Below, piece after piece: positions 1 through 64,000 of a DNA stretch of 64,000 bases. Both the position numbers and the translations under genes were made by a program. The stretch's first letter is position 1, and each line of letters starts with the position of its first letter. This DNA comes from Phycisphaerales bacterium (GTDB lineage: Bacteria; Planctomycetota; Phycisphaerae; Phycisphaerales; UBA1924): positions 1 through 64,000 of the forward strand of contig JALUWX010000010.1 of NCBI GenBank assembly GCA_027019265.1, given 5' to 3'. Below the pieces are notes generated by a model that worked only from the letters and a program-made list of their open reading frames with translations, ran no database searches and was not told where the DNA came from.

Positions 1-1950
1 GAGGGCGGCGTCGGAGGGGGCGGTGGAACCCGCTGGGGGGGAGCAGAGGAGGGCGCGGACCCCGTCCATGAGATCGATGCTGGCGATGGGGATGCGGGAC
101 CCGAGGGTATCGGTGAGGGTGCGCCAGACGACGAGTTCGGGTGCGGGGGTGATGCGTCCGCGCTTTCCGGGTTCGATGCGGAAGGGGTCGTCGAGGGTGA
201 CGCGCGCGGCGCGGGGGTCCTGGGTGTTGCTTGCGAGCGCCCACCAGGCGCTGACGGCGCGTCGTGCGAGGTTCGCGGCGCGGTCGCGCGCGGTGCGTGG
301 GCTTGTGTCGGATTGGGTGGTGGGGATCCGGATGGCGAGCGCGGATTCCTTGGGGTTCCCCGCTTCGGTGCGGGCGTTGTTCCAGGAGGTGACGAGGTCT
401 TCGAAGAAGCGATCGGAGTATGCGCTTTCCGCGCGGACGGTGAGCGCGGTGGACCCGATGATCAGCTCGGGCTCGAAGGTCCGATCGGGGGCCCAGGGGA
501 CGGCGATGACGGCGCCGGGGATGTAGGGGTCGAGGGTGTTGAGAGCGCTCTCGAGACGCGGGGCGAGGATATCGGCGCGTTCGAGGGTGTCGGACTGCCC
601 GAGGCGCCATCGCTCGACGACTTGGCCGTAGCGGTCGAGGATGGGTCCGAGGGCGGGCATGAGGATGGGTGGGTGATCGACGATGAGTTCGTGGACGGCG
701 TCGGGGTCGAGGGCTGCGGCGTCGGCGAGGTCCATGGGGACTTCGTCGATCGAGAGGGAGACATCGAGCCCGGCGCGGACGAGGGTGTCGATGGTTTTGA
801 GGATGGGGCTCGGGGTTGCTGCGTCGGTTCGGGTGGTGGAATCCCAGAGGGGGAGGTCTACGCCGGAGACGTTGGCGCTGCGCGCGATGTCGGGGATGGC
901 GTTGATGAGTTTGGGGTTGGTGGAGGTGGTCCCGAGTCGGAACGCGCCGGGGAGGGGATCGTGCGGGGGTGGTGCCCATGCGAAGTCGAGGTTGCGTCGT
1001 CCGACGAGGATTCCGTTGCTGGTGACGGAGAGGGTTGCGTTGTACCAGCCGAAGCCCTGGATATCGGGGGTCCATGATTGTTTGAGTCGGGCGGTGCCGT
1101 GTTCGTAGCTGGTGGAGTCGATGACGGTTCCGGTCGAGTCCTGGACGACGACGGTGGTTTTGAGCGCTTCACCCGTGAGGTCACGGACGTGGATGTCGAG
1201 GGTGGGTGGTTGGTGCGAGGCGGCGATGTTCCCGGTCGCGCCGGCGCTGAGTGTGATCATGGGGATCTGGGCGATGATGACATCGTCGAACCATGCGGCG
1301 CCGTTGAAGTCTTGCTCCCAGACGGTGAAGTCCTGGGTGAGTCGGGTGCGGGGTTGGTGTTCGGGTTGGAGGAGTTCGAGTTCGAGACGGATGAAGGCGG
1401 CTTCGGGCTCGGTGCCTTCGAGGAGGACGGAGAGGAGGGTCCATCCGTTTTCGGAACGGACGAGATCGGAGCTGACCTGCGAGTCGGGGAGTTCGTTGCC
1501 GTCTTTGTCGATGAAGGTCGCGACGAGTCGGGCGCGGGCGTGGACGAGTCCTTCAGTGTGGACGCGCGCGGAGATGACGTAGTCGGCGCTGGGGAAGATG
1601 GAGAGTTCGCCGTAGCGGAGGATGAGGGAGGTGGACCCGCCGTCGGTCGGGAGCTGGACGGATCCGATCCCGGAGTAGGCGGGAGATTGGTAGTCGAGGA
1701 CGGCGCGGTTCCAGATGGGGAACCCGGGTCGGTCCCTGGGGACGTTGGGGTCGTGCTGGGCGCGGTACCAGCCCCTGGGGACGGGGAGGGGGTTGGTGTC
1801 TCGCTCTTCGAATCCGAAGGCGCGGGTGACCCGGCCGGCGAAGGCCGGGCGTGATATGGTGGATCGGGATTCATCCTGCGCGTGAACGATGGGCGCGATG
1901 GGTGCGATCGCGAGTGCGAGGATGGGAATGATCCTGGCTCGTTGGGGCAT
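1..1950 (-). CDS. large exported protein of unknown function, C-terminus outside window
   Basis: The frame is open for 650 codons from the ATG at 1950 to the window edge, so the C-terminus is missing. The N-terminus is a signal peptide ending near VHAQDE (residues 19-25). Residues about 60-240 are beta-rich and resemble a carbohydrate-binding or sandwich region. Residues about 300-480 contain a stretch (IDEVPMDL, then ILDRYGQVVERWRLGQ) reminiscent of the TIM-barrel part of glycoside hydrolases, with alternating strand and helix patterns. I do not recognise a named family, so a glycan-active enzyme is only a guess. It is divergent from the flavoprotein gene at 2007 with 56 bases between the starts. 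No convincing Shine-Dalgarno sequence precedes the ATG. Confidence 0.75.
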   Translation of the reverse strand, partial: MPQRARIIPILALAIAPIAPIVHAQDESRSTISRPAFAGRVTRAFGFEERDTNPLPVPRGWYRAQHDPNVPRDRPGFPIWNRAVLDYQSPAYSGIGSVQLPTDGGSTSLILRYGELSIFPSADYVISARVHTEGLVHARARLVATFIDKDGNELPDSQVSSDLVRSENGWTLLSVLLEGTEPEAAFIRLELELLQPEHQPRTRLTQDFTVWEQDFNGAAWFDDVIIAQIPMITLSAGATGNIAASHQPPTLDIHVRDLTGEALKTTVVVQDSTGTVIDSTSYEHGTARLKQSWTPDIQGFGWYNATLSVTSNGILVGRRNLDFAWAPPPHDPLPGAFRLGTTSTNPKLINAIPDIARSANVSGVDLPLWDSTTRTDAATPSPILKTIDTLVRAGLDVSLSIDEVPMDLADAAALDPDAVHELIVDHPPILMPALGPILDRYGQVVERWRLGQSDTLERADILAPRLESALNTLDPYIPGAVIAVPWAPDRTFEPELIIGSTALTVRAESAYSDRFFEDLVTSWNNARTEAGNPKESALAIRIPTTQSDTSPRTARDRAANLARRAVSAWWALASNTQDPRAARVTLDDPFRIEPGKRGRITPAPELVVWRTLTDTLGSRIPIASIDLMDGVRALLCSPPAGSTAPSDAAL

Positions 1951-2006
1951 CTCTGGGGAGTTATCGGCGGTTTGGTGTGTGTTGGTCCAGATGAGCGGAG
2001 GTATGG

Positions 2007-2690
2007 ATGGACGAGTCGAGCGGAGATCGGGCGCGTGGGGACGGAGTGGGGTGGGTGCCTTATGTGGCGCACGATCCGGGGGTTGCGCCGGTCGAGGCCG
2101 CGAAGGGGTTCTATGAGGTGATCCGGACGAGGAGGACGGTCCGGTCGTTCTCGGATCGTCCTGTGGATCGGGGGGTGATCGAGCAGATCATGCTCGCTGG
2201 GGGGACGGCTCCGTCGGGGGCGCACAAGCAGCCCTGGCGGTTTGTTGCGGTGTCGAATCCGGAGATCAAGCACAAGATCCGGGTGGCCGTGGAGGAAGTG
2301 GAGAAGGAGTTCTACGAGGAGAAAGCGAGTGATCGGTGGCTCCAGGATCTCCAGCCCTTCGAGACGAACGCGGACAAGTCGTACATCGACACGGTGCCTT
2401 GGTTGATCATCGTGATGGCGCTGCGCCAGACGGATGAGGGGGGGCAGGTGTATTACCTGAACGAGTCGGTGGGGATCGCGACGGGGCTTTTGCTCGCGGC
2501 GGCGCATCATGCGGGGCTTGCGACGTTGACGCACACCCCGAGCCCGATGGGGTTCTTGCGCGAGGTGCTGGGTCGTCCGGAGCATGAGCGCCCGTATCTG
2601 ATGATCCCGGTGGGGTATGCGGCGGAGGGGTGCACGGTTCCGGATCTGACGCGCAAGGGGCTCGATGACATCGGGGTGTTCATCGAGTGA
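2007..2690 (+). CDS. iodotyrosine deiodinase-like nitroreductase-fold flavoprotein
   Basis: A 227-aa nitroreductase-family protein predicted to bind FMN. It follows the iodotyrosine deiodinase subgroup closely: RTRRTVRSFSD (residues 40-50) for phosphate binding of FMN, GGTAPSGAHKQPW (65-77) and the C-terminal PVGY block. The three residues that clamp the halotyrosine zwitterion in human IYD (Glu157, Tyr161, Lys182) are present with identical spacing as Glu99, Tyr103 and Lys124. Family knowledge therefore suggests reductive dehalogenation of halogenated tyrosines, or use of a related substrate; the natural bacterial substrate is unknown. The start is chosen because GCGGAGG lies about six bases upstream. 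Monocistronic; it runs towards atpG, with a hairpin between the two stops. Confidence 0.9.
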   Translation: MDESSGDRARGDGVGWVPYVAHDPGVAPVEAAKGFYEVIRTRRTVRSFSDRPVDRGVIEQIMLAGGTAPSGAHKQPWRFVAVSNPEIKHKIRVAVEEVEKEFYEEKASDRWLQDLQPFETNADKSYIDTVPWLIIVMALRQTDEGGQVYYLNESVGIATGLLLAAAHHAGLATLTHTPSPMGFLREVLGRPEHERPYLMIPVGYAAEGCTVPDLTRKGLDDIGVFIE

Positions 2691-2699
2691 TTGGATCGA

Positions 2700-2728
2700 A
2701 AGAGAAAGCGCTCCCTGAACGGGAGCGC
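2700..2728 (-). terminator. intrinsic terminator of atpG
   Basis: A perfect 8-bp stem (GCGCTCCC at 2708-2715 with GGGAGCGC at 2721-2728) and a 5-base loop lie between the convergent stops of the flavoprotein gene and atpG. Read on the minus strand it is followed by TTTCTCT, so it fits termination of atpG; on the plus strand there is no T tract. Confidence 0.75.
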
Positions 2729-2757
2729 CTCGTGTGGATCTTGATTTCGAGCGTGGA

Positions 2758-3636
2758 TTACTCGAGCGCTGCAGCGCCGGAGATGATTTCGGTGAGCTCG
2801 GTGGTGATCTGTGCCTGGCGGGCGCGGTTGAACTGGCGTTTGAGGGACAGGCCCATTTTCCCGGCGTTGTCGGTCGCGGCTTTCATCGCGACCATGCGGG
2901 CGATGTGCTCGGAGACGACGGCGTCGTTGAAGCACTGGAAGAGGACGGCCTTGACGGCGGCGGGGAGCAGCGCGTCGAGGAGGGAGTCCGCGTCGGGGCT
3001 GAACTCGTAGAGGTCGTTGGTGGAGGAGGAGGGGGTGTCCGAAGCGACTTCGGGGGCTTTGAAGGGGAGGAGCTGGACGACCTCGGGGACCTGCTTGCCC
3101 GCGCTGATGTATCGCATGTAGACGATGCGGACGGCGGAGACTTCGCCGGAGGTGAAGAGGTCGATGTATTGCTGCGCGAGACGTTCGACCTGGTCGAACT
3201 CGGGCTTGTCACCGAACTGGGTGTGGTGGGTGAAGCCGCGGTAGCCGTTGAACTTGAGGGCGCTGGCGCCCTTCTTTCCGACGACGTGGATGGGGCCGTT
3301 GCCGGCTTTGTCGGAGGCGCGGAGGTGGTTGAGCGCGGTCCGGACGACGGAGCCGTTGTAGGGGCCGCAGAGTCCGCGTTCGGCGGTGAGGACGAGTGTG
3401 AGCTCGTTGGCGTTGTTGGTGTCGGAGGTGACGAGGAGGGGGTGTCCTTCGCCGACTCCGGCTTGCGCGAGCTGCGCGACGAGGGAGAAGAGTGTCTCGG
3501 TATACGGCTTGGTCGCGACGGAGGCTTGCTGCGCCTTGGCGAACTTGCTCGTGGCGATCATCTGCATCGTGCGCGTGATGCGCTTGATGTTGGAGACCGC
3601 TTTCATCCGCTTCTTGATTTCGCGTGAGTTACCCAT
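2758..3636 (-). CDS. atpG: F1 ATP synthase gamma subunit
   Basis: This 292-aa protein is the rotating central stalk of F1Fo ATP synthase, coupling proton flow to catalysis in the alpha3beta3 head. The N-terminal helix MGNSREIKKRMKAVSNIKRI and the region after it (ITRTMQMIATSKF) are the conserved gamma N-terminus, and the C-terminal helix ends in QITTELTEIISGAAALE; both form the antiparallel coiled coil inside the head. Length is normal. It is unusual that no other atp gene is present on either side: upstream lie a 60-aa unknown gene and a PEP-CTERM gene, downstream a convergent flavoprotein gene. A TACCAT -10 element at 3645-3650, eight bases before the ATG, and a terminator behind the gene make it a single-gene transcription unit. 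Confidence 0.97.
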   Translation of the reverse strand: MGNSREIKKRMKAVSNIKRITRTMQMIATSKFAKAQQASVATKPYTETLFSLVAQLAQAGVGEGHPLLVTSDTNNANELTLVLTAERGLCGPYNGSVVRTALNHLRASDKAGNGPIHVVGKKGASALKFNGYRGFTHHTQFGDKPEFDQVERLAQQYIDLFTSGEVSAVRIVYMRYISAGKQVPEVVQLLPFKAPEVASDTPSSSTNDLYEFSPDADSLLDALLPAAVKAVLFQCFNDAVVSEHIARMVAMKAATDNAGKMGLSLKRQFNRARQAQITTELTEIISGAAALE

Positions 3637-3644
3637 GGGAGGGG

Positions 3645-3650
3645 ATGGTA
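3645..3650 (-). promoter_or_regulatory. -10 element of atpG, start-proximal
   Basis: TACCAT on the minus strand, 8 bases before the ATG at 3636. At this distance transcription would begin at or next to the start codon, predicting a leaderless mRNA. No clear -35 box. Confidence 0.5.
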
Positions 3651-3718
3651 GCCCCGGACCTTGGGATGGTCGGCGCGGGGAACGCGTTCAATTTCGCGAA
3701 TTTGGGTCGTGGCGCGGG

Positions 3719-3901
3719 TTAGTTGCGTCGGTCGTGGCGATGGGGTTCGCGATGGACGGCCCGGGGGTTGGGGTCTGTGGGTGTGGGGGTGGATCGGGGC
3801 TCGGGGATGGGGGTTTCGAAGGCCTGCATGGGGTAGGCGGTGGAGAGCCCGGTGATGGGGGGAAGGGCACGGCGCTGATCGGAAAGCGAACGGTCACTCA
3901 T
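3719..3901 (-). CDS. small hypothetical protein, 60 aa
   Basis: A 60-codon frame starting MSDRSLSDQRRALPPITGL and ending in TAA at 3719. GGGAGTCAAGAG just before the ATG gives a weak Shine-Dalgarno match. The product is proline- and arginine-rich in its second half with no transmembrane segment or recognised domain. It lies between atpG and a PEP-CTERM gene, all on the same strand. Proline-rich antisense-type composition is common by chance in this GC-rich sequence, so it may not be coding. Confidence 0.4.
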   Translation of the reverse strand: MSDRSLSDQRRALPPITGLSTAYPMQAFETPIPEPRSTPTPTDPNPRAVHREPHRHDRRN

Positions 3902-4120
3902 CTCTTGACTCCCTTGAACACACCCTTGCGGGGATTGGAGCGGTGTCCTTGTCCGTGGACACCTTGGGAAAGGTGACACGGATCGGGGACGGGGCAAGGG
4001 GGGATCAGGAAATTGATCCCGCTCGGGGTCCGATAGGGGACGCGCGAGGGGATCCAGACGGATCAGATGTGATACGCGGCGCGTGTTCGGAGCGGGTTGT
4101 CGGTGTGGGAGGAGGGGTTC

Positions 4121-4762
4121 TTAGATGAGGGGGTCGCGGCGGCGACGCGCGGACACGAGAGTCGAGAGTGCGAGAAGCCCGAGGGTGCTGGGGGCCGGGA
4201 CAAGGGTGAAGGAGAGGTCCGTCGGGAAGCCCGAGTTCGCGGAGTTGAACCAGTTGTCTTGTGTGCCCTGGAAGGAGCTGACGGAGTGCGGGATGTGGTC
4301 CGGGTTGACATCGGATGTTGTCCCCCAGTACAGGCCGTCGGAGGAGTCGTAGTCGGAGGCCATGTGGAGCCCGAAGAAGTACCGTCTCTGGGCTTCGACC
4401 TGAACATCCTGGCCGAAATCGAACTGGACGTCGTAATAGTCTCCGATCCCCACGGGATCCATGGCGATGCTTTGGGCGTTGCCTGACGCGAGGAGGTCTC
4501 CGGGATACCCGCCGTTGCCGTTGGGGGCATCGAAAATGAACCACTCGATGGTTCCATCCCAGGAATCGAGCCCGGTTGCGAGGAGACTGAATGTTGCGCT
4601 GTTGATGTGTGTGTTGGCGCTGATGTAGAAATCATCGGCTTGGAGCCAGCGGGTCATCTCGGCTCCTGAGAGGTAGTCTGGCGCACCGTTGTCGTACACG
4701 GTTGCTCCGCAGACTGCGGAGGTGCATGCCAAACCGAGAATCAAGCGCATGGGCTGTTGCAT
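4121..4762 (-). CDS. exported PEP-CTERM-type protein, 213 aa
   Basis: A secreted protein with a signal peptide (MRLILGLACTSAVCGATVYD, from residue 5), a beta-rich body containing repeated Asp/Gly/Trp-rich strands, and a C-terminal sorting signal: VPAPSTLGLLALST followed by a short hydrophobic helix and RRRR. In PEP-CTERM systems such a tail is recognised by an exosortase at the membrane. The start at 4762 is chosen because GGAAGGGG lies about ten bases upstream and a good promoter lies at 4827-4854, too close to allow the longer ATG at about 4824. The role of the body domain is unknown; such proteins are usually outer-surface or extracellular. Confidence 0.88.
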   Translation of the reverse strand: MQQPMRLILGLACTSAVCGATVYDNGAPDYLSGAEMTRWLQADDFYISANTHINSATFSLLATGLDSWDGTIEWFIFDAPNGNGGYPGDLLASGNAQSIAMDPVGIGDYYDVQFDFGQDVQVEAQRRYFFGLHMASDYDSSDGLYWGTTSDVNPDHIPHSVSSFQGTQDNWFNSANSGFPTDLSFTLVPAPSTLGLLALSTLVSARRRRDPLI

Positions 4763-4826
4763 CTGAAGACCCCTTCCAGGTATCGAATCCGAGTTGCTAC
4801 GTTCGAGTTGCTTCGGGTTGTGCATG

Positions 4827-4854
4827 AATATACCATGTTCGAAACAAATCACAA
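4827..4854 (-). promoter_or_regulatory. sigma-70-type promoter of the PEP-CTERM gene
   Basis: On the minus strand TTGTGA (4854-4849), a 16-bp spacer and TATATT (4832-4827), with an extended -10 TGG. Transcription would start near 4820, leaving a leader of about 58 bases with a Shine-Dalgarno site before the ATG at 4762. Confidence 0.7.
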
Positions 4855-4893
4855 ACGTTATCGGAGAGATTCTCTCGTAGGTACCACGCTTTC

Positions 4894-5712
4894 TTACTCC
4901 GGGAGGATCATCCCGTCGTAGGCGAGTTCGATGGAGTCTGGGAGGGTCTGGTTTGTCTGCGCGTGTCCCAGATCGTGGGTCATGTGGACGAAGCGGGTCC
5001 GGGTGGCGTTGATCTGGAGGGCTTCGACGAGGGCTTGGCCGACGGTGAAGTGGGTGGTGTGGGGGCGTTCCCTCAGCGCGTCGAGAACGAGGGTCTCGAG
5101 GTCCACGAGGTAGGGACGCGCGGTGTCGGGGATGACCACGACGTCGGTGCAGTAGGCGAGGGGGAGGAGGGTTCGGTCGGGGTCGAGGTGGGGCGCGTCG
5201 AAGCGGAATCCGAGGATGGGGAGTCGGCCGTGGAGGAGGGTGAAGGGGGTGATGGTGAGCCCGAAGAGCTCGAAGGGTTGGTCGGGCTCGATGGTGTGGG
5301 GCGCGAGCTGGGCGATGAAGGAGCGCTGGACGTTGGTGTGGGGTTCGAAGATGTGCTGGTAGACCCTTCGGAGGGCGCCGTGGGTGTGGTCGTCGGCGAA
5401 AACGGGGATCTCGGTGCGCATGACCTCGTTGAAGCGCCGGACTTCGTCGAGACCCCAGACGTGGTCCACGTGGTTGTGGGTGATGAGGATGGCATCGACG
5501 CGCTGGAGGTCGGCGCGGAGGGCTTGGGTCCGGAGATCGGGGGAGGCATCGATGAGGATGACCCGGTCGATCCCGTCGGGGTCGGTGAACTCGAGGGTGG
5601 CGCTGGTGCGGGTGCGGTTGTCGCGCGGGTCGGTGGAGGTGCAGACGGCGCAAGAGCAGGCGATGGTGGGTACGCCGGAGGAGGTGCCTGTTCCGAGGAA
5701 GCGGAGGTGCAT
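4894..5712 (-). CDS. PhnP/RNase Z-like MBL-fold metallohydrolase
   Basis: A 272-aa metallo-beta-lactamase-fold phosphodiesterase candidate. It opens with MHLRFLGTGTSSGVP, has CSCAVC (residues 19-24), the metal-binding motif THNHVDH and a second-shell SPDLRTQ block, as in PhnP and related cyclic-phosphate phosphodiesterases. The C-terminal MTHDLGH provides a further metal-ligand histidine. The substrate cannot be told from sequence; the phn pathway is not encoded nearby. TATCCT lies five bases before the ATG, predicting a leaderless transcript. The stop is followed by the PEP-CTERM gene on the same strand after a 131-base promoter region. Confidence 0.9.
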   Translation of the reverse strand: MHLRFLGTGTSSGVPTIACSCAVCTSTDPRDNRTRTSATLEFTDPDGIDRVILIDASPDLRTQALRADLQRVDAILITHNHVDHVWGLDEVRRFNEVMRTEIPVFADDHTHGALRRVYQHIFEPHTNVQRSFIAQLAPHTIEPDQPFELFGLTITPFTLLHGRLPILGFRFDAPHLDPDRTLLPLAYCTDVVVIPDTARPYLVDLETLVLDALRERPHTTHFTVGQALVEALQINATRTRFVHMTHDLGHAQTNQTLPDSIELAYDGMILPE

Positions 5713-5717
5713 GGGAG

Positions 5718-5723
5718 AGGATA
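5718..5723 (-). promoter_or_regulatory. -10 element of the MBL hydrolase gene, start-proximal
   Basis: TATCCT on the minus strand, 5 bases before the ATG at 5712; predicts a leaderless mRNA. Confidence 0.45.
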
Positions 5724-5752
5724 GTCGTTGGGGAGGGGTGGTTGGATTCGGT

Positions 5753-7870
5753 TTAGAAGTAGACCTTGCGGTTGTAGACCCACCATTCGAGGAGCATGAT
5801 GGCGAGGGCTGCTGCTAAGAGGTAGGGCCACCACTCTTTGAGTCGTTCGATCTGTCCGGCGGCGTCGGCGCTGACGACGGCGTTGGAGAGGGCGATGGTG
5901 GTCTGGGTCCCGGTGTTGGATTCGGGGGCGCTGAGGAGGTTTGCGGCGTAGTCGCGCGTGTTGAGGTTGCCCTGGGTGGTGTCGGTGGCGCCGGCGGAAC
6001 CGGACCATTGGAGCTGGTAGCGACCGATGGAGGTGATGGGTCCGTAGACGATGCGGCCGTCGGGGGAGGGGACGATGTCTTCGGAGTAGGTGGAGTCGGG
6101 GAGGCGGACCCGGATTGCGGAGGCATCGAGGGGGAGACGATCGGCGAGGATGGAGCCCGGTTCGAGCTGGCGCGCGTTGGTGTCCACGGTGGATGCGTCG
6201 GTGGCGGCGAGGTAGTCCACGGCGGACCCGAGGAAGACGATGAAGGAGGGTTCGAGGGGCCAGTTGGATTCTTTGGGGGCGAAGGTGACGTAGACGGCGC
6301 GGGTGTCGGGGGTGGACTCTTCGATGATCGCTGGGCCGACGGGGGTTTCGGCGAGGGAGACGAGCTCGGAGTCTTCGGGGAGGGTGAGCTTGCGGGGTTC
6401 TCCGACGATGACGGAGTCGAGGGTGAGTCCTCGGAGGAGGGGGTGGGTTCGGCGCCAGTTGATGATCTGGGTGGTGTTCTCGCTGAGCCCTTCGTCGTTG
6501 ACGGGTTGGTCGGATCTGGGGATGTCTCCCAGGACGAGGTAGCGCCCGGGGTCGAGTCGGTCGCCGTTCGCGTTGGGATTGGGGGTGTACCCGTCGAGGA
6601 TAAAGAGGTCGATGGCGGCGGCTTCGTCGGTGTTGCGGATGGATTCGTATTTGGAGGGGGAGAGGACTTTGAAGTCGGCGATGGGGAGGACGTCGATGGC
6701 GCGGGTGAGGAAGACGGAGCCCGAGGTGACGAGCGCGACCCGGGCGCGTGCGGCCGGGGGGATGATGACGGTGCTCGCGTTGTCTCGGTCGAGCGCGTCG
6801 GCGCTGGGGTCATCGAGCCCGGCGAGTCGGACAGTGGCGGTGAGGGCGCGGGGTTCGTCGAGTTCGAAGACGACCCCTCCGACGGCGGGTTCGGTGATGT
6901 TGGTGGTCGGGTCGGTGACGGCCGGGGGGAGTTTGATGGAACGGACGGCGATGGTCGCGCCCTGGACGACGAGCTCGGCATCGACGCTGCGCTCCTGGGG
7001 GTCGGTGGATTGGACGCCGACGAAGATGGAGAGCTTGGTTGGTTTCTCGTAGTCGCGCTCCGCTTGGAGGGAGACGATCCCGAGGTTGACGGAGGTGGGT
7101 GATCCGATGGCGTGGTATTCGAAGGATGGGGTTGGGCCGGAGGAGGGGTCGGTGTGGATTTTGTCGAGGTCGGGGATGCGGCCGTCGGAGAAGAGGTGGT
7201 AGGTGATGGGGTCGGATGGGGGATCGCTGATGTTGTCGGGGTCCCCCACTGCTGCTGTGTCTTCCGTCGGCGCGGCGCGGTTGGGGCGCTGCGCCTGCGC
7301 GAGTCGGAAGGCTTCTTCGATGGAGGAGGGGGAGTCGGTGGGCTGGAGGGATTCGATGGCCGCGATGAGTTTGGACTTGTCGGACGTGAAGTTCTCGACG
7401 ATCTCGGCGCTGGATCCGAAGGCGATGATCATCGCTTCGTCGGCTCGCGCGGATTCCTCGAAGAGGGAGGGGGAGGCGAGGGATTCGATGAGGTCGATGG
7501 CGTGGGCCTTTGCGTGCTCGAATCGGGTGATGGGGTTTGATTCGGAGCCCGCGTCGCGCGCTTGCATGGAGGCGGATCGGTCGAAGAGGATGACGATCTT
7601 CTGGCCGGCGATGGAGGTGGAGGTGGAGCGGGGCTGCGCGAGGGCGATGAGGATGAGCGCGAGGATGATGAGCTGGAGGAAGAGGAGGATGTTCTTGCGG
7701 AGCTTCTGGAAGGGCGCGTTGGCTTGGATGTCCTGGATCGCTTGTTTCCAGAGGAGGGTGGTGGAGACCTCGCGCGGGGTGCGGCGGAGCTTGAGGAAGT
7801 AGAGGATGACGAGCGCGGGGATCGCGATTGCGGCGACGAGCCCGGCGAGCATGGGGGTGGCCCAGGTCAT
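5753..7870 (-). CDS. BatA-like membrane protein with vWA domain, 705 aa
   Basis: An inner-membrane protein with the BatA/aerotolerance N-terminus: two transmembrane helices (residues about 5-25 and 60-80) flanking KLRRTPREVSTTLLW, then a von Willebrand A domain starting at IVILFDRSASMQARD, whose DxSxS is the metal-ion adhesion site. A long beta-rich region follows, and a last transmembrane helix (WPYLLAAALAIMLLEWWVY) lies at the C-terminus. In MoxR-vWA systems such proteins work with the MoxR ATPase and the DUF58 protein encoded upstream; the process served is generally envelope stress or protein maturation, unproven here. The ATG overlaps the stop of a 12-codon leader ORF. Confidence 0.88.
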   Translation of the reverse strand: MTWATPMLAGLVAAIAIPALVILYFLKLRRTPREVSTTLLWKQAIQDIQANAPFQKLRKNILLFLQLIILALILIALAQPRSTSTSIAGQKIVILFDRSASMQARDAGSESNPITRFEHAKAHAIDLIESLASPSLFEESARADEAMIIAFGSSAEIVENFTSDKSKLIAAIESLQPTDSPSSIEEAFRLAQAQRPNRAAPTEDTAAVGDPDNISDPPSDPITYHLFSDGRIPDLDKIHTDPSSGPTPSFEYHAIGSPTSVNLGIVSLQAERDYEKPTKLSIFVGVQSTDPQERSVDAELVVQGATIAVRSIKLPPAVTDPTTNITEPAVGGVVFELDEPRALTATVRLAGLDDPSADALDRDNASTVIIPPAARARVALVTSGSVFLTRAIDVLPIADFKVLSPSKYESIRNTDEAAAIDLFILDGYTPNPNANGDRLDPGRYLVLGDIPRSDQPVNDEGLSENTTQIINWRRTHPLLRGLTLDSVIVGEPRKLTLPEDSELVSLAETPVGPAIIEESTPDTRAVYVTFAPKESNWPLEPSFIVFLGSAVDYLAATDASTVDTNARQLEPGSILADRLPLDASAIRVRLPDSTYSEDIVPSPDGRIVYGPITSIGRYQLQWSGSAGATDTTQGNLNTRDYAANLLSAPESNTGTQTTIALSNAVVSADAAGQIERLKEWWPYLLAAALAIMLLEWWVYNRKVYF

Positions 7871-7905
7871 GCGTTGATGTGCTCGCTCGGGTCGGGGGTG
7901 GTCAT
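7867..7905 (-). CDS. 12-codon leader ORF overlapping the BatA-like start
   Basis: ATG at 7905 opens a 12-codon frame (MTTPDPSEHINA) whose TGA overlaps the ATG of the BatA-like gene in an ATGA junction. A TACACT -10 sequence ends six bases before this ATG, so a leaderless transcript would start with this frame. No Shine-Dalgarno site is seen at the BatA-like start itself, which makes translational coupling from the leader plausible. Too short for compositional support. Confidence 0.4.
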   Translation of the reverse strand: MTTPDPSEHINA

Positions 7906-7911
7906 CGTTTG

Positions 7912-7917
7912 AGTGTA
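7912..7917 (-). promoter_or_regulatory. -10 element upstream of the BatA-like gene
   Basis: TACACT on the minus strand, six bases before the leader ORF start at 7905 and 41 bases before the BatA-like start. Confidence 0.5.
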
Positions 7918-7952
7918 CACGGGGGGAGGGGGTGTGGTTTCAGGATGAGAAA

Positions 7953-7971
7953 CGCCCCTGGAGGAGGGGCG
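7953..7971 (-). terminator. intrinsic terminator of the PEP-CTERM gene
   Basis: A 7-bp stem (CGCCCCT at 7953-7959 with AGGGGCG at 7965-7971) and 5-base loop lie 32 bases behind the stop of the gene ending at 8003; on the minus strand it is followed by TTTCTC. Confidence 0.7.
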
Positions 7972-8002
7972 CTTCGTGGGGGTTTGGTTGGAGAGGGATG
8001 GA

Positions 8003-8683
8003 TTAGTGTCGGCGGCGGCTGGTGGTGGCGAGCGCGCCGAGGGCGAGGAGGGTGGCGCTGGTGGGCGCGGGGACGAGGGCGGCGGAGAAGCCGTCGATCC
8101 CGAGTCGGGTGGCGCCGTCGGGGCCTTGTGCGTTGCCGCTGAAGTCGAAGCTGACGGTGTCGCTCATAGCGGTGAAGCTGATGGTTTGCTCGACCCATTC
8201 GTTGAGGCCGTCGCTGTCACCGGAATCGACGAGGGTGGTGGAGTCCCAGTCGGCGATGTCGGCGCCGACGATGGAGACGTCGAGTGATTCGTTGTTCCCG
8301 GTCCAGCCCGAGGGGGTGGAGAGGACGAGGGTGGCGTAGAAGGAGAGTTCGTAGGTTTGGCCGATGGTGAAGCCGTCGAGGGAGAGACGGACGACTTCGT
8401 TGTTTGTGGTGGGAGTGCCCGAGCTCATGAACTGGTTCATCCAGATCGCGGAGTCGTCTGCGGCGCCGGAGAGGGATTGGACGGGGATGAAGAAGAGGCT
8501 GGTGCCGATGTCGGGGGTGGCGTTGACGGAGGTCCAGCCGGGGAGGAAGTTCCCTACGAGCCCGACGTCGGACATGCTCCCGAAGTTGGTCCATCCGGTG
8601 GTGGTGTAGTCCACGACGGTTTGGGCGTGGGCGGCGGTGGCGATGAGCGACGCGATGGCCGCGGTGGTGCATGCACGATTCAT
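8003..8683 (-). CDS. exported PEP-CTERM-type protein, 226 aa
   Basis: A secreted protein with an N-terminal signal peptide (ending near AAHAQTVVDY), a beta-sandwich-like body (residues 25-195) with features of a DUF642/carbohydrate-binding type fold, and the sorting tail VPAPTSATLLALGALATTS-RRRH. AGAGAGG about nine bases before the ATG is a good ribosome site. It interrupts the run of Bat-type genes but has its own terminator and a 255-base region upstream, so it is probably a separate unit. Function unknown; extracellular or surface location inferred from the tail. Confidence 0.87.
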   Translation of the reverse strand: MNRACTTAAIASLIATAAHAQTVVDYTTTGWTNFGSMSDVGLVGNFLPGWTSVNATPDIGTSLFFIPVQSLSGAADDSAIWMNQFMSSGTPTTNNEVVRLSLDGFTIGQTYELSFYATLVLSTPSGWTGNNESLDVSIVGADIADWDSTTLVDSGDSDGLNEWVEQTISFTAMSDTVSFDFSGNAQGPDGATRLGIDGFSAALVPAPTSATLLALGALATTSRRRH

Positions 8684-8867
8684 ATTGATGGTCCTCTCTC
8701 TGTCCGTATGCGTGTTGATGGGGTTCTCTGGGGAGAATCCCGTGGATGAAAGCTAGCACGCAACGGGGGGATCACCAGCAAATCGGACGAAAAGCTGTGC
8801 GATGGGGGGTGATTTTGGAGCTGTTGTCGAGGGTTCGTGGGCCGGGGTGGATCTCGGGATCGCGGCG

Positions 8868-8883
8868 TAGGCAGATCTGCCTA
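8868..8883. repeat. 16-bp perfect palindrome behind the DUF58 gene
   Basis: TAGGCAGATCTGCCTA is exactly self-complementary and lies in the 255-base gap between the DUF58 stop and the PEP-CTERM start. Looser flanking complementarity (GATCTCGG to the left, CCGGAGATC to the right) extends it. No T tract on either strand, so an operator or a factor-dependent end signal is as likely as an intrinsic terminator. Nothing else was recognised in 8684-8938. Confidence 0.6.
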
Positions 8884-8938
8884 TGTCGCACGCCGGAGAT
8901 CGTGTCCACGGTGGGGATATGGAGTTCGGGGGCTCGTA

Positions 8939-9886
8939 TCAGCGGAGCAGCCCTCGTTTGCGGAGGTATTCGAGGAGGAGGGTGTCGGGGGTGGTGTCGG
9001 ACTGGATGGTCATGGCGGTGATCTCGCGCCTTGCGCAGAAGTCTCGGAGTCCTTGGCAGTAGGCGCTGAGGTTCTCTTTGTACTTCTTGAGGAGGGGCGC
9101 GGAGATAGTGACCTCGGCCATGTCGTTGTCTTCGATGTCGCGGAGCTGGAGGTCCCCGGTGATGTCGGGCTCGACTTCCTGGGGGGAGAGGACCTGGATC
9201 GCGAAGACATCGTACCCGCGCCCGACGAGGAGACGGAGCCCGGACTCGTAGCCCTCCTTCATGAAGAAGTCGGAGAGGACGACCATGACGCCTTTCCCCC
9301 GGCGCGACATGGCGATGCGTTTGCACGCTTCGGTGAAGTTGGTCGAGTCGTCGGGGGTCTGGGCGCAGATGAAGCGTGCGAGGTCGTGGGTGCGGCGCTT
9401 TCCTCGGAGGTCGCGGATGGCGCCGGCGATGGGGACGGTTGCGACGGGGTCGGACGGGTCGTCGCGCCTTGCGATGGCGGTGACGGCGACCCGGTTGAGG
9501 TTGACGAGCCCGATGTAGCCGAGGGCCATTGCGTATTGCTGGATGGCGAAGAACTTGTTGGGGGTCCCGCAGTCCATGGAGGCGGAGCAGTCGAGGACGA
9601 GGTGGAGGGAGAGGTCTTCTTCTTCCATGAAGAGTTTCATGAAGAAGCGGTCGAGGCGGCCGTAGATGTTCCAGTCGATGTGCCTTAGGTCGTCACCGAT
9701 GGCGTAGGGGCGGTGGTCGGCGAACTCGACGGACTCGCCGCGCTTTTTGGAGCGGCGTTCGCCTTTGAGTTTGCCGGCGAAGATCTTTCGGGAGGCGAGG
9801 TCGAGGTGGGAGATCTTCCCGATGAGCTCGGAGGAGAGGAGCTCGTCGATGGTGGTGGGTCGGGTTGGGTTTTCGGATCTCAGCAT
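8939..9886 (-). CDS. DUF58-domain protein of a MoxR/Bat cluster
   Basis: A 315-aa soluble protein. The DUF58 signature is clear: GERRSKKRGESVEFADHRPY, then GDDLRHIDWNIYGRLDRFFMK, followed by a vWA-like domain with the metal-site motif DCSASMD. DUF58 proteins are almost always encoded with MoxR ATPases and membrane vWA proteins, as here, and are thought to act as adaptors in the same complex. Its ATG overlaps the stop of the GxxExxY gene by seven bases, so it is translated from the same message. Confidence 0.93.
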   Translation of the reverse strand: MLRSENPTRPTTIDELLSSELIGKISHLDLASRKIFAGKLKGERRSKKRGESVEFADHRPYAIGDDLRHIDWNIYGRLDRFFMKLFMEEEDLSLHLVLDCSASMDCGTPNKFFAIQQYAMALGYIGLVNLNRVAVTAIARRDDPSDPVATVPIAGAIRDLRGKRRTHDLARFICAQTPDDSTNFTEACKRIAMSRRGKGVMVVLSDFFMKEGYESGLRLLVGRGYDVFAIQVLSPQEVEPDITGDLQLRDIEDNDMAEVTISAPLLKKYKENLSAYCQGLRDFCARREITAMTIQSDTTPDTLLLEYLRKRGLLR

Positions 9887-10362
9887 TGGGTGTTCCCGGT
9901 TGAACGCGAAGACCGCGAAGGGCTCGAAGCGGGGTTTGTCGATTCGGGGATGGCTCGTTCGTTCAGGACGCGGTGTGTGGCGTCGCGGAGGAGTTTGGTG
10001 TTGAAGTTGATGAGGAACCCCAGCGGGTATCGGCCGGCGCGGAGATAGGAGAGCAGCTGGGCTTTGTGAACCGGAGCGATCTGCTCGATGGATTTGAGTT
10101 CGAGCACGATGGTGTTCTCGACGAGGATATCGACCCGTTGTCCCTTGATGATCGAGTCCTTGTAGTGGACATCGATCATGACCTGTTGATCTGCGGCGAT
10201 GCCGCGGAGTTGGAGTTCGTGGAGCATGGCGTGTTCATAGACGGATTCCAGCAGACCGGGCCCGAGTTCCTTGTGGACTTCGAGCGCGGCACCGATGACA
10301 TCGTGCGCGAGGCGCTCGATGTGATCGGGGAGATCATGTTTTTTGAATCTCGTGCTCGTCAT
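9880..10362 (-). CDS. GxxExxY protein
   Basis: A 160-aa member of the GxxExxY family, named for a motif seen here as GPGLLESVYEHAM. The core (residues 10-125) also holds LVENTIVLELKSIE and HKAQLLSYLRAGRYPLGFLINFN, a pattern like the PD-(D/E)xK nuclease fold with the ELK motif, although activity is not established for the family. Members are widespread and patchily distributed, which suggests mobility. The C-terminal 30 residues are serine-rich and not conserved. It is embedded in the MoxR/Bat cluster and its stop overlaps the DUF58 start. The role in this operon is unclear. Confidence 0.88.
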   Translation of the reverse strand: MTSTRFKKHDLPDHIERLAHDVIGAALEVHKELGPGLLESVYEHAMLHELQLRGIAADQQVMIDVHYKDSIIKGQRVDILVENTIVLELKSIEQIAPVHKAQLLSYLRAGRYPLGFLINFNTKLLRDATHRVLNERAIPESTNPASSPSRSSRSTGNTQC

Positions 10363-10415
10363 TGATGGCTTCGTGCTCTTCGCGGTCTTCGCGTTCGGAT
10401 GTCTGGCTTTCTCGG

Positions 10416-10634
10416 TCAGTTGTTGCCTTCCTGGGGGTCGGTGCCCAGGAGGGGGTCGAGGATGGGGTTGAGGGCTTTGTCGATGGGGTTTTCTTTGGAC
10501 TGGGCGCGCTTGGGGTAGTGCTGGTCTGAGCCGATGCCTTTGGCGCTGACGACTTCTCGGTAGCAGCCCGTGGCGGTGAGCGTGAGTGCGCCGAGGAGGG
10601 CTGAGGTGAGGATGCGTTTGGATCGGGGGCTCAT
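10416..10634 (-). CDS. small lipoprotein, 72 aa
   Basis: An N-terminal signal with the lipobox LTATGC (Cys about residue 23) marks a 49-residue mature lipoprotein with no recognised domain. Its ATG overlaps the stop of the preceding lipoprotein gene in an ATGA junction, so it belongs to the MoxR operon. The mature part is short and polar, with NPILDPLLGTDPQ near the end. Confidence 0.7.
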   Translation of the reverse strand: MSPRSKRILTSALLGALTLTATGCYREVVSAKGIGSDQHYPKRAQSKENPIDKALNPILDPLLGTDPQEGNN

Positions 10635-11122
10635 TGGGTGCTCCAGTGGATCCGGATTTCTTTGGTGGGGAAGTTGAGGGGGGGGACGCTGATGTCGCCG
10701 TGCGTGACTGATTCATCGACATCGATGTGGACGACCATGGGGTGGGTCCAGGTGTTAGGGAGGGCTTGGTTGTCGTCTTCGGGGATGGGGGTGATCTCGA
10801 GGGTGCCCGTGACCCGGGGTTCCTGGATGATGAAGTAGGAGAGCTTGAGGTTCTCGCTCAGACTTTGGGGGAAGGTGAAGGGTCCCATGATGCACGAAGC
10901 GCCGGGGTCGCTTGCCGCGATGACGAGATGCGCGTTGCGGCCTTTGGATCGTTCGTTCCGGACATCGCGCGCGGTCTGGGCGATGTCGGTTTCCTTGTTT
11001 GCGACGTACCACATCTCGGAGTTCCCGAAGAGGGGGTGTGGGGAGTGTCGCTGTTGGCACGCGCTCAGGGTGAGCGTGAACGCGGTACAGATTGAGAGGA
11101 TGATGCGCGGGGCGCTGGTCAT
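10631..11122 (-). CDS. lipoprotein, tandem paralogue B of the MoxR cluster
   Basis: A 163-aa predicted lipoprotein (lipobox LTLSAC, Cys about 18). It aligns over its length with the 166-aa protein encoded just upstream: both have N-x-SE-(I/M)-W near the mature N-terminus, AHLVI, an S-C pair, a Y-(F/Y)-I strand, LP-x-x-W and an identical ending EIRIHWSTQ. The fold is probably a beta-sandwich. No known family was recognised. It overlaps both neighbours by ATGA junctions. Lying directly behind moxR, it is a candidate substrate or partner of the ATPase-vWA complex (inference). Confidence 0.78.
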   Translation of the reverse strand: MTSAPRIILSICTAFTLTLSACQQRHSPHPLFGNSEMWYVANKETDIAQTARDVRNERSKGRNAHLVIAASDPGASCIMGPFTFPQSLSENLKLSYFIIQEPRVTGTLEITPIPEDDNQALPNTWTHPMVVHIDVDESVTHGDISVPPLNFPTKEIRIHWSTQ

Positions 11123-11148
11123 TGGGTGCTCCAGTGGATCCGGATTTC
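10631..11148. repeat. pair of identical 30-bp direct repeats at lipoprotein gene ends
   Basis: The 30 bases at 10631-10660 and at 11119-11148 are identical. They encode the shared C-terminus EIRIHWSTQ plus the stop of each paralogue, and include the overlapping ATG of the next gene. The genes diverge strongly elsewhere, so this end is either under selection or recently homogenised. Confidence 0.9.
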
Positions 11149-11619
11149 CGTGGTTTCGATGGGGAGGAGGGGGAGGGTGATGGTGCCCGTGGGCGCGGTG
11201 CCCTGGTCGCGGACTTCGTGGTCGTGTCCGGCGCGCCAGTTCTTGGGGAGGGTGGAACCGGGCGCGGGGGTTGCGTCGATGATGAAGATCCCTTCGATGT
11301 CCTCGGTGGTCCCGAATGGGGCGGTGATGTAGTACGGGAGCTCGATGACCCCTTGCTTGTCGTCGGCGTAGTTGGTGCGCGTGATGGTGCAGGATTCGAC
11401 ACCCGAGTCGTGGGTGAGGATGACGAGATGCGCGACTTTCCCGATGTCGCGGTTGCGCTCGACGCTCGCGTAGGCGAAATCCATGTCGTCGAAATCGTCG
11501 GTGGAGACGATCCAGATCTCGGATGCGTTGAAGGTGCTCGAATCGCGCTCCTGCGCGCCGCACGCGCCGAGGGTGAGGAGGGAGAGTGAGGTTGTGGTGA
11601 GCGCGAGACGGGTCATCAT
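11119..11619 (-). CDS. lipoprotein, tandem paralogue A of the MoxR cluster
   Basis: A 166-aa predicted lipoprotein (lipobox LTLGAC, Cys about 20), homologous to its downstream neighbour and sharing the last nine residues with it. The mature part is beta-rich with SEIWIV, VAHLVILTHD and IELPYYIT strands and no recognised family. The start ATG at 11619 overlaps the TGA of moxR (ATGA), so translation is coupled to the ATPase gene. A second ATG follows immediately (MM), so the exact start may be three bases later. Confidence 0.78.
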   Translation of the reverse strand: MMTRLALTTTSLSLLTLGACGAQERDSSTFNASEIWIVSTDDFDDMDFAYASVERNRDIGKVAHLVILTHDSGVESCTITRTNYADDKQGVIELPYYITAPFGTTEDIEGIFIIDATPAPGSTLPKNWRAGHDHEVRDQGTAPTGTITLPLLPIETTEIRIHWSTQ

Positions 11620-12662
11620 GACTGGATCCCGGCGAGTTCGGTGGGCTGGGTCGGGGTGAGCTTGAGGATCTCTTTGACGAGATCGTCCGCGCGGATCCGG
11701 TCGGCTTCGGCTTCGAAGTTCAGGAGGACCCGGTGGCGGAGACAGGAGGGGGCGACGTCCTGGATGTCCTGGTAGGAGACGTGGAAGCGGCCGTCGACGA
11801 GGGCGCGGACTTTGCCGGCGAGGATCAACGCCTGCGCACCGCGCGGGGAGACGCCGCAGCGGACGTAGCGGTTGGTGGGTCCTGACGGACCACCCGCGGC
11901 GGTGTTGGTTTCGGGGTGGGTCGCGAGGACGAGACGGGCGGCGTACTGCTTGACGTGGGGCGCGACGATGACTTGTCGGACGAGGTCTTGGTATTCGAGG
12001 ATTTTGGGGCCGTCGATGACCTGGGAGGCGACGGGGTTGTCCGCGCCGGTGGTGCGATCGATGATCTCCATGAGGTCTTCGAGCCCGGCGTATCCGACAT
12101 CGATTTTGAGGAGGAAGCGGTCGAGCTGGGCTTCGGGGAGGGGGTAGGTGCCTTCCTGTTCGATGGGGTTCTGGGTTGCGAGGACGAGGAAGGGCGCGTC
12201 GAGTGTGTAGGTGTGCCCGGCGACGGTGACGGATCGTTCCTGCATGGCTTCGAGGAGCGCGGACTGGGTCTTGGGGGTGGCGCGGTTGATTTCGTCGGCC
12301 AAGACCACCTGGGCGAAGATGGGTCCCTGCTGGAACTCGAAGGAGCGCCGTCCTGTGTCGTGGTCTTCGGAGACGATGTTGGTCCCGATGACGTCGGCGG
12401 GCATGAGGTCGGGAGTGAACTGGATGCGTGAGAAGGGGAGGTGGAGGGTCTGCGCGAGGGTGCGGACGAGGAGGGTTTTCCCGAGTCCGGGGACCCCTTC
12501 GAGGAGGACGTTCCCGCCGGCGAAGAGGGCGACGAGGACGGCGTCAACGACGGGCTGCTGGCCGACCATGACCTTTCCGATCTCCTGGCGGAGTGAGGCG
12601 AAGGTCTGGCGGAACTGCTCGCACTGGGCTTTGACTTCGGCGGGTGTTTCCTGGGTGGTCAT
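11616..12662 (-). CDS. moxR: MoxR-family AAA+ ATPase
   Basis: A 348-aa cytoplasmic AAA+ ATPase. Walker A is GVPGLGKTLLVRTL (about 60-73), Walker B is VVLADEINRA, sensor-type NPIEQEGTYPLPEAQLDRF is the MoxR signature, and the C-terminal lid is present. MoxR proteins act as chaperones that mature or insert cofactors into partners, working with vWA proteins through their metal-ion sites. Here it is flanked by a 1006-aa vWA protein upstream and two lipoproteins, DUF58 and BatA-like proteins downstream. GAGGAAC before the ATG is a ribosome site. Confidence 0.96.
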   Translation of the reverse strand: MTTQETPAEVKAQCEQFRQTFASLRQEIGKVMVGQQPVVDAVLVALFAGGNVLLEGVPGLGKTLLVRTLAQTLHLPFSRIQFTPDLMPADVIGTNIVSEDHDTGRRSFEFQQGPIFAQVVLADEINRATPKTQSALLEAMQERSVTVAGHTYTLDAPFLVLATQNPIEQEGTYPLPEAQLDRFLLKIDVGYAGLEDLMEIIDRTTGADNPVASQVIDGPKILEYQDLVRQVIVAPHVKQYAARLVLATHPETNTAAGGPSGPTNRYVRCGVSPRGAQALILAGKVRALVDGRFHVSYQDIQDVAPSCLRHRVLLNFEAEADRIRADDLVKEILKLTPTQPTELAGIQS

Positions 12663-12698
12663 GTCGTGTTCCTCGTGAGCGCGCGGGGCGCGTGGTGA

Positions 12699-15600
12699 TC
12701 AGTCGTTGGAGTAATCGTCCCGGGCGCGTTTTTTGGCTGCGCGGAGGGCGCTGAGCGCGTCGATGGTTTGTTCGTCTTCGGACTTGGGGGCTTGCTGTGG
12801 TTTGGGTTTGGATTCGTTGGGCGTAGAGAGTGGTGCGGTTGGGGTGCCGTTGGATTCGACGGGGATGGAGTCGTTGGCTTCGAAGCGTTTGGTGGCCTGG
12901 GCCTTGGATTCGGCTTTGGCTTGCGCGGTCTGGGTGCGCGCGGAGGAGCGTTCGCGCGCGGTGCGCATGGCGCTCATCGCGCCTTCGGAGCGGGCGGTTT
13001 CTTTCGCGGCGCCGCGCCGGGCGAGGGCGGCGAACATGCGCGGGTCGAGACGGACGCGCCGGACGGCGACGTCGAGGAGGAAGATCCCGATCCCGATGAT
13101 GGCGAGCATCTGCCAGATGGGGGTGAGGGTGACGGGCATGGTGAGCCCTTCGCGTGTCCAGAGATCTGCGAGGGTGGGGTCGCTCGGGAGGACGCGCCCT
13201 CCCAAGATGGCGGCGACTTGGCGCAGGAGGGGGAGGTTGGTGCGGAGGGCTTTGTATTCGTCGGCGAAGGGGCGGATGACGGCGGCTTGGGCGCTGCCCT
13301 CAAGCACACGGCCTTCCGAACCCGGGGCGCGGTACTGCATGCTCAGGACGTAGGAGCCCGGCTTTCCGGAATCGAACTCGCCTTCGTAGCGCCCGGGGCC
13401 GACCTGCCTCAGCTCGACGATCTCTCCGACCCCATCGGGGGTGGCGACTCGGGCGCGGAAGTTCGCGAAGTCCATGCGTTTGTTCTGGGGGTCGAAGGCC
13501 TCGACGACGACCTTGGTGCGTTCGCCCGTGTTTTCGGTCGCGATCCGGAGGGTGGAGTCTCCGGTGGGGCGCATCGCCCAGCGGATGTGTTGCTGCCAGA
13601 ACTGGTCGAAGCCGTCCCATCCGGCCCAGGCGCTGGCCCAACGGGTGGAGACGTCGGAGGTGAAGGTGACGACCTTGCCTAGGCCGTACTGCCACTGGGC
13701 GGCGATAGGGTCTTCTTCTTTCCCTCGGAGGGTGACGAGGGAGAGCCCTTCACGATCGGAGGCGACGATGTAGCCGTTGATGGGGGGGACGGCGGAGATC
13801 CCGCGCATGGTTTCTGCGGGGACCCCGGTGCGCGATGGGGAGAAGGGGGTGCCTTCCCAGATGAGGGCGCGGCGGATGGTCTGGGCTTCTTTGATGAAGA
13901 TCTGGGGGAGCTGCGCGAGACCCGCGCTCGAGGAGACCTGGTAGAAGCGGCCTTTCCCTCCGAGGGCGATGGTGCGGAGGAGTCGATGGTCTGCGCCGTC
14001 CCCGACGGCGACGGTGGAGATGGTCGCGCCGTGTCCGGCGATTTCGCGCGCGAGGCGCTGTCCGGTGGTGGGTGCGCCGGTGGTCTGGCCGTCGGACAGG
14101 ACGATGACGTGCTTGATCCCGGCGTTGGAATCTTTGATCTGGTTGAACCCGGCGCTGATGCCCGGGTACATGTCGGTGCCTCCTCCGGCGTTGATGGAGC
14201 GGATGCGCCGGGCGATCCCTGCTTTGTCCGCGGCGCGGGTGAGGGGGACGACGACTTCCGTGGATCCGGAGAACGCGACGACGGAGACGAGGTCGAGACG
14301 GGAGAGGGCTTCGACGGCGGCGACGGCGGCTTCGTTCGCGACCTGCATCTGGGAGAGATTGGTGCCTTGGATCCCGGAGCCCATCGATCCGGAGGAGTCG
14401 AGGACGATCGCGAGGGCGCCCATGGGCATTTGGCGTTTCTGGGGGGGATCGAGCTGGATGGGGAGCGCGTCGGCGAGGGGGGAGCCGATCCATCCTCCGG
14501 CGCCGAAGGAGTCTGGGCCTCCGATCATGACGAGCCCGCCTCCGATGTCGTTGACGTATTGGCGCATCAGCTCTTGCTGGGTGTCGGAGTAAGAGAAGGC
14601 GCTCTGGTTGATGAGGAGGATGGCTTCGTACTGCGCGAGGTCGGCGAGGTTCGAGGGGAACTCGGAAGCACGGATGCGTTTGGTGTTGATCTCTGCGAGC
14701 GCGAGGGTGTCTTCGAGTCGGACGGCTTCTTTGGGGTCTTCCGCGACGATGAGGACGAGCCCGTCGGAGGTGACGAAGGTGATGACGGACCCGGTGTTGT
14801 TCTCGCGGAGGGAGTCGCCGCGGGTCGCGAGCGCGTTGCCCTGGTCGTCGAGGGCGGCGATGGGTTCGAAGACGGCGCTGTAGAGCTGGGGTCCGGGACG
14901 GGTGACCTTGATGGGGACCCGGATGACGTTGCGCCCTTGCTGGAGCTCGGTGTAGTAGCCCAGTTCGTCTGGCGCGGGATCGAGGTCGATGGGGGTGCCG
15001 TCCTGGGAGACCATGAGTCGGCCGACGGAGGGGACGGAGCTGGTGAGGACGACCCGGAGCGCGAGTGTTTCCCCGACCCGGGCGCTGCTCGGGGCTTGGA
15101 CGGACTCGAGCATGATCTCTTCGGCGTATTCGAACTCGACGGGGAGGACGTCGATGGGGATCCCGGCGGCTTTGGCTTGCTGCGCGGATCGGTAGACGGA
15201 GCCCTCGGTCTCGTTGGCGTCGGTGATGAGGACGATGCGGGTCGCGGCGTCGTCCGGCGCGGCGGCGAGGGCTTGGTTGACGGCGGCGGCGAGGTTGGTG
15301 GCTTCGGTGTCCCCGATGTACTGGCGCTCGATCGATTCGACGAGGCGCGAGGGGTTGGACTGGACGACGGGGTCGCGCGCGGCGGTGATGACCCCGAGCT
15401 TGTCCTCGACTTCGCGCGATCCGGACTGGGCGCGGTCGATGTAGGAATCGACCTGGGGCTGGACGGTTGTGGGGATGGAGCGGGAGACGTCGTTGATGAC
15501 GATGACGGAGACGGCGGAGGCGACATCGCGGTGTTCGGCGCGCGCGAGGGACATGACGATGAGGAGACACGCGATGATCCGGACGAGGAGGGCGATGATG

Positions 15601-15719
15601 CGCGAGGACTTCCCGAGCCCGGAGAGGGACTTTCGGGAGAAGAGGATGAGGAGGGGGATGATCGCGATGAGGAGCGCGAGCATGACGGGCTGGGCGAAAT
15701 GGATCGGGCCGAGGGTCAT
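12699..15719 (-). CDS. 1006-aa membrane protein with two vWA regions and a GATase-like segment
   Basis: A large inner-membrane protein of the MoxR cluster. Two N-terminal transmembrane helices (about 12-28 and 41-58) precede a first vWA-like domain. A class I glutamine-amidotransferase-like segment (VNDIGGGLVMIGGPDSFGAGG, about 390-415) follows, then a canonical vWA domain with the metal site VLDSSGSMGSG (about 440) and GGGTDMYPG, a further beta-rich part, and a last transmembrane helix near 870 (MLAIIGIGIFLLDV). The C-terminal 100 residues are charged and low-complexity. Similar planctomycete proteins accompany MoxR ATPases. The amidotransferase-like part shows no catalytic Cys-His pair that I can assign. 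The ATG overlaps the stop of a 36-codon leader frame. Confidence 0.92.
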   Translation of the reverse strand: MTLGPIHFAQPVMLALLIAIIPLLILFSRKSLSGLGKSSRIIALLVRIIACLLIVMSLARAEHRDVASAVSVIVINDVSRSIPTTVQPQVDSYIDRAQSGSREVEDKLGVITAARDPVVQSNPSRLVESIERQYIGDTEATNLAAAVNQALAAAPDDAATRIVLITDANETEGSVYRSAQQAKAAGIPIDVLPVEFEYAEEIMLESVQAPSSARVGETLALRVVLTSSVPSVGRLMVSQDGTPIDLDPAPDELGYYTELQQGRNVIRVPIKVTRPGPQLYSAVFEPIAALDDQGNALATRGDSLRENNTGSVITFVTSDGLVLIVAEDPKEAVRLEDTLALAEINTKRIRASEFPSNLADLAQYEAILLINQSAFSYSDTQQELMRQYVNDIGGGLVMIGGPDSFGAGGWIGSPLADALPIQLDPPQKRQMPMGALAIVLDSSGSMGSGIQGTNLSQMQVANEAAVAAVEALSRLDLVSVVAFSGSTEVVVPLTRAADKAGIARRIRSINAGGGTDMYPGISAGFNQIKDSNAGIKHVIVLSDGQTTGAPTTGQRLAREIAGHGATISTVAVGDGADHRLLRTIALGGKGRFYQVSSSAGLAQLPQIFIKEAQTIRRALIWEGTPFSPSRTGVPAETMRGISAVPPINGYIVASDREGLSLVTLRGKEEDPIAAQWQYGLGKVVTFTSDVSTRWASAWAGWDGFDQFWQQHIRWAMRPTGDSTLRIATENTGERTKVVVEAFDPQNKRMDFANFRARVATPDGVGEIVELRQVGPGRYEGEFDSGKPGSYVLSMQYRAPGSEGRVLEGSAQAAVIRPFADEYKALRTNLPLLRQVAAILGGRVLPSDPTLADLWTREGLTMPVTLTPIWQMLAIIGIGIFLLDVAVRRVRLDPRMFAALARRGAAKETARSEGAMSAMRTARERSSARTQTAQAKAESKAQATKRFEANDSIPVESNGTPTAPLSTPNESKPKPQQAPKSEDEQTIDALSALRAAKKRARDDYSND

Positions 15720-15826
15720 GCGGGGCTGGGGCTCTTGAGCGAGGGTGTGTGCGCGGGCTGGGGGGGCGCGGGATGGGGGGGCGCGTGGAGCGCGATCGGT
15801 GTGTGTGTGGGTGTGTGTTGTGTCAT
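15716..15826 (-). CDS. 36-codon leader ORF overlapping the vWA gene start
   Basis: From ATG 15826 a frame rich in His, Pro and Thr (MTQHTPTHTPIALH...) ends in TGA that overlaps the ATG of the 1006-aa vWA gene (GCATGA). TATGAT lies 12 bases upstream. The composition resembles random antisense-type sequence, so it may be only a coupling leader or chance; the same arrangement occurs at the BatA-like gene. Confidence 0.3.
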   Translation of the reverse strand: MTQHTPTHTPIALHAPPHPAPPQPAHTPSLKSPSPA

Positions 15827-15838
15827 GGGACCCGAACC

Positions 15839-15844
15839 ATCATA
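15839..15844 (-). promoter_or_regulatory. candidate -10 element of the MoxR cluster
   Basis: TATGAT on the minus strand, 12 bases before the leader ORF and 119 before the vWA start. No -35 box is evident. Confidence 0.4.
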
Positions 15845-15900
15845 GAGAGATGTACTCGTGTGATGGGGGAGGGGTTGCCGCGTGGATGGGGTGTGTTGGG

Positions 15901-15906
15901 TACAAT
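15901..15906 (+). promoter_or_regulatory. candidate -10 element of accBC
   Basis: TACAAT preceded by TTGGG, 103 bases before the accB start; -35 match is weak (TTGCCG at 15875-15880 with a 20-bp gap). It is divergent from the vWA gene promoter. Confidence 0.45.
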
Positions 15907-16009
15907 CGTCGATTGAGAGGCGCACGGGTCGATCTGTTCGGAACGTGCGCGATGACGAAACAGATCCGCCGACTGAAACTCGTGGGCGGCGCAATCACGG
16001 ACACGCTGC

Positions 16010-16480
16010 ATGATCGACATCCGAAAGCTCAAGGAACTCGTCCGGCTCATGGTGGAGAACGAACTCTCCGAGCTCGATCTCCGGGACCAGGAAGAGACGG
16101 TGACGATCCGTCGTGGTTCGGACGGGGTCCCGGCGGTGTCGGGTCAGCCCATCATGTACGGGGCGCCCCCGGCTCCGGCTCCGGCGGCGGCGGCTCCGAG
16201 CGCTCCGGCGGACTCGGGTGGTTCGTCGGGAGACGAGGGCTTGGTTGCGATCGAGTCCCCGATGGTCGGGACGTTCTACTCGAAGCCCGATCCGGACTCG
16301 GACGCGTTCACCAGTGTGGGCGCGAGCGTGAGCGCGGACTCGGTGGTGTGCATCGTCGAGGCGATGAAGGTATTCAACGAGATCAAAGCGGGGTCCGGGG
16401 GGACGGTCGCGAAGGTCTGTGTGAAGGACGGCGACGCGGTCGAGTTCGGGCAGCCCTTGTTCATGATCAAACCCAACTGA
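16010..16480 (+). CDS. accB: biotin carboxyl carrier protein of acetyl-CoA carboxylase
   Basis: A 156-aa carrier that takes carboxyl groups from biotin carboxylase to the carboxyltransferase in fatty-acid synthesis. The N-terminal helical part (MIDIRKLKELVRLMVE) is followed by an Ala/Pro/Ser-rich linker (residues 40-75) and a C-terminal biotinyl domain with ESPMVGTFY and VEAMKVFNEI; Lys120 is the biotinylated residue. accC follows after 13 bases. accA and accD are not in the window. No clear Shine-Dalgarno site precedes the ATG, but the family N-terminus fixes the start. Confidence 0.97.
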   Translation: MIDIRKLKELVRLMVENELSELDLRDQEETVTIRRGSDGVPAVSGQPIMYGAPPAPAPAAAAPSAPADSGGSSGDEGLVAIESPMVGTFYSKPDPDSDAFTSVGASVSADSVVCIVEAMKVFNEIKAGSGGTVAKVCVKDGDAVEFGQPLFMIKPN

Positions 16481-16493
16481 GCGGGGTCGAGCG

Positions 16494-17849
16494 ATGTTTA
16501 GCAAGGTCCTGATCGCGAATCGTGGCGAGATTGCGCTGCGCATCATGCGCGCGTGCAAGGAGCTCGGGATCGAGACGGTCTGTGTGTATTCGACGGCGGA
16601 CAAGGATGCGCCGTACCTGAAGCACGCCGACGAAGCGATCTGTATCGGGGAGGGTCCGGCGAAGGACTCGTACCTGAATATCTCCCGGATCATCAGCGCG
16701 GCGGAAGTGACGAACGCGGATGCGATCCACCCGGGGTACGGGTTCCTGTCGGAGCGCGCGGATTTCTCGGAGATCTGTCGTTCGTGCAAGATCGAGTTCA
16801 TCGGGCCGTCACCCGAAGCGATGGGGAAGCTGGGGGACAAGGTCGAAGCGAAGCGCTACGCGAAAGCGGCGAAGGTGCCCGTTTTCCCGGGTTCCGAGGG
16901 CGCGGTCGAGGAAGCTGATGAAGCGGCGGAGATCGCTGAGGAGATCGGATACCCGGTGATCATCAAAGCGGCGGCCGGGGGTGGTGGCCGGGGGATGCGG
17001 ATCTGTCGGAACGAAGCGACCCTGCGCACGAACATCGCGAAGGCGCAGCAGGAGGCGCTCGCGGCGTTCGGGAACGGGGCGGTGTTCATCGAGAAGTTCC
17101 TCGAGCACGCGCGTCACGTGGAGGTGCAGTGCATCGGTGACAAGCACGGGAACGCGATCCACCTGTGGGAGCGTGACTGCTCGATGCAGCGTCGTCACCA
17201 GAAGGTGATCGAGGAAGCGCCGGGACCCGGGATCGATCGCAAGAAGATCGAGAAGGTGTGCGAAGCGGCCGCCCGTTTGGTGAAGAGCGCGGACTACTCG
17301 GGCGCGGCGACGGTCGAGTTCCTGATGGACGCGGACCAGAACTTCTACATGCTTGAGGTGAACACGCGCGTGCAGGTCGAGCACCCCGTGACGGAGTACA
17401 TCACGGGTGTGGACATCGTGAAGACGTCAATCCTTGTTGCGGCCGGGGAGAAGCTCCCGTACAAGCAGAAGGACATCCACGTCAACGGTCACGCGATCGA
17501 GTGCCGGATCAACGCTGAGGACCACACGAAGGACTTCATGCCCAGCGCGGGGGGGATCGAGACCTGGCGCGCGCCGGGGGGCTTGGGTGTGCGTTTGGAT
17601 ACCCATGCGTGCGCGGGGTACCGGGTTCCTCCGAACTACGACTCGATGATCGGGAAGCTGATCTGCTGGGGCGAGGACCGTGAAGCGGCGATCGCGCGGA
17701 CCCTCCGGGCTCTTGAGGAGTTCGAGGTCGGACCCATCAAGACGACGATCCCCCTTCACGCGGAGCTCATGCAGAACTCCGACTTCCGGAAGGGCGGGGT
17801 CGATATCCACTACCTGGAGCGATTGCTCAAGAGCGCTTCGGGGGTGTGA
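16494..17849 (+). CDS. accC: biotin carboxylase subunit of acetyl-CoA carboxylase
   Basis: A 451-aa ATP-grasp enzyme that carboxylates biotin on AccB using bicarbonate and ATP. MFSKVLIANRGEIALRIMRA is the canonical N-terminus; IKAAAGGGGRGMRI is the glycine-rich ATP lid, and VEFLMD, MLEVNTRVQVEHPVTE and the C-terminal domain with GYRVPPNYDSMIGKL are all present. Length is normal. It is co-transcribed with accB. Its TGA is directly followed by the stop of a convergent PEP-CTERM gene, with no base between them. Confidence 0.98.
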   Translation: MFSKVLIANRGEIALRIMRACKELGIETVCVYSTADKDAPYLKHADEAICIGEGPAKDSYLNISRIISAAEVTNADAIHPGYGFLSERADFSEICRSCKIEFIGPSPEAMGKLGDKVEAKRYAKAAKVPVFPGSEGAVEEADEAAEIAEEIGYPVIIKAAAGGGGRGMRICRNEATLRTNIAKAQQEALAAFGNGAVFIEKFLEHARHVEVQCIGDKHGNAIHLWERDCSMQRRHQKVIEEAPGPGIDRKKIEKVCEAAARLVKSADYSGAATVEFLMDADQNFYMLEVNTRVQVEHPVTEYITGVDIVKTSILVAAGEKLPYKQKDIHVNGHAIECRINAEDHTKDFMPSAGGIETWRAPGGLGVRLDTHACAGYRVPPNYDSMIGKLICWGEDREAAIARTLRALEEFEVGPIKTTIPLHAELMQNSDFRKGGVDIHYLERLLKSASGV

Positions 17850-18599
17850 TTACCTGCGGCAGCGCGCACCGATCGCTGCGAATCCGAGGAGCGCGAGGGA
17901 CGAGGGCGCGGGGACGGCGGTGACGATCAGGTTGTCGATCGCGAACTGGCCTCCGAAGGCGTGGGTGTTGATGGGGGTGAAGAAGAACCCGCCGAAGTAT
18001 TGGTTCCCGATATCGGGGAACGACCATGGGACATCGATGGGGTCGGAGCCGTCAACGGTGTAGGTGGTCGCGCGGTTCTCGAGATCGACCCGGATCTGGA
18101 TCGAGGACCACTGGCTGTATTCGAGACGGACGATCCCGGTGTCGTGTCCTCCGGCGGCGCCGTCGGGGCCGGTGAAGGCAAAGTTGCCGATCCGATTGAG
18201 CGAGTCGTTCCCCCCCGACGCTTGGTTGGACAGATCGAGGAACAGCGCGCCGATCTGTTGACCCGCGCCGGGTTGGGTCATGAGGACATCGAAGGACATC
18301 AGGACGACGGGGTTCTGGGGGTTGTTTGCGTGATCGATCCGGGTTTCCGTGATCGTGACGTTGTTCTCGGGGTCGGAGGCGAAGAAGAGGGATTGCTCTC
18401 CGGATCGCGCGATCGTGTTGGTGACGATGGGAACGTTGCCGTTGGTGGTGGACCAGCCGTTCTGGGCATCGACGGATCCGACGCTGAATGCGGGGAACTC
18501 GAACCCCTGGCTGTCATAGAGCGTGAGATCGGCGGAGGCGGAGAGGGTTGCGAGCCCCAGGGTCGATGCGAACAGGGTGATGGTGCGTTGGGTTGTCAT
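17850..18599 (-). CDS. exported PEP-CTERM-type protein, 249 aa
   Basis: An exported protein with signal peptide (ITLFASTLGLATLSASADL), a concanavalin/laminin-like beta body (residues 35-225; strands such as GEQSLFFAS and QIRVDLENRATTYTVDG fit a carbohydrate-binding type sandwich) and the sorting tail VPAPSSLALLGFAAIGARCRR. GGAGGAGACC directly before the ATG at 18599 is a strong ribosome site and fixes the start. It converges on accC with adjacent stops. A 10-bp inverted repeat lies about 70 bases upstream and may be an operator. The ligand is unknown. Confidence 0.88.
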   Translation of the reverse strand: MTTQRTITLFASTLGLATLSASADLTLYDSQGFEFPAFSVGSVDAQNGWSTTNGNVPIVTNTIARSGEQSLFFASDPENNVTITETRIDHANNPQNPVVLMSFDVLMTQPGAGQQIGALFLDLSNQASGGNDSLNRIGNFAFTGPDGAAGGHDTGIVRLEYSQWSSIQIRVDLENRATTYTVDGSDPIDVPWSFPDIGNQYFGGFFFTPINTHAFGGQFAIDNLIVTAVPAPSSLALLGFAAIGARCRR

Positions 18600-18666
18600 G
18601 GTCTCCTCCAGACGGTGTGTGCGTGGGAAAGGACGCAGACCGATCCGGAGAAGTGTGGAGGGGGTT

Positions 18667-18697
18667 CCATGATTTCGCACCTGATTTGAAATCATGG
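18667..18697. repeat. 10-bp inverted repeat upstream of PEP-CTERM gene
   Basis: CCATGATTTC (18667-18676) and GAAATCATGG (18688-18697) are perfect inverted copies around an 11-base centre, 68 bases ahead of the start at 18599. The low-GC arms stand out in this sequence and fit a dimeric regulator site. Confidence 0.6.
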
Positions 18698-18717
18698 TGA
18701 TTCAGCTCTGTGAGGGC

Positions 18718-18750
18718 CAAAAAAAACAACGGCCCCGTTTCCACGGGGCC
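18718..18750 (-). terminator. orphan intrinsic terminator
   Basis: GGCCCCG (18731-18737) pairs with CGGGGCC (18744-18750). On the minus strand the stem is followed by GTTG and eight T residues, a strong terminator; on the plus strand TTTGTTCGTTT follows. No gene reads into it on the minus strand, and the nearest plus-strand gene ends 880 bases away. Confidence 0.7.
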
Positions 18751-18775
18751 TTTGTTCGTTTGCCTTGTGAGGCAA

Positions 18776-18798
18776 GAGAGAAAGAGAGAAAGAGAGAA
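18776..18798 (+). repeat. three tandem copies of an 8-bp purine unit
   Basis: GAGAGAAA at 18776-18783 and 18784-18791, and GAGAGAA at 18792-18798, form a pure purine tract. It could change copy number by slippage. Confidence 0.8.
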
Positions 18799-19063
18799 TC
18801 GAGGTCGTCCGGGCTTTCGCTCGGTCGTTCGTTTGGTTGTCGTCGTCGTGGCGACACCCAGAAGATGCCACACGGCCGAGAATGTGCCAGTGGATTGGGT
18901 GACTTTTTTACTCGGACGCTGAAAATCGTCGGTTTCAGGGCAAAAACGGGGATTGGTTTTTCTCGGCCCGTCACAGACGGACTCCTACGATTGGGGTCGC
19001 ACGCGCGTGCAGGGATGATTTGCGTGCGTTGAGACACCCATCTGAGCCTTTGGAGGCGAGACC

Positions 19064-20233
19064 ATGAGCACGGCGACGAGCGAGACCTTGGCGATCAACG
19101 GGGGGACCCCCACTTTCGAGCAACCCGTGCCGTTTATGGCCGTCGGTTTGACGAAGAAGGACATCGCGGCGGCGAACGAGGTGCTCGAATCGGGGATGCT
19201 CCGTGCTGCTTCCAAATGCGCTGCGTTCGAAGAGAAGTTCGCTGAAGCTTCCGATGCGCAGATCGGGCTCACGTGCGCGAACGGGACGTGTGCGCTCCAG
19301 CTTGCGTATGGGGCGCTGCTCGAGCCCGGCGATGAGGTGATCACGCCGGCTTGGACGTACATCGCGACGGTGTCGATGCTCGTCGCGGCGGGCGCGAAGG
19401 TGGTGTTCTGCGATTGTCTCGAGGATTCGTACCAAGCGGACCCGAAGGACATCGAGAAGAAGATCACGGACAGGACGAAGGCGATCGCTGTGACGCACCT
19501 GTACGGGATCCCGGTCGATATCGATGCGATCCAGGCGATCGCGGACAAGCACGGGCTCAAGGTGATCTACGACAGCGCACAGGCGCACCTCGCTGAGTAC
19601 AACGGGAAGGGGATCGGCGCGTACGGGGATGCGTGCACGTACTCGTTCTACGCGACGAAGAACCTCGGCACGGGCGAGGGCGGGATGGTCACGGTGAACG
19701 ATGAGTCGCTCGCGAAGACGATCGGTTTGCTCCGTTCGCACGGGGAGACGGACAAGTACCTGCACGAGTCGATCGGGTTCAACTACCGGATGAACGACAT
19801 CACGGGCGCGATCGGGCTGAGCAAGCTCGAGACGCTCAAGGACGAGACGGATCGTCGGCGCGCCGTTGCGGATCTGTACGCGCAGCGCATCGATGCGATC
19901 GACGGGGTCGAGCGCCCGGTCCCGACGAAGGGGTCGAACCCCGCTTGGCACCTGTACACGTGCCGGGTGGATCTGGATGCGCTGTCGTGCTCGCGCGACG
20001 AGTTCTGCGCGGCGCTGAACAAGGAGGGTGTGCCGACGGCTGTCCACTACCCGAAGCCCTTGACGATGCAGCCCGCGTTCAAAGACCTTGCGGCTCAGGA
20101 ATCCGGGACCCCGGTGAGTGTGAAGCTGTCGTCCACGGTGTTCTGTATCCCGATCCACCAGAACCTCACGGACGAGCAGGTGAACGGGGTGTGCGACGCG
20201 ATCGCGAAGGTCACGGATGCGTATCGGAAGTAA
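19064..20233 (+). CDS. DegT/DnrJ/EryC1-family PLP aminotransferase
   Basis: A 389-aa pyridoxal-phosphate enzyme of the sugar aminotransferase family. The PLP-binding lysine is Lys199 in SFYATKNLGTGEGG; Asp170 (IYDSAQAH) contacts the pyridine nitrogen, and GTCALQLAY and EVITPAWTYIAT are the family blocks. Such enzymes transfer an amino group to a keto sugar nucleotide for surface polysaccharide, or act in related pathways; the substrate is not clear because no sugar-biosynthesis genes adjoin except manA. TGGAGGCGAGACC precedes the ATG and sets the start. It has its own terminator and is likely a single-gene unit. Confidence 0.92.
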   Translation: MSTATSETLAINGGTPTFEQPVPFMAVGLTKKDIAAANEVLESGMLRAASKCAAFEEKFAEASDAQIGLTCANGTCALQLAYGALLEPGDEVITPAWTYIATVSMLVAAGAKVVFCDCLEDSYQADPKDIEKKITDRTKAIAVTHLYGIPVDIDAIQAIADKHGLKVIYDSAQAHLAEYNGKGIGAYGDACTYSFYATKNLGTGEGGMVTVNDESLAKTIGLLRSHGETDKYLHESIGFNYRMNDITGAIGLSKLETLKDETDRRRAVADLYAQRIDAIDGVERPVPTKGSNPAWHLYTCRVDLDALSCSRDEFCAALNKEGVPTAVHYPKPLTMQPAFKDLAAQESGTPVSVKLSSTVFCIPIHQNLTDEQVNGVCDAIAKVTDAYRK

Positions 20234-20260
20234 GCGGATCGGTCAGGATTGACTGTGAAG

Positions 20261-20288
20261 CCGCGGCCTTTGGGTCGCGGTTTTTCTT
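20261..20288 (+). terminator. intrinsic terminator of the DegT gene
   Basis: CCGCG (20261-20265) pairs with CGCGG (20276-20280), followed by TTTTTCTT. It overlaps the stop codon of the convergent manA. Confidence 0.7.
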
Positions 20289-21315
20289 ATGCGATCGTCG
20301 CGATGACGGCGAGGGTGTCGGGACCCGCGCGGAGCTGGGTGTCTTGCGCGATGCTTGCGGGGATGAGGACGGTTTGTCCCGCGCGGAGTTCGGTTTCGTT
20401 GAATGCGCCGGACTTGCTCGCGATGGACGCGCCCATGGTCTTCGGGAGCATGATGACGAGGGGGACGTTGTCGGTGCTCAGATCGACGGCCGCGCATGAG
20501 GCGGTGACGAGGTCCATGGTGTAGTAGTTGGTCTGCGCGACGTTGGTGCGCGCGGTGCGACCCATCGCGCTCGCGGTGCTGGCGCTGACGGGCTCGGGCG
20601 CGGATCCGAAGTCGGCGCACTCGAGGGCTTGGTCGATGTGGAGCTCGCGCCCATCGCGCCCGTATTCCTTGGCCCAGTCGTAGACCCGGAAGGTGGTGTC
20701 GGACGGGGTCTGGACCTCAGCGACGAGGACCCCGGCGCCGAGCGCGTGGACGGTGCCGCTCGGGAGGGTGTGGCACTGCCCGACGACGGCGGGCTCGGCG
20801 ATGAGGAGATCGGGGACGGTGCTGGATTCGATCGCTTGCTTGAGGTCGTCTTTGGTCGTTCCGGGTTTGAGCCCTTTGTAGAGCATCGCGCCCTCATCGG
20901 CCTGGAGGATGAGCCAGGACTCGGTCTTGAGGTGCGCGTCCTCGTGCGTGTTTGCGTAGTCGGGGCTCGGGTGGACCTGGACGCTGAGGTGCTCGCGCGC
21001 GTCGAGGTATTTGACGAGGAGGGGGAAGCCGCCGTCGGGGGTGAGCTTGGACTCGTCGATGAGTTGGCTCCCCCACTGCTTGAGCGCGTCGCGGATGGTT
21101 TGGCCGGAGAGTGGGCCGTTGGTGATGGTGGAGTGGGCGGAGTCCCCGCCGCCGCCGGAGGTGCTGGTGGAGTCGAGGTCGGCGAGTTCCCAGGATTCTC
21201 CGATGGGCTCGGATTCGGGGAGGGGTTTGCCGAACTGTTCGAGCTTGCGCCCGCCCCAGACTTTGGCTTTGAGGATGGGCTCGAGGACGAGGGGATAGGG
21301 GGCGGCGTTTGTCAT
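20287..21315 (-). CDS. manA: class I mannose-6-phosphate isomerase
   Basis: A 342-aa zinc isomerase interconverting mannose-6-phosphate and fructose-6-phosphate, supplying GDP-mannose for glycans. Metal-binding elements are present: LSVQVHPSPDYA (Gln and His), KTESW (Glu) and LPSGTVHALG (His). The N-terminal LEPILKAKVWGGRKL and WELADLD blocks fit the cupin-type isomerases of this class. A Ser/Gly-rich stretch (about 48-60) is a local insertion. The ATG overlaps the stop of the UvrC-like gene by four bases, so it is the second gene of that message. Confidence 0.93.
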   Translation of the reverse strand: MTNAAPYPLVLEPILKAKVWGGRKLEQFGKPLPESEPIGESWELADLDSTSTSGGGGDSAHSTITNGPLSGQTIRDALKQWGSQLIDESKLTPDGGFPLLVKYLDAREHLSVQVHPSPDYANTHEDAHLKTESWLILQADEGAMLYKGLKPGTTKDDLKQAIESSTVPDLLIAEPAVVGQCHTLPSGTVHALGAGVLVAEVQTPSDTTFRVYDWAKEYGRDGRELHIDQALECADFGSAPEPVSASTASAMGRTARTNVAQTNYYTMDLVTASCAAVDLSTDNVPLVIMLPKTMGASIASKSGAFNETELRAGQTVLIPASIAQDTQLRAGPDTLAVIATIA

Positions 21316-22523
21316 GCGGTGTTGTAGGCCGACGGGTCTTCGCCGGGCTCGTCGCGAGGGTCGTGATTCTCGGATGAGCGGTCTTGTGGGGCGGATTGGA
21401 GGAGGGCTTTGGTGAGGGTCGATGTGGTGAGACCGGCGCGGTCGAGGACGAGGGTGCGTTTGGTGGTCCCGGATTTGGGTTTGTGGTGGAGGGCCCGCGC
21501 GACGAGCCCGAACTCTTCACGGATCGGGTCCGGGAGATTGGACAGACCCGGATCGTGTGCGATGGTGTCGATGAGGGACTCCTGGACCGCTCTGGGCGCG
21601 TCGGCGAAGATCGTTGCGATCGGGGTGAGCCCGGTGCGCCCGAGGGTCCAGACGGTGCACCAGCGCCGTTTGATGGATCGTGAGACGATGACGAAGGTGC
21701 GCCCGCTGAGCGCTCGCGCGTGGGCGCGGACGTCGTCGGGGAGGGACTGGAGCGTGTCGAGCTGGGGTTTGAGCTGCGCGGCTCGTTCGAAGTCCATGTC
21801 CGTGCTGGCCTTTGTGATGTCGGATTTGAGTTCATCGATCCGGGCGTTGACCCCGTGCTCGATCATGGTGAAGGCGGACTCGGCGCGTTCGTTGTAGATG
21901 TCGAGGGGTTCGGACCCGTCGCAGGGCGCGGGGCATTTGCACATGTCTTTGTAGGGGCAGGGGGTTCCGTTCGGGGCTTTGGCGAGTTCGCTGGGGTATC
22001 TGCAGAGGTCGTAGAGGTCGTCGGCGCGTTCCCCGAGGGCGCGGGAGCCGTCGGTTGTGCGGATCGGGGCGATGAGGGACACGCTCGGGGTGATGGTGTC
22101 GGCGCCCAGGTCCGTGGTGCGCCAGGTCATCGTGGATCGGTCCAGCGCGAGGACGGGTGTACGGAGACGGTCGGCGAGCTGGGTGTGGAGCGAAGGATCG
22201 ATCCCGCGCGCGAGGGTGAGGGTGAGCCAATCGGACTCGAAGCTCGACCCGGTGCGCCAGACGAGGACTCTGGCGCAGATCTCGGCGTGGGTGACGCGCG
22301 CGGAGGGGGTTGGGTCGTCGTCGGTTTCTCCGAGACGATCCGCGATGAAGCGTTTGGTGTCGGAGGTTGCGCCGGTTTGGATAATCCGGTCGTGCGCATC
22401 GAGGAACACGACCACACCCGGGTGGGTCCCGATGGTGGTTGCGATGGGGATGGAGGGGTCGGATCGCTCGTGGATCTCGGGGGAAGGGATCCGTCGATCC
22501 TGGGTTGGGTATCCGGGGATCAT
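21312..22523 (-). CDS. UvrC-like protein with decayed GIY-YIG domain
   Basis: A 403-aa protein related to the N-terminal half of UvrC. The N-terminus (about 30-60; GVVVFLDAHDRIIQTGATSD) matches the GIY-YIG fold in pattern but has lost the defining GIY and YIG triplets and so probably the nuclease activity. A UvrC-type cysteine cluster (PCPYKDMCKCPAPC) and a UVR helical motif (DITKASTDMDFERAAQLK) follow. The C-terminal RNase H-like domain and HhH motifs of UvrC are absent; instead about 130 residues of unknown type end the protein. A role in UvrB binding is possible, excision is not expected. It overlaps manA, and its ATG lies 19 bases after the FabZ-like gene. Confidence 0.8.
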   Translation of the reverse strand: MIPGYPTQDRRIPSPEIHERSDPSIPIATTIGTHPGVVVFLDAHDRIIQTGATSDTKRFIADRLGETDDDPTPSARVTHAEICARVLVWRTGSSFESDWLTLTLARGIDPSLHTQLADRLRTPVLALDRSTMTWRTTDLGADTITPSVSLIAPIRTTDGSRALGERADDLYDLCRYPSELAKAPNGTPCPYKDMCKCPAPCDGSEPLDIYNERAESAFTMIEHGVNARIDELKSDITKASTDMDFERAAQLKPQLDTLQSLPDDVRAHARALSGRTFVIVSRSIKRRWCTVWTLGRTGLTPIATIFADAPRAVQESLIDTIAHDPGLSNLPDPIREEFGLVARALHHKPKSGTTKRTLVLDRAGLTTSTLTKALLQSAPQDRSSENHDPRDEPGEDPSAYNTA

Positions 22524-22542
22524 CGATCGCTCGGGGATCGGA

Positions 22543-23064
22543 TCACTTGTTGATGCGCATCCCGGAGATGCGCGCTTCGAAGCAGACCTGATCGTCCACG
22601 ACCCCTTGGATCTGGGAGATGAAGCGCCTCGGGGAGTACTTGATCTCTTTGGCCAGGAGGTAGAGCTCTTCGCCGACGGTGACGGAGCGCCGGAAGACGG
22701 CGTCGTCGATCCGGAGGAAGGCGGCGATGCGGGGTTCTTCCTGGCGGAGGTTGTACATGTAGCAGGCGAGCTGGGCGCCGGCTTCGATCATCAGGACCCC
22801 CGGGAGCATGGGTTTGTCGGGGAAGTGACCCGAGACCCAGAACTCGTCACCCCGGACCTTGAGGGAGCCCAGTCCTTTGGTCCGGTCGTCGGCCGCCCAG
22901 ACGATCTTGTCGAGGAGGGCCATCTGATCCCGATGGGGGATCATTTCAAACATCTGCGCACGATCAGCGTGGACCTGGTCGAGGTCGATGGACGCGAGGT
23001 CGAAGAGCATGGGAGAAGTGCTCGGACCCACGCGATCGTGCTCCTGGGTGGGGGTCGCCGACAT
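22543..23064 (-). CDS. fabZ: FabZ-like beta-hydroxyacyl-ACP dehydratase
   Basis: A 173-aa hot-dog-fold enzyme of fatty-acid elongation that dehydrates 3-hydroxyacyl-ACP. The catalytic His lies in MIPHRDQMALLD and the catalytic Glu in GVLMIEAGAQLACY; GHFPDKPMLPG is the substrate-loop signature. It has an N-terminal extension of about 18 residues before MLFDLASIDL; a later ATG at 23010 would remove it. It could also be a close FabA/FabZ relative with another substrate. It begins the operon running through the UvrC-like gene and manA, and follows the Hc1-like gene by 63 bases. Confidence 0.9.
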   Translation of the reverse strand: MSATPTQEHDRVGPSTSPMLFDLASIDLDQVHADRAQMFEMIPHRDQMALLDKIVWAADDRTKGLGSLKVRGDEFWVSGHFPDKPMLPGVLMIEAGAQLACYMYNLRQEEPRIAAFLRIDDAVFRRSVTVGEELYLLAKEIKYSPRRFISQIQGVVDDQVCFEARISGMRINK

Positions 23065-23127
23065 GACGATCTCGCTCGGACCCGATGGGGGCTCTCGGTG
23101 AGGAGGGCTGATCGGGCGCGTCTGCGC

Positions 23128-23295
23128 TCAGTCCCGGGACTCGAGCATTTCCTTGCGGATGTCCTGGGCGGCGTTTTTAACGTCCTGCATGGCTTTGCGG
23201 ACACGGGTGCCGGCGGCTTTGTTGCCGCCCTTGGCTTTGTTGTAGTCCTCGCGGCACTCTTGGGCGAGGTTGATGAGCTTTTCGAGCTGGTCCAT
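23128..23295 (-). CDS. Hc1/histone H1-like small basic protein, 55 aa
   Basis: A 55-residue protein: MDQLEKLINLAQECRED, then GGNKAAGTRVRKAMQDVKN and a helical Lys/Glu-rich end. The G-N-K-A-A-G-T-R-x-R-K-A block is the signature of bacterial histone H1-like (Hc1) proteins, which bind and condense DNA as paired amphipathic helices. Most Hc1 proteins carry a lysine-rich tail; this one lacks it and is nearly charge-balanced, so it may bind DNA weakly or work as an oligomer. GAAAGGGG lies about 9 bases before the ATG. It is a likely single gene. Confidence 0.85.
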   Translation of the reverse strand: MDQLEKLINLAQECREDYNKAKGGNKAAGTRVRKAMQDVKNAAQDIRKEMLESRD

Positions 23296-23389
23296 GGTCT
23301 TGGCCCCTTTCTACGCGATCCGCGCGGGGCGCGGAAGGCGGTCCGTTCTTGAGAGTCCCCGATCCGTCGGGGATGGATTCGGGTTCATC

Positions 23390-24397
23390 CTACACGAGAT
23401 TCCCGCTCGTGGCGGGCTCCAAGAGCGATTCTAGACGTGATAAGGCGGCGGCGAGGTATCTCTGATCGGATTCTGTTCGCAAGAAGTTCGGGCATCGGGC
23501 CGCTTCGAGGACCCGTTTGACGTCGGCGAGGGCGATGGAGGCGTCGTCGTCGGGGAGCCCGAGGGAGGCGCGGCACTGGGCGAGTTCACGCACGGGGTCG
23601 ATGCCGCCGAGGGCTTCTTCGTGTCCCCAGAAGAGTCGCTCGAGATAGAGCGCGTCTTCGATCCAGCACCCGGGAGCGACGAGCGCGAGGTCGATGAGGG
23701 CGCATCTGGGCGCGACTTCTGGGTTGTGGGAGATCCGGCGCATCGCGTTGCGTGCGTGGAGGTCGTGGTGGCACCAGGTGTCAATGTCCCGATGCGCCCA
23801 TCGATCGATGAGGGTGTCGAGGTTGTTCTGGACCCGCTTGAGGGCGCGGGTCCATCGTGGCGCGTCGTCCATCTCGTGCTCGATGACGTTGCGGAGCGCG
23901 CGTTCGATCTCGTCGTGGTAGTCGGGGTCTTTGGGGGTGAGGGCGGGATCGACGATGTCCTGGAGGAGGGCGCGTTCGTGGAACTCGGCGCAGGTCTCGA
24001 AGATCTCGAAGAGCGCATGCGCGTCGAGCGAGGACGCGATGGGTGGGTTTTTGAACTTCTCCATCACGATCCACGCGAAGTCGTAGTCCCCCAGCTCGTA
24101 CCCCCCGGCGAGAACGCGCGGGGTCGGGAGGGTGAGGGAGGCGGAGCGTTCCCAGTCCGCGCCGTGGACGAGCCCGAGCTTTTTGGTCCAGGAGTACTCC
24201 CGGTATCCGACGGGGAGTTTGACGACACACTCGATCGGGGGTGAGCCCTGGATGGTCCAGGTCGAGAACCCGGTTCCGGCGCCGGAGTGGGCCCAGGTGG
24301 TGGTGAACCAGGAGATGTCGCCCAGGTGGCCGCGGCACGCGTCGCGCAGCTCGGGTTCGAGTGCGGCGGCGAGTGATCGGTGTTCGTGCTGGAGCAT
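23390..24397 (-). CDS. aminoglycoside-phosphotransferase-like kinase
   Basis: A 335-aa protein of the APH/choline-kinase-like fold. CVVKLPVGYREY holds the ATP-contacting Lys, FAWIVMEKF the hinge, CHHDLHARNAM the catalytic loop (Brenner-type HxDLHxxN) and CALIDLA the metal-binding Asp. Members phosphorylate small molecules such as sugars, homoserine or choline, or antibiotics. There is nothing nearby to suggest resistance; the substrate is unknown. GAGGGATCC precedes the ATG. Its stop is separated from the Hc1-like gene by 94 bases. Confidence 0.85.
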   Translation of the reverse strand: MLQHEHRSLAAALEPELRDACRGHLGDISWFTTTWAHSGAGTGFSTWTIQGSPPIECVVKLPVGYREYSWTKKLGLVHGADWERSASLTLPTPRVLAGGYELGDYDFAWIVMEKFKNPPIASSLDAHALFEIFETCAEFHERALLQDIVDPALTPKDPDYHDEIERALRNVIEHEMDDAPRWTRALKRVQNNLDTLIDRWAHRDIDTWCHHDLHARNAMRRISHNPEVAPRCALIDLALVAPGCWIEDALYLERLFWGHEEALGGIDPVRELAQCRASLGLPDDDASIALADVKRVLEAARCPNFLRTESDQRYLAAALSRLESLLEPATSGNLV

Positions 24398-24472
24398 GGA
24401 TCCCTCGTGAACAACGGCGGATGATCCAAGCGTATCGGCACAACGGGGCGCGTCAATGGAAAGTTCCGTGGT

Positions 24473-25084
24473 TCAGGGGCATCCCGCGCCGAAGTCTTGA
24501 AGGAACAGAGAGATATCGAAGAAGTCGAAACTCGTGTCTCCGTTGTAGTCGATTTCCCCCGTGAGGAGGGTGGAGACATCGAAGAAGTCGAGGGACCCGT
24601 CGTTGTTGAGATCGGGGGGGCACTCGATGAGCGCGACGAAGGTGTCGTCGTCGTCGAGGTTGACCCATCCGATGTTCTCTCCCCAGACGTACCCCCTGAA
24701 CCTCCCCGATTCGATGCGCGCCGGATTGGGGGGCGAAGCGAGTGCGCCCCCGGCGAAGTTGATCCACCCGCAGTTCTCGCTCCACGCGAACCCGGAGAAC
24801 TCGCCGGTGATCGGGTCCCGGTTGACCCCGAAATCGAGCCCTGTGGTGTTGGGGTAGGGTCCCGGGCCGGAGCCCAGGTTGACCCACCCGATGTTCTCCC
24901 CCCACGCGAACCCCTCGAGGTGGTCGCTGAAGGCGAAGACTTCCGAGGCGCCGTCCTCCGCGCCGGCGAAGTTGATGTGCCCGGTGTTCTCGCTCCAGCA
25001 GACGCTGTTCGCGGGGTCGATGGGCTGCGCGTGCGCGGTCCACGCGAAGGTCGCGATGAACGTGATGGTGGTGACGGTGCGCAT
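24473..25084 (-). CDS. exported protein with W-x-E-N repeats and C-terminal two-EF-hand module
   Basis: A 203-aa exported protein. After the signal peptide (to about AHAQP) come four imperfect repeats with the core (A/V)W(G/S)ENxGW(I/V)N, for example AWGENIGWVNLG and AWSENCGWINFAGG. The C-terminal 50 residues are a GC-type dockerin: two EF-hand-like calcium loops (DLNNDGSLDFFDV and DYNGDTSFDFFDI) between cysteines, CPPDL and AGCP. This module is thought to serve anchoring or sorting on the cell surface in these bacteria. AGAGGAG lies before the ATG. It is followed at 25106 by another exported protein with a similar signal peptide. Confidence 0.87.
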   Translation of the reverse strand: MRTVTTITFIATFAWTAHAQPIDPANSVCWSENTGHINFAGAEDGASEVFAFSDHLEGFAWGENIGWVNLGSGPGPYPNTTGLDFGVNRDPITGEFSGFAWSENCGWINFAGGALASPPNPARIESGRFRGYVWGENIGWVNLDDDDTFVALIECPPDLNNDGSLDFFDVSTLLTGEIDYNGDTSFDFFDISLFLQDFGAGCP

Positions 25085-25105
25085 GTCGTGCTCCTCTTGT
25101 GATGG

Positions 25106-26056
25106 TTACGGGAGGACGATGTTGTCCCAGGCGCCAGCGCCGCTCGGTGAGGACGATTCGTCTCCGAGCCCGGGGTTGACGGGGCTGATGTCGATGTCGA
25201 TGACGTTGCTGGTGACGATGTTCCGGACAAAGACGGAGGCGGTGGAGGAGCGGAGCCCGAACTCGTTGTTGTTGACAACGTTCGAGTCGATGAGGGACCC
25301 GCTCCCGGTGACCTGGATCCCGGCCTTGATCCCGGACCCGATCCCGTTCTCGGTCACAACGTTGTTGCGGATGATGCAGTTGGATGAGACCGTGATCCCG
25401 TCCTCGAGGTTGTCGCGGACATTGGTGTCGTGGACGATGGTGTTTGTCCCGGCGAAGATCCCCGTGTAGTTGTCCTCGATGGTGCAGTGATCGACCATCC
25501 CGTTGCGTGTGATCGAGATCCCTGTGCCGGCGGTGTGCTTGACGACGCAGTCGGAGATCCGTGCTTCGTAGACGTTGATCCCGATGAAATCGCTGTCGAG
25601 GATGCGCATGTCCTCGATGACGATGTTCTCGCTGTCGGTGGAGTTGAACACGACCCCGATGTCGAACCCGATGAGGGTGCCGTTCTTCACGGTGATGTTT
25701 TCGAGGCGGAGCCCGTCGCTTGTGACCCCGTTGAGGGTGGAGTCGCCCAGGGTGATGTAGGAGAAGCCGCAGAAGTCGATGGTGACGTTGTTCGAGGCGA
25801 CCTCGATCGCGTGCTTGGGGGATCCGAAGCTCAGGAAGCTGACATTGCGCGGGACGTAGTAGGACCCGGGCGCGGTGATCTTGTAGGTGGAGTTGTCGTC
25901 GCCGGGGGTGGTGTCGGGACCGATCGGGATCCGGGGCTCGACTTCGTCGAGGGTTTTCATCGTCGAGTCGATGGGACCCGAGGGGGGATCGAGCGGGCCG
26001 GCGAGAGCGGTGGTGGCGAGCGAAGCGAGCACGATTGTGGTGATGGTGCGTTGCAT
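25106..26056 (-). CDS. exported right-handed beta-helix protein, 316 aa
   Basis: An exported protein with signal peptide ending near TALAGPLDPPSG, followed from about residue 55 by a right-handed parallel beta-helix of NosD/pectate-lyase-like repeats: GSYYVPRNVSF, NNVTIDFCGFS, VTVKNGT-like, GISITRNGMVDHC, and IRNNVVTENG strands recur every 22-25 residues. No catalytic residues can be assigned, so binding to or degrading of polysaccharide is only a possibility. AGGAATCACCACC precedes the ATG. It lacks the dockerin-like tail seen in its two neighbours, but sits between them and shares their orientation. Confidence 0.87.
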   Translation of the reverse strand: MQRTITTIVLASLATTALAGPLDPPSGPIDSTMKTLDEVEPRIPIGPDTTPGDDNSTYKITAPGSYYVPRNVSFLSFGSPKHAIEVASNNVTIDFCGFSYITLGDSTLNGVTSDGLRLENITVKNGTLIGFDIGVVFNSTDSENIVIEDMRILDSDFIGINVYEARISDCVVKHTAGTGISITRNGMVDHCTIEDNYTGIFAGTNTIVHDTNVRDNLEDGITVSSNCIIRNNVVTENGIGSGIKAGIQVTGSGSLIDSNVVNNNEFGLRSSTASVFVRNIVTSNVIDIDISPVNPGLGDESSSPSGAGAWDNIVLP

Positions 26057-26092
26057 GGTGGTGATTCCTGTGGATGTGGTTGTGGTGAGCGG

Positions 26093-28561
26093 TTATGGGC
26101 AGCCGGCGCTGAGGTCCTGGAGGAAGCTGGAGATGTCGAAGAAGTCGAAGCTGGTGTCGGCGTTGTAATCGATCTGCTGGGTGATGAGCGCGGAGACGTC
26201 GAAGAAGTCGAGTGACCCGTCGTCGTTGAGGTCGGCCGGGCACGGGTCGGGGGACTCGTACGCGCCGATGTCGGGGATCGGGGTGAGGTCGTTGTCGCCG
26301 TCGATGACCCGGAGGTGTCCGAGTTGGTCGAACGAGGGGAACTCGTCGGTGGCGCCCGAGTCGATGATGATGCTCGAAGGGTGGGGCGCGAATGTTTGGG
26401 TGACCCCGATCTGGACGGGGATCCCGAGGAACTGGGTGGAGTCGGAGGGCATGACGGCGACGAGGGAACCGAAGGTCGCGCCGTTCATGGTGGAGAACCG
26501 CGAGTGGTCCGCGAGCGCGAAGCTCCCGAAGACGTCGGCGGTGTCGCCGTCGAAGCTGTTGTCGGAGAAGACGGAGGACTTGATGATCGGGAGCGCTGTC
26601 GAACCGGTTGCATCGAATCCGCCGGCGGAGTCGTCGTTGGGGAAGACCCCCGCTTCGTTCTCGAGGACGGTGCAGTGGAGGAGTCGGACGGGCTCGGTGG
26701 AGATCGATCGGATCGCGCCGCCTTCCCAGAAGCTGAGGTTGAGGTAGAAGGTGGTGTTCAGGATGTCGGCGTTGGAGTTGTTGATCGCGAGGGCGCCGCC
26801 GTTGAGTGCTTCGTTCTCGAAGAAGGAGGCGCGATCGATGATGAGTGTGGAGTTCATCGTCGAGATCGCGCCTCCATCGTCGTTCGCTTGGTTCCCGACG
26901 AAGTGGGATCGGAGGACGTTGAGGGGGGCGTTGGTGTGGATCGCGCCGCCGTTCGCGTTGACGAATGCATTGGAGATCACGACGTCTTCGAGCGCGACGT
27001 GTCCCTGGGCTTGGATCGCGCCCCCGTTGCCCGAGTTGGCGCGGGCTTCGTCGAGGGTGATGCCCTTGAGCTTGAGCGATGCGCCGTCGTAGACGGTGAA
27101 GATCCGGCTCGTGTTGTCGCCGGAGATGATGGTGGTGTCCGCGCCGGATCCGACGAGGGTGATGTGGGTCTCGATGTCGAGCTCCCCGTTCGATCCGATG
27201 GAGTAGGTCCCGGAGGGGAGGACGATGGTGTGGGGGGTGCTCTGCGCGTTCGCTTCTTCGATCGCGGCGCGGAGGGAGGTCATGCTGCCGAGCGGGCCGT
27301 AGAACCCGTCCCCGGGGGTCGGGTCGGGAGAGTCGGTGGTGGTGTCGATGTCGATGCGCGGCGATCGTGTTTGGACGATGCTGATGCTCGACGGGGAGTG
27401 GAAGACGGATCCCCCCGTGGTGAGCACGCTCTGCGCGCCCGTGGTCGGGTCGATCGAGACGATGGTCCCCGATGGGCTCGAGGCATCGAGCGCGTAGATC
27501 GTTGTGGGGGTGACGATGAGGTCGTCGATCTGGGTGAGGGAGCCGCCCGTGGTGAGGGTGGAGACTGCGCCATCGGGCTGGACGCGCATGATGGTGGGGA
27601 CGGGGGCGGTGGCGCCGCGCGCGGTGCCGTTGGTTCCCCAGATGAATGCGTGCCCGGGGATGACTGGATCGATGTGCATCCCGTCGATCGCGAAGGTGTT
27701 GAACGCAGCGCCGGTTGCGAGGGGGAGGAGCTCGAGGGTTGCGTTCTCGATCGCGCTGCGCGTGAGGGGCGCGAGGTAGACCCCCGCGCCTTGGGGCGCG
27801 TCTTCGGAATAGACGGCGAACCCGGCGTAGTTCCGGAGTGATTCGCCAGCGACGCCGTCGAACTGGTTGATCTCGTCGGGGTCGATGAACCAGTCGCGCG
27901 GGTAGGCGAGCCCGGCGCTGACGGTCCCGCCGGTGATGGTCAGCTCGTGTTCCTCAACGAGCCCGGAGTAGGAGACGATGACGCTGTTGGTCGTGAATCC
28001 GAAGAGCGGGTCTTCAAACCCGAAGAGCGGATCCTCGAACCCGAACAGGGGGTCTTCGAACCCGAAGAGGGGATCCTCGAAGAAGTCGGGCATGTTGGCG
28101 CGGAAGGGGTGCGCGAGCCCGAGGATCCCGGCACGGAACCCGACGATCGGGTTGTCGAAGGCGACGATGGGGTTGTCGAACCCGACGATGGGGATGTCGA
28201 AGGAGTCGAGCCCGAGCGCGGGGTCGATGAGGGAGGTGTAGATTGGGCCTCCCTCGTTGGATCCGCCTCCGAAGTAGTTGAAGCGGAGCATCCCGGATCC
28301 GTTGTCGAGAACGGTGACTTCGAGCGCGCCCTGGTCGATCATGGTGGCCGGGGTGAGCTCGACGAGGGTGGGGAGTTCGCTCGGGAGGAGCCCGGTTTCG
28401 CCGACGAGCCCTTCGGGGGTGATCGCGAAGATGTCGGGGAGCCCGGTGATGGCGTCGATGGCGCTGATGAGGAGGTCCCCGGGCTCGGGGACGGGCTGCG
28501 CGAACGCGCTCGCTGCGATGAGGAGTGTTGTGATCGGGAGGGTTCGGGTGTCGATCTTCAT
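26093..28561 (-). CDS. exported beta-helix protein with heptad repeats and two-EF-hand tail, 822 aa
   Basis: A large exported protein. Signal peptide (TLLIAASAFAQ), then an N-terminal region carrying seven copies of a heptad F-x-x-P-(I/L)-(V/F)-(G/A): three FDNPIVG-type (about 120-142) and four FEDPLFG-type (about 160-190). A beta-propeller-like region (about 250-430; repeated SGTIVSIDP and STLTTGG patterns) is followed by a polymorphic-toxin/CSLREA-like start SLRAAIEEANAQ and a right-handed beta-helix (about 470-740). It ends in the GC-type dockerin CPADL...SAGCP with loops DLNDDGSLDFFDV and DYNADTSFDFFDI. GGAGATACCC before the ATG at 28561 fixes the start. Probably surface-anchored; the molecular function is unknown. 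Confidence 0.87.
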   Translation of the reverse strand: MKIDTRTLPITTLLIAASAFAQPVPEPGDLLISAIDAITGLPDIFAITPEGLVGETGLLPSELPTLVELTPATMIDQGALEVTVLDNGSGMLRFNYFGGGSNEGGPIYTSLIDPALGLDSFDIPIVGFDNPIVAFDNPIVGFRAGILGLAHPFRANMPDFFEDPLFGFEDPLFGFEDPLFGFEDPLFGFTTNSVIVSYSGLVEEHELTITGGTVSAGLAYPRDWFIDPDEINQFDGVAGESLRNYAGFAVYSEDAPQGAGVYLAPLTRSAIENATLELLPLATGAAFNTFAIDGMHIDPVIPGHAFIWGTNGTARGATAPVPTIMRVQPDGAVSTLTTGGSLTQIDDLIVTPTTIYALDASSPSGTIVSIDPTTGAQSVLTTGGSVFHSPSSISIVQTRSPRIDIDTTTDSPDPTPGDGFYGPLGSMTSLRAAIEEANAQSTPHTIVLPSGTYSIGSNGELDIETHITLVGSGADTTIISGDNTSRIFTVYDGASLKLKGITLDEARANSGNGGAIQAQGHVALEDVVISNAFVNANGGAIHTNAPLNVLRSHFVGNQANDDGGAISTMNSTLIIDRASFFENEALNGGALAINNSNADILNTTFYLNLSFWEGGAIRSISTEPVRLLHCTVLENEAGVFPNDDSAGGFDATGSTALPIIKSSVFSDNSFDGDTADVFGSFALADHSRFSTMNGATFGSLVAVMPSDSTQFLGIPVQIGVTQTFAPHPSSIIIDSGATDEFPSFDQLGHLRVIDGDNDLTPIPDIGAYESPDPCPADLNDDGSLDFFDVSALITQQIDYNADTSFDFFDISSFLQDLSAGCP
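27998..28200 (-). repeat. 21-bp tandem repeats coding for heptads
   Basis: Four near-identical 21-bp units (about 27998-28083) encode FEDPLFG and three related units (about 28139-28200) encode FD(N/I)PIV(G/A). The two blocks are separated by 18 codons. Confidence 0.85.
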
Positions 28562-28691
28562 GGGTATCTCCACGGTGATGGCGCGGGGTGTCCGCACTGG
28601 GTTTGGCCGGGGGTGGAGGGGGATCTGACACGGATCGGGGGAAATTTGTTCAAAAGCGTGGCTGAGGGATTGAGAAGGGGGTTTTGGAGCG

Positions 28692-28719
28692 TTGAACGGG
28701 GGGTCGGGATCAGTAGACT
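28692..28719 (+). promoter_or_regulatory. promoter of the sigma factor-kinase operon
   Basis: TTGAAC (28692-28697), 16-bp spacer, TAGACT (28714-28719). The predicted start of transcription coincides with the GTG at 28726, so the message is probably leaderless. Confidence 0.65.
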
Positions 28720-28725
28720 GGGGGT

Positions 28726-29325
28726 GTGCAATGGGAGACCACGACCATCATGCTCGAGCGGCTCATGGAGTCTCAGGACGAGGCCTGGGAGCGGTTCTCG
28801 GCCCGGTTCCGCGCGCCCATGCTCGGGTTCGCGCGTCGGTATGGGCTGACCGAGGCGCAGAGCGAGGACGCGGTGCAGGACGCGCTCATCGCGTTTCTGG
28901 AGGGGTACCGCGCCGGGAGATACGAGCGCGGGAAGGGTCGGCTCGGGTCCTGGCTCTTCGCGCTGATGTACCAGTCGATCCGTTCCCAGCGTCGGGACGG
29001 GGGACGGGCTCCGGCGCAGGGGGCTGGGGGTGATGGAAGAACGACGTTCTTCTCCGCGCTCCCCGATGAGCGGGAGGCGCGGGGAGTGTGGGACGAGGAC
29101 TGGGAACGCTGCGCGATCGATTCGTGCCTGTCTCGGCTCCGGAGCGAGGTGAGCCCTTCGCACTACCGCGCGTTCGAGCTCACGACGGTGCGCGAGGTCC
29201 CGGCGATGGAAGTCGCGGAGCAGCTCGGGATGTCGAGGGACGCGGTGTACCAAGCGCGATCGAGGGCGCTCCAGCGGCTCCGGGCGCTGCGCGACGAGTA
29301 CGAGGGGACGGAGGTGGGTGCATGA
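28726..29325 (+). CDS. ECF-type RNA polymerase sigma factor
   Basis: A 199-aa sigma-70-family factor. Region 2 (about 15-90) holds FRAPMLGFARRYG, QSEDAVQDALIAFL and SWLFALMYQSIRSQRR; region 4 (about 125-190) holds LTTVREVPAMEVAEQLGMSRDAVYQARSRALQRL, a helix-turn-helix. The linker between them is long and Gly/Ala-rich. GTG 28726 is chosen from the adjacent promoter; an ATG at 28750 is an alternative. Its TGA overlaps the ATG of the zinc-finger kinase gene, so the two are translated together, and the kinase probably regulates this factor. Confidence 0.92.
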   Translation: MQWETTTIMLERLMESQDEAWERFSARFRAPMLGFARRYGLTEAQSEDAVQDALIAFLEGYRAGRYERGKGRLGSWLFALMYQSIRSQRRDGGRAPAQGAGGDGRTTFFSALPDEREARGVWDEDWERCAIDSCLSRLRSEVSPSHYRAFELTTVREVPAMEVAEQLGMSRDAVYQARSRALQRLRALRDEYEGTEVGA

Positions 29326-31760
29326 ACGGGTGCGCGAGCGAGGGGGAGCTGGGGCGATTGCATGCGGGGGATGTGTCTCTGACGGGCGCGGGTGAACGGA
29401 CGCTCGACGAGATCCGGGCGCATGTGGAGACCTGCGCCCAATGCGGGGCGAAGCTCGACGAACTCCGTTCGCTCGACGATCTCGCGACGTGTGTCAAGCG
29501 GGTCGCGCGGAGTGAGGATGGGGGGTTGTCGATCGAGGGGTACGAGATCGAGGACGAGATCCATCGGGGTGGTCAGGGGATCGTGTACCGCGCCGTGCAG
29601 CGCTCGACGGGTCGTCAGGTCGCGATCAAGGTGGTGCTCAAGGGGACCCTCGCTTCGGATCGTCAGCGTGCGCGGTTCGAACGGGAGATCGAGCTTGCGT
29701 CGCGCATCGATCATCCGAATGTGGTTGCGATCGTCGATCGTGGGGAGACGGGGGACGGTCGCGCGTTCCTGGTGATGGAGCTGGTCGATGGGGTCACGCT
29801 CGATCATGCGCTGCGCGGCTCCGGGTGGGGTGTGGATCGGCGACTGAAGGTGTTCCTGGAGATCTGCGCGGGGGTGCGCGCGGCGCATCAGCGCGGGGTG
29901 CTCCATCGGGATCTGAAGCCCGGAAACGTGGTGGTGGACAACGACGGGCGTGTGAAGGTGCTCGATTTCGGGCTCGCGAAGGACGACCTGGGCGCGAGCG
30001 TGACGGCCGCGAGGACAATGTCGGGGGAGTTCATGGGGACCCTTGCGTATGCGTCACCCGAACAGCTCGGGGGGGATCCGTCGAGGATCGATGCGCGGAC
30101 AGACGTATACGCGCTGGGGGTGATGTTGTACGAGCTGCTCACGGGATCGCTCCCCCACGATGTGCACGGCGCGGTGCAGGACGTGATCAAGCGGGTGCTC
30201 GGGGAGACCCCCGCGCGTCCGAGCTCGATCGATCCGAAGCTCGACCCGGATCTCGACGTGGTCGCGCTGACGGCCCTCGAGCAGGACCCGGGGCGCCGGT
30301 ACCAGAGCGTGGAAGCGCTCGAGGACGACGTCCGCGCGGTGCTTGAGCACCAGCCCATCCGCGCCAAGCACGCGAGCACGATGTACCGGGTGCGCAAGTT
30401 CGTGCGCCGGAACCGCGCGGGGGTGGCGCTGTCGGGGGTGATCGTGCTGGGTCTGTGCACGACGATCGGGGCGCTGACGGTCGGGATCGTGCGCACGCGC
30501 GCGGCGATGGAACTCGCGGAGCAGCGCCGGGCGCAGGCGGAGTCGGAGCTTGCGAAGCAGATACTCGTGAGCGGGTTCTTCCGAGAGCTGCTGAGCGAGG
30601 TGGACCCGGGGGAGAGCGGGCCGGACATGCGGGTGAGCGATCTGCTCGATGTGGCTTCGCAGCGCATCGGGGATCGGTTCGCTGAGTACCCGGACCTGCG
30701 CGGGGCGCTGGGGCACACGGTCGGGGAGACGTACGCGCGGCTCGGGGTGTACGCGCCGAGCGAGGCGCAGCTCGTGAGCGCAATCGGCGCGATGGAGGCG
30801 CAGGACCCAGTCCCGGAAGCGCCGCTCGCTGGAGCCCTCGGGGTGCTCGCGCGGGTGCAGACGGCGACGACTCGGCTCGACGAAGCGGACGCGACCCTCG
30901 CACGCGCGATCGGGATCGCGGAATCACTCGGGGATGATCCGGAATCGATCGAGCTCCGCGCGGGGCTCGCGCACCAGCTCGGGGCGCAGCGCTTCGAGCG
31001 CGGCGAGTTCGAAAGCTCGATCCGCGCATACGACGAGTCCATCGGGATGCTCGGATCGATGGAATCCGAGAGCGCACGGCGCGTGCTGGCGCAGGCGCTG
31101 ATCGGGAAGGGGGTGTCGCTCAAGCGCCTCGAGCGGTTCGATGAAGCGCTCGGGGTGTACGACGAAGCGCTCGGGATCCTGCGCGAGGTGCGGAGGGAGA
31201 ACCATCCGGATACGCTCGCGGCGCTGAGCAACCGGGCTGAGGTGCTCTACAACCTCGGACGCGCGGATGATGCGGAGTCGGCGCATCGGGACCTGCTCGA
31301 ACGGAGACGCGCCGTCTTCGGACCGACCCACGAGCGTGTCGGGATCACGCTCAACAACCTCGCGGATCTGATGCGCGAGCGTGGCGCGTTCGACGAAGCG
31401 GGTGCGATGTTCGATGAAGCGATCGCGATCTTCCGGGAGAACCCGGGGGACCCGTCGCTGCGCCTCGCGATCACGGTCCACAACGCGGGGGTGATGCACC
31501 TGGAGCGTGGGGAGGACTACGAACGCGCGTCGGCGATGCTGGAAGAAGCAGCCACCATGAGCGCATCATTGCTCCCCGAAGGGCACTGGATCCCGGCGCA
31601 GTTCAAGGTGAAGTGGGCGGAGTGTCTGATGATCCAGGGATTCGAACGAAGCGCAGCGTTCATGCTCAACGAGGCGCGCCCGGATCTGGTGAGATCGCTC
31701 GGGGAGGACCATCGGCGCGTAGCGCACGTGGACGAGCTGCTCAGCAGAGTCGGATCATGA
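29322..31760 (+). CDS. Ser/Thr protein kinase with anti-sigma zinc finger and TPR region
   Basis: An 812-aa membrane kinase. The N-terminal 50 residues contain H34-x3-C38-x2-C41, the zinc-binding anti-sigma (ZAS) motif. The kinase domain (about 74-335) has Gly loop HRGGQGIVYRA, Lys103, catalytic HRDLKPGN (Asp197), DFGLAK (Asp215) and YASPEQLG. A transmembrane helix (about 367-390) leads to a TPR-rich extracytoplasmic or sensor region (about 480-800) with repeats such as ALAALSNRAEVLYNLGRADDAE. The fusion fits a regulator that both binds and phosphorylates the sigma factor encoded just upstream (inference from position and motifs). Its stop overlaps that of convergent rsmA by six bases. Confidence 0.94.
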   Translation: MNGCASEGELGRLHAGDVSLTGAGERTLDEIRAHVETCAQCGAKLDELRSLDDLATCVKRVARSEDGGLSIEGYEIEDEIHRGGQGIVYRAVQRSTGRQVAIKVVLKGTLASDRQRARFEREIELASRIDHPNVVAIVDRGETGDGRAFLVMELVDGVTLDHALRGSGWGVDRRLKVFLEICAGVRAAHQRGVLHRDLKPGNVVVDNDGRVKVLDFGLAKDDLGASVTAARTMSGEFMGTLAYASPEQLGGDPSRIDARTDVYALGVMLYELLTGSLPHDVHGAVQDVIKRVLGETPARPSSIDPKLDPDLDVVALTALEQDPGRRYQSVEALEDDVRAVLEHQPIRAKHASTMYRVRKFVRRNRAGVALSGVIVLGLCTTIGALTVGIVRTRAAMELAEQRRAQAESELAKQILVSGFFRELLSEVDPGESGPDMRVSDLLDVASQRIGDRFAEYPDLRGALGHTVGETYARLGVYAPSEAQLVSAIGAMEAQDPVPEAPLAGALGVLARVQTATTRLDEADATLARAIGIAESLGDDPESIELRAGLAHQLGAQRFERGEFESSIRAYDESIGMLGSMESESARRVLAQALIGKGVSLKRLERFDEALGVYDEALGILREVRRENHPDTLAALSNRAEVLYNLGRADDAESAHRDLLERRRAVFGPTHERVGITLNNLADLMRERGAFDEAGAMFDEAIAIFRENPGDPSLRLAITVHNAGVMHLERGEDYERASAMLEEAATMSASLLPEGHWIPAQFKVKWAECLMIQGFERSAAFMLNEARPDLVRSLGEDHRRVAHVDELLSRVGS

Positions 31761-32600
31761 CGCGCGGATGATCGAGGCGCACAGCGCCCAGATCCGCTCG
31801 GGTTCGAGCGCGTCGATCCGGTCGTCCGGGGTGATCCCGTCGGGGAACTGGACCTCGGACTTCGCGATTTTCTTCACGACCCCGCCGAGCATTTTGCGCC
31901 GGGACTGGAAGAGGGTCTGGGTGAGATCCGCGCGGTTGATCCACGCTTCGGGGTCGTGCGGGATCGATGGGTCGCGCGTCCACCCGTACATCGCGCTCGC
32001 GACGCTCGGGCGCGGGTAGAAGCACTCGGGTGGGAGGTTCGCGATGCGTTCGCCCGTCCCCAGGCACTGGGCGGCGACGGCGATGGCGCCGTAGGTCTTG
32101 GAGCTGGGGGGCGCGAGGAGCCGATCGACGACTTCCTTCTGGATGGTGACGTACATCCCCGAGCAGTTGGGGTGCGCGGTGATGAGGGTCATCATCGCGG
32201 GGGTCGCGGCGTGGTACGGGAGGTTCGCGACGAGCGCGAAGGTTTCATCGCCGATGATCGACATCGCTTCGGTGTTGAGGCGCTTCTTCGATGCGAGGCA
32301 GTCCCCCTCGACGAGGGTGAAGGTCTCGGGGAAGCGTTCGCCCAGGGTGTGCCGGAGCACGCGCGCGAGTCCCGAGTCGAGCTCGATGGCCGTGACCTTC
32401 GCGCCGCGCTCGAGCATGAGCTCGGTGAGCGCGCCCGTCCCGGGCCCGATCTCGAGGACGCGCGAGCCCGACTGGATCCCCGAGGAATCGACCAGCTTGG
32501 TGATGAGGTTGTGGTCGAGGAGGAAGTTCTGACCCAGGGCTTTCTTCGGCCCGTGCCCGGCGAGGTCGAGGAGTTCCTTGATTCGTGCGAGGGTTTGCAT
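31755..32600 (-). CDS. rsmA: 16S rRNA dimethyladenosine transferase
   Basis: A 281-aa SAM-dependent enzyme that dimethylates two adjacent adenosines (A1518/A1519 in E. coli numbering) at the 3' end of 16S rRNA during 30S maturation. KKALGQNFLLD at the start, SAM motif I VLEIGPGTGALTELML, and the catalytic NLPYHAATPAM (NxPY) are present, as are the C-terminal CFYPRPSVASAM and LFQSRRKML blocks. Length is typical. It lies seven bases behind the HAD phosphatase gene and is probably co-transcribed with it. Confidence 0.96.
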   Translation of the reverse strand: MQTLARIKELLDLAGHGPKKALGQNFLLDHNLITKLVDSSGIQSGSRVLEIGPGTGALTELMLERGAKVTAIELDSGLARVLRHTLGERFPETFTLVEGDCLASKKRLNTEAMSIIGDETFALVANLPYHAATPAMMTLITAHPNCSGMYVTIQKEVVDRLLAPPSSKTYGAIAVAAQCLGTGERIANLPPECFYPRPSVASAMYGWTRDPSIPHDPEAWINRADLTQTLFQSRRKMLGGVVKKIAKSEVQFPDGITPDDRIDALEPERIWALCASIIRAS

Positions 32601-32607
32601 CGGTGGT

Positions 32608-33498
32608 TCAGTTCGCGATGGCGCTGAGGTCGCCGCTGAGGATCGCGTCGATCGCGTGGGCGACGCCGTCGCCGGTGTTGGTGGCCGTCGTGTACCGGGT
32701 GTGGGATTTCACTTCGTCGATGGCGTTCCCCATCGCGATCCCGATCCCGGCGCGTTCCATCATGGGGACGTCGTTGACCTGGTCCCCGATGGCCGCGACG
32801 CGCACGGGGTCGATGTTGTGCTGCTCGAGGTACCACGAGATGGCGGCCCATTTGTTGATCTTGTGCGCGAAGAGCTCGAGGATGTGCACGATCTCCCCGG
32901 GGTGCCCTTCGGGCATGACGCACGGGAAGTCGTAGAGCCAGACCTCGTCGCCGAGCTGGTCGAGGACTCTGCGCGAGACGGGGTTGCTGATCGAGCTCTC
33001 GGCGCACAACCCGACACGCACGGTGTGCTCCGGGTGCTCGTCGAGGTGGGTGTGTGGCGCGTAGTTGACCCGGAGCTTGTGGTCGTCGAACCACCACTTC
33101 GTGATCGGGTGGATCGGGTGCGCGTCGTCGGAATCGAGGACGAGGTAGTCGTACCCAATGTCGCTCGGGTCCTTCATCACGAGCGCGGGGCACCCCACCT
33201 CGTGGAACAGGTCCGTCGCGGCCTTCACGACCGAGTCCCCGAGCGTGAACCGGTGGAGCGTGCGCCCCGACACGGGGTCCGCGATGATCGAACCCCCGGC
33301 GACCATCACGGGGTCGCGCTGGTCGATGGCGCGCATCGCGCCGATGGACTCGCTGAGCCCGCGCCCCGTGCACACGAGCACGGTGATCCCCGCGTCCCGC
33401 GCACGCGCGACGGCGCGGGCGTTCCGCTCGGAGACACGGTGGGACGGGTCGAGGAGGGTGCCGTCCAGATCGATCGCGATGACGTCCACGATGGGCAT
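32608..33498 (-). CDS. Cof-type HAD-superfamily phosphatase
   Basis: A 296-aa HAD hydrolase of the Cof/YidA type. Motif I is IAIDLDGTLLDPSH with the nucleophile Asp, motif II VLVCTGRGLSE, the type C2 cap (about 75-200) and motif IV AIGDQVNDVPMMERAG. Such enzymes dephosphorylate sugar phosphates or cofactors such as pyridoxal phosphate and flavin nucleotides; the substrate cannot be chosen here. The start at 33498 is preferred over a GTG at 33546, because TACCCT lies six bases before it and motif I begins directly after it. It heads a unit with rsmA. Confidence 0.9.
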   Translation of the reverse strand: MPIVDVIAIDLDGTLLDPSHRVSERNARAVARARDAGITVLVCTGRGLSESIGAMRAIDQRDPVMVAGGSIIADPVSGRTLHRFTLGDSVVKAATDLFHEVGCPALVMKDPSDIGYDYLVLDSDDAHPIHPITKWWFDDHKLRVNYAPHTHLDEHPEHTVRVGLCAESSISNPVSRRVLDQLGDEVWLYDFPCVMPEGHPGEIVHILELFAHKINKWAAISWYLEQHNIDPVRVAAIGDQVNDVPMMERAGIGIAMGNAIDEVKSHTRYTTATNTGDGVAHAIDAILSGDLSAIAN

Positions 33499-33504
33499 GG
33501 GTGA

Positions 33505-33510
33505 AGGGTA
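33505..33510 (-). promoter_or_regulatory. -10 element of the HAD phosphatase gene, start-proximal
   Basis: TACCCT on the minus strand, six bases before the ATG at 33498; predicts a leaderless mRNA. Confidence 0.5.
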
Positions 33511-33530
33511 CACGATGGATGGGGGCGGGC

Positions 33531-34991
33531 TTACTTGTGTCGGCACACGCTCTCGGCGCCGGGGCCGAGGGTGATGACGTTTTTGCCCTGGCGCTTGGAC
33601 TGGAGCGCGAGCTCGTCGGCGACGTTCAGGAGGGTGTCCGCGTCAGCGCCGTCCCAGGGGTAGGACGCGAGCCCGCCGGAGATGGTCAGGTTGCCCTGCG
33701 CCTGCGCGCCGAGTTTGGGGAAGTTGTGGTTGCAGACCTGCTGCTGGAAGCGCGTCGCGATGGACATGATCGACTCGGGTGGGGTGGACCCGGGGTCCCG
33801 GGGGCCCTGGGGTTCGTAGAAGATGACGACGAACTCATCCCCACCGATCCGGCAGACCTTGTCGCTGGGGCGGATGGCCGCGCTGAGGAGCTTGACGGTT
33901 TCGACGAGGATCTCGTCTCCGGCGGCGTGCCCGTGTCGATCGTTGTAGCCCTTGAAGTCGTCGATGTCGAAGTAGAGGAGGGTGACGGTGCGTCGTGCTT
34001 CGCGCGAGCGTTCGATGGCCGCGCTGAGGAAGCGGTGGAAGTAGCGCCGGTTCCACGCGCCCGTGAGCTCGTCGGTGAAGGCGCTGGCGCGGAGCTCGCG
34101 CTGCTGGGATTCGAGACGGAGCCATGCGCCGAGCCAGTTGGCGGAGGATTCGAGGAGGCGCTTGCCCCGGGCGGTGGCCCAGTCGGTGTCGCCCGCAGTG
34201 AGCGCGCCGTAGACGTGCCCGCGCGAGACGACGTGCGCGGAGCCGATGGGGGGGGTGGAAGGCGTGGATTCGAAACGGATGTCGTCCCGATCCGCGCGGG
34301 TGTTGATGATCCGGAGCGCGTCGTCGAGGATTGGTTTGCCGGCGATGAGCGCGTCGATGACGCGCGTGTCGAGGGACGAGGGGTCGGCGCTGGGGATCGG
34401 TGCTGGGACCACGGGGGCGCCCCCGGCGCTGGAGAGGACCTGCTCGTGGATCTCGTCGGCCGGTTCCGTGCGCACGGGCTCGGACGGTTGGGGTTCGGCG
34501 GGCTTCGGCGCGGGTTCGTGCGCGATGGGTTTCGGGGTGGGCTTGGTTGTTTGGGGGCGCACGACGATGCGCGGGGTGGGGGTCGCGCCGTCGAGGGTGC
34601 GGAGGATGGTGTCCGCATCATCGTGGGGATGGACGTGCGCGTCGTAGAGCTCGTGGGGTTCGCCGACCCGGATGACACGGACCGAGTCGTCGATGATCCG
34701 GAGGGAATCGACGAAGTGCGCGTGTTCGGTCGCTTCGGGGTCCGCGTCGGGGGAGACGAGGACGGCGGCGAGGTCCGGGGAGTACTCGTCGATCGGGTCG
34801 GCGAGCTCGCCGATCGCATCAAGTGTGTCGCGCGCTCGGATGAGTTCGATGTCGTCACGACGGCGGAGGGTCTGGTCGAGCCCGGTGCGCCCCACGAGGA
34901 TCACGCGCCAGCGCGCGCCCTGTTCGGTCGTGTCGTGTGTCATGCTCGGGATCACGTCTCGTCTCTCTCTATTCCGATCACGCTCAGTCAT
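33531..34991 (-). CDS. diguanylate cyclase (GGDEF) with N-terminal receiver-like region
   Basis: A 486-aa protein. The C-terminal GGDEF domain (about 305-475) has the initial FTDELTGAWNRRYF, DIDDFKGYNDRHGH and the active-site IGGDEF; it should make cyclic di-GMP. The N-terminal 120 residues resemble a degenerate receiver fold (WRVILVGR, AAVLVSPDAD, VRVIRVGEP), followed by a Pro/Glu linker (120-190) and a GAF-like part (about 195-300). The RxxD inhibitory site cannot be placed with confidence. The ATG at 34991 overlaps the stop of the receiver-like gene; another ATG lies at 34943. The tight overlap suggests co-regulation with that protein. Confidence 0.9.
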   Translation of the reverse strand: MTERDRNRERRDVIPSMTHDTTEQGARWRVILVGRTGLDQTLRRRDDIELIRARDTLDAIGELADPIDEYSPDLAAVLVSPDADPEATEHAHFVDSLRIIDDSVRVIRVGEPHELYDAHVHPHDDADTILRTLDGATPTPRIVVRPQTTKPTPKPIAHEPAPKPAEPQPSEPVRTEPADEIHEQVLSSAGGAPVVPAPIPSADPSSLDTRVIDALIAGKPILDDALRIINTRADRDDIRFESTPSTPPIGSAHVVSRGHVYGALTAGDTDWATARGKRLLESSANWLGAWLRLESQQRELRASAFTDELTGAWNRRYFHRFLSAAIERSREARRTVTLLYFDIDDFKGYNDRHGHAAGDEILVETVKLLSAAIRPSDKVCRIGGDEFVVIFYEPQGPRDPGSTPPESIMSIATRFQQQVCNHNFPKLGAQAQGNLTISGGLASYPWDGADADTLLNVADELALQSKRQGKNVITLGPGAESVCRHK

Positions 34992-35478
34992 CGGTGCCCA
35001 GGAGCGCGTCGAGCTCGTCCTGATCGAGGATGTCCGCGCTCGTCACGGGCTCGTCCCGCTCGGACCCCGAGAGCTTCAGTTTCGGGGGTCCGACGCGCTT
35101 GGGTGTTGGCGCGGCGGGGGGGTTCGCCGATCGGGGGGCGGGTTTGGTCTGCCTTTGTTCTACGAACGCGCGGAGGGGCGGGTTCGCGGATTCGTCGTAG
35201 ACCCAGATCAGCGCGCCCGGGGCGAACCGTTCCATCGCTTCGAGGGTCCGATCGCGCTGGGCGATGTCTGGGGACCGATCGAGGACCACGACGAGGGGGG
35301 CATGTCGGCGGTGCGCGACACACGAGATCGCGAGGGCTTCGTGACGCGAATCCGTCGTCTGAACACGCAGATCCCGCTTGGCGAGCGCCCCGATGAGGGT
35401 CGGCGACACCTCGGACCCGAGGGGTCTCCACACCACACAGGTGCGTTTGGTCGTGCTCTCCCGATCGTGATCGCTCAC
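34984..35478 (-). CDS. receiver-like protein with C-terminal FliM-type peptide
   Basis: A 164-aa protein. Residues about 10-110 have the alternating strand-helix pattern of a response-regulator receiver (TCVVWRPLG, APLVVVLDRSPDI, GALIWVYDES), though the phospho-acceptor site is not fully conserved. After a Pro/Lys linker the last 16 residues are ILDQDELDALLGTDD, matching the N-terminal CheY-binding peptide of FliM (LSQDEIDALL). The GTG at 35478 is chosen because TACACT lies six bases upstream, giving a leaderless start. It overlaps the diguanylate cyclase gene, pointing to a shared signalling pathway, perhaps of motility or surface attachment. Confidence 0.65.
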   Translation of the reverse strand: MSDHDRESTTKRTCVVWRPLGSEVSPTLIGALAKRDLRVQTTDSRHEALAISCVAHRRHAPLVVVLDRSPDIAQRDRTLEAMERFAPGALIWVYDESANPPLRAFVEQRQTKPAPRSANPPAAPTPKRVGPPKLKLSGSERDEPVTSADILDQDELDALLGTDD

Positions 35479-35484
35479 GACCCA

Positions 35485-35490
35485 AGTGTA
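35485..35490 (-). promoter_or_regulatory. -10 element of the receiver-like/GGDEF operon, start-proximal
   Basis: TACACT on the minus strand, six bases before the GTG at 35478; predicts a leaderless mRNA. Confidence 0.5.
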
Positions 35491-35577
35491 CCACGGGGCG
35501 CTCGGGGTGCGACGGGATCCGCGCTCGGATCGGGGTTTTGGGTGCTCCAAGGTCCCGATAAAGCGAGGTTTGTGGGA

Positions 35578-36705
35578 TCAGGGGTTCGGATCGTGCTCGA
35601 TCAGGGCTCGTGCGATCCGGGATGCGCCGTCGGGTGGGCCGAGCGATCGGAGCGCGTCGCGCATCGAGTCCCGACGGGTGTCGGATCGGAGCAGCTCGCG
35701 CAGGGCGCCGGTGTGGGCTTCCAGGTTCGTATCCGGATCGATGTGGTCCGTGCACAGGATCGCGCCCCCGACTCCGACGAGGGGTTTGGCGTTGTGGCGC
35801 TGGTGCTCGTCCTTGTGGTAGGGGTACGGGAAGAACACGGAGGGGAGATTCGCGCCCCAGACCTCGGCGACACTCCCCGCGCCGCAGCGCCCGATCATCA
35901 GGTCCGCGGCGGTGTATGCGTTCCCGATGTCGTCGATGTACCGGCCCACCCAGGCGCGGATCGCGTTGTCGCGATAGATCTGCTCGAGCTTCCCGAGCTG
36001 CGCGTCGTCGAGCTGGTTCCCGGTTTGGTGGATGATCTGCCACCCGTGGAGATCGATCGGGTTGGCCTCGACGAACATCGCGATGTAGCTGTTGATGGAA
36101 CGCGCGCCCGTGGACCCACCCGTGATGAGGAGGGTGCGCGCGTTGGGGTCGAGCCCGAAGCGGATCCGCGCGGACGATGGGTCCGTGTTGGGGAGCTCGC
36201 TCGCGCGGACGATGGGGGGGATGCGCGTCCAGTGCTCGTGACCCTCGATATCGCAGGCGCTATAGATCTCGTGCGCGTGCCGCGCGATGAGCTCGTTCGC
36301 TTTGCCTGGAACCGCGTCGAGGTTGACGAGGACGACCCGGGTCCGTTCACGGTGCGCGCCGTGCGCCGCGGGGGCGGCGACGAACCCGCCCATCGCGATG
36401 AGGGTGACGGAGTCGTGATCGGTTCGGAGCCGACGGATGGCGTTCCGGGCTTTGCGGACGCTCGGCTTCCAGGACATCGCGAACTTCATGAACGAGCTTG
36501 GGCGCGAGCCGAAGGGTTTGGCCGGGAGCTTGGCGAAGGGGATCCCCGAGTCCATGAGGATCGTCGTGTCGATGGCTCGATCGGAGACGAGGAGTTCGCT
36601 TGTCGATCCGGGGTCGAGACGGTTGAGTTCTTCGATGATCGCGAGCGCGGGGTAGATGTGCCCACCCGTGCCCCCGCCGGCGAAGAGGTAGGCGCGTCGG
36701 GTCAT
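35578..36705 (-). CDS. murG: MurG N-acetylglucosaminyltransferase
   Basis: A 375-aa GT28 glycosyltransferase that adds GlcNAc to lipid I to make lipid II on the inner face of the membrane. FAGGGTGGHIYPALAI (residues 8-23) is the N-terminal glycine-rich loop, ITGGSTGARSIN and GRCGAGSVAEVWGANLPSVFFPYP are the UDP-GlcNAc-binding blocks, and HQRHNAKPL follows. The ATG at 36705 overlaps the ftsW stop (ATGA). The pair ftsW-murG is a remnant of the usual cell division/wall cluster; ftsZ, ftsA, mraY and mur ligases are not in the window. Confidence 0.95.
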   Translation of the reverse strand: MTRRAYLFAGGGTGGHIYPALAIIEELNRLDPGSTSELLVSDRAIDTTILMDSGIPFAKLPAKPFGSRPSSFMKFAMSWKPSVRKARNAIRRLRTDHDSVTLIAMGGFVAAPAAHGAHRERTRVVLVNLDAVPGKANELIARHAHEIYSACDIEGHEHWTRIPPIVRASELPNTDPSSARIRFGLDPNARTLLITGGSTGARSINSYIAMFVEANPIDLHGWQIIHQTGNQLDDAQLGKLEQIYRDNAIRAWVGRYIDDIGNAYTAADLMIGRCGAGSVAEVWGANLPSVFFPYPYHKDEHQRHNAKPLVGVGGAILCTDHIDPDTNLEAHTGALRELLRSDTRRDSMRDALRSLGPPDGASRIARALIEHDPNP

Positions 36706-37994
36706 GACTCGGAGAGGAGAGCCGTCGGACGTTCCGGCGCGGCGCTGGGGACCTTGGAACGGACAACGATCTCGTGCTCGCGCTGCTCGATGATGTCGAA
36801 CGGGTCCGGCGCGAGCGCGTGCTCGCGCGTCCGGTCGATCGCGACGATCAGCCCCAGACACGCGCTCGTGAGGAGCCACCCCGTCCCCCCGGACGAGAGC
36901 AACGGGAGCGCGATCCCCTTGGTGGGGCCCAGACCCGTGACAACCATGAGGTTCATGAGCGCCTGGATCGAGATGGTCGAGATGATCCCGAGCACGACGA
37001 GGCGCAGGAGCTTGGAGGGTTCGCGCTTCGCGATGTCGAGCCCGACCCACATGATCCCGGCGTAGAGACAGACGACGATGAGCGCGCCGACGAACCCCAT
37101 CTCTTCGCATATGACGGCGAAGAGGAAGTCCGTCGTGTCCTCGGGGAGATACCCGAACTTCTGGAGCCCGTTCCCCAGACCCCGACCGAAGAACCCGCCG
37201 CCGGCGATGGTGGTGAGGGACTGGATCATCTGGTATCCCTCTCCCTGCGCGTCGGCGTAGGGATGGAGGAAGGTCATGATCCGATCGACCCGGTATGGGG
37301 AGGTGACGATCGCGAGCGCGACCCCGGCGAGCGCGGGGGGCGCGAAGAGCGCGAAGTGCCAGATGCGTGCCCCGGCGGCGAGCAGGACCACGGAGCTCGC
37401 GCTCACCATGAGGACCCCGGTCCCGAGATCCTCGAGCACGACAAAGAAAGAGACGAGCCCGATGCACGCGCAGGCCGGGACCAGACCCGACCAGAGCTTG
37501 GTGAGCCCTTTGCCCTTCTCCGCGCCGAGACGGGCGGCGTAGATCGAGACGAGGATGACGATCCCCCACTTCGCGATCTCGGAGGGCTGCATGGATGTGA
37601 ACCCGGGGACGCGCAGATCGATCCAGCGGTGCGCGCCGTAGCGCGGGCGTGCGATCCCGGGGATGTAGACCGTGACGATGATCCCGATCAGGAGCGCGGA
37701 CCCGATCCCGAGCACCCCGAGGTCCCCGGCCGGGGGGAGCCAGGTGCGGGTCTCGATCCAGTGCGCGATGCGCCGGACGGGGATGAACGACGCGACCCCG
37801 AGCGCGATCAGCGCGATGACGAGGTGCTGGGCCGTCGTCGAGGTGAGGAGGGATTCGGCGCTGACCGCTTCGATGTGGGTCTCTTCAGAGACCCCCAGGG
37901 GCGCGACCTGCATCCCGGCGGACTGGACCATCACGACCCCGATGGTGAGGAGCGCGAGGGCGCAGAGGATGATCGCGTGGCCGAGTCGGAGCAT
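36702..37994 (-). CDS. ftsW: FtsW/RodA-type lipid II polymerase
   Basis: A 430-aa SEDS-family integral membrane protein with about ten transmembrane helices. Family blocks present are RRIAHWIETRTWLPPAGD, WIDLRVPGFTSMQPSEIAKWGIV (short form of the conserved WI-x5-QPSE), the YADAQGEGYQMIQSL loop, GRGLGNGLQKFGYLPEDTTDFLFAVICEEMG and PLLSSGGTGWLLTSACLGL. It polymerises lipid II into glycan strands with a partner class B PBP. Adjacency to murG favours ftsW over rodA. The C-terminal 30 residues are cytoplasmic and charged. Confidence 0.94.
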   Translation of the reverse strand: MLRLGHAIILCALALLTIGVVMVQSAGMQVAPLGVSEETHIEAVSAESLLTSTTAQHLVIALIALGVASFIPVRRIAHWIETRTWLPPAGDLGVLGIGSALLIGIIVTVYIPGIARPRYGAHRWIDLRVPGFTSMQPSEIAKWGIVILVSIYAARLGAEKGKGLTKLWSGLVPACACIGLVSFFVVLEDLGTGVLMVSASSVVLLAAGARIWHFALFAPPALAGVALAIVTSPYRVDRIMTFLHPYADAQGEGYQMIQSLTTIAGGGFFGRGLGNGLQKFGYLPEDTTDFLFAVICEEMGFVGALIVVCLYAGIMWVGLDIAKREPSKLLRLVVLGIISTISIQALMNLMVVTGLGPTKGIALPLLSSGGTGWLLTSACLGLIVAIDRTREHALAPDPFDIIEQREHEIVVRSKVPSAAPERPTALLSES

Positions 37995-38033
37995 GACCAG
38001 ACCATCGACTGATCGGGGGAATCCAGTCCAGAT

Positions 38034-39746
38034 TCAGAGGAGGTTCAGCGAGACCCGCTTCTCGAGTTCCTCGACGGGACGCGCGATGAGGTCGTACCCG
38101 TCCGCGGCGACGATGGCGCATCGGACCAGCTCGCCGGGGGAGAGTTCGCCCTTTGCGACGACGTAGGTCGTGGAATCGATCTTCGGGGCTTGGAAGTAGG
38201 TGCGACCCTTCGAGAGGATCCCCCCTTCCGTGACCCCGGGGGTGGGCTCGACCCGTGCGCCCGTGCAATCGTCGATCAGCACGTCGAGGCGCAGCCCCGT
38301 GTCGAGCGGGTTCTCTGGGTCGAACTGCTCCGCAAGAAACTCCGCTTGCTCGAACGCGAGTCTCTGCTGGAGCTCCATGATCTCGTCGTGACGGCGCTGC
38401 TTGGTCTCGGGATCGACGGCGAGATCCGGGTCCTCTTCCATGCGCCCCGCGACGGTCCCGGGCTCTTTGGAGTACTGGAAGCACCCCACGGCATCGAACC
38501 CGACCTCCTCGATGAAGGACAGGAGTTCTTCGTGGTCCTGCTCGGTCTCCCCTGGGAATCCGGTGATGAAGGTGGTGCGGATCGCCATCCCCGGAATGCG
38601 CTCGCGGAGCTTGTGGCACAGCTCCGTTTGGTGCGCGGCGGACACGTTGCGGCGCATGAGCCCGAGCATCCGGTCCGACCCGTGCTGGAGGGGGATGTCG
38701 AGGTACGGGAGCAGGTTCCCCTTCTCGGCGAGTTCCGCGAACGCATCGATGATCTCGTCGGAGAAGTAGGTCGGGTAGGCGTACATCATCCGGAGCCACC
38801 CGCGCCCGGTTTCTTCGGTGACGGCGCGGTCGAGGTTCCGGAGGAGCTTGGGGAGCCCCGCGCGGAACTTGTCATCGCCATCGACCTGGCTCAGACCCAC
38901 CCCGATGTCGTCGCCGTAGCTGGTGGTGTCCTGACCGATCATCAGCAGCTCGTACGCGCCGTCGCGCAGGAGCTCTCGTGCTTCCTCGATGATCCGGTCC
39001 TCGGGCTTGGAACGCATCTTCCCGCGGATCGAGGGGATGGTGCAGAACGCGCAGTTCTGGTTGCAGCCCTCGGAGATGCGGAGATACGCGTAGTGGCGCG
39101 GGGTCAGGCGCAGGCGCGCGTTGTCGGATTCGTAGTACCCGATCCCCTTCCCGTCGTTCCCCGAGACCGTCAGCCCGACGGTCTGGAGCCCCTTGTCCTT
39201 CGCGCTCGTGAGCGCGTTCGCGTTGATCCAGTACTTGGGGACCTCGCTCGACTCGAGCGATTCACGATCGGACTTCACGCCGCGCACCGCTTCGATGATG
39301 TGCTCACGATCGAACACCCCCACCATCGAATCGATCCCGGGTTCCCACTCGAGCATCTTCGCGCGGTGGCGCTGCACCAGACACCCGGCGACGACGACCC
39401 GCTTCACCTTGCCCTCGTTCTTGAGGCGCACCGCTTCCTTGATGACCCCGAGCGATTCCTGCTTCGACGCTTCGAGGAATCCGCACGTGTTCACGACGAC
39501 GGCGTCCGCTGGGGTGACGCGCCCCTCGGCCGCGCTGTAGTCCTGTTCGGACCCCGAGATGGAGAGGTCGTCGTGCTCGTCGTCGGTCGTGACGTCCGCG
39601 CTCACGGGCATGAGCCCGTCGGCGGCCAGGAGCCCGAGCATCTTCTCGGAATCGACGAGGTTCTTGGGACACCCGAGCGACACGAACGAGATGGTCTCGA
39701 TCGTGTCGGGCTGGGTCGATTGGGATGGATCGGCAACGTCGGGCAT
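38034..39746 (-). CDS. rimO: ribosomal protein S12 methylthiotransferase
   Basis: A 570-aa radical-SAM enzyme that methylthiolates the conserved aspartate of ribosomal protein S12. The N-terminal MTTase domain has ETISFVSLGCPKNLVDSEKML, VNTCGFLEASKQES and VVAGCLVQRH (three cluster-ligand cysteines); the radical-SAM motif is CNQNCAFC with PSIRGKMRS; a TRAM domain ends the protein. It is longer than most RimO proteins because of an acidic insert at about residues 45-70 in the MTTase domain (DDEHDDLSISGSEQDY) and a second one near 180-215. The ATG at 39746 is chosen from a TAGCAT element seven bases upstream; a TTG at 39767 is less likely. Confidence 0.95.
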   Translation of the reverse strand: MPDVADPSQSTQPDTIETISFVSLGCPKNLVDSEKMLGLLAADGLMPVSADVTTDDEHDDLSISGSEQDYSAAEGRVTPADAVVVNTCGFLEASKQESLGVIKEAVRLKNEGKVKRVVVAGCLVQRHRAKMLEWEPGIDSMVGVFDREHIIEAVRGVKSDRESLESSEVPKYWINANALTSAKDKGLQTVGLTVSGNDGKGIGYYESDNARLRLTPRHYAYLRISEGCNQNCAFCTIPSIRGKMRSKPEDRIIEEARELLRDGAYELLMIGQDTTSYGDDIGVGLSQVDGDDKFRAGLPKLLRNLDRAVTEETGRGWLRMMYAYPTYFSDEIIDAFAELAEKGNLLPYLDIPLQHGSDRMLGLMRRNVSAAHQTELCHKLRERIPGMAIRTTFITGFPGETEQDHEELLSFIEEVGFDAVGCFQYSKEPGTVAGRMEEDPDLAVDPETKQRRHDEIMELQQRLAFEQAEFLAEQFDPENPLDTGLRLDVLIDDCTGARVEPTPGVTEGGILSKGRTYFQAPKIDSTTYVVAKGELSPGELVRCAIVAADGYDLIARPVEELEKRVSLNLL

Positions 39747-39753
39747 GGCGGGA

Positions 39754-39759
39754 ATGCTA
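39754..39759 (-). promoter_or_regulatory. -10 element of rimO, start-proximal
   Basis: TAGCAT on the minus strand, seven bases before the ATG at 39746; predicts a leaderless mRNA. Confidence 0.45.
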
Positions 39760-39824
39760 GGCGGCAAGCCGCTTGGCTTTGGGGGGTTAGGGGCGCTGTC
39801 TTAGGTGCAGATCGCCTGATTCTT

Positions 39825-39915
39825 GGGTGCCCTGCTTTGACCCGAAGGGCAAAGCAGGTTGTCGGACGTCCCCCGTTCCTGCTTTATCCGCTCCGCGGAG
39901 CAAAGCTGGGCACCC
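39825..39915. repeat. nested palindromic extragenic element
   Basis: GGGTGCCCTGCTTTG (39825-39839) and CAAAGCTGGGCACCC (39901-39915) are inverted copies with one mismatch and frame the element. Inside, CCTGCTTTG (39831-39839) and CAAAGCAGG (39850-39858) with inner CCC/GGG make one hairpin, while GCTTT (39881-39885)/AAAGC (39902-39906) around the palindrome GCTCCGCGGAGC (39890-39901) makes a second. It lies between rimO and the AtoE gene, behind the stop of the latter. The size and twin-hairpin form fit a REP/MITE-like element. Confidence 0.75.
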
Positions 39916-39930
39916 GGCGCGGTTTGTATC

Positions 39931-41313
39931 TCAGAACACCAGCAACGCGATCCCCATCCAGATCATCGCCACCACCATCACCACGCACGTATACCCCACG
40001 ATCTCTCGGGCTTTGACCTTCGTGATCGCGAGGAGGGGGAGCGCCCAGAAGGGCTGGAGCATGTTGGTGAGCTGATCGCCGTAGGCCACGCTCATGATCA
40101 TCTTCGCCGGCGCGACCCCGGACTCCGCGCCCGTCTGGAGCGCGATGGGACCCTGGATCCCCCACTGCCCTCCCCCCGAGGGGACGAACAGGTTGACGAC
40201 GGCCGCGGAGCAGAAGGTGAACAGGGGCGCGGTCGTTTCGTTCGCGAATGAGGAGATCCAGGTCGAGAAATCGTCCACGAGCCCGGAGCTGACGGCGATC
40301 CCCATGATCCCCGCGTAGAGGGGGAACTGGAGGATGATCCCCGCGCACCCCTTCGCGCCGTCCTCGGCCGCGTTGAGATACGAGCGGATCGACCCGTGGA
40401 ACACGAGCCCGAGCGCGAGCATCGCGACGTTGACCTCGTTGGGGCCGAGCGTCATGAACCCATCGATCGTCGCGAAGCGCACGAACGCGCCGACGAGGAG
40501 GAGCGCGAGCGCCCACACGACGATCGGAGATCGATCGATCCACTCGGGGAAGGTCGTGGCGCGTGCGATCGGTTCTGGTTCCGGATCGTCGCTCATCGGC
40601 ATGGGCACGATCTCGTCGTCATGCTTCGGGGTGAGGAGCATGAACGTGATCGGGACGATCACGAGCAGACCCAGACAGACGAACAGATTCATCGGGGAGA
40701 AGAGTGTGTCCGAGAGTGGGACGGGGGTGATCGAGTGCTGTTCGATGAGTTCCGCTGGGAGCACCCGCGCCATGTCGCGCGCGTTGCTCATGACCAAAGG
40801 CGATGACCCGGACATCCCGCCGTGCCACACGAGGAGCCCGGTGTAGCCGGCCGCGGCGAGGAGCGCGCCGTGCGCGCGGATCCCCTTGGCGCGGAGCGCC
40901 CGCGCCATCTCCCGCGCGAGGAGCGCCCCGACGATGAGCCCGAGCCCCCAGTTGAGGAGCCCGGCGAGGATCGCGCCGACGGAGACGAGGGCCGCCGCGG
41001 ACGGGGCCCGGTTCGGGATCGACGAGAGCGCGTGGATGACGGATTTGATCGGTCGGCTCTCGGCCAGCGCGTGCCCGGTCACGAGGATGAGGGACATCTG
41101 CATCCCGAATCCGAGAAACGCCCAGAGCCCCTTGGGTCCCCTCCACGAATCGATCATCGCGCCCGCTTTGGAGGACACGCCCTCCGCGCCCTCGTACCCG
41201 AGGGTGAGCGCGAGGAGCATGGTGAGGAGGGTGAGCGCGATCGCGATCACGAACGGATCGGGCGCGGTCTTCTCGAACACCCTGCACAGCGCGGATCCGA
41301 GTCGTGCGATCAT
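39931..41313 (-). CDS. AtoE-family short-chain fatty acid transporter
   Basis: A 460-aa inner-membrane protein of the AtoE family (short-chain fatty acid transport). It has about 11 hydrophobic segments and the family blocks RGPKGLWAFLGFGMQMSLILVTGHALA, NWGLGLIVGALLAREMA, AAGYTGLLVWHGGMSGSSPL, NLFVPSGGGQWGIQGPI and YGDQLTNMLQPFWALPLLAI. The ATG at 41313 follows AGGAG about 8 bases upstream. It is divergent from the EamA-type transporter with only 48 bases between, so their promoters overlap. Substrates such as butyrate or acetoacetate are inferred from the family only. Confidence 0.92.
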   Translation of the reverse strand: MIARLGSALCRVFEKTAPDPFVIAIALTLLTMLLALTLGYEGAEGVSSKAGAMIDSWRGPKGLWAFLGFGMQMSLILVTGHALAESRPIKSVIHALSSIPNRAPSAAALVSVGAILAGLLNWGLGLIVGALLAREMARALRAKGIRAHGALLAAAGYTGLLVWHGGMSGSSPLVMSNARDMARVLPAELIEQHSITPVPLSDTLFSPMNLFVCLGLLVIVPITFMLLTPKHDDEIVPMPMSDDPEPEPIARATTFPEWIDRSPIVVWALALLLVGAFVRFATIDGFMTLGPNEVNVAMLALGLVFHGSIRSYLNAAEDGAKGCAGIILQFPLYAGIMGIAVSSGLVDDFSTWISSFANETTAPLFTFCSAAVVNLFVPSGGGQWGIQGPIALQTGAESGVAPAKMIMSVAYGDQLTNMLQPFWALPLLAITKVKAREIVGYTCVVMVVAMIWMGIALLVF

Positions 41314-41348
41314 CGTGAACTCCTGACATTCCGGGGAACGGCCCACCC

Positions 41349-41354
41349 TACACT
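41349..41354 (+). promoter_or_regulatory. -10 element of the EamA transporter gene, start-proximal
   Basis: TACACT, seven bases before the GTG at 41362; predicts a leaderless mRNA. CTGACA at 41323-41328 is a poor, 20-bp-spaced -35 candidate. Confidence 0.5.
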
Positions 41355-41361
41355 CGCCCTT

Positions 41362-42348
41362 GTGACGAAACCACCCGTGACCGAAGCGTCTCCAGCCGAA
41401 TCATCGAACGACCCTCGTAGGGGGTATCTCTTCGCCGCGGGCGCGTTCGGGTGGTGGGCGTTCATCGTCCCATCGTACTTTAAACTGCTCAGCGCGCACG
41501 GCGCGAGCCCGTACGAGATCCTCGCGCAGCGCGTGCTCTTCGGGATCCCCATCCTCCTCGCGCTGCTGGGGATGCGCAAGCGTCTCGGGGAGCTCTGGGA
41601 CGCGGCCCGGCGCTGGAAAACACTCCGGATCCTTGTCCCGTCCACGATGCTCATTGCGATCAACTGGTTCTTCTTTATCTACGCCGTCGGGACGGATCGT
41701 TTGAACCACGCGTCGCTCGGGTACTACATCAACCCCCTCGTCTCGATCCTCCTCGGGGTCGTGTTCCTGGGTGAACGCGCGAGCACAGGGCAGAAGATCG
41801 CGATCGGGATCGCCGGGTGCGCGGTCGTGCTGATGACCATCGCGGAGCTGAGCGCGGGGGGTGGGTGGCCGTGGATCTCGGTCTTGCTCCCGGCGAGTTT
41901 CGGTCTGTACGGCTTGCTCCGAAAGCAGGTCGATGTGGGCCCGGTGGTTGGATTGACGTTCGAGATGGGGGCGCTGCTCCCTGTCTGTATCGGGTTGACG
42001 ATCTGGCTCGGGATGGCGGACCAGGGGATCTTCCTCGAGTCCGAGACCCCGTGGTGGATCTCTGGCGCGATGGTGCTCGGCGGGGTGGTCACGGTCGTCC
42101 CGCTGCTGTGCTTCACGAGCGCCGTGCGCCTCCTCCCCCTCGGGACGGTCGGGCTGCTCCAGTTCACCGCGCCGACGGGTCAGCTGCTGCTGTCGGCGAT
42201 CTTCTTCGGGGAGCGTTTCACGCTCCTCAAGGGCTGCGCCTTCGCGCTGATCTGGATCGCGATCGCGGTGTTCGTGCGCGATCTCTTCGCGACGCGCACG
42301 CGCCAACGCGCGGAGCGCGCGTGTGTGGATACGGAGATGCTGGAGTAA
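41362..42348 (+). CDS. rarD: RarD-type EamA-family transporter
   Basis: A 328-aa inner-membrane protein with about ten transmembrane helices, of the RarD branch of the drug/metabolite (EamA) superfamily. Family blocks are AFGWWAFIVPSYFKLL, ASPYEILAQRVLF, LIAINWFFFIYAVGTDRLNHASLGYYINPLVSILLG (in part), VSVLLPASFGLYGLLRK-like and GLLQFTAPTGQLLLSAIFFGERF. RarD proteins are called chloramphenicol-sensitivity proteins but their true substrates are unknown. The GTG start is chosen because a -10 element lies immediately upstream and the homologous N-terminus begins about 20 residues later. Confidence 0.9.
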   Translation: MTKPPVTEASPAESSNDPRRGYLFAAGAFGWWAFIVPSYFKLLSAHGASPYEILAQRVLFGIPILLALLGMRKRLGELWDAARRWKTLRILVPSTMLIAINWFFFIYAVGTDRLNHASLGYYINPLVSILLGVVFLGERASTGQKIAIGIAGCAVVLMTIAELSAGGGWPWISVLLPASFGLYGLLRKQVDVGPVVGLTFEMGALLPVCIGLTIWLGMADQGIFLESETPWWISGAMVLGGVVTVVPLLCFTSAVRLLPLGTVGLLQFTAPTGQLLLSAIFFGERFTLLKGCAFALIWIAIAVFVRDLFATRTRQRAERACVDTEMLE

Positions 42349-42401
42349 TCGCCACTCTGAGCTTTGAGAAAAACCGATCTCTGGTATCGTGGGATTGAAC
42401 C

Positions 42402-42647
42402 ATGAAACTTCGGAAACTCACCAACTGGGAATGTGCAGAGATCGCGGGCTTCTTCGCCATACTTGGAAGCCTGTCGCTCATGAGCTGGCTCTCAGGGAGC
42501 ACGGACTCAGGGGCCGGAGATATCGTCGAGTTCGGTGAGCGATTCGGACTGCTCTTCCTTGGCTTGGCGATCATCAAGTTCACAATCGCGATCGTGTTTT
42601 TGATCATCTTGATCACGCGAATCATCAAACGATCAGGCTCAATCTGA
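42402..42647 (+). CDS. small membrane protein, 81 aa, of unusually low GC
   Basis: An 81-residue protein starting MKLRKLTNWECAEIAGFF with two predicted transmembrane helices (about 13-32 and 48-74) and a basic C-terminus (RIIKRSGSI). TATCGT lies eleven bases before the ATG. The GC content is near 50%, well below its neighbours, and codon use is less biased, which suggests recent acquisition. No homologue was recognised. It is convergent with the Dabb gene, with one base between the stops. Confidence 0.65.
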   Translation: MKLRKLTNWECAEIAGFFAILGSLSLMSWLSGSTDSGAGDIVEFGERFGLLFLGLAIIKFTIAIVFLIILITRIIKRSGSI

Positions 42648-42648
42648 T

Positions 42649-43026
42649 TCACTCGTCGAGCACGTCGTACACGCGCAGCGCCTTGAGCTTGGGCTTCCAT
42701 TTCGTCACGTACCCGATGTGCTGCTCGTGCGCGACGTAGTGCGCCAGGTCCGCTTCGGTCTCGAACCCGAGGATGATCGCGAGGTCGTAGTCATCGAGGA
42801 TCGTGGGGCGCCCCGTGTCCAGGTGCGCCCCGGCGTGGTAGGTCGATACACCCGGGATCGTGGAGAGCATCGATTCCGAATCCCTCAGGATCTCCTCGGA
42901 ATCGCGCGGGTCGCTCAGTTCGATGAACACCACGTGCGCGATGCGCTGGGGGCGCTGGGCGCGGGTCTGACACCCGAACAGGAGGGAACCGAACACGAGA
43001 ATCGCGATGAATCGGATCTGGATCAT
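42649..43026 (-). CDS. lipoprotein of the Dabb (stress-responsive dimeric alpha/beta barrel) fold
   Basis: A 125-aa protein with a lipobox-like signal (FGSLLFGC, Cys about 16) followed by a Dabb domain: RIAHVVFIEL, IPGVSTYHAG, DYDLAIILGFETEADLAHY and HIGYVTKW. Dabb domains form dimeric ferredoxin-like barrels; activity is often unknown, with some acting as cyclases or decarboxylases. Export of this domain is unusual. TACGAT lies six bases before the ATG at 43026; a further ATG at 43041 is possible. Confidence 0.78.
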   Translation of the reverse strand: MIQIRFIAILVFGSLLFGCQTRAQRPQRIAHVVFIELSDPRDSEEILRDSESMLSTIPGVSTYHAGAHLDTGRPTILDDYDLAIILGFETEADLAHYVAHEQHIGYVTKWKPKLKALRVYDVLDE

Positions 43027-43032
43027 GGTTCC

Positions 43033-43038
43033 ATCGTA
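43033..43038 (-). promoter_or_regulatory. -10 element of the Dabb gene, start-proximal
   Basis: TACGAT on the minus strand, six bases before the ATG at 43026; predicts a leaderless mRNA. Confidence 0.4.
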
Positions 43039-43101
43039 CATTGATGTCAGCGGCCGCGCCCGGGCGCGGTCACTCTCCGATTTCCACACACAGGAGCGTT
43101 C

Positions 43102-43401
43102 ATGGGACACACGGACACCACACAGCTCGCGCAACTCCAACGGACCAACGCACGGCTCCGCACCGCGCTCGTCGGCGCGGTCGCGCTCGGGGTCGGGCTC
43201 ATGCTCGGGGGGTTCGCGCAGCAAGACGACGACGGGATCGAGGCCTACGTCGCGACGGACGGCACCATCTACCGGCTCTACGAGTCCGGCGCGATCCAGT
43301 ACCTTCGCGTCGAGAACGACCCACCCCGGAGCTCGGACGGGATCTACACCTGGGGGAACATCAGGATGGATCGATCGAGGACCCTGCGCGATCGTCCCTG
43401 A
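43102..43401 (+). CDS. small membrane-anchored hypothetical protein, 99 aa
   Basis: A 99-aa protein with a single transmembrane helix (about 22-38, ALVGAVALGVGLMLGGFA) preceded by a short polar helix (TTQLAQLQRTNARLR) and followed by a 60-residue extracytoplasmic part with YVATDGTIYRLYESG. No family recognised. AGGAGCG lies about seven bases before the ATG, supporting the start. It is convergent with glyA. Confidence 0.65.
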   Translation: MGHTDTTQLAQLQRTNARLRTALVGAVALGVGLMLGGFAQQDDDGIEAYVATDGTIYRLYESGAIQYLRVENDPPRSSDGIYTWGNIRMDRSRTLRDRP

Positions 43402-43410
43402 TCGGGGGGA

Positions 43411-44727
43411 TCACGCCATCACGGGTTCGTGCGCGAGCGGGTGCGCCTTGCACAGCGCGACGACCTGATCGCGCACGTCTTTGGTGACGCGCTCGCGTTC
43501 CTCGTCCCCGTCGAGCCCGGCGACGAGCACACGATCGATCCACTGCGCGATCCGCGACATCTCCGCTTCGCGGAACCCGCGCGTCGTCGTCGCTGGGGTC
43601 CCGAGGCGCAGACCCGAGGTCGTCATCGGGGGGCGCGGGTCGTCGGGGATCCCGTTCTTGTTCGTGATGATCCCCGCGTCCTCGAGCCAGCGCTCCGCGT
43701 CCTTCCCCGTCAGCTCGTCGGACTTCGTGGTCAGGTCCACGAGCATGAGGTGGTTGTCCGTCCCCCCCGAGGTGATCCGGTACCCGAGCGAGGTCAGCTC
43801 CGAAGCGAGCGCCCGCGCGTTCGTGACGACCTGCTCCTGGTAGACCCTGAAGTCGGGCTTGAGCGCTTCCCCGAACGCGACCGCTTTGGCCGTGATGATG
43901 TGCATCAGCGGCCCACCCTGGGTCCCCGGGAACACGTTGCGGTTGACGAGCTTGTTGAGCTCCTCGTCGTTGGTCATGATGAGCCCCCCGCGCGGGCCCC
44001 GGAGGGATTTGTGGGTCGTCGTGGTGACGACGTGCGCGTGGGGGAACGGGCTCGGGTGCACCCCGGCCGCGACGAGCCCGGAGATGTGGGAGATGTCCGC
44101 GAGCACCAGCGCCCCCACCTCGTCGGCGATCTCACGGAACTTCGCGAAGTCGATCTCGCGCGGGTAGGCGCTGTACCCGCAGAGGATCATCTTGGGCTTG
44201 TGCTCGTGGGCCGCGGCGCGGACGGCGTCGTAGTCGATCTGCTCGTACTGCGCGTGGTCCTTGTCGTAATGGAGCGGGTAGTGGACGGGGTTGTAGAAGA
44301 TTCCGGAGAAGTTCAGGTGCATCCCGTGCGAGAGGTGCCCGCCGTCCTTGAGGATGAGGGAGAGGAAGGTGTCGCCGGGCTCCATCATCGCCATAAACGC
44401 GGCCGCGTTCGCCTGCGCGCCCGAGTGGGGCTGGACGTTCGCGTAGGTACACCCGAAGAGCGCCTTGGCGCGGTCCCGCGCGAGCTGCTCGATCGAGTCG
44501 TGGTGCACGCACCCCCCGTAGTAGCGCCGACCCGGGTAGCCCTCGGCGTACTTGTTGGTCATGCACGTCCCGGCGGCGACGGTGACGGCCGGCGAAGCGT
44601 GGTTCTCTGAAGCGATGAGCTCGATCGTGTGCTCCTGACGCTCCGCTTCGCGCGACACGATGTCGGCGACCTCGGGGTCGGATTTGCGGATGACGTCGAG
44701 GATCTGCTGGTCGATGGTGCTGCTCAT
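43411..44727 (-). CDS. glyA: serine hydroxymethyltransferase
   Basis: A 438-aa PLP enzyme that converts serine and tetrahydrofolate to glycine and methylene-tetrahydrofolate, the main entry to one-carbon metabolism. Lys240 in [16 protein letters not shown] is the PLP-binding residue; [41 protein letters not shown] and [12 protein letters not shown] are the conserved blocks. Length is normal. TACCAT lies five bases before the ATG, predicting a leaderless message; no riboswitch is seen upstream, where a tandem paralogue gene ends after 52 bases. Confidence 0.97.
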
Positions 44728-44732
44728 GGGGG

Positions 44733-44738
44733 ATGGTA
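44733..44738 (-). promoter_or_regulatory. -10 element of glyA, start-proximal
   Basis: TACCAT on the minus strand, five bases before the ATG at 44727; predicts a leaderless mRNA. Confidence 0.45.
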
Positions 44739-44779
44739 GACGGCGGACCCGCCCCGGATCCCCTCGGAAACCGCGGGGA

Positions 44780-45757
44780 TCAGCGGAAGGAAGCGTCGCT
44801 GATCACCAGATACAGCAGTACCCACAGGGTGACCCCCCCGAGGATCGCCGCGATGGTCCCCAGGGTCAGGAGGAGTCTCCGCTGCTCGATGCGCCACCCG
44901 ACGATGACCACGCTCGGCCAGTACACGAGCTGCCAGACGACGAGCCCGTACACGAGGACAGCCCGGGTGATCCGGAGCGCCCCGTAGCCCAGCACACTCG
45001 CGTTCGTTTGGTACACACTGACGAGCCGATGGACCTCGAATGTCACCACGATCATCACACACGCGAGCACGACCGCGCGGACCAGATGCGCCGCCCTGAC
45101 CTTCGCGAGCTTCCGTGTGCTCGGGACCACGCCCAGCACGACGGCCCACAGACACGCGAACCCGATCGGGAACGAGAACAGCCTGACGACCTGCTCGTAG
45201 ATACCGAACGCTCGGTTCGGGAAGTACTGGATCAGCGGAGGCGCGTTTGGTCGCCTGTACGGCGTCCTGACCCACGCGCGTCCGAACGGATCCGCGAGCC
45301 CGTTGATCCCGATCGTCGTGACCGCTTGAACGCCGTGTTGTGTAACGAGGGAGCGGGTCGAGATCCCGTTCCGCCATCGCCCCTGCGATGTCGCTTCGAT
45401 CCCGATCGGGACCGCGTTGATTAGGTGCAGCACAACCACAAGGATCAACGCCCATCGCACCAACGCCCACGGCGCGACGCGCTTGGTGATATCGAGCCCG
45501 CGCCAGAACCGGATCGGGCGCAGGAGCCGAACGATCGTTTTTAGCGAGCGTACGATCCACGCCCGCACCCCGCGCCCGTGCTCGACATACCACGGGAGAT
45601 CGAACCGCGCGGGCGCGAAAACGGTTGCCCACTCGAACCCGAGCCCGCACTCCGCGCACACCCCCTCGGTCGGGCACGAGTCCGTCCACGTGTCGACGAT
45701 CCCCGACTGGTCGTACCCGCAGCGCGGGCAGATCGGGGTGAACCCGCGCGTGCTCAT
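44780..45757 (-). CDS. zinc-ribbon membrane protein, tandem paralogue B
   Basis: A 325-aa protein with an N-terminal double zinc ribbon ([10 protein letters not shown], residues 10-19; then [12 protein letters not shown], 27-38) followed by a hydrophobic domain with about six transmembrane helices. It is homologous to the 306-aa protein encoded just upstream: both share CPxCGYDQSG, a second Cys pair, F-(W/Y)YxEHxRG, and RFW before the first helix. The ribbon is probably cytoplasmic. Function unknown; I recognise the pattern only as lineage-specific. ATG 45757 overlaps the stop of the paralogue (ATGA). Confidence 0.78.
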
Positions 45758-46674
45758 GTGAACATCCGGAGGTAAACGACCGTGCCCACGATTGCCAGGG
45801 CCGTGGCGCACCCGATCGCGCCCGCATTGAACCAGAACGGGCTCTGGACCCGGATCGCGCGGGAGACCATGTGCGCCCAGAGCGAGTTCGCCCACACGAA
45901 CAGGATCAACGCCCCCATTGGGAACCCGATCATGAAGACGTATGGGTCCGTCTTGTACGCATACAGCGAGTTGTACGAGAGCGCGAAGCGGACGAACTCG
46001 TGGGGGACCAAAACGACCAGCACCGAGAGCCCGATCGTGCGCCAGAAGATCCATCGCTGTTCGAGCACTCGCGCCCGGACCCCGGGCGCGCCGAGGCAGA
46101 GCCCGATCCACGCAACCGGGACGGCGACGAACATCGGGGTCAGGAGGAAGACCTCCGCCATCGAGAAGGGCAACCAACCCGGGGTCGATCGGAGCGACCA
46201 CATCGAATAGTTCGTGTACGGGAACACGATCCCGTTGACGAAGTCGAGCAACATCTCAGGGACCCAATCGAGATCATTGAGCGAGGCGCCGTACCACCAG
46301 TAGGTCCCCCCGAACTCGCTGTAGGCCGCCAATCGTGCGAGGATCGACACGAGCAGGTGCAACAGCACCACGCTCAAGACGAGGAAACACACGAACCGCT
46401 TCGGGCCGCGCACTTGTCTTCGATCAAACCGCCCCCAGAACCGCCCCGGATCCGCGAGCATGACCATCGTCGCGATCGTGCGCCACACGAACGAGATCGG
46501 GCCGCGCGCGTGCTCCGCGTACCACCAGAACCGGATGGGTTTGGTGTGGAGCAGCTCGATGAAATCAAGATCCGACCCGCATTCCGTGCACGTCCCCGTG
46601 AGCGGGCACGACGATTCCCATGTCGCGATCAATCCCGACTGGTCGTACCCGCACGATGGGCAATGAGGATCCAT
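45754..46674 (-). CDS. zinc-ribbon membrane protein, tandem paralogue A
   Basis: A 306-aa protein starting MDPHCPSCGYDQSG with a second cysteine group SCPLTGTCTECGSDL, so the ribbon spacing equals that of the downstream paralogue. About six transmembrane helices follow. TATCGT lies eight bases before the ATG, so this gene starts the two-gene operon. The Cys-rich header recalls rubredoxin-type ribbons that recognise proteins rather than DNA. No known function. Confidence 0.78.
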   Translation of the reverse strand: MDPHCPSCGYDQSGLIATWESSCPLTGTCTECGSDLDFIELLHTKPIRFWWYAEHARGPISFVWRTIATMVMLADPGRFWGRFDRRQVRGPKRFVCFLVLSVVLLHLLVSILARLAAYSEFGGTYWWYGASLNDLDWVPEMLLDFVNGIVFPYTNYSMWSLRSTPGWLPFSMAEVFLLTPMFVAVPVAWIGLCLGAPGVRARVLEQRWIFWRTIGLSVLVVLVPHEFVRFALSYNSLYAYKTDPYVFMIGFPMGALILFVWANSLWAHMVSRAIRVQSPFWFNAGAIGCATALAIVGTVVYLRMFT

Positions 46675-46682
46675 ATTCGATC

Positions 46683-46688
46683 ACGATA
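46683..46688 (-). promoter_or_regulatory. -10 element of the zinc-ribbon operon, start-proximal
   Basis: TATCGT on the minus strand, eight bases before the ATG at 46674; predicts a leaderless mRNA. Confidence 0.45.
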
Positions 46689-46693
46689 CCCGA

Positions 46694-47689
46694 TCACCCG
46701 GGCTTCCGATAGATCGAATACACACTGAACAAGTCCTCGTCGAGGTTCATGCTCTCCCCCCACCCGAGCGCGCGACCCTGCTCGCGCACGAAATGGTTCT
46801 CCTCCTCGTCGTGCGCGATGACCTCGAACCCCGCGCCCTCCCACTGCTCCCGATCCCAGGGGTTCGAGATATCCGACCACGGTTTCGCGGGGTCCGGCGC
46901 GGATCCGAGCGATTCGATGATGAGCACCCCTCCCGGCGAAAGCGCTTGGTAGAACGCGCCGAGGATCTCGTCGTCGTCCATCCCGTGACCCACGGGCTCG
47001 GGGAACCCGGGGGTCACGCTCATGGGTTTGACGTACCCGCGCTTGAGCAGGTTGCGCGAGACGATGAGTTCGTACCCGTCCCCCACGTCTTTCGCGCACG
47101 CTTCGTCCTGCGGAAACGCGCACTCGAGCACCCGGAGCGAACCGCTCGTCTCGGGATCCCCGTCGAGGTCCCCGAGGAGCTCGGAGCCCTCGTACAGCGC
47201 CGTCAGGATCGGATCGACCTCGACCCCCGTCACGTCCGCGCCCATCTGCGCCCACAGGCGCAGCTGACCGAGCTGCCCGTACCCCAGGTCGAGGATGTCC
47301 GCGCCGTCGATCGTGCTGATCCCCGCGCGGGTCTGCGCGAGCTCGAGCACGCGCGCGTAGACGAGGGGTGTGCCGTAGAACGTCGTGTACGTATCCGCGG
47401 GCTCGAACTCGAGGGTCCGGACCTTCGCGCGGCCCTCCTCGCTCATCGACCCGAGCTCCTCCTCCGTGTACACTCGGTTCGGACGAAAGGTCGCATGGAT
47501 CGTTTTGGGTTCGGGGACGGGGAGCTTCCCGACCTGCGCGAGCATGCGCTGCGCGAGGGGGGAGGTGTAGGCCGTCGAAAGGGTCCGCGCGTCTTCCTTC
47601 AGCTGCGCGAGCGGATCGTCCGTCGCGTCCCGATCTCCTGTCGAGACCAAGAGCGAACAAATCACAGAAAGGACGAGAACCGTGTTCAT
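46694..47689 (-). CDS. SAM-dependent methyltransferase-fold protein with signal peptide
   Basis: A 331-aa protein. The N-terminus (VLVLSVICSLLVS) is a signal peptide or anchor, followed by a helical region (30-110) and a Rossmann methyltransferase fold: motif I ILDLGYGQLGQL, motif II TGVEVD, and GGVLIIESLG in the later strand. GAGGTCTC (CAGGAGG) before the ATG at 47689 fixes the start. A SAM-fold enzyme facing outward is unusual, since SAM is cytoplasmic. The signal may be an uncleaved anchor with the enzyme inside, or the fold may be non-catalytic. No operon partner is obvious. Confidence 0.75.
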   Translation of the reverse strand: MNTVLVLSVICSLLVSTGDRDATDDPLAQLKEDARTLSTAYTSPLAQRMLAQVGKLPVPEPKTIHATFRPNRVYTEEELGSMSEEGRAKVRTLEFEPADTYTTFYGTPLVYARVLELAQTRAGISTIDGADILDLGYGQLGQLRLWAQMGADVTGVEVDPILTALYEGSELLGDLDGDPETSGSLRVLECAFPQDEACAKDVGDGYELIVSRNLLKRGYVKPMSVTPGFPEPVGHGMDDDEILGAFYQALSPGGVLIIESLGSAPDPAKPWSDISNPWDREQWEGAGFEVIAHDEEENHFVREQGRALGWGESMNLDEDLFSVYSIYRKPG

Positions 47690-47817
47690 GAGACCTCCTG
47701 CGCTCGGGTCCAACAGTCGAACCGGGCTCGTCAGGGGGGGTTGCGGGAAAACATGATGCGGGAATCAACGATTCGGATATTCTGGTCCCTCCCAGAGCCC
47801 GGACACAGGAGAGCCCC

Positions 47818-49509
47818 ATGAACCATCGCATCACCACCCTGACCACGGCCATCGCACTCGGCGCGACCCTCGCGCCGGGCTCCCCCATCACCTACCAGGG
47901 CGAGCTCCTCGACAACGGGGAACGCGCGACCGGGCTCTACGACATGCGCTTCTACATCGGGGACTCCGAGGTCCTCGGGATCTTCCTCCAGTTCATCGAT
48001 ATCGATGACGTCGAAGTCGAGAACGGGCGCTTCCAGGTCGAGCTCGATTTCAACGACTCCATCTTCACGGGAGAGGACCGCTGGCTCCAGATCAACGTCG
48101 AGGGGGAGGCGCTCATGCCGCGCCAGATGATCACATACACCCCGTACTCGATCCGCGCGAACATCGCGAACGATCTTGAGGTCCCGTGGGTCGTCGTCTC
48201 CGATCTCGACATCGTCGATGCAACCTCCCTCCGGGGCACCCCCCTGCGTGGCTACGCGATGACCCCGACCCTGAACAACCCGGGCGTGCTCGGCGAAACA
48301 GATTCGAGAGGATCCGAAGCGGCCGGGGTCCTCGGACGCGCCAACTCCCGCTCGGATACCTCTCCGGCATTCGGGGTCCGAGGGATCACCCAAGGCACCG
48401 GGTTCCTCGGCGCGGGGGTCCAGGGGATCCATGAAGGAAACGGGATCGGGGTTCAAGGGATCAGCGAGGGGATCGGCGCGGGGGTGAGCGGGAACACCGA
48501 CTTCGGGATCGGGGTCCTCGGTGTCACACCCAACGGCACGGGGGTCTTCGGGACCTCGACCAACGGGATCGGGGTCCGCGCGTCCACATCGACCGATGTG
48601 GGTGTCTCCGCAACGACGGGCACGGGTTCCGCGGCGATCTACGGGCTCCACGGGACGAGCGACACGGAGTTCTTCGCCGGGACCCCGGATCACGGCGCGG
48701 AAGCGTACAACACGGAGATCGACGGCGAAGGAACCGCGCTCTACGCCGAGGGCGGGCGGGTCGGGATCAGCGCTTTCGCGCGAGGTGAAGGATTCGGATC
48801 CGATCTCACACGGATCGGGGTCGAGGGGCGCGCGGGGGACTTCAGCTCCGGCGCGAACATGTTCTACGGGGTGCGCGGGTTCGCCCAGAACCCGGTCGAG
48901 GGCGGCGCGCGCACGGCCTACGGGATCTACGGCGGCGCGCAGGTCGGGAACGGGACGAATACCGCGTACGGGGTCTTCGGCGAAACCTTCGGACCCGGGG
49001 GGACCCAGTTCGCCGGGTACTTCCAGGGCGATGTCCATGTCGCCGGGACCCTGTCGAAATCGTCGGGGACCTTCAAGATCGACCACCCCCTCGATCCCGA
49101 GAACATGACCCTCTCCCACTCCTTCGTCGAGTCCCCGGAGATGCTGAACGTTTATTCCGGGGTGGTCACGCTCGACGAGATCGGCGGCGCGAACATCGAG
49201 CTCCCGCGCTACTTCGAAACACTCAATACCGACTTCCGATACCAGCTCACCCCGATCGGCGCCCCCATGCCCACCCTCTTCGTCTCGAACGAGGTCGTCG
49301 GGAACACGTTCCGGATCGACGGCGGGGAACCCGGGATGCGCGTGTCGTGGGAGGTCTCGGGTGTCCGTCAGGACCCGAGCGCGCTCCATCGTCCCGTGAT
49401 CGTCGAACAGCTGAAAGCACCCGAGCAGCGCGGGCGCTACCTCGATCCGGACGCGTACGGGCTCGATCGTTCCCGCGCGATCCATCACCCCCGGCGCACC
49501 AAGGACTGA
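47818..49509 (+). CDS. exported tail-fibre-like repeat protein, 563 aa
   Basis: An exported protein. The signal peptide (to about GATLAPGSPI) is followed by a beta-sandwich region (25-110: ITYQGELLDNGERATGLYD). From about 130 to 400 come Gly-rich repeats of about 15 residues with GVLGxxxxxG and GIGVxG cores, as in beta-helical tail-fibre or spike shafts. The C-terminal third has GYFQGDVHVAGTLSKSSG, FKIDHPLDPENMTLSHS and VESPEMLNVYSGVVTLDEIG, a fold shared by many predicted tail-like or surface fibre proteins of planctomycetes. GGAGAGCCCC precedes the ATG. No phage genes surround it, so it is more likely a host surface fibre than a prophage remnant. Confidence 0.84.
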   Translation: MNHRITTLTTAIALGATLAPGSPITYQGELLDNGERATGLYDMRFYIGDSEVLGIFLQFIDIDDVEVENGRFQVELDFNDSIFTGEDRWLQINVEGEALMPRQMITYTPYSIRANIANDLEVPWVVVSDLDIVDATSLRGTPLRGYAMTPTLNNPGVLGETDSRGSEAAGVLGRANSRSDTSPAFGVRGITQGTGFLGAGVQGIHEGNGIGVQGISEGIGAGVSGNTDFGIGVLGVTPNGTGVFGTSTNGIGVRASTSTDVGVSATTGTGSAAIYGLHGTSDTEFFAGTPDHGAEAYNTEIDGEGTALYAEGGRVGISAFARGEGFGSDLTRIGVEGRAGDFSSGANMFYGVRGFAQNPVEGGARTAYGIYGGAQVGNGTNTAYGVFGETFGPGGTQFAGYFQGDVHVAGTLSKSSGTFKIDHPLDPENMTLSHSFVESPEMLNVYSGVVTLDEIGGANIELPRYFETLNTDFRYQLTPIGAPMPTLFVSNEVVGNTFRIDGGEPGMRVSWEVSGVRQDPSALHRPVIVEQLKAPEQRGRYLDPDAYGLDRSRAIHHPRRTKD

Positions 49510-49515
49510 TCGGGA

Positions 49516-50409
49516 TCAGAGCGCGAGAGGGTCGATGCGCACCACGCGCGACGCGCACTGATGGGCCGTCGGTTCGTGCTCAAGATCGATCGGGAGGTAT
49601 ACACCCCGATCGTGATCCGTGTTGAGCACGATCGCGTTGGGCTCGACGACCTTCGACCCGTTCGGGACGTGCTCGTGGCCCAGGATGAACAGGTTGACCC
49701 CCCACGACTCGGTCAGGTCCTCGAGCTGGTCCGCGTCGTACCCACGACCCCAGGTCAGGATGTGCGCCGACCCCGTGCGCGACTGGTAGTCGTCCATCGT
49801 CAGCTCCCGACGCAGGATGCTCGTGTCGAACCTCCCCATCAGCTCGGGGGACGGGAGCGAGTGGGTGCACAGGATGTCCCCCTGGGGACAGTGCGCCCGG
49901 AGCCCGATCGGGAGCGCGAAGATGAACGCGCGGACGGCCTCCTCCACCTCCTCGACATCATCCGGGTACAGCGACGCGATCCCGTTGTTGAACGCATCGA
50001 CACAGCGGACCCCGTGCTTCACGATCAGCTGACCCGTCGCTTGCGCCAGCTCGTGGTTCGCGAGGAGCACGTGGACCAGCTCCGGGTGCTCCGCTTTGAG
50101 CGAAGCGACCTTCGCGAGCCCGCGCACGGAACGGTCGAGGTTCGGTCCGTCGAGCTTGTCAGGGTGGATGATCTCGTGGAGGGTCAGGTGGGACTCGTCG
50201 AGGGTGAACGCATCGCCCATCCCGGCCGCGTCGAGCACGGCGCGGAAGTTCCTCGGATGATCGTGGGTGTCCCCCGTCGCGATGAGCTGACCCGGCGCTT
50301 CGATGACATCGATCGATCCCTGTCGGCACGACGCGCTCATGCATGCTTTCGCGCCCTCGTGGAGCGCTTCGATGACATCACGCGCGTTGGACGTGTCGAG
50401 CGTGAGCAT
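49516..50409 (-). CDS. metallophosphoesterase (PPP-type Ser/Thr phosphatase-like)
   Basis: A 297-aa calcineurin-like phosphoesterase. Metal motifs are ATGDTHDHPRNF (GDxH), ANHEL (GNHE type), TWGRGYD and LGHEHV (GHxH). Residues 1-40 are an extension. Such proteins dephosphorylate Ser/Thr-phosphorylated proteins or other phosphoesters. Its start lies seven bases after the stop of the protein kinase gene at 50417-51325, so a kinase-phosphatase pair acting on a shared target is likely (inference). Confidence 0.88.
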   Translation of the reverse strand: MLTLDTSNARDVIEALHEGAKACMSASCRQGSIDVIEAPGQLIATGDTHDHPRNFRAVLDAAGMGDAFTLDESHLTLHEIIHPDKLDGPNLDRSVRGLAKVASLKAEHPELVHVLLANHELAQATGQLIVKHGVRCVDAFNNGIASLYPDDVEEVEEAVRAFIFALPIGLRAHCPQGDILCTHSLPSPELMGRFDTSILRRELTMDDYQSRTGSAHILTWGRGYDADQLEDLTESWGVNLFILGHEHVPNGSKVVEPNAIVLNTDHDRGVYLPIDLEHEPTAHQCASRVVRIDPLAL

Positions 50410-50416
50410 CCCGTGC

Positions 50417-51325
50417 TCAGGACTCGGCGTTCAGGGTCGGCTTCTTGGACTTCGACGCGCCCGCGCGGACGATCCCGAGGATCAGGTCGAGCTTGTCCGC
50501 GACGACATCCATCGAATCCGGACGGCGCGCGACATCGACCTCGATGCACTGCATGATCAGATCGCACAAACGCTCGGGGAGCTCCGGACGGAGCTCGGAC
50601 ACGGGGGTCGCTTTCTCGATCTGCGCCGCATCGACGGACCCGACGAGCGAATCGCTCTTCGCGCCGAAGGCCGTCGGGATCGTCTTCCCCGTCAGACACC
50701 AGTACATGGTCGCGCCGAAGTTGTAGATGTCCGTCTTCGGGGTGATCTCTTTGAGCTGGACCTGCTCGGGCGCGATGTAGTCCGGGGTCCCCTGGATGCG
50801 CTTCTTGACCGTCCCGATCTTGCACGACTGACCCAGATCGATCAGCTTCGCGCTCAGCGCTCCGTTGATATCCGCGCCCACGATCACGTTGTGGGGCTTC
50901 ATGTCCGCGTGGACGAACCCGTGGTTGTGCATCTCCGCGAGCCCGCACGCCGTCTGATGGAACAGGTCCAGCAGCTGCGCGAGATCCGTGGGGCACTCCT
51001 CGTGCATGGACACCCCGTCCACGAACTCCATCACGAGGAACAGCTCGTTCGCTTTCAGGAGCGAGCCCTTCTTGATGAGCTTGGGGATCGAACGGACCGA
51101 GTCGTGCTTGATCTGCGAAGCGATCTTGTACTCGATCTCCGCCTGGTCGAGGAAGCGCTGTTCCTTGGGGTTGCGCTTCACGACGTGCTTGAGCGCCCAG
51201 ATCTGCTTCGTCTTGGGATCCTGGACAAGATAGACAACCGAAGCGGCCCCCCGGCCGATCTCGGACATGACGCGCAGACCATCGATCGTGGCGCCTTTCT
51301 CGAATGTGGGAAGATCATCAGTCAT
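50417..51325 (-). CDS. Ser/Thr protein kinase with altered DFG motif
   Basis: A 302-aa kinase domain without transmembrane helix. SEIGRGAASVVYLVQ is the Gly loop, Lys46 is in WALKHVVK, catalytic loop HADMKPHNV (Asp141; HRD is HAD), metal-binding LIDLGQS (Asp163; DFG is DLG), YIAPEQVQ and the C-lobe PELPERLCDLI. All catalytic Asp/Lys/Asn are kept, so activity is likely though atypical. It is followed after seven bases by the metallophosphatase gene. The region upstream carries a possible TACGAT (51416-51421 on the opposite strand) but no clear ribosome site. Confidence 0.9.
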   Translation of the reverse strand: MTDDLPTFEKGATIDGLRVMSEIGRGAASVVYLVQDPKTKQIWALKHVVKRNPKEQRFLDQAEIEYKIASQIKHDSVRSIPKLIKKGSLLKANELFLVMEFVDGVSMHEECPTDLAQLLDLFHQTACGLAEMHNHGFVHADMKPHNVIVGADINGALSAKLIDLGQSCKIGTVKKRIQGTPDYIAPEQVQLKEITPKTDIYNFGATMYWCLTGKTIPTAFGAKSDSLVGSVDAAQIEKATPVSELRPELPERLCDLIMQCIEVDVARRPDSMDVVADKLDLILGIVRAGASKSKKPTLNAES

Positions 51326-51641
51326 GAGCGCGTGTGTGCCTTGCTCCGCCGGGCCGCGCCCGTCCTGTGGACCCCACGGGTCGAAACCCCCGGGATCACC
51401 CTCTTTCGTGGGCTCATCGTAGGCCGAGCGGGCGCATCGGTCCCTCTATCTCGGACGGAGATCGGTCGTTCGGGAGGTCGGGTCCAGCAAACACACACGA
51501 CGCGAGCGAGAGAGACGCGCCGTACCACGAGTCCGCACGATTGTGCGGCCAACCACACATATGCAACCACAGCCCCCCCGGTTCCATCCCGGAGCGATCA
51601 GATCGTGAATTCTTACGGATGAGCCCCGGAAAGGGCCCGTG
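51326..51641. other. 316-base intergenic region with a small hairpin
   Basis: No coding sequence is evident between the kinase start and the amidase-like stop. CCGCAC (51533-51538) and GTGCGG (51543-51548) form a 6-bp stem with a 4-base loop, without a T tract. TACGAT on the minus strand (51416-51421) is a possible -10 element for the kinase gene, giving a leader of about 85 bases. Confidence 0.5.
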
Positions 51642-52301
51642 TCAGAGCGACTCGAGGAGCTCGCGGAAGCTCGCGCGGGGGAAGTACCGTCCCGGGGAGG
51701 TCGTCGCCGCGAGGTCGTCGTGCAGATACACCCGGTCCTTGTCGATCCCGAGCTTGTCGGACAGCGCATCGACGATCAGCGCCAGGTAGCGGATCTGTTC
51801 ATCGCTGAACGGACGACGATCCCCGTCACCCACGAGACAGATCTCGATCGCGCGGGATGAATCCGCGGAATCGACACCGGCGAGCTCAGCGCCGCGCGAC
51901 TGCGCGATCCAGCGATGACCCAGGTGGATCTCACCATCGCTCATCCCCGTCCCGTTCCCGATCAGGAAGTGGAATCCCATCGAGTCGTACCCGACGGATC
52001 GATGCTGCGCGCCGATCGTCGCCGGCGAACCGGCCGGCGATCCCGAGTGGACGATGACGATGGAATCCCAGCGCCCGTCCTCGATGTCCGAACCCGTGTT
52101 GAAGATCGCATCGACACCACGCTCGGTCCGATCGATACTCATCAGCGGCGACAAGGACACACCCGTCGCGCCAGCGCCGGGGTTCCCGGAATCCAGAACG
52201 GACAGCGTCCCGACCAGCGCGACACTCGCCGCGCACAGGACACCCCACACCGTCTTGGTGCGCAGGCTCGATCGCGTGCGGACTTCGACCTTCGCGGGCA
52301 T
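51642..52301 (-). CDS. N-acetylmuramoyl-L-alanine amidase-fold (PGRP-like) protein
   Basis: A 219-aa exported or anchored protein with N-terminal transmembrane segment (WGVLCAASVALVGTLS) and an Amidase_2/PGRP domain: SIVIVHSGSPAG (first zinc His), FHFLIGNGTGMSDGEIHLGHRW, IEICLVGDGDRRPFS, and VYLHDDL (second His). The third zinc ligand, usually Cys or Asp before PG, is Ser in TTSPGRYFP. Loss of that ligand suggests weakened or no amidase activity, perhaps a peptidoglycan-binding role. AGGAGTTCC lies before the ATG. Confidence 0.82.
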   Translation of the reverse strand: MPAKVEVRTRSSLRTKTVWGVLCAASVALVGTLSVLDSGNPGAGATGVSLSPLMSIDRTERGVDAIFNTGSDIEDGRWDSIVIVHSGSPAGSPATIGAQHRSVGYDSMGFHFLIGNGTGMSDGEIHLGHRWIAQSRGAELAGVDSADSSRAIEICLVGDGDRRPFSDEQIRYLALIVDALSDKLGIDKDRVYLHDDLAATTSPGRYFPRASFRELLESL

Positions 52302-52465
52302 GGTTCTGGAACTCCTACAGGGACACCTTCAGAATATCAAAGCATTCGGACGTTCGAAGCGCAGCCCTTGCGAATTCGCGCGGAATTTGATCACCCGGAT
52401 TCAGCATCTTCCGCGCAACCATCATCACCCCCGATCGCGACCCAAACAGACAGCGCCGTCCGAAC

Positions 52466-52705
52466 TTATTCGGTCTCACGGAGCAGCCGACCACGGAGGT
52501 TCGGGGTCCGCCGGCCGTATTCGTCCTCGAGAAACGGCAAGGGCTGCTGACTCCGTGATCGGTTGTACCGATCGAACGGGGTCCGATCGTCATCCGGGCG
52601 GAACACCGAACGCGCGCACCCCGTCATCGCGAGCGCCCCAAGAGCGCACCCCACGACAAGCGTCAGGGTCATCCGGGTCCGGGTTCGGGTCGTTGTCGAT
52701 CTCAT
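52466..52705 (-). CDS. small lipoprotein, 79 aa
   Basis: A 79-residue protein with a basic N-terminus, a hydrophobic stretch (TLVVGCALGALAMTGC) and a lipobox at Cys30; the mature part (50 residues) is Arg/Asp-rich (RPDDDRTPFDRYNRSRS). No domain recognised. It starts just behind the terminator of trmL; an ATG at 52720 is an alternative start. The 164-base gap to the amidase-like gene on its downstream side holds nothing clear. Confidence 0.6.
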   Translation of the reverse strand: MRSTTTRTRTRMTLTLVVGCALGALAMTGCARSVFRPDDDRTPFDRYNRSRSQQPLPFLEDEYGRRTPNLRGRLLRETE

Positions 52706-52720
52706 GCAGCAAGGTCCCAT

Positions 52721-52760
52721 CAAAGAGAAACAGTGTACCGGGCTCGCACCCGGCACACTG
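52721..52760 (-). terminator. intrinsic terminator behind trmL
   Basis: CAGTGT-A-CCGGG (52731-52742) pairs with CCCGG-C-ACACTG (52749-52760), an 11-bp stem with one mismatch, followed on the minus strand by TTTCTCTTT. It ends just before the lipoprotein start, so it could also act as an attenuator for that gene. Confidence 0.7.
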
Positions 52761-52914
52761 TTCTGGAGAGAGGAGAGAACTGCTTTCTCACGGAGTCGCT
52801 CGCCAAAACGCTCCATGATTCACTGCCATAGAGGACTTACGCACATCCCCCATTCATGGTTCGGTTACGGATCACTCATCCCGCATTTTTAATCTGTTCG
52901 GATTCCGTTCGAAA

Positions 52915-53514
52915 TCAGCGCCGGACCGGGTCCAGACGACCCTGCGCATCGATCGAGAGCGCCTCATCCCTGACGAGGGACCCGATCAGCGCGTGGACCG
53001 AAACGGCGGCCGCCGTCGAGAGATTCAGCGATCGCTCCCCCACCACCATCGGGATCGAAACACAACGCTCCGGATGACGATCGATGATCGCGCGATCGAG
53101 CCCGCAGCTCTCCCTCCCGAACACGAGATGGTCCCCCCGCGCGAACCCCACATTCGTGATGGATCGCTCCGCGCGGGCGCTCAGATACCACACGTTCGGG
53201 TCGCCCACCCTCGATCCTTCGTACTCCTCGAACGACCCGTGCTCGTGCAGATCCAGACGGGGCCAGTAATCGAGCCCCGCGCGCCGGCACGCTTTCTCGT
53301 CGATATCGAACCCGATCGGATGGACCAGATGGAGCACCGAATGGGTGGAGACACAGGTGCGTCCGATGTTCCCCGTGTTGTTCGGGATCTCCGGGTTCAC
53401 GAGCACCACGTGCGCGATCGGATCGTCCAGGTGCGCCTTCGCAACCCACTCACCGGTATCAAAAACCCCCGAGTCCTCGGGACCCGGGGGCGTGTTGGAT
53501 TCGTTCGTGCTCAT
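52915..53514 (-). CDS. trmL: TrmL-type SpoU RNA methyltransferase
   Basis: A 199-aa SPOUT methyltransferase of the YibK/TrmL type, which 2'-O-methylates the wobble base of tRNA-Leu in E. coli. HVVLVNPEIPNNTGNIGRTC is the N-terminal block, LVHPIGFDIDEKACRRAGLDYW follows, and GDHLVFGRESCGL with IPMVVGERSLNLSTAAAVSVH forms the trefoil-knot SAM site. An N-terminal extension of about 30 residues precedes the domain. It is followed by a strong terminator. Confidence 0.93.
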   Translation of the reverse strand: MSTNESNTPPGPEDSGVFDTGEWVAKAHLDDPIAHVVLVNPEIPNNTGNIGRTCVSTHSVLHLVHPIGFDIDEKACRRAGLDYWPRLDLHEHGSFEEYEGSRVGDPNVWYLSARAERSITNVGFARGDHLVFGRESCGLDRAIIDRHPERCVSIPMVVGERSLNLSTAAAVSVHALIGSLVRDEALSIDAQGRLDPVRR

Positions 53515-53551
53515 CGAGCGATCATGGCTCGCTCAACCGAGCGCGTCAAGC

Positions 53552-54664
53552 TCACTGCGCGAGCATCGGGTCCGCGGCGATGGTCTGCGCGACGGCCGAC
53601 TTGAACGCGGGGTCGTGCGGGTTCCCCTGCCAACGCACCACCCCGTCCGTCGAGACGACGACCACGTGGGGGATCGCGCGGACTTCCATCGCGGAGTTCA
53701 GGGTGCGCTTCTCGTCGAACATCTGCGCGTAGTTCCCGTCCTTCTTCATCACGTACTTCACGAAGTCCGACTTGGGCTCGGACCCACCGATCCCGACGAT
53801 CTCGAGACGACCCTCGTAGTCGTCCTGCATCTCCTCGAGCATGGGCGCGGCCGCTCTGCAGGGCCCGCACCAGGTCGCCCAGAAGTCGAGCACGAGGACC
53901 TTGCCCTCCAGATCGCGCTCGTTGTCCACCCAGTCCTCGTTCTCCCCGACCTTGTGGGGGAGCGCCTGACCCTGGAAGTTCTTGGCCGTGATCTCACGCG
54001 CGTTGGGCTCCGGCCAGGGCGCGTTCTTGTAATCGGCGGCCGTCACGCTCGGCGCGACGGGCTCGGGCGCGACGATCGCTTTCCCCTCGCGCTGGAGCTG
54101 CGCGTTGCTCATCGCGAGCGCCGTGTCCTCCTTCACGAGGGTGGAGATCGCGTCCTCGATGGATCGCTGATCGACATCAGCGAAACGCAGGTTCCCCGCG
54201 CGATCGATGACGTACAGATCCGGGTAGTCGTCCGAACCCATCGCCTGCGCGAAGGCGCCGCCTTCATCCCGCGCGACGGGAACCGCGACGCGCCCCGCAT
54301 CGATCTTCTCCTGCATCATCTCCCACCCGATATCGGGATGGATCGCGGCGATCACGATCCCCTGACGCTCAAACTCGCGCTGGAGGCGCGTCAGCTTCGA
54401 GATCGTCATCCACGACTTGGGCTCCTGCGCCGACACGAGCGCGAGAACCACGACCTTCCCCTCCGTGTTCGACGGATCCATCACCCCGCGATGGGACCAG
54501 TCCGTCAACGACCCGATCGCGTCCGCGATGGGGCGCCCTTCGATCTCCGTGAGGGCCGCGCGATCCGCGCCCATCTCGTGCTTGATCTCCGGCGCAGCGC
54601 CGATCATGACAGCGCCGATCGCGAGCCCGCTCAGCGCGGCGACAAGTGTGGTCCGTGTTCGCAT
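53552..54664 (-). CDS. exported tandem thioredoxin-fold protein, 370 aa
   Basis: A secreted or periplasmic protein with signal peptide (ALSGLAIGAVMIGAAPE) and two thioredoxin-like halves. The first (about 45-205) keeps the fold (EGKVVVLALVSAQEPKSW, YPDLYVIDRAGNLRF) but lacks the CxxC pair. The second (about 220-365) is TlpA/ResA-like with VLDFWATWCGPCRAAAPML and RAIPHVVVVSTDG. The CGPC active site suggests thiol-disulfide reduction in the periplasm. CGGAGGG before the ATG at 54664 fixes the start. A related protein gene lies just upstream. Confidence 0.87.
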   Translation of the reverse strand: MRTRTTLVAALSGLAIGAVMIGAAPEIKHEMGADRAALTEIEGRPIADAIGSLTDWSHRGVMDPSNTEGKVVVLALVSAQEPKSWMTISKLTRLQREFERQGIVIAAIHPDIGWEMMQEKIDAGRVAVPVARDEGGAFAQAMGSDDYPDLYVIDRAGNLRFADVDQRSIEDAISTLVKEDTALAMSNAQLQREGKAIVAPEPVAPSVTAADYKNAPWPEPNAREITAKNFQGQALPHKVGENEDWVDNERDLEGKVLVLDFWATWCGPCRAAAPMLEEMQDDYEGRLEIVGIGGSEPKSDFVKYVMKKDGNYAQMFDEKRTLNSAMEVRAIPHVVVVSTDGVVRWQGNPHDPAFKSAVAQTIAADPMLAQ

Positions 54665-54770
54665 ATTCGATCCCTCCGTATGTGATACGTCGTGGTGTGT
54701 GAGCCGCATTATAAGAGATCGGACCCCGCGCACCCAACCCCTCTCCCGAATCTCCGGACCAGAATCCCCC

Positions 54771-54814
54771 AAAAAGGCGACGCCCGCGTCGAACTGATCG
54801 GGACACGGGCGTCG
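54771..54814 (-). terminator. intrinsic terminator of the Cys-rich thioredoxin gene
   Basis: CGACGCCCG (54778-54786) pairs with CGGGCGTCG (54806-54814), 19-base loop, followed on the minus strand by CCTTTTTGG. It lies 57 bases behind the stop at 54872. Confidence 0.7.
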
Positions 54815-54871
54815 GAGAGGGGTCTGGTTGTCTCAGTGATAGGTTCGCAGAACCCGGGTCCCCGGATTCAC

Positions 54872-55549
54872 TCAGGAATCGCTCATCGCAACATGCGCCT
54901 TCACCATCGGGTCCGACGCGATCACCTTCTCGACGGCCGGGACAAAGTCATCCTCGTGGGGGTTCCCCATCCAACGGATCACGCCATCGCTCGACATCAC
55001 GACGACGAGCGGGATCCCCTTCGATTCGAAGGGCTTGAACACGGACTGATCCGAGTCGTACAGGTGCGCGTACGACACCCCGTGCTTCTCGACGTAGGAA
55101 CGGACCGTCTTCTCGGGATCGTTCTGACCCGAGATCGCGAGGACGGCCAGGGTGTCCTCGTTGTCCTTCTGGAGCTGGTCCAGGGTCGGGGACGCGGCGA
55201 TACACGGCCCACACCAGGTGGCCCAGAAGTCCAGCACGACAACCTTGCCTTCCGTATCGACCTCGTCCGTCAACCATGTTTCTGAACCCAGCGCGACAGG
55301 GAGGGTCTGGCCCTGGAGGTCCTTGGCGTAGAGGTCGGTGTTGACGGCCGGCCAGTCGGCGTCGGCGTAGGACTGCGCATCGACGGAGCAGCACGCGCTC
55401 TTCCCGTCCTCGCAGCACGCTTCCTTCTCGCTCGAGCAGCACGCGCTCTTCTCTTTCGACGAGTCGCACAACGGGCACGAGCCCCCGGGACCCGCGAGCG
55501 CGAGCGCGATGCCGGAAGAAGCGATGATGGTGGTCAGAATGCTCGACAT
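54872..55549 (-). CDS. exported thioredoxin-like protein with Cys-rich N-terminal segment
   Basis: A 225-aa exported TlpA-like protein. After the signal peptide (IIASSGIALALAG) comes a segment with nine cysteines (residues about 25-55) including CPLC and three repeats of the type K-(S/E)-ACC, which could bind copper or zinc. The thioredoxin domain (about 75-215) has VLDFWATWCGPCIAASPTL and KGIPLVVVMSSDGVIRW, sharing the ending blocks of the downstream tandem-thioredoxin protein. GGAGGCC lies about 8 bases before the ATG. Periplasmic thiol or metal handling is likely. Confidence 0.87.
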   Translation of the reverse strand: MSSILTTIIASSGIALALAGPGGSCPLCDSSKEKSACCSSEKEACCEDGKSACCSVDAQSYADADWPAVNTDLYAKDLQGQTLPVALGSETWLTDEVDTEGKVVVLDFWATWCGPCIAASPTLDQLQKDNEDTLAVLAISGQNDPEKTVRSYVEKHGVSYAHLYDSDQSVFKPFESKGIPLVVVMSSDGVIRWMGNPHEDDFVPAVEKVIASDPMVKAHVAMSDS

Positions 55550-55584
55550 GGGAAAGGCCTCCAAGGTGTTTGGATACGGTTGTG

Positions 55585-56496
55585 TTATTCGTGGGGAATC
55601 GGACTCGTGGGTTCCGCTCCTGACACCGATCGACGACGGCGCTCGATGTCGTGGAGCACAACCCCACACGCGACCCCGATATTCAGAGAATCCACCCAAT
55701 CCACGATCGGAATCCTGACACGGATCGTCGAGGAATCCATCGCTTCCTTCGTCAGACCCGGACCCTCCGCGCCGAGGAGCACCCCGATCCGGGCCGACCC
55801 GACCACATCGTTCGGGATCTGTTCGAGATCGATCGCGTCGTCGGCCGGGGTCATCGCCAGGATCGGGATCCCCTCATCCCTCAGCACCCCGAGCGACTCC
55901 GCGAACGGATCCAGCGTCCCGAACGGGACCCGGAGCGCACACCCGATCGACACCCGGAGCGCCTTCCGATACAGCGGATCGCACGAACGTGGACTGATGA
56001 GCACACTCGAATCGCTCCCACAGATCGCGGCCGTCGAACGGAAGATCGACCCCACGTTGTCGTGATTCGCGATGTCCTCCAGGATCACGCTCGTCCTCGA
56101 GGTCCGCGCCAGTTCCATCGGATCCCGATCCGGGACCCGACGACCCGCGGCCAAGAGCCCCCGGTGCATCGCGAACCCCGTGATCGAGCTCAAAAGCTCG
56201 CGCGGGGCGCTGTAGATCGGGACATCCTCCGGAACCCGCGCCAGCAGATCCCCCAGCGCCTCCACCCGTTCCTGCGCGACAAGCACACTCGACAACGGGT
56301 ACCCGGATCGCAGGTGCTGATCGAGCACCAGCGCCCCCTCCGTCATGAACAGACCCGGATCGTCGAGACCCGTCGAGGTCGCGCCCTCCCCGGCCTCCGG
56401 GTTGTGCGCCGCTTTGAGCCACGCATCGCGCTGGTTGAGGTAGATCCGGATCCGTTCGTCCTCGGGATCATGGATCATCGTGATTCGGTCGATCAT
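55585..56496 (-). CDS. TrmH-family RNA 2'-O-methyltransferase
   Basis: A 303-aa SpoU/TrmH-type methyltransferase. An N-terminal substrate-binding domain (about 30-120) precedes the SPOUT knot: SVILEDIANHDNVGSIFRSTAA, VLISPRSCDPLYRKALRVS, IGVLLGAEGPGL and VDWVDSLNIGVACGV. It will modify a ribose in rRNA or tRNA; the position cannot be assigned. The start at 56496 is chosen from TAGGGT eight bases upstream. It is divergent from uppP. Confidence 0.9.
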   Translation of the reverse strand: MIDRITMIHDPEDERIRIYLNQRDAWLKAAHNPEAGEGATSTGLDDPGLFMTEGALVLDQHLRSGYPLSSVLVAQERVEALGDLLARVPEDVPIYSAPRELLSSITGFAMHRGLLAAGRRVPDRDPMELARTSRTSVILEDIANHDNVGSIFRSTAAICGSDSSVLISPRSCDPLYRKALRVSIGCALRVPFGTLDPFAESLGVLRDEGIPILAMTPADDAIDLEQIPNDVVGSARIGVLLGAEGPGLTKEAMDSSTIRVRIPIVDWVDSLNIGVACGVVLHDIERRRRSVSGAEPTSPIPHE

Positions 56497-56504
56497 GAGG
56501 GTGT

Positions 56505-56510
56505 ACCCTA
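56505..56510 (-). promoter_or_regulatory. -10 element of the TrmH-family gene, start-proximal
   Basis: TAGGGT on the minus strand, eight bases before the ATG at 56496; predicts a leaderless mRNA. Confidence 0.35.
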
Positions 56511-56582
56511 TCCCGATCACCCCGTGTTCGGGACTCTTTCCGACCCCAAAGGACCGCCGTGCTCCCACCCACACCAGACACC

Positions 56583-57527
56583 ATGAACGTGGTCCAAGCG
56601 ATCGTCCTCGGGATCGTCGAGGGGATCACGGAGTACCTCCCCGTCTCCTCCACAGGGCACCTGATCATCGCGTCCGACCTGCTCGGGCTGGTCGAGACCG
56701 AAGCCCAGCGCTCCGCCGTCGACGCCTTCAACATCGTCATCCAGGGGGGCGCGATCCTCGCCGTCCTCGGGCTCTACTTCCCGCGCGTCGTCCAGATGTG
56801 CAGAGGGCTCCTCGGGAAAGACAAGGAAGGGCTCAAGCTCGCGCTCAACATCATCGTTGCGTTCCTCCCGGCGGCGATCCTCGGGGTCCTCCTCAACGAC
56901 TGGATCGAAGCGACCCTCTTCAACACCCCGATGGTCCTGACCGCGCTCGCGCTGGGCGGGGTCTTCATGATCGGGATCGACCATTTCAAGTTCGACAAGG
57001 ACCACCCCGTGGACTCCCCCGACCAGGGACCCGATCTCCACGAGCTCTCGTTCGGGAAGTGTCTCACGATCGGGCTCCTCCAGTGTGTCGCGATGTGGCC
57101 GGGCACGTCCCGTTCCATGATGACCATCGCCGGGGGGGTCCTGATGGGGCTCAAGCCCAGACGCGCGGCCGAGTTCTCCTTCCTCCTGGGTCTCCCGACC
57201 CTCGGGGGCGCGTGTGTCTACTCCCTCCTCAAGAACGTCACATCCGACGGCCCGAACATGTTCGAGCTCATCGGCGCGGTCCCCATCGCCGTCGGGATCC
57301 TCGTCGCGACCGTCTCCGCCGCGCTCGCTGTGAAGTGGTTGGTGTCCTTCCTCACCAAGCACGGGCTCGCGATCTTCGGGTATTACCGACTCCTCCTCAC
57401 CCTCGTCCTCGGCGGGCTCATCTGGTCCGGTATCGTGACCCTGAACGCGCCGACCCCCGATGATGCGCCCGATCCCGGGATTTCAGCGAACCAGGACCCC
57501 CAATCGACGACGAGCACTGAACCATGA
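56583..57527 (+). CDS. uppP: undecaprenyl-diphosphatase
   Basis: A 314-aa integral membrane enzyme that dephosphorylates undecaprenyl pyrophosphate to recycle the lipid carrier for peptidoglycan. MNVVQAIVLGIVEGITEYLPVSS is the canonical N-terminus (shown in part, with catalytic Glu), and MWPGTSRSMMTIAGG carries the Arg/Ser active-site block. About eight transmembrane helices. A GTG at 56559 with AAAGGA upstream is a possible start that would add eight residues. The TGA overlaps the serA ATG. Confidence 0.94.
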   Translation: MNVVQAIVLGIVEGITEYLPVSSTGHLIIASDLLGLVETEAQRSAVDAFNIVIQGGAILAVLGLYFPRVVQMCRGLLGKDKEGLKLALNIIVAFLPAAILGVLLNDWIEATLFNTPMVLTALALGGVFMIGIDHFKFDKDHPVDSPDQGPDLHELSFGKCLTIGLLQCVAMWPGTSRSMMTIAGGVLMGLKPRRAAEFSFLLGLPTLGGACVYSLLKNVTSDGPNMFELIGAVPIAVGILVATVSAALAVKWLVSFLTKHGLAIFGYYRLLLTLVLGGLIWSGIVTLNAPTPDDAPDPGISANQDPQSTTSTEP

Positions 57528-58792
57528 GCACCACCCTCCAAGACGAGCCCGCGCCCATGCAGACCTCCTTCCCCAAGGACAAGATCGAAATCGTCCTCCT
57601 CGAAGGGACCCACCCCTCCGGGACCCAGCTCATCGAACGCGCGGGCTACACCGTGCGCACCCACCCGGGTGCGCTCGAAGGGGACGCGCTCATCGACGAG
57701 ATCAAACGCGCCCACATCGTCGGGATCCGCTCCAAGACCCAGCTCACCCAGGACGTCATCGAGCAGTGCGAGCGTCTCGTCACGATCGGGTGTTTCTGCG
57801 CCGGGACCAACCAGGTGGATCTCGAAGCGGCCGCCCGCGCGGGGGTCCCCGTGTTCAACTCCCCCTTCTCCAACACGCGCAGTGTCGCGGAGCTCACCAT
57901 CGCGGAGATCGTCATGCTCTCGCGCCGTGTCCCCCACCACACGCGCCTCATGCACGACGGCGGATGGGACAAGAGCGCTTCCGAGTCGCACGAGGTCCGC
58001 GGGAAGACCCTCGGGATCGTCGGGTACGGGCACATCGGGTCCCAGGTCTCCGTCCTCGCGGAAGCGATGGGGATGCGCGTCGTCTTCTACGACATCGACT
58101 CCAAGCTCCCCCTCGGGAACGCTGAACCCGTCGGATCCCTCGACGAACTCCTCGCCGTTGCGGACGTCGTCACGATCCACGTTCCCGAAACGGACGTCAC
58201 CAAGGGGATGATGACCCAGAACAAGATCCGCGCGATGAAGAAGGGGTCCTACCTCATCAATAACGCGCGAGGGACCGTCGTCGATCTCGACGCGCTCCGC
58301 GCCGCGCTCGACGACAACCACATCCGAGGCGCGGCCGTGGACGTCTTCCCCGAAGAACCCGCCAAACGCGGCGACGGCTTCACCAGCCCCCTCCAGGGCG
58401 CGAGCAACGTCATCCTCACCCCCCACATCGGCGGCTCCACCCAGGAAGCCCAGGAAGCCATCGCCATCGATGCCGCCACCCGGCTCCTCCGCTTCCTCGA
58501 CCACGGGTCCACCACGGGCGCCGTGAACGTCCCGAACGTCGATCTCCCGAGCCAGGACCGGGACGAGGGACGCGCGCACCGGATCCTCAACTTCCATCGC
58601 AACGTCCCCGGGGTCCTCGGGAAGATCCACAGCGCCGCCTCCGAACTCGGGGTCAACATCTCGGGTCAGTACCTCCGGACCATGGGCGAGCTCGGGTACA
58701 TCGTCCTCGACGCGGACCCCAAGGACGCCGCCGCCCTCTTCTCGCGCATCGAATCCATCGACGAGTCCATCAAATCGCGCATGCTCTGGTGA
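57524..58792 (+). CDS. serA: D-3-phosphoglycerate dehydrogenase
   Basis: A 422-aa enzyme of the first step of serine synthesis, oxidising 3-phosphoglycerate with NAD. It has the E. coli-type architecture: substrate domain, NAD-binding domain with GIVGYGHIGSQVSVLAEAMG, catalytic region LINNARGTVVDLDAL and PHIGGSTQEAQEA, and a C-terminal ACT regulatory domain (about 345-420, RILNFHRNVPGVLGKIH). Feedback by serine through ACT is the family norm. An N-terminal extension of about 18 residues is present. The ATG overlaps uppP. glyA elsewhere in the window uses its product. Confidence 0.96.
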   Translation: MSTTLQDEPAPMQTSFPKDKIEIVLLEGTHPSGTQLIERAGYTVRTHPGALEGDALIDEIKRAHIVGIRSKTQLTQDVIEQCERLVTIGCFCAGTNQVDLEAAARAGVPVFNSPFSNTRSVAELTIAEIVMLSRRVPHHTRLMHDGGWDKSASESHEVRGKTLGIVGYGHIGSQVSVLAEAMGMRVVFYDIDSKLPLGNAEPVGSLDELLAVADVVTIHVPETDVTKGMMTQNKIRAMKKGSYLINNARGTVVDLDALRAALDDNHIRGAAVDVFPEEPAKRGDGFTSPLQGASNVILTPHIGGSTQEAQEAIAIDAATRLLRFLDHGSTTGAVNVPNVDLPSQDRDEGRAHRILNFHRNVPGVLGKIHSAASELGVNISGQYLRTMGELGYIVLDADPKDAAALFSRIESIDESIKSRMLW

Positions 58793-58800
58793 ACAAGCCC

Positions 58801-58806
58801 TACCCT
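58801..58806 (+). promoter_or_regulatory. -10 element of tsaE, start-proximal
   Basis: TACCCT, eight bases before the ATG at 58815; predicts a leaderless mRNA. It sits right behind the serA stop. Confidence 0.4.
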
Positions 58807-58814
58807 CTCTCTCG

Positions 58815-59483
58815 ATGGTCTCGATCGGTCAACAATCCCGCATGAAGCCCCTGGTGCGCCAGTCCGACGCGCTCGAACACACCACGACGATCGCGCGTGA
58901 TGTCAGCGCCGTCCTGCGCCCCGGAGACACGATCCGTCTTGTCGGGGACCTGGGCGCGGGGAAGACCACCTTCGTCCGTGCGCTGTGCGCGGAGCTCGGG
59001 GTCGATCCGAGCGAGGTCTCCTCCCCCACCTTCGTGCTCATGCACGTCCACGAACGCAAGAACAAAGCCCCGATCGCGCACCTCGACTGCTACCGACTCA
59101 GCGACGACGACGAGCTGGGTGCGCTCGGGACGGACGACCTCATCGAGCAAAGCGCCATCTTCCTCATCGAATGGCCGGACCGCGCCCCGGACCTCGCGGA
59201 CCCCGAAACCTCGTGCACAATCACGATCGAACACGCCGGCGAAACCTCGCGCGTCTTCACAATCGCTCCACCTCCCTCGTGGCGCGATCGTCCCGAATAC
59301 GGCGCGCTCCGGACCCGCGGACCCGCGAAATGCCCCGCAACGGGCGCTCCCGTCCACCCCGAGTGCCCGAGCTGGCCCTTCAGCTCCGACCAAGCCCGGA
59401 TGAGCGACCTCCACGGGTGGCTCACCGAGCGCTACACGATCTCGCGCCCCATCGAACAAGCGGACCTCGAACAGGGCGAGTGA
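58815..59483 (+). CDS. tsaE: TsaE tRNA threonylcarbamoyladenosine ATPase with YacG-like tail
   Basis: A 222-aa protein. Residues 12-150 are TsaE, the ATPase needed for t6A37 modification of ANN-decoding tRNAs: Walker A VGDLGAGKTTFVRAL (Lys50), SPTFVLMH, HLDCYRL and FLIEWPDR. The C-terminal 50 residues (171-222) align with YacG (a zinc-binding gyrase inhibitor): AKCPATGAPV, then WPFSSDQARMSDLHGWLTERY, in place of C-x2-C ... PFC-x3-C ... DLG-x-W. Three of four zinc cysteines are replaced (Thr, Ser, Ala), so metal binding is lost. ATG 58842 is a shorter alternative start. It stands alone between serA and the exbB unit. Confidence 0.92.
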   Translation: MVSIGQQSRMKPLVRQSDALEHTTTIARDVSAVLRPGDTIRLVGDLGAGKTTFVRALCAELGVDPSEVSSPTFVLMHVHERKNKAPIAHLDCYRLSDDDELGALGTDDLIEQSAIFLIEWPDRAPDLADPETSCTITIEHAGETSRVFTIAPPPSWRDRPEYGALRTRGPAKCPATGAPVHPECPSWPFSSDQARMSDLHGWLTERYTISRPIEQADLEQGE

Positions 59484-59506
59484 CCCACAGCGCCGTTGCG
59501 CCGTGA

Positions 59507-59512
59507 TACGCT
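59507..59512 (+). promoter_or_regulatory. -10 element of the exbB operon, start-proximal
   Basis: TACGCT, six bases before the ATG at 59519; predicts a leaderless mRNA. Confidence 0.5.
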
Positions 59513-59518
59513 TGTCGT

Positions 59519-60211
59519 ATGACGACACTCTCCCTCGCGCAGGCCGCATCCCCAACCATCCAGGGCACGAACGTGTGGACCCTTTTCCAGGAGAGCTTCG
59601 ATGTCTTCACGATCATCCTCATCGTCGGTTCCTTCGGCGGAGTCGCGCTCATCACGCGCCTCGCGATGGACGCGCGCGCGAGCGTGATCGCGCCCGAGGA
59701 CACCCCCCGGCGCATCGGTCGCGCCCTCGACGACGGGAAGCCCGACGACGCCGCACGGATCGCGCGGGACGAATCGGGGATCGTGGGCGATGCGATCGCC
59801 GCCGCGCACTCCGCGCGGGGCGCGGGCGCGAGCGCCATGCGCGAAGCGGCCGAGCTCGCCGCGAGCGCCGCGTGCGCGCGCTGGACCCGACCCCTCGAGT
59901 TCCTCAAAACCGTCGGAGAGCTCGGCCCCCTCGTCGGGCTCGCCGGGACCGTGTGGGGGATGATCCTCGCCTTCGTCCGACTCGGACAAGCGGGGGGCGC
60001 GGCGGGACCCACGGACCTCTCCCTCGGGATCTCCAAAGCCCTCTTCCACACCCTCCTCGGGCTCATGCTCGCGATCCCCTGTCTGCTTATCGCCGCATGG
60101 TTCCGCGGGATCATCGAAAAGCACTGCAACAGCGCCTTCAGTGATGCCGGCGCGCTCGTCGATCGACTCGCGGCCCTCGAGTCCGAACCCAAAGAAACTA
60201 AACCTCGCTGA
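59519..60211 (+). CDS. MotA/TolQ/ExbB-family proton channel protein
   Basis: A 230-aa inner-membrane protein with three transmembrane segments: IILIVGSFGGVALITRL at about 33-50 and a conserved pair at about 140-195 (ELGPLVGLAGTVWGMILAF, HTLLGLMLAIPCLLIAAWF). It is the ExbB/TolQ-type stator that uses the proton gradient to drive an outer-membrane or wall machine with two ExbD proteins encoded behind it. The TGA and the next ATG share one base. TACGCT lies six bases before the start, suggesting a leaderless three-gene message. Confidence 0.93.
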   Translation: MTTLSLAQAASPTIQGTNVWTLFQESFDVFTIILIVGSFGGVALITRLAMDARASVIAPEDTPRRIGRALDDGKPDDAARIARDESGIVGDAIAAAHSARGAGASAMREAAELAASAACARWTRPLEFLKTVGELGPLVGLAGTVWGMILAFVRLGQAGGAAGPTDLSLGISKALFHTLLGLMLAIPCLLIAAWFRGIIEKHCNSAFSDAGALVDRLAALESEPKETKPR

Positions 60212-60636
60212 TGCGCGCCGTCTCGATCATCCAGGGTTCCCGCAAGGGCTCCGGGGTCAACGTCACCCCGATGATCGACGTGGTCATGTGCCTCATCGTG
60301 TTCTACCTCATGGTCGGGCAGCTCGCGATCGAAAAGCGTGCGCAGATCTCCATCCCCGAGACCACGACGGGGATCGATCCGAACGACACCGTCGATCCCA
60401 TCGTCATCGGGATCGGCGAGGACGGGACCATCCACCTCGACAATGACACCATCGACCCCGCGCGACTCAAGGGCGAGCTCCAGGGGCTCGTCTCCCGTTC
60501 CCCCGGCGCGCCCGTGCGTGTGCGCGCGGATGAACGCGCTGGGTTCGGGGATGTGCGCCCCGTCCTCGACACCCTCGAAGCAATCGGGGTCACGAGCGTG
60601 GAGTTCGTCACCCTGAAACCCATGGGGGGAGGGTGA
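60211..60636 (+). CDS. ExbD/TolR-family protein 1
   Basis: A 141-aa protein with an N-terminal transmembrane helix (VTPMIDVVMCLIVFYLM, conserved Asp in the helix for proton transfer) and a C-terminal periplasmic ExbD domain (VRVRADERAGFGDVRPVLD and VEFVTLKP). It pairs with the ExbB-like protein. Its stop overlaps the GTG of the second ExbD-like gene by four bases. Confidence 0.93.
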   Translation: MRAVSIIQGSRKGSGVNVTPMIDVVMCLIVFYLMVGQLAIEKRAQISIPETTTGIDPNDTVDPIVIGIGEDGTIHLDNDTIDPARLKGELQGLVSRSPGAPVRVRADERAGFGDVRPVLDTLEAIGVTSVEFVTLKPMGGG

Positions 60637-61103
60637 TCGTGAAACCCTGGATCCACACCCACGAGCACGGCGCGCTCCGCAAACGCTCCATCACGGGCGC
60701 CCCCACCACCAGCGGCCCCATGATGACCCCGATGGTCGACGTCGTCCTCGTCATCCTCATCTTCTTCATGGGGAGCGCCACCATCGCCGGGCACGAATGG
60801 TTCCTCGGCGCATCGATCGAGGACAACGATCCCCAGCCCACGCCCGCCGCGCCCACCCTCGGGCTCCCGACCCCGATCATCGAAACGCGCGTCGTGATGC
60901 TGGGCACCACCCCCCACGTCCTCGGGCTCGGACCCGATCCGATCACCCTCGACGAAGCCCGGAGCGTCATTTCCTCGATGGATATGGACGATCCGGACAC
61001 GATCGTGGTCACGATCAGCGCCGACGACGATGCGCCGATGGGGGACGTCGTGGATCTCCACGACTCGTGGAACGCGCTCGGGGTCCGGGTCCGCCTGGAG
61101 TAA
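60633..61103 (+). CDS. ExbD/TolR-family protein 2
   Basis: A 156-aa second ExbD-like subunit, starting with GTG at 60633. An N-terminal cytoplasmic stretch precedes the helix MMTPMVDVVLVILIFFM, which has the family Asp; the periplasmic domain is less conserved than in ExbD 1. Two ExbD proteins per ExbB is a common planctomycete arrangement and may form a heteromeric stator. No tonB or tolB gene is seen in the window. Confidence 0.9.
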   Translation: MIVKPWIHTHEHGALRKRSITGAPTTSGPMMTPMVDVVLVILIFFMGSATIAGHEWFLGASIEDNDPQPTPAAPTLGLPTPIIETRVVMLGTTPHVLGLGPDPITLDEARSVISSMDMDDPDTIVVTISADDDAPMGDVVDLHDSWNALGVRVRLE

Positions 61104-61169
61104 TCCGGACATCCACGCTTGCGGCGAACAAACCGAATCGGGTACGCTGGATCCAGCGAAGGAGGTCCC

Positions 61170-61868
61170 ATGCGCCCCAGTATCCTCGCCGGAACACTCT
61201 GCTCGATCATCGCCGCGCCCTCGAGCGCGGAGCTGATTATCTTCAAGAACACCGATTCCGATCTCCAGACTCTCGAGTACTACCTCGCGGCGCCCGGGAT
61301 CCAGATCCTGGGTCAGTCCCTCGATATCACCCGCGCCCCCGATGACCAACCCAAACTCGGGGACCTCCCGAGCGGGTCCGTGCTCATCATGTGGACCACG
61401 AGCCCGTTCCGAGAGCTCGGCGAGTTCATCTACGCCGGCCCCGGGCTCAACACCAAACTCGCGATCGACGACGAGCAAGGGGTCGCGATCGATCCCCCCA
61501 CGGGCGCGCCCATCTACTACGACATCTTCCACGATTTCGACAAGGGCAGCCCCATCCGTCCGGACCCCGGGACCGAGTACGAATGGAGCGGGTCCTGGGT
61601 CTGTCTCCACGCGGACGTCTCCACCGCCGGCCCCGAGGGTGTGTACTTCACGGACGACTCGTTCCTGATCGGGGTCCGCTTCAGCGTCGATGAACAGACC
61701 CACTACGGGTTCATCGAGATGGAACGCACCGAGCACGTCGATGGACAATCCCACAGCATCAAGTGGATGCCCAGGCGCTGGGGCTACGAGACCGAACCCG
61801 ACACCGAGATCGACCCGAACGCCAAGCAGCAGCAATGGCGCCCGGCGGGCTCGTCGCGCGGATCCTGA
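61170..61868 (+). CDS. exported protein of unknown function, 232 aa
   Basis: A 232-aa protein with signal peptide (ILAGTLCSIIAAPSSAE) and a beta-rich mature part containing EWSGSWVCLHADVS and YFTDDSFLIGVRFSVDEQTHYGF, which resembles exported lectin-like or PEP-CTERM-type bodies, but the sorting tail is missing. GGAGGTCCC precedes the ATG; TACGCT at 61143-61148 is a plausible -10 element. The stop is followed directly by the convergent fur-type gene with no base between the stops. No recognised family. Confidence 0.72.
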   Translation: MRPSILAGTLCSIIAAPSSAELIIFKNTDSDLQTLEYYLAAPGIQILGQSLDITRAPDDQPKLGDLPSGSVLIMWTTSPFRELGEFIYAGPGLNTKLAIDDEQGVAIDPPTGAPIYYDIFHDFDKGSPIRPDPGTEYEWSGSWVCLHADVSTAGPEGVYFTDDSFLIGVRFSVDEQTHYGFIEMERTEHVDGQSHSIKWMPRRWGYETEPDTEIDPNAKQQQWRPAGSSRGS

Positions 61869-62348
61869 TCAGCTCTCCGAACTCGTGACATAGATCTGGA
61901 GCCGATGACCCTCGGGCTTGAGCCCGCGCTCGGCGCAGAGCTTGTCGCGTAACACGATCAGCTCCGGGATCTCCGCGCTCTCCACGTCCCCCGTATCGAC
62001 ATGGATAATCAGGGTCGATCCGCGCTTCCCCATCGAGAGCTGATAGTGCGACTGGTCCCGATCGAACAGCACCTGCTGGATGATCCTGGACTGTTCGAGG
62101 AGCTTGAGGGTCCGGTACACCGTCGCTTTCGACACCCGGTGCCCGCGCGATTTCATCGTCTCGAGCAGGGTGTCCGCTTCGAAGAGCCCATCGATCTCGA
62201 TGATCGTGTCGAGGATCGCCGCGCGTTCGGGGGTGTACTTGAGCCCTTCCTCCTTGAGGGTGCGCCGGAAAACGGCGCACAGGGGCTCGATGAGCGCATC
62301 ACGCTCCGATTGAGACATCGAGTTCGATTGGATCGGTTCCAGCGCCAT
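61869..62348 (-). CDS. Fur-family regulator lacking all usual metal ligands
   Basis: A 159-aa Fur/PerR-type protein. The winged-helix part is normal (YTPERAAILDTII, GLFEADTLLETM, SKATVYRTLKLLE). The metal sites are not: the HHxHL block is KRGSTL, the CxxC pair is absent (III-HVDTG), and the usual His of GHFEAD is Leu54. Only His148 (GHRLQIY) of the family ligands remains. The length is normal. It may respond to something other than metal, or act constitutively. TAGAAT lies eight bases before the ATG, and divergently a GT-C-like membrane gene starts 56 bases away. Confidence 0.9.
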   Translation of the reverse strand: MALEPIQSNSMSQSERDALIEPLCAVFRRTLKEEGLKYTPERAAILDTIIEIDGLFEADTLLETMKSRGHRVSKATVYRTLKLLEQSRIIQQVLFDRDQSHYQLSMGKRGSTLIIHVDTGDVESAEIPELIVLRDKLCAERGLKPEGHRLQIYVTSSES

Positions 62349-62356
62349 GGGACCCG

Positions 62357-62362
62357 ATTCTA
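62357..62362 (-). promoter_or_regulatory. -10 element of the Fur-family gene, start-proximal
   Basis: TAGAAT on the minus strand, eight bases before the ATG at 62348; predicts a leaderless mRNA. It lies in the 56-base gap shared with the divergent membrane gene. Confidence 0.45.
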
Positions 62363-62390
62363 TCGTCCCGAGCCGCGCGGGGAGCCCGAG

Positions 62391-62396
62391 TACAAT
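62391..62396 (+). promoter_or_regulatory. -10 element of the GT-C-like gene, start-proximal
   Basis: TACAAT, eight bases before the ATG at 62405; predicts a leaderless mRNA. Confidence 0.45.
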
Positions 62397-62404
62397 CGAC
62401 CCCG

Positions 62405-64000
62405 ATGGACGAGACCCGAGGACATCCGATCCGATTGGTCATCGGCGCGAGCGCCCTCGCGTTGATCGTCGGCGCGATCGGTGCCGTCCTCCTCGGGGAA
62501 GGCCCGGACCCCGCCACGCGCATCATCGCCGTCCTCGACATCCTCCTCAGCAGCGCGTGGATCCCCGTGCTCTACCTCGGCGCCTCCATCGGGATCGGAC
62601 GGGTCGCGACCCTCTGGTCCCCCGACCTCCCCCTCCGCGCGCGATGGACCCTCGAACTCGGCGCGGGATTCACCCTCACCCTCTCCCTCACCCACGGGCT
62701 CGGTACCCTCGGGCTCCTCAATCCCCTCAGCGCCTGGATCGTCGTCGGGATCGGGCTCGCCCTCCTTGTGCTGAGTCTCCACGAGCGACAGGACCGGATC
62801 CACGAATGGACCCGGACCCTCACCTTGAGCCCCATCGATCTCCTGTTCTTCGTCGGCGCCGGCGCGATCCTCGCGCTCTCGTGCAACCCACCCGGGTCCC
62901 TCTGGGATTCCGAGTTCGGGAACTACGACTCCCTGAGCTACCACCTCGAGCTCCCCAGACAATGGCTCGAGCTCGGGCGCATCAGCCCCCTCGACACCAA
63001 CGTCTACTCATACCTCCCCTCGTACATGGAGACCTCCACCCTCCATCTGGCGCACCTCGCGCTCGCCCCGCACACCGACCCGTCCGGGCTCTCCGGGATC
63101 GTGACGGACCACGGGCGCATCGCGATCAGCGCCCAGCTCCTGAGCGCCATCGTCACCATCGGCGCGGCCATCGTCTCCGGATCCCTCGCGCGAACGGTCC
63201 TCGATCGCCTCGGAACGAACAACGCCACCAGCACCAACGCATCCCGTCTCGTCCGCGCCCTCGTCCTCTGGACCCCGTGGATGCTCGTCGTCGGATCCCT
63301 CACCTACAACGAATCCGCCGTCGTCCTCCTGATCGGGTGCGCGTCGTGTCTCGCGCTCACCCCGAATGTCTCGGTCACCCAGCGCGCGATCTGGTGCGCC
63401 CTCATCAGCGCCGGCGCGTGCTCGTGCAAACCCACCGCGCTCGTGCTCGGGGTCCCCATCGTCGGGGTCGCGCTGCTCTCCGCGACCAAGCCCAAGCACT
63501 GGGTCCGGGTCGTCCTCCTCGGATCTCTTCTCGGCGCACTCACCCTCGCGCCCTGGCTCATCCGCAACACCATCGCCTCCGGGAACCCGATCTTCCCGAT
63601 GGGCGCCTCCATTTTCGGCGAAGGCCCCTGGACCAGCGCCCAGCACGCGCGATACACCAGCGCCCACACCTTCGCCGGCTCCCCCCTCGAGCGGATCAGC
63701 GCCCTCGTCCTCCCCATGGACGGGCGCTTCCACATCGAGCGCTTCCGCGGGTACACGAACATCCAATGGGGCATCCTCGCCGCCCTCGGGTTCGCGTCCT
63801 CCCTCCTCGCGATCATCCCGACGCGCACCCGACGCGCCGCGCTCCTCACCCTCATCGCGCTCTCCATCACCACCCTCGCGTGGCTCTCGCTCACCCACCT
63901 CCAGTCCCGCTTCCTCATCCCCACGATCCCCGCGCTCAGCGCCGGGGTCGCGCTCGGGTTCGCCGCCCTCGCGCAGCGCGTCCCGTCGAAACCCGCGCAG
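62405..64000 (+). CDS. GT-C-like polytopic membrane protein, C-terminus outside window
   Basis: At least 532 residues, open to the window edge. More than ten hydrophobic segments are visible (for example ALALIVGAIGAVLL, FVGAGAILALS, VALLSA and a run near the end). After an early helix the loop YDSLSYHLELPRQWLELG is typical of GT-C glycosyltransferases that use polyprenol-phosphate sugars, where acidic residues after helix 1 are catalytic. A role in surface glycan or protein glycosylation is probable but not proven. Start fixed by TACAAT eight bases upstream. Divergent from the Fur-family gene. Confidence 0.8.
   Translation, partial: MDETRGHPIRLVIGASALALIVGAIGAVLLGEGPDPATRIIAVLDILLSSAWIPVLYLGASIGIGRVATLWSPDLPLRARWTLELGAGFTLTLSLTHGLGTLGLLNPLSAWIVVGIGLALLVLSLHERQDRIHEWTRTLTLSPIDLLFFVGAGAILALSCNPPGSLWDSEFGNYDSLSYHLELPRQWLELGRISPLDTNVYSYLPSYMETSTLHLAHLALAPHTDPSGLSGIVTDHGRIAISAQLLSAIVTIGAAIVSGSLARTVLDRLGTNNATSTNASRLVRALVLWTPWMLVVGSLTYNESAVVLLIGCASCLALTPNVSVTQRAIWCALISAGACSCKPTALVLGVPIVGVALLSATKPKHWVRVVLLGSLLGALTLAPWLIRNTIASGNPIFPMGASIFGEGPWTSAQHARYTSAHTFAGSPLERISALVLPMDGRFHIERFRGYTNIQWGILAALGFASSLLAIIPTRTRRAALLTLIALSITTLAWLSLTHLQSRFLIPTIPALSAGVALGFAALAQRVPSKPAQ

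Follow-up and report, generated by a model that had tools for sequence, protein, structure and literature searches.

Layout of the fusion gene and its domains

The stretch of DNA analysed here (the window, 64,000 nucleotides of a Phycisphaerales genome) carries near its end, at positions 58815–59483 of the forward strand, an open reading frame of 222 amino acids without in-frame stops, in which TsaE is followed by a tail resembling the gyrase inhibitor YacG. The features of this gene are as follows; 'degenerate' denotes fusions whose YacG part has lost the zinc site, and 'intact' those with all four cysteines.

58815..59483, + strand: whole fusion gene, TsaE with YacG-like tail (open reading frame; fusion kept in 70 related loci; AlphaFold2 model)
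58872..59252, + strand: TsaE domain, residues 20–146 (PF02367, 2e-34; TIGR00150; motifs; Foldseek)
59265..59327, + strand: linker, residues 151–171 (start codons absent; crude pN/pS 0.273, looser than both domains)
59328..59468, + strand: YacG-like domain, residues 172–218 (PF03884; tail model against 4tma_I)
59331..59333, + strand: Cys173, the sole retained zinc ligand (45 of 45 degenerate tails)
59340..59342, + strand: Thr176, at the position of the second zinc cysteine (Thr or Ser in 43 of 45 degenerate tails)
59382..59384, + strand: Ser190, at the position of the third zinc cysteine (tail alignment)
59394..59396, + strand: Ala194, at the position of the fourth zinc cysteine (Ala in 42 of 45 degenerate tails)
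59418..59420, + strand: Trp202, corresponding to the GyrB-inserting W40 of E. coli YacG (alignment to the YacG of 4TMA; 45 of 45 degenerate and 26 of 26 intact fusions)

The TsaE half exceeded the cut-offs of both PF02367 (118.8 bits, 2e-34; cut-off 26.6) and TIGR00150 (91.1 bits; cut-off 60.1). Its motifs are intact, namely the Walker A sequence GDLGAGKTT as well as SPT, H.D and EW, and residues G47, G49, K50, T51, S70, P71, T72, H89, D91, E119 and W120 are invariant among 59 aligned fusions. With PF03884, the YacG family, the whole protein scored 23.9 bits (3.5e-5), slightly below the cut-off of 25.5 bits, and the tail alone 27.9 bits (1.9e-6), which is above it, as was the tail in a six-frame search of the genome (26.8 bits). 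The NCBIfam YacG models also matched the tail (7e-6), but far short of their equivalog cut-offs. A profile search retrieved 4TMA (5.5e-5) and 1LV3 from the PDB, and a direct phmmer search of the tail against the PDB gave no match. The preliminary description of this locus, made from the DNA letters alone, had proposed a TsaE fused to a YacG-like tail that keeps the PF-x-S and DLxxW framework and has three of its four zinc cysteines replaced by Thr, Ser and Ala. All of this agrees with the present results: the four-cysteine site CxxC...CxxxC is absent and its positions read C173, T176, S190 and A194. Judged by its sequence, the tail is thus a zinc-less YacG-related domain rather than a canonical zinc-binding YacG.

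The stretch between residues 121 and 173 of the window protein is free of ATG, GTG, TTG and CTG codons, and the tail must therefore be made solely as a part of TsaE; a free YacG from an internal start was thereby ruled out for this gene. Elsewhere a start codon does occur somewhere in 30 of the 45 degenerate and 18 of the 26 intact fusions, so that an internal start is possible there. The two further YacG matches in the six-frame search of the window genome (12.9 and 11.5 bits) were at noise level, and the TsaE tail is the only YacG of this assembly, which is 91.5% complete.

AlphaFold2 modelled the whole fusion, from 59 aligned fusions, with a mean pLDDT of 92.9 and a pTM of 0.86, and the best Foldseek match of its TsaE part was 6s84_E (4e-14), which is TsaE in the TsaBDE complex of T. 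maritima. The tail modelled alone from 32 sequences (pLDDT 91.9) had as its top Foldseek matches all four YacG chains of the gyrase-bound structure 4TMA, with probabilities of 0.95–1.00 (4tma_I 1.00), the weak E-values of 0.07–0.4 being due to the shortness of the domain. VIA-align superposed it on 4tma_I with a Z-score of 6.3 (2.4 Å over 45 residues), the next entry reaching 3.0. The models support a YacG fold for the tail; as the predictor ignores metals, they speak for relatedness and frame and not for stability without zinc.

Distribution and conservation of the tail among relatives

The window genome and 100 relatives were searched with the fusion protein and a YacG profile, and the loci were classified by script. 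A separate yacG with zinc site was found in 20 genomes (one showing an alignment gap at the first cysteine), a fused YacG with four cysteines in 26, and a fused YacG without the site in 45 including the separately fetched locus L006, while six genomes had no YacG. The window's architecture thus recurs in 44 further genomes. All 45 zinc-less fusions belong to the window's family (f1), and every member of its genus in which the gene was found is among them. Zinc-less copies occur as fusions throughout; among the separate yacG genes there is none. The YacG-profile search detected no second, intact yacG in the degenerate genomes, and the notion that such a copy had made the tail redundant was rejected.

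Where both genes are present and separate, yacG lies directly 3' of tsaE on the same strand (19 of 19 loci), and the two frequently overlap by 4 nt or stand only a few bases apart, an arrangement from which a fusion would easily arise by loss of the stop-codon. Outside the order, no tsaE was found within about 1.5 kb of yacG in the phylum's best 30 YacG loci and three class-level loci, and the pairing looks specific to Phycisphaerales. Of 294 Planctomycetota genomes, 182 had a YacG scoring above the Pfam cut-off; the phylum-wide matches were mostly short open frames with four cysteines. TsaE proteins of genomes with a separate yacG or with none end about 10–32 residues past the domain match and bear no such domain, which rules out that the window tail is an ordinary TsaE C-terminus. 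A few fusions appear eroded: in G028 (L089) the sequence after the TsaE linker no longer matches YacG, and G045 (L079) and G055 (L101) have a shortened segment after the helix of the domain.

The likeness to YacG goes beyond chance, as the architecture recurs in these genomes, all 32 degenerate tails scanned gave a clear match to YacG only, and hhalign aligned the degenerate and intact YacG profiles end to end (55 columns, probability 99.8, E 1.7e-28). The tails of the degenerate fusions had a mean pairwise identity of 0.545 and their TsaE parts one of 0.486; the corresponding values in the four-cysteine fusions were 0.488 and 0.476. Pooled over close pairs of the genus, the tail had a pN/pS of 0.167, against 0.165 in TsaE and 0.273 in the linker, these being crude counts from non-independent pairs with partly saturated synonymous sites. 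Besides Cys173, the Thr or Ser at 176 and Ala194, the degenerate consensus comprises G177 (40/45), V180 (44/45) and E192 (38/45), with P188, F189, D198 and Trp202 invariant; position 187 is aromatic in all 45 tails, being mostly Trp, as against mostly Phe in the intact set. Since the tail is as constrained as TsaE and has its own sharp consensus and invariant positions, it is to all appearances a working domain rather than a remnant in decay. Decay into a pseudodomain was rejected on the pN/pS value and on a tail identity at or above that of TsaE. The word 'decayed' in the preliminary description accordingly holds for the metal site and fails for the domain.

To count the losses of the site, a GyrB tree (69 rows, quick search, SH-aLRT support only) was used instead of the TsaE tree, which with 135 columns was too weakly resolved (7 changes). 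On the GyrB tree the zinc site requires two changes and the fused versus separate state seven. The two zinc changes arise because the four-cysteine genomes G052 and G038 adjoin G055 and G024, the latter retaining the first and fourth cysteines; two losses, or one loss with one regain by transfer, both fit. As read from this tree, tsaE and yacG were evidently fused (or split) several times; the zinc ligands were evidently lost about once in one large clade of f1, followed by strong purifying selection. The gyrB gene of G018 (L161) is broken between frames and has a branch of 1.63 beside a near-identical relative, probably through an assembly frameshift.

Zinc sites of ribosomal proteins and the gyrase partner

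The only bL31 (L221, 1501–1695, minus strand; G000:C60) and the only bL36 (L222, 1501–1614, minus strand; G000:C22) of the window genome have likewise lost their zinc ligands. Among the relatives, 71 bL31 and 70 bL36 sequences were surveyed, with the zinc columns marked by the E. coli sequences. The bL31 site was missing in every genome of f1–f4 examined, including those with a four-cysteine YacG. All 13 f1 genomes with a four-cysteine YacG have kept the CCCH site of bL36, as have many degenerate genomes; it is gone from the window's genus and from G037, G043, G044 and G053. These states imply that on the line to the window the site was lost from bL31, then from YacG and then from bL36. In f2 and f4, where the bL36 site is lost and that of YacG kept, the losses are seen not to be strictly coupled. 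Over the relatives as a whole, bL36 is zinc-less in several distinct groups, and the zinc ribbons went step by step. Working zinc-free forms of bL31 and bL36 are known (PMC5912738, PMC7363858). The loss of structural zinc with retention of the fold explains the missing cysteines better than a new role, and with bL31 and bL36 zinc-less in the same genome the YacG domain is best seen as one more relinquished structural zinc site. That all 45 zinc-less cases are fused suggests that attachment to TsaE may help to hold the zinc-free fold, these cases representing only one or two events.

At 61869–62348 on the minus strand the window encodes a regulator of the Fur family (PF01475, 1.7e-21) that lacks the usual CxxC pairs; many relatives within the order have a homologue, likewise devoid of them, next to tsaE(-yacG). 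As the pairs are lacking across the order whatever the state of YacG, this neighbour was dropped as a sign of recent zinc loss.

E. coli YacG touches GyrB with its zinc-finger part, via a critical Trp, and extends with its C-terminal part to GyrA, blocking DNA (PMC10886550). The pocket that receives residue 40 of YacG includes GyrB F513 (PMC5507300); residue 40 is given there as F40 and is Trp in the aligned 4TMA sequence. In the degenerate tails the C-terminal stretch is conserved as well, with R211 and D217 each present in 40 of 45. GyrB F513 was found in 66 of 66 GyrBs whatever the state of YacG, and the window genome has one match to the GyrB C-terminal part, of the E. coli-like type. A co-change in GyrB accompanying the zinc loss was sought and rejected, F513 being unchanged and the few differences between groups looking like lineage drift. 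At the level of sequence, the retention of Trp202, R211, D217 and F513 favours a gyrase role kept by the tail.

Function of the zinc-less domain

The domain resembles E. coli YacG (PF03884; 4TMA, 1LV3) in its profile, its fold, the PF-x-S and DLxxW motifs, the GyrB-inserting Trp and one zinc cysteine. It differs from this free 65-amino-acid protein in forming the C-terminus of TsaE and in lacking three of the four ligands, and its C-terminal segment reads (S)RPIEQxDLEQ. With TsaE (YjeE/YdiB; PF02367; 6S84, 6N9A, 5NP9) the window protein shares a complete ATPase domain with conserved motifs, whereas none of these structures has a C-terminal YacG domain. Zinc-free (C−) bL31 and bL36 offer a parallel in that structural zinc ligands were lost while fold and role stayed; these are usually paralogues made under zinc limitation (PMC5912738, PMC7363858), unlike the YacG of the window, which is a sole and constitutive domain from a family of gyrase inhibitors. 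In a review, YacG is presented as a proteobacterial zinc protein that occurs free (PMC10886550). In the open-licence literature we found no paper on a TsaE-YacG fusion, the co-mention of both names coming from an unrelated genome comparison.

We consider it somewhat probable that the gene encodes a zinc-independent YacG domain on the C-terminus of TsaE that most likely still regulates DNA gyrase. Small residues at the former ligand positions, the aromatic residue 187 and packing against TsaE would together replace the zinc ion; Trp202 would still insert beside F513 of GyrB, and the C-terminal segment would still reach the DNA gate, limiting gyrase in the way known from E. coli. Tethering would tie the amount or the place of the regulator to that of TsaE, and the loss of zinc would belong to a broader abandonment of structural zinc sites across the order. 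The TsaE half itself need not have changed, because its domain is complete and TsaC and TsaD (L213, G000:C112:6313-7227) are present in the genome. PF00814 matched a single place there, TsaD, and a separate TsaB was not found with this profile. Against a gyrase role, the conservation of Trp202 and F513 could instead be structural, and the steady pairing with tsaE across the order may be a sign that TsaE itself is of importance.

That pairing or fusion is also what would be expected if the domain had left gyrase for t6A synthesis, packing on TsaE and tuning its ATPase or its binding to TsaD/TsaB, the zinc site being lost because only the packing surface still counted. The exclusive occurrence of the zinc-less copies as fusions and the high predicted pTM of the two-domain model (0.86) are in line with such a role. 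We nevertheless regard it as rather unlikely, as the gyrase-facing Trp and the C-terminal segment are retained, the zinc loss is accounted for by the general trend, and TsaE, as judged by gene presence, does without the domain in the six genomes lacking YacG and the 20 with a separate gene. The preliminary description had suspected recruitment for a new role tied to t6A synthesis or to gyrase; retention for a purpose is borne out by a purifying selection equal to that on TsaE and by the YacG-like model, while the new role is disfavoured by the persistence of the gyrase-facing residues and of F513, and is not needed to explain the loss of cysteines given the zinc-less bL31 and bL36. Its interpretation is in all partly supported.

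Both functions might also be joined, the fusion coupling t6A synthesis to gyrase in such a way that the gyrase-binding face is hidden or exposed according to the nucleotide state of TsaE or to the position of TsaE within TsaBDE. Seven changes between fused and separate states among neighbours that stay together, and the equal constraint on both domains, would suit such a coupling, yet adjacent operon genes whose ends overlap are readily fused even when nothing ties their functions together, and we think it improbable. A further reading, in which a gyrase-inhibitor domain was rebuilt in metal-free form after fusion to TsaE and now links t6A synthesis, and with it the state of translation, to supercoiling, has in our view a slim chance of being correct. 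The least credible reading is that YacG function went with the zinc site and that the tail is a vestige carried along on TsaE: the missing site, G028 without a YacG match and the shortened tails of G045 and G055 are what it would predict, but it is contradicted by the low pN/pS of the tail, by its identity over 45 species and by its invariant positions.

YacG is thus common in Planctomycetota; in one order it is linked with tsaE, and one clade has it in zinc-free form. The series from separate genes through fusions with zinc to fusions without it presents metal-site loss with a retained fold in graded form, and the zinc-free clade provides a natural test of the need for zinc in gyrase inhibition. 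If the tether matters, t6A synthesis would be joined to supercoiling, and such a link, if true, would be a route of control so far undescribed.
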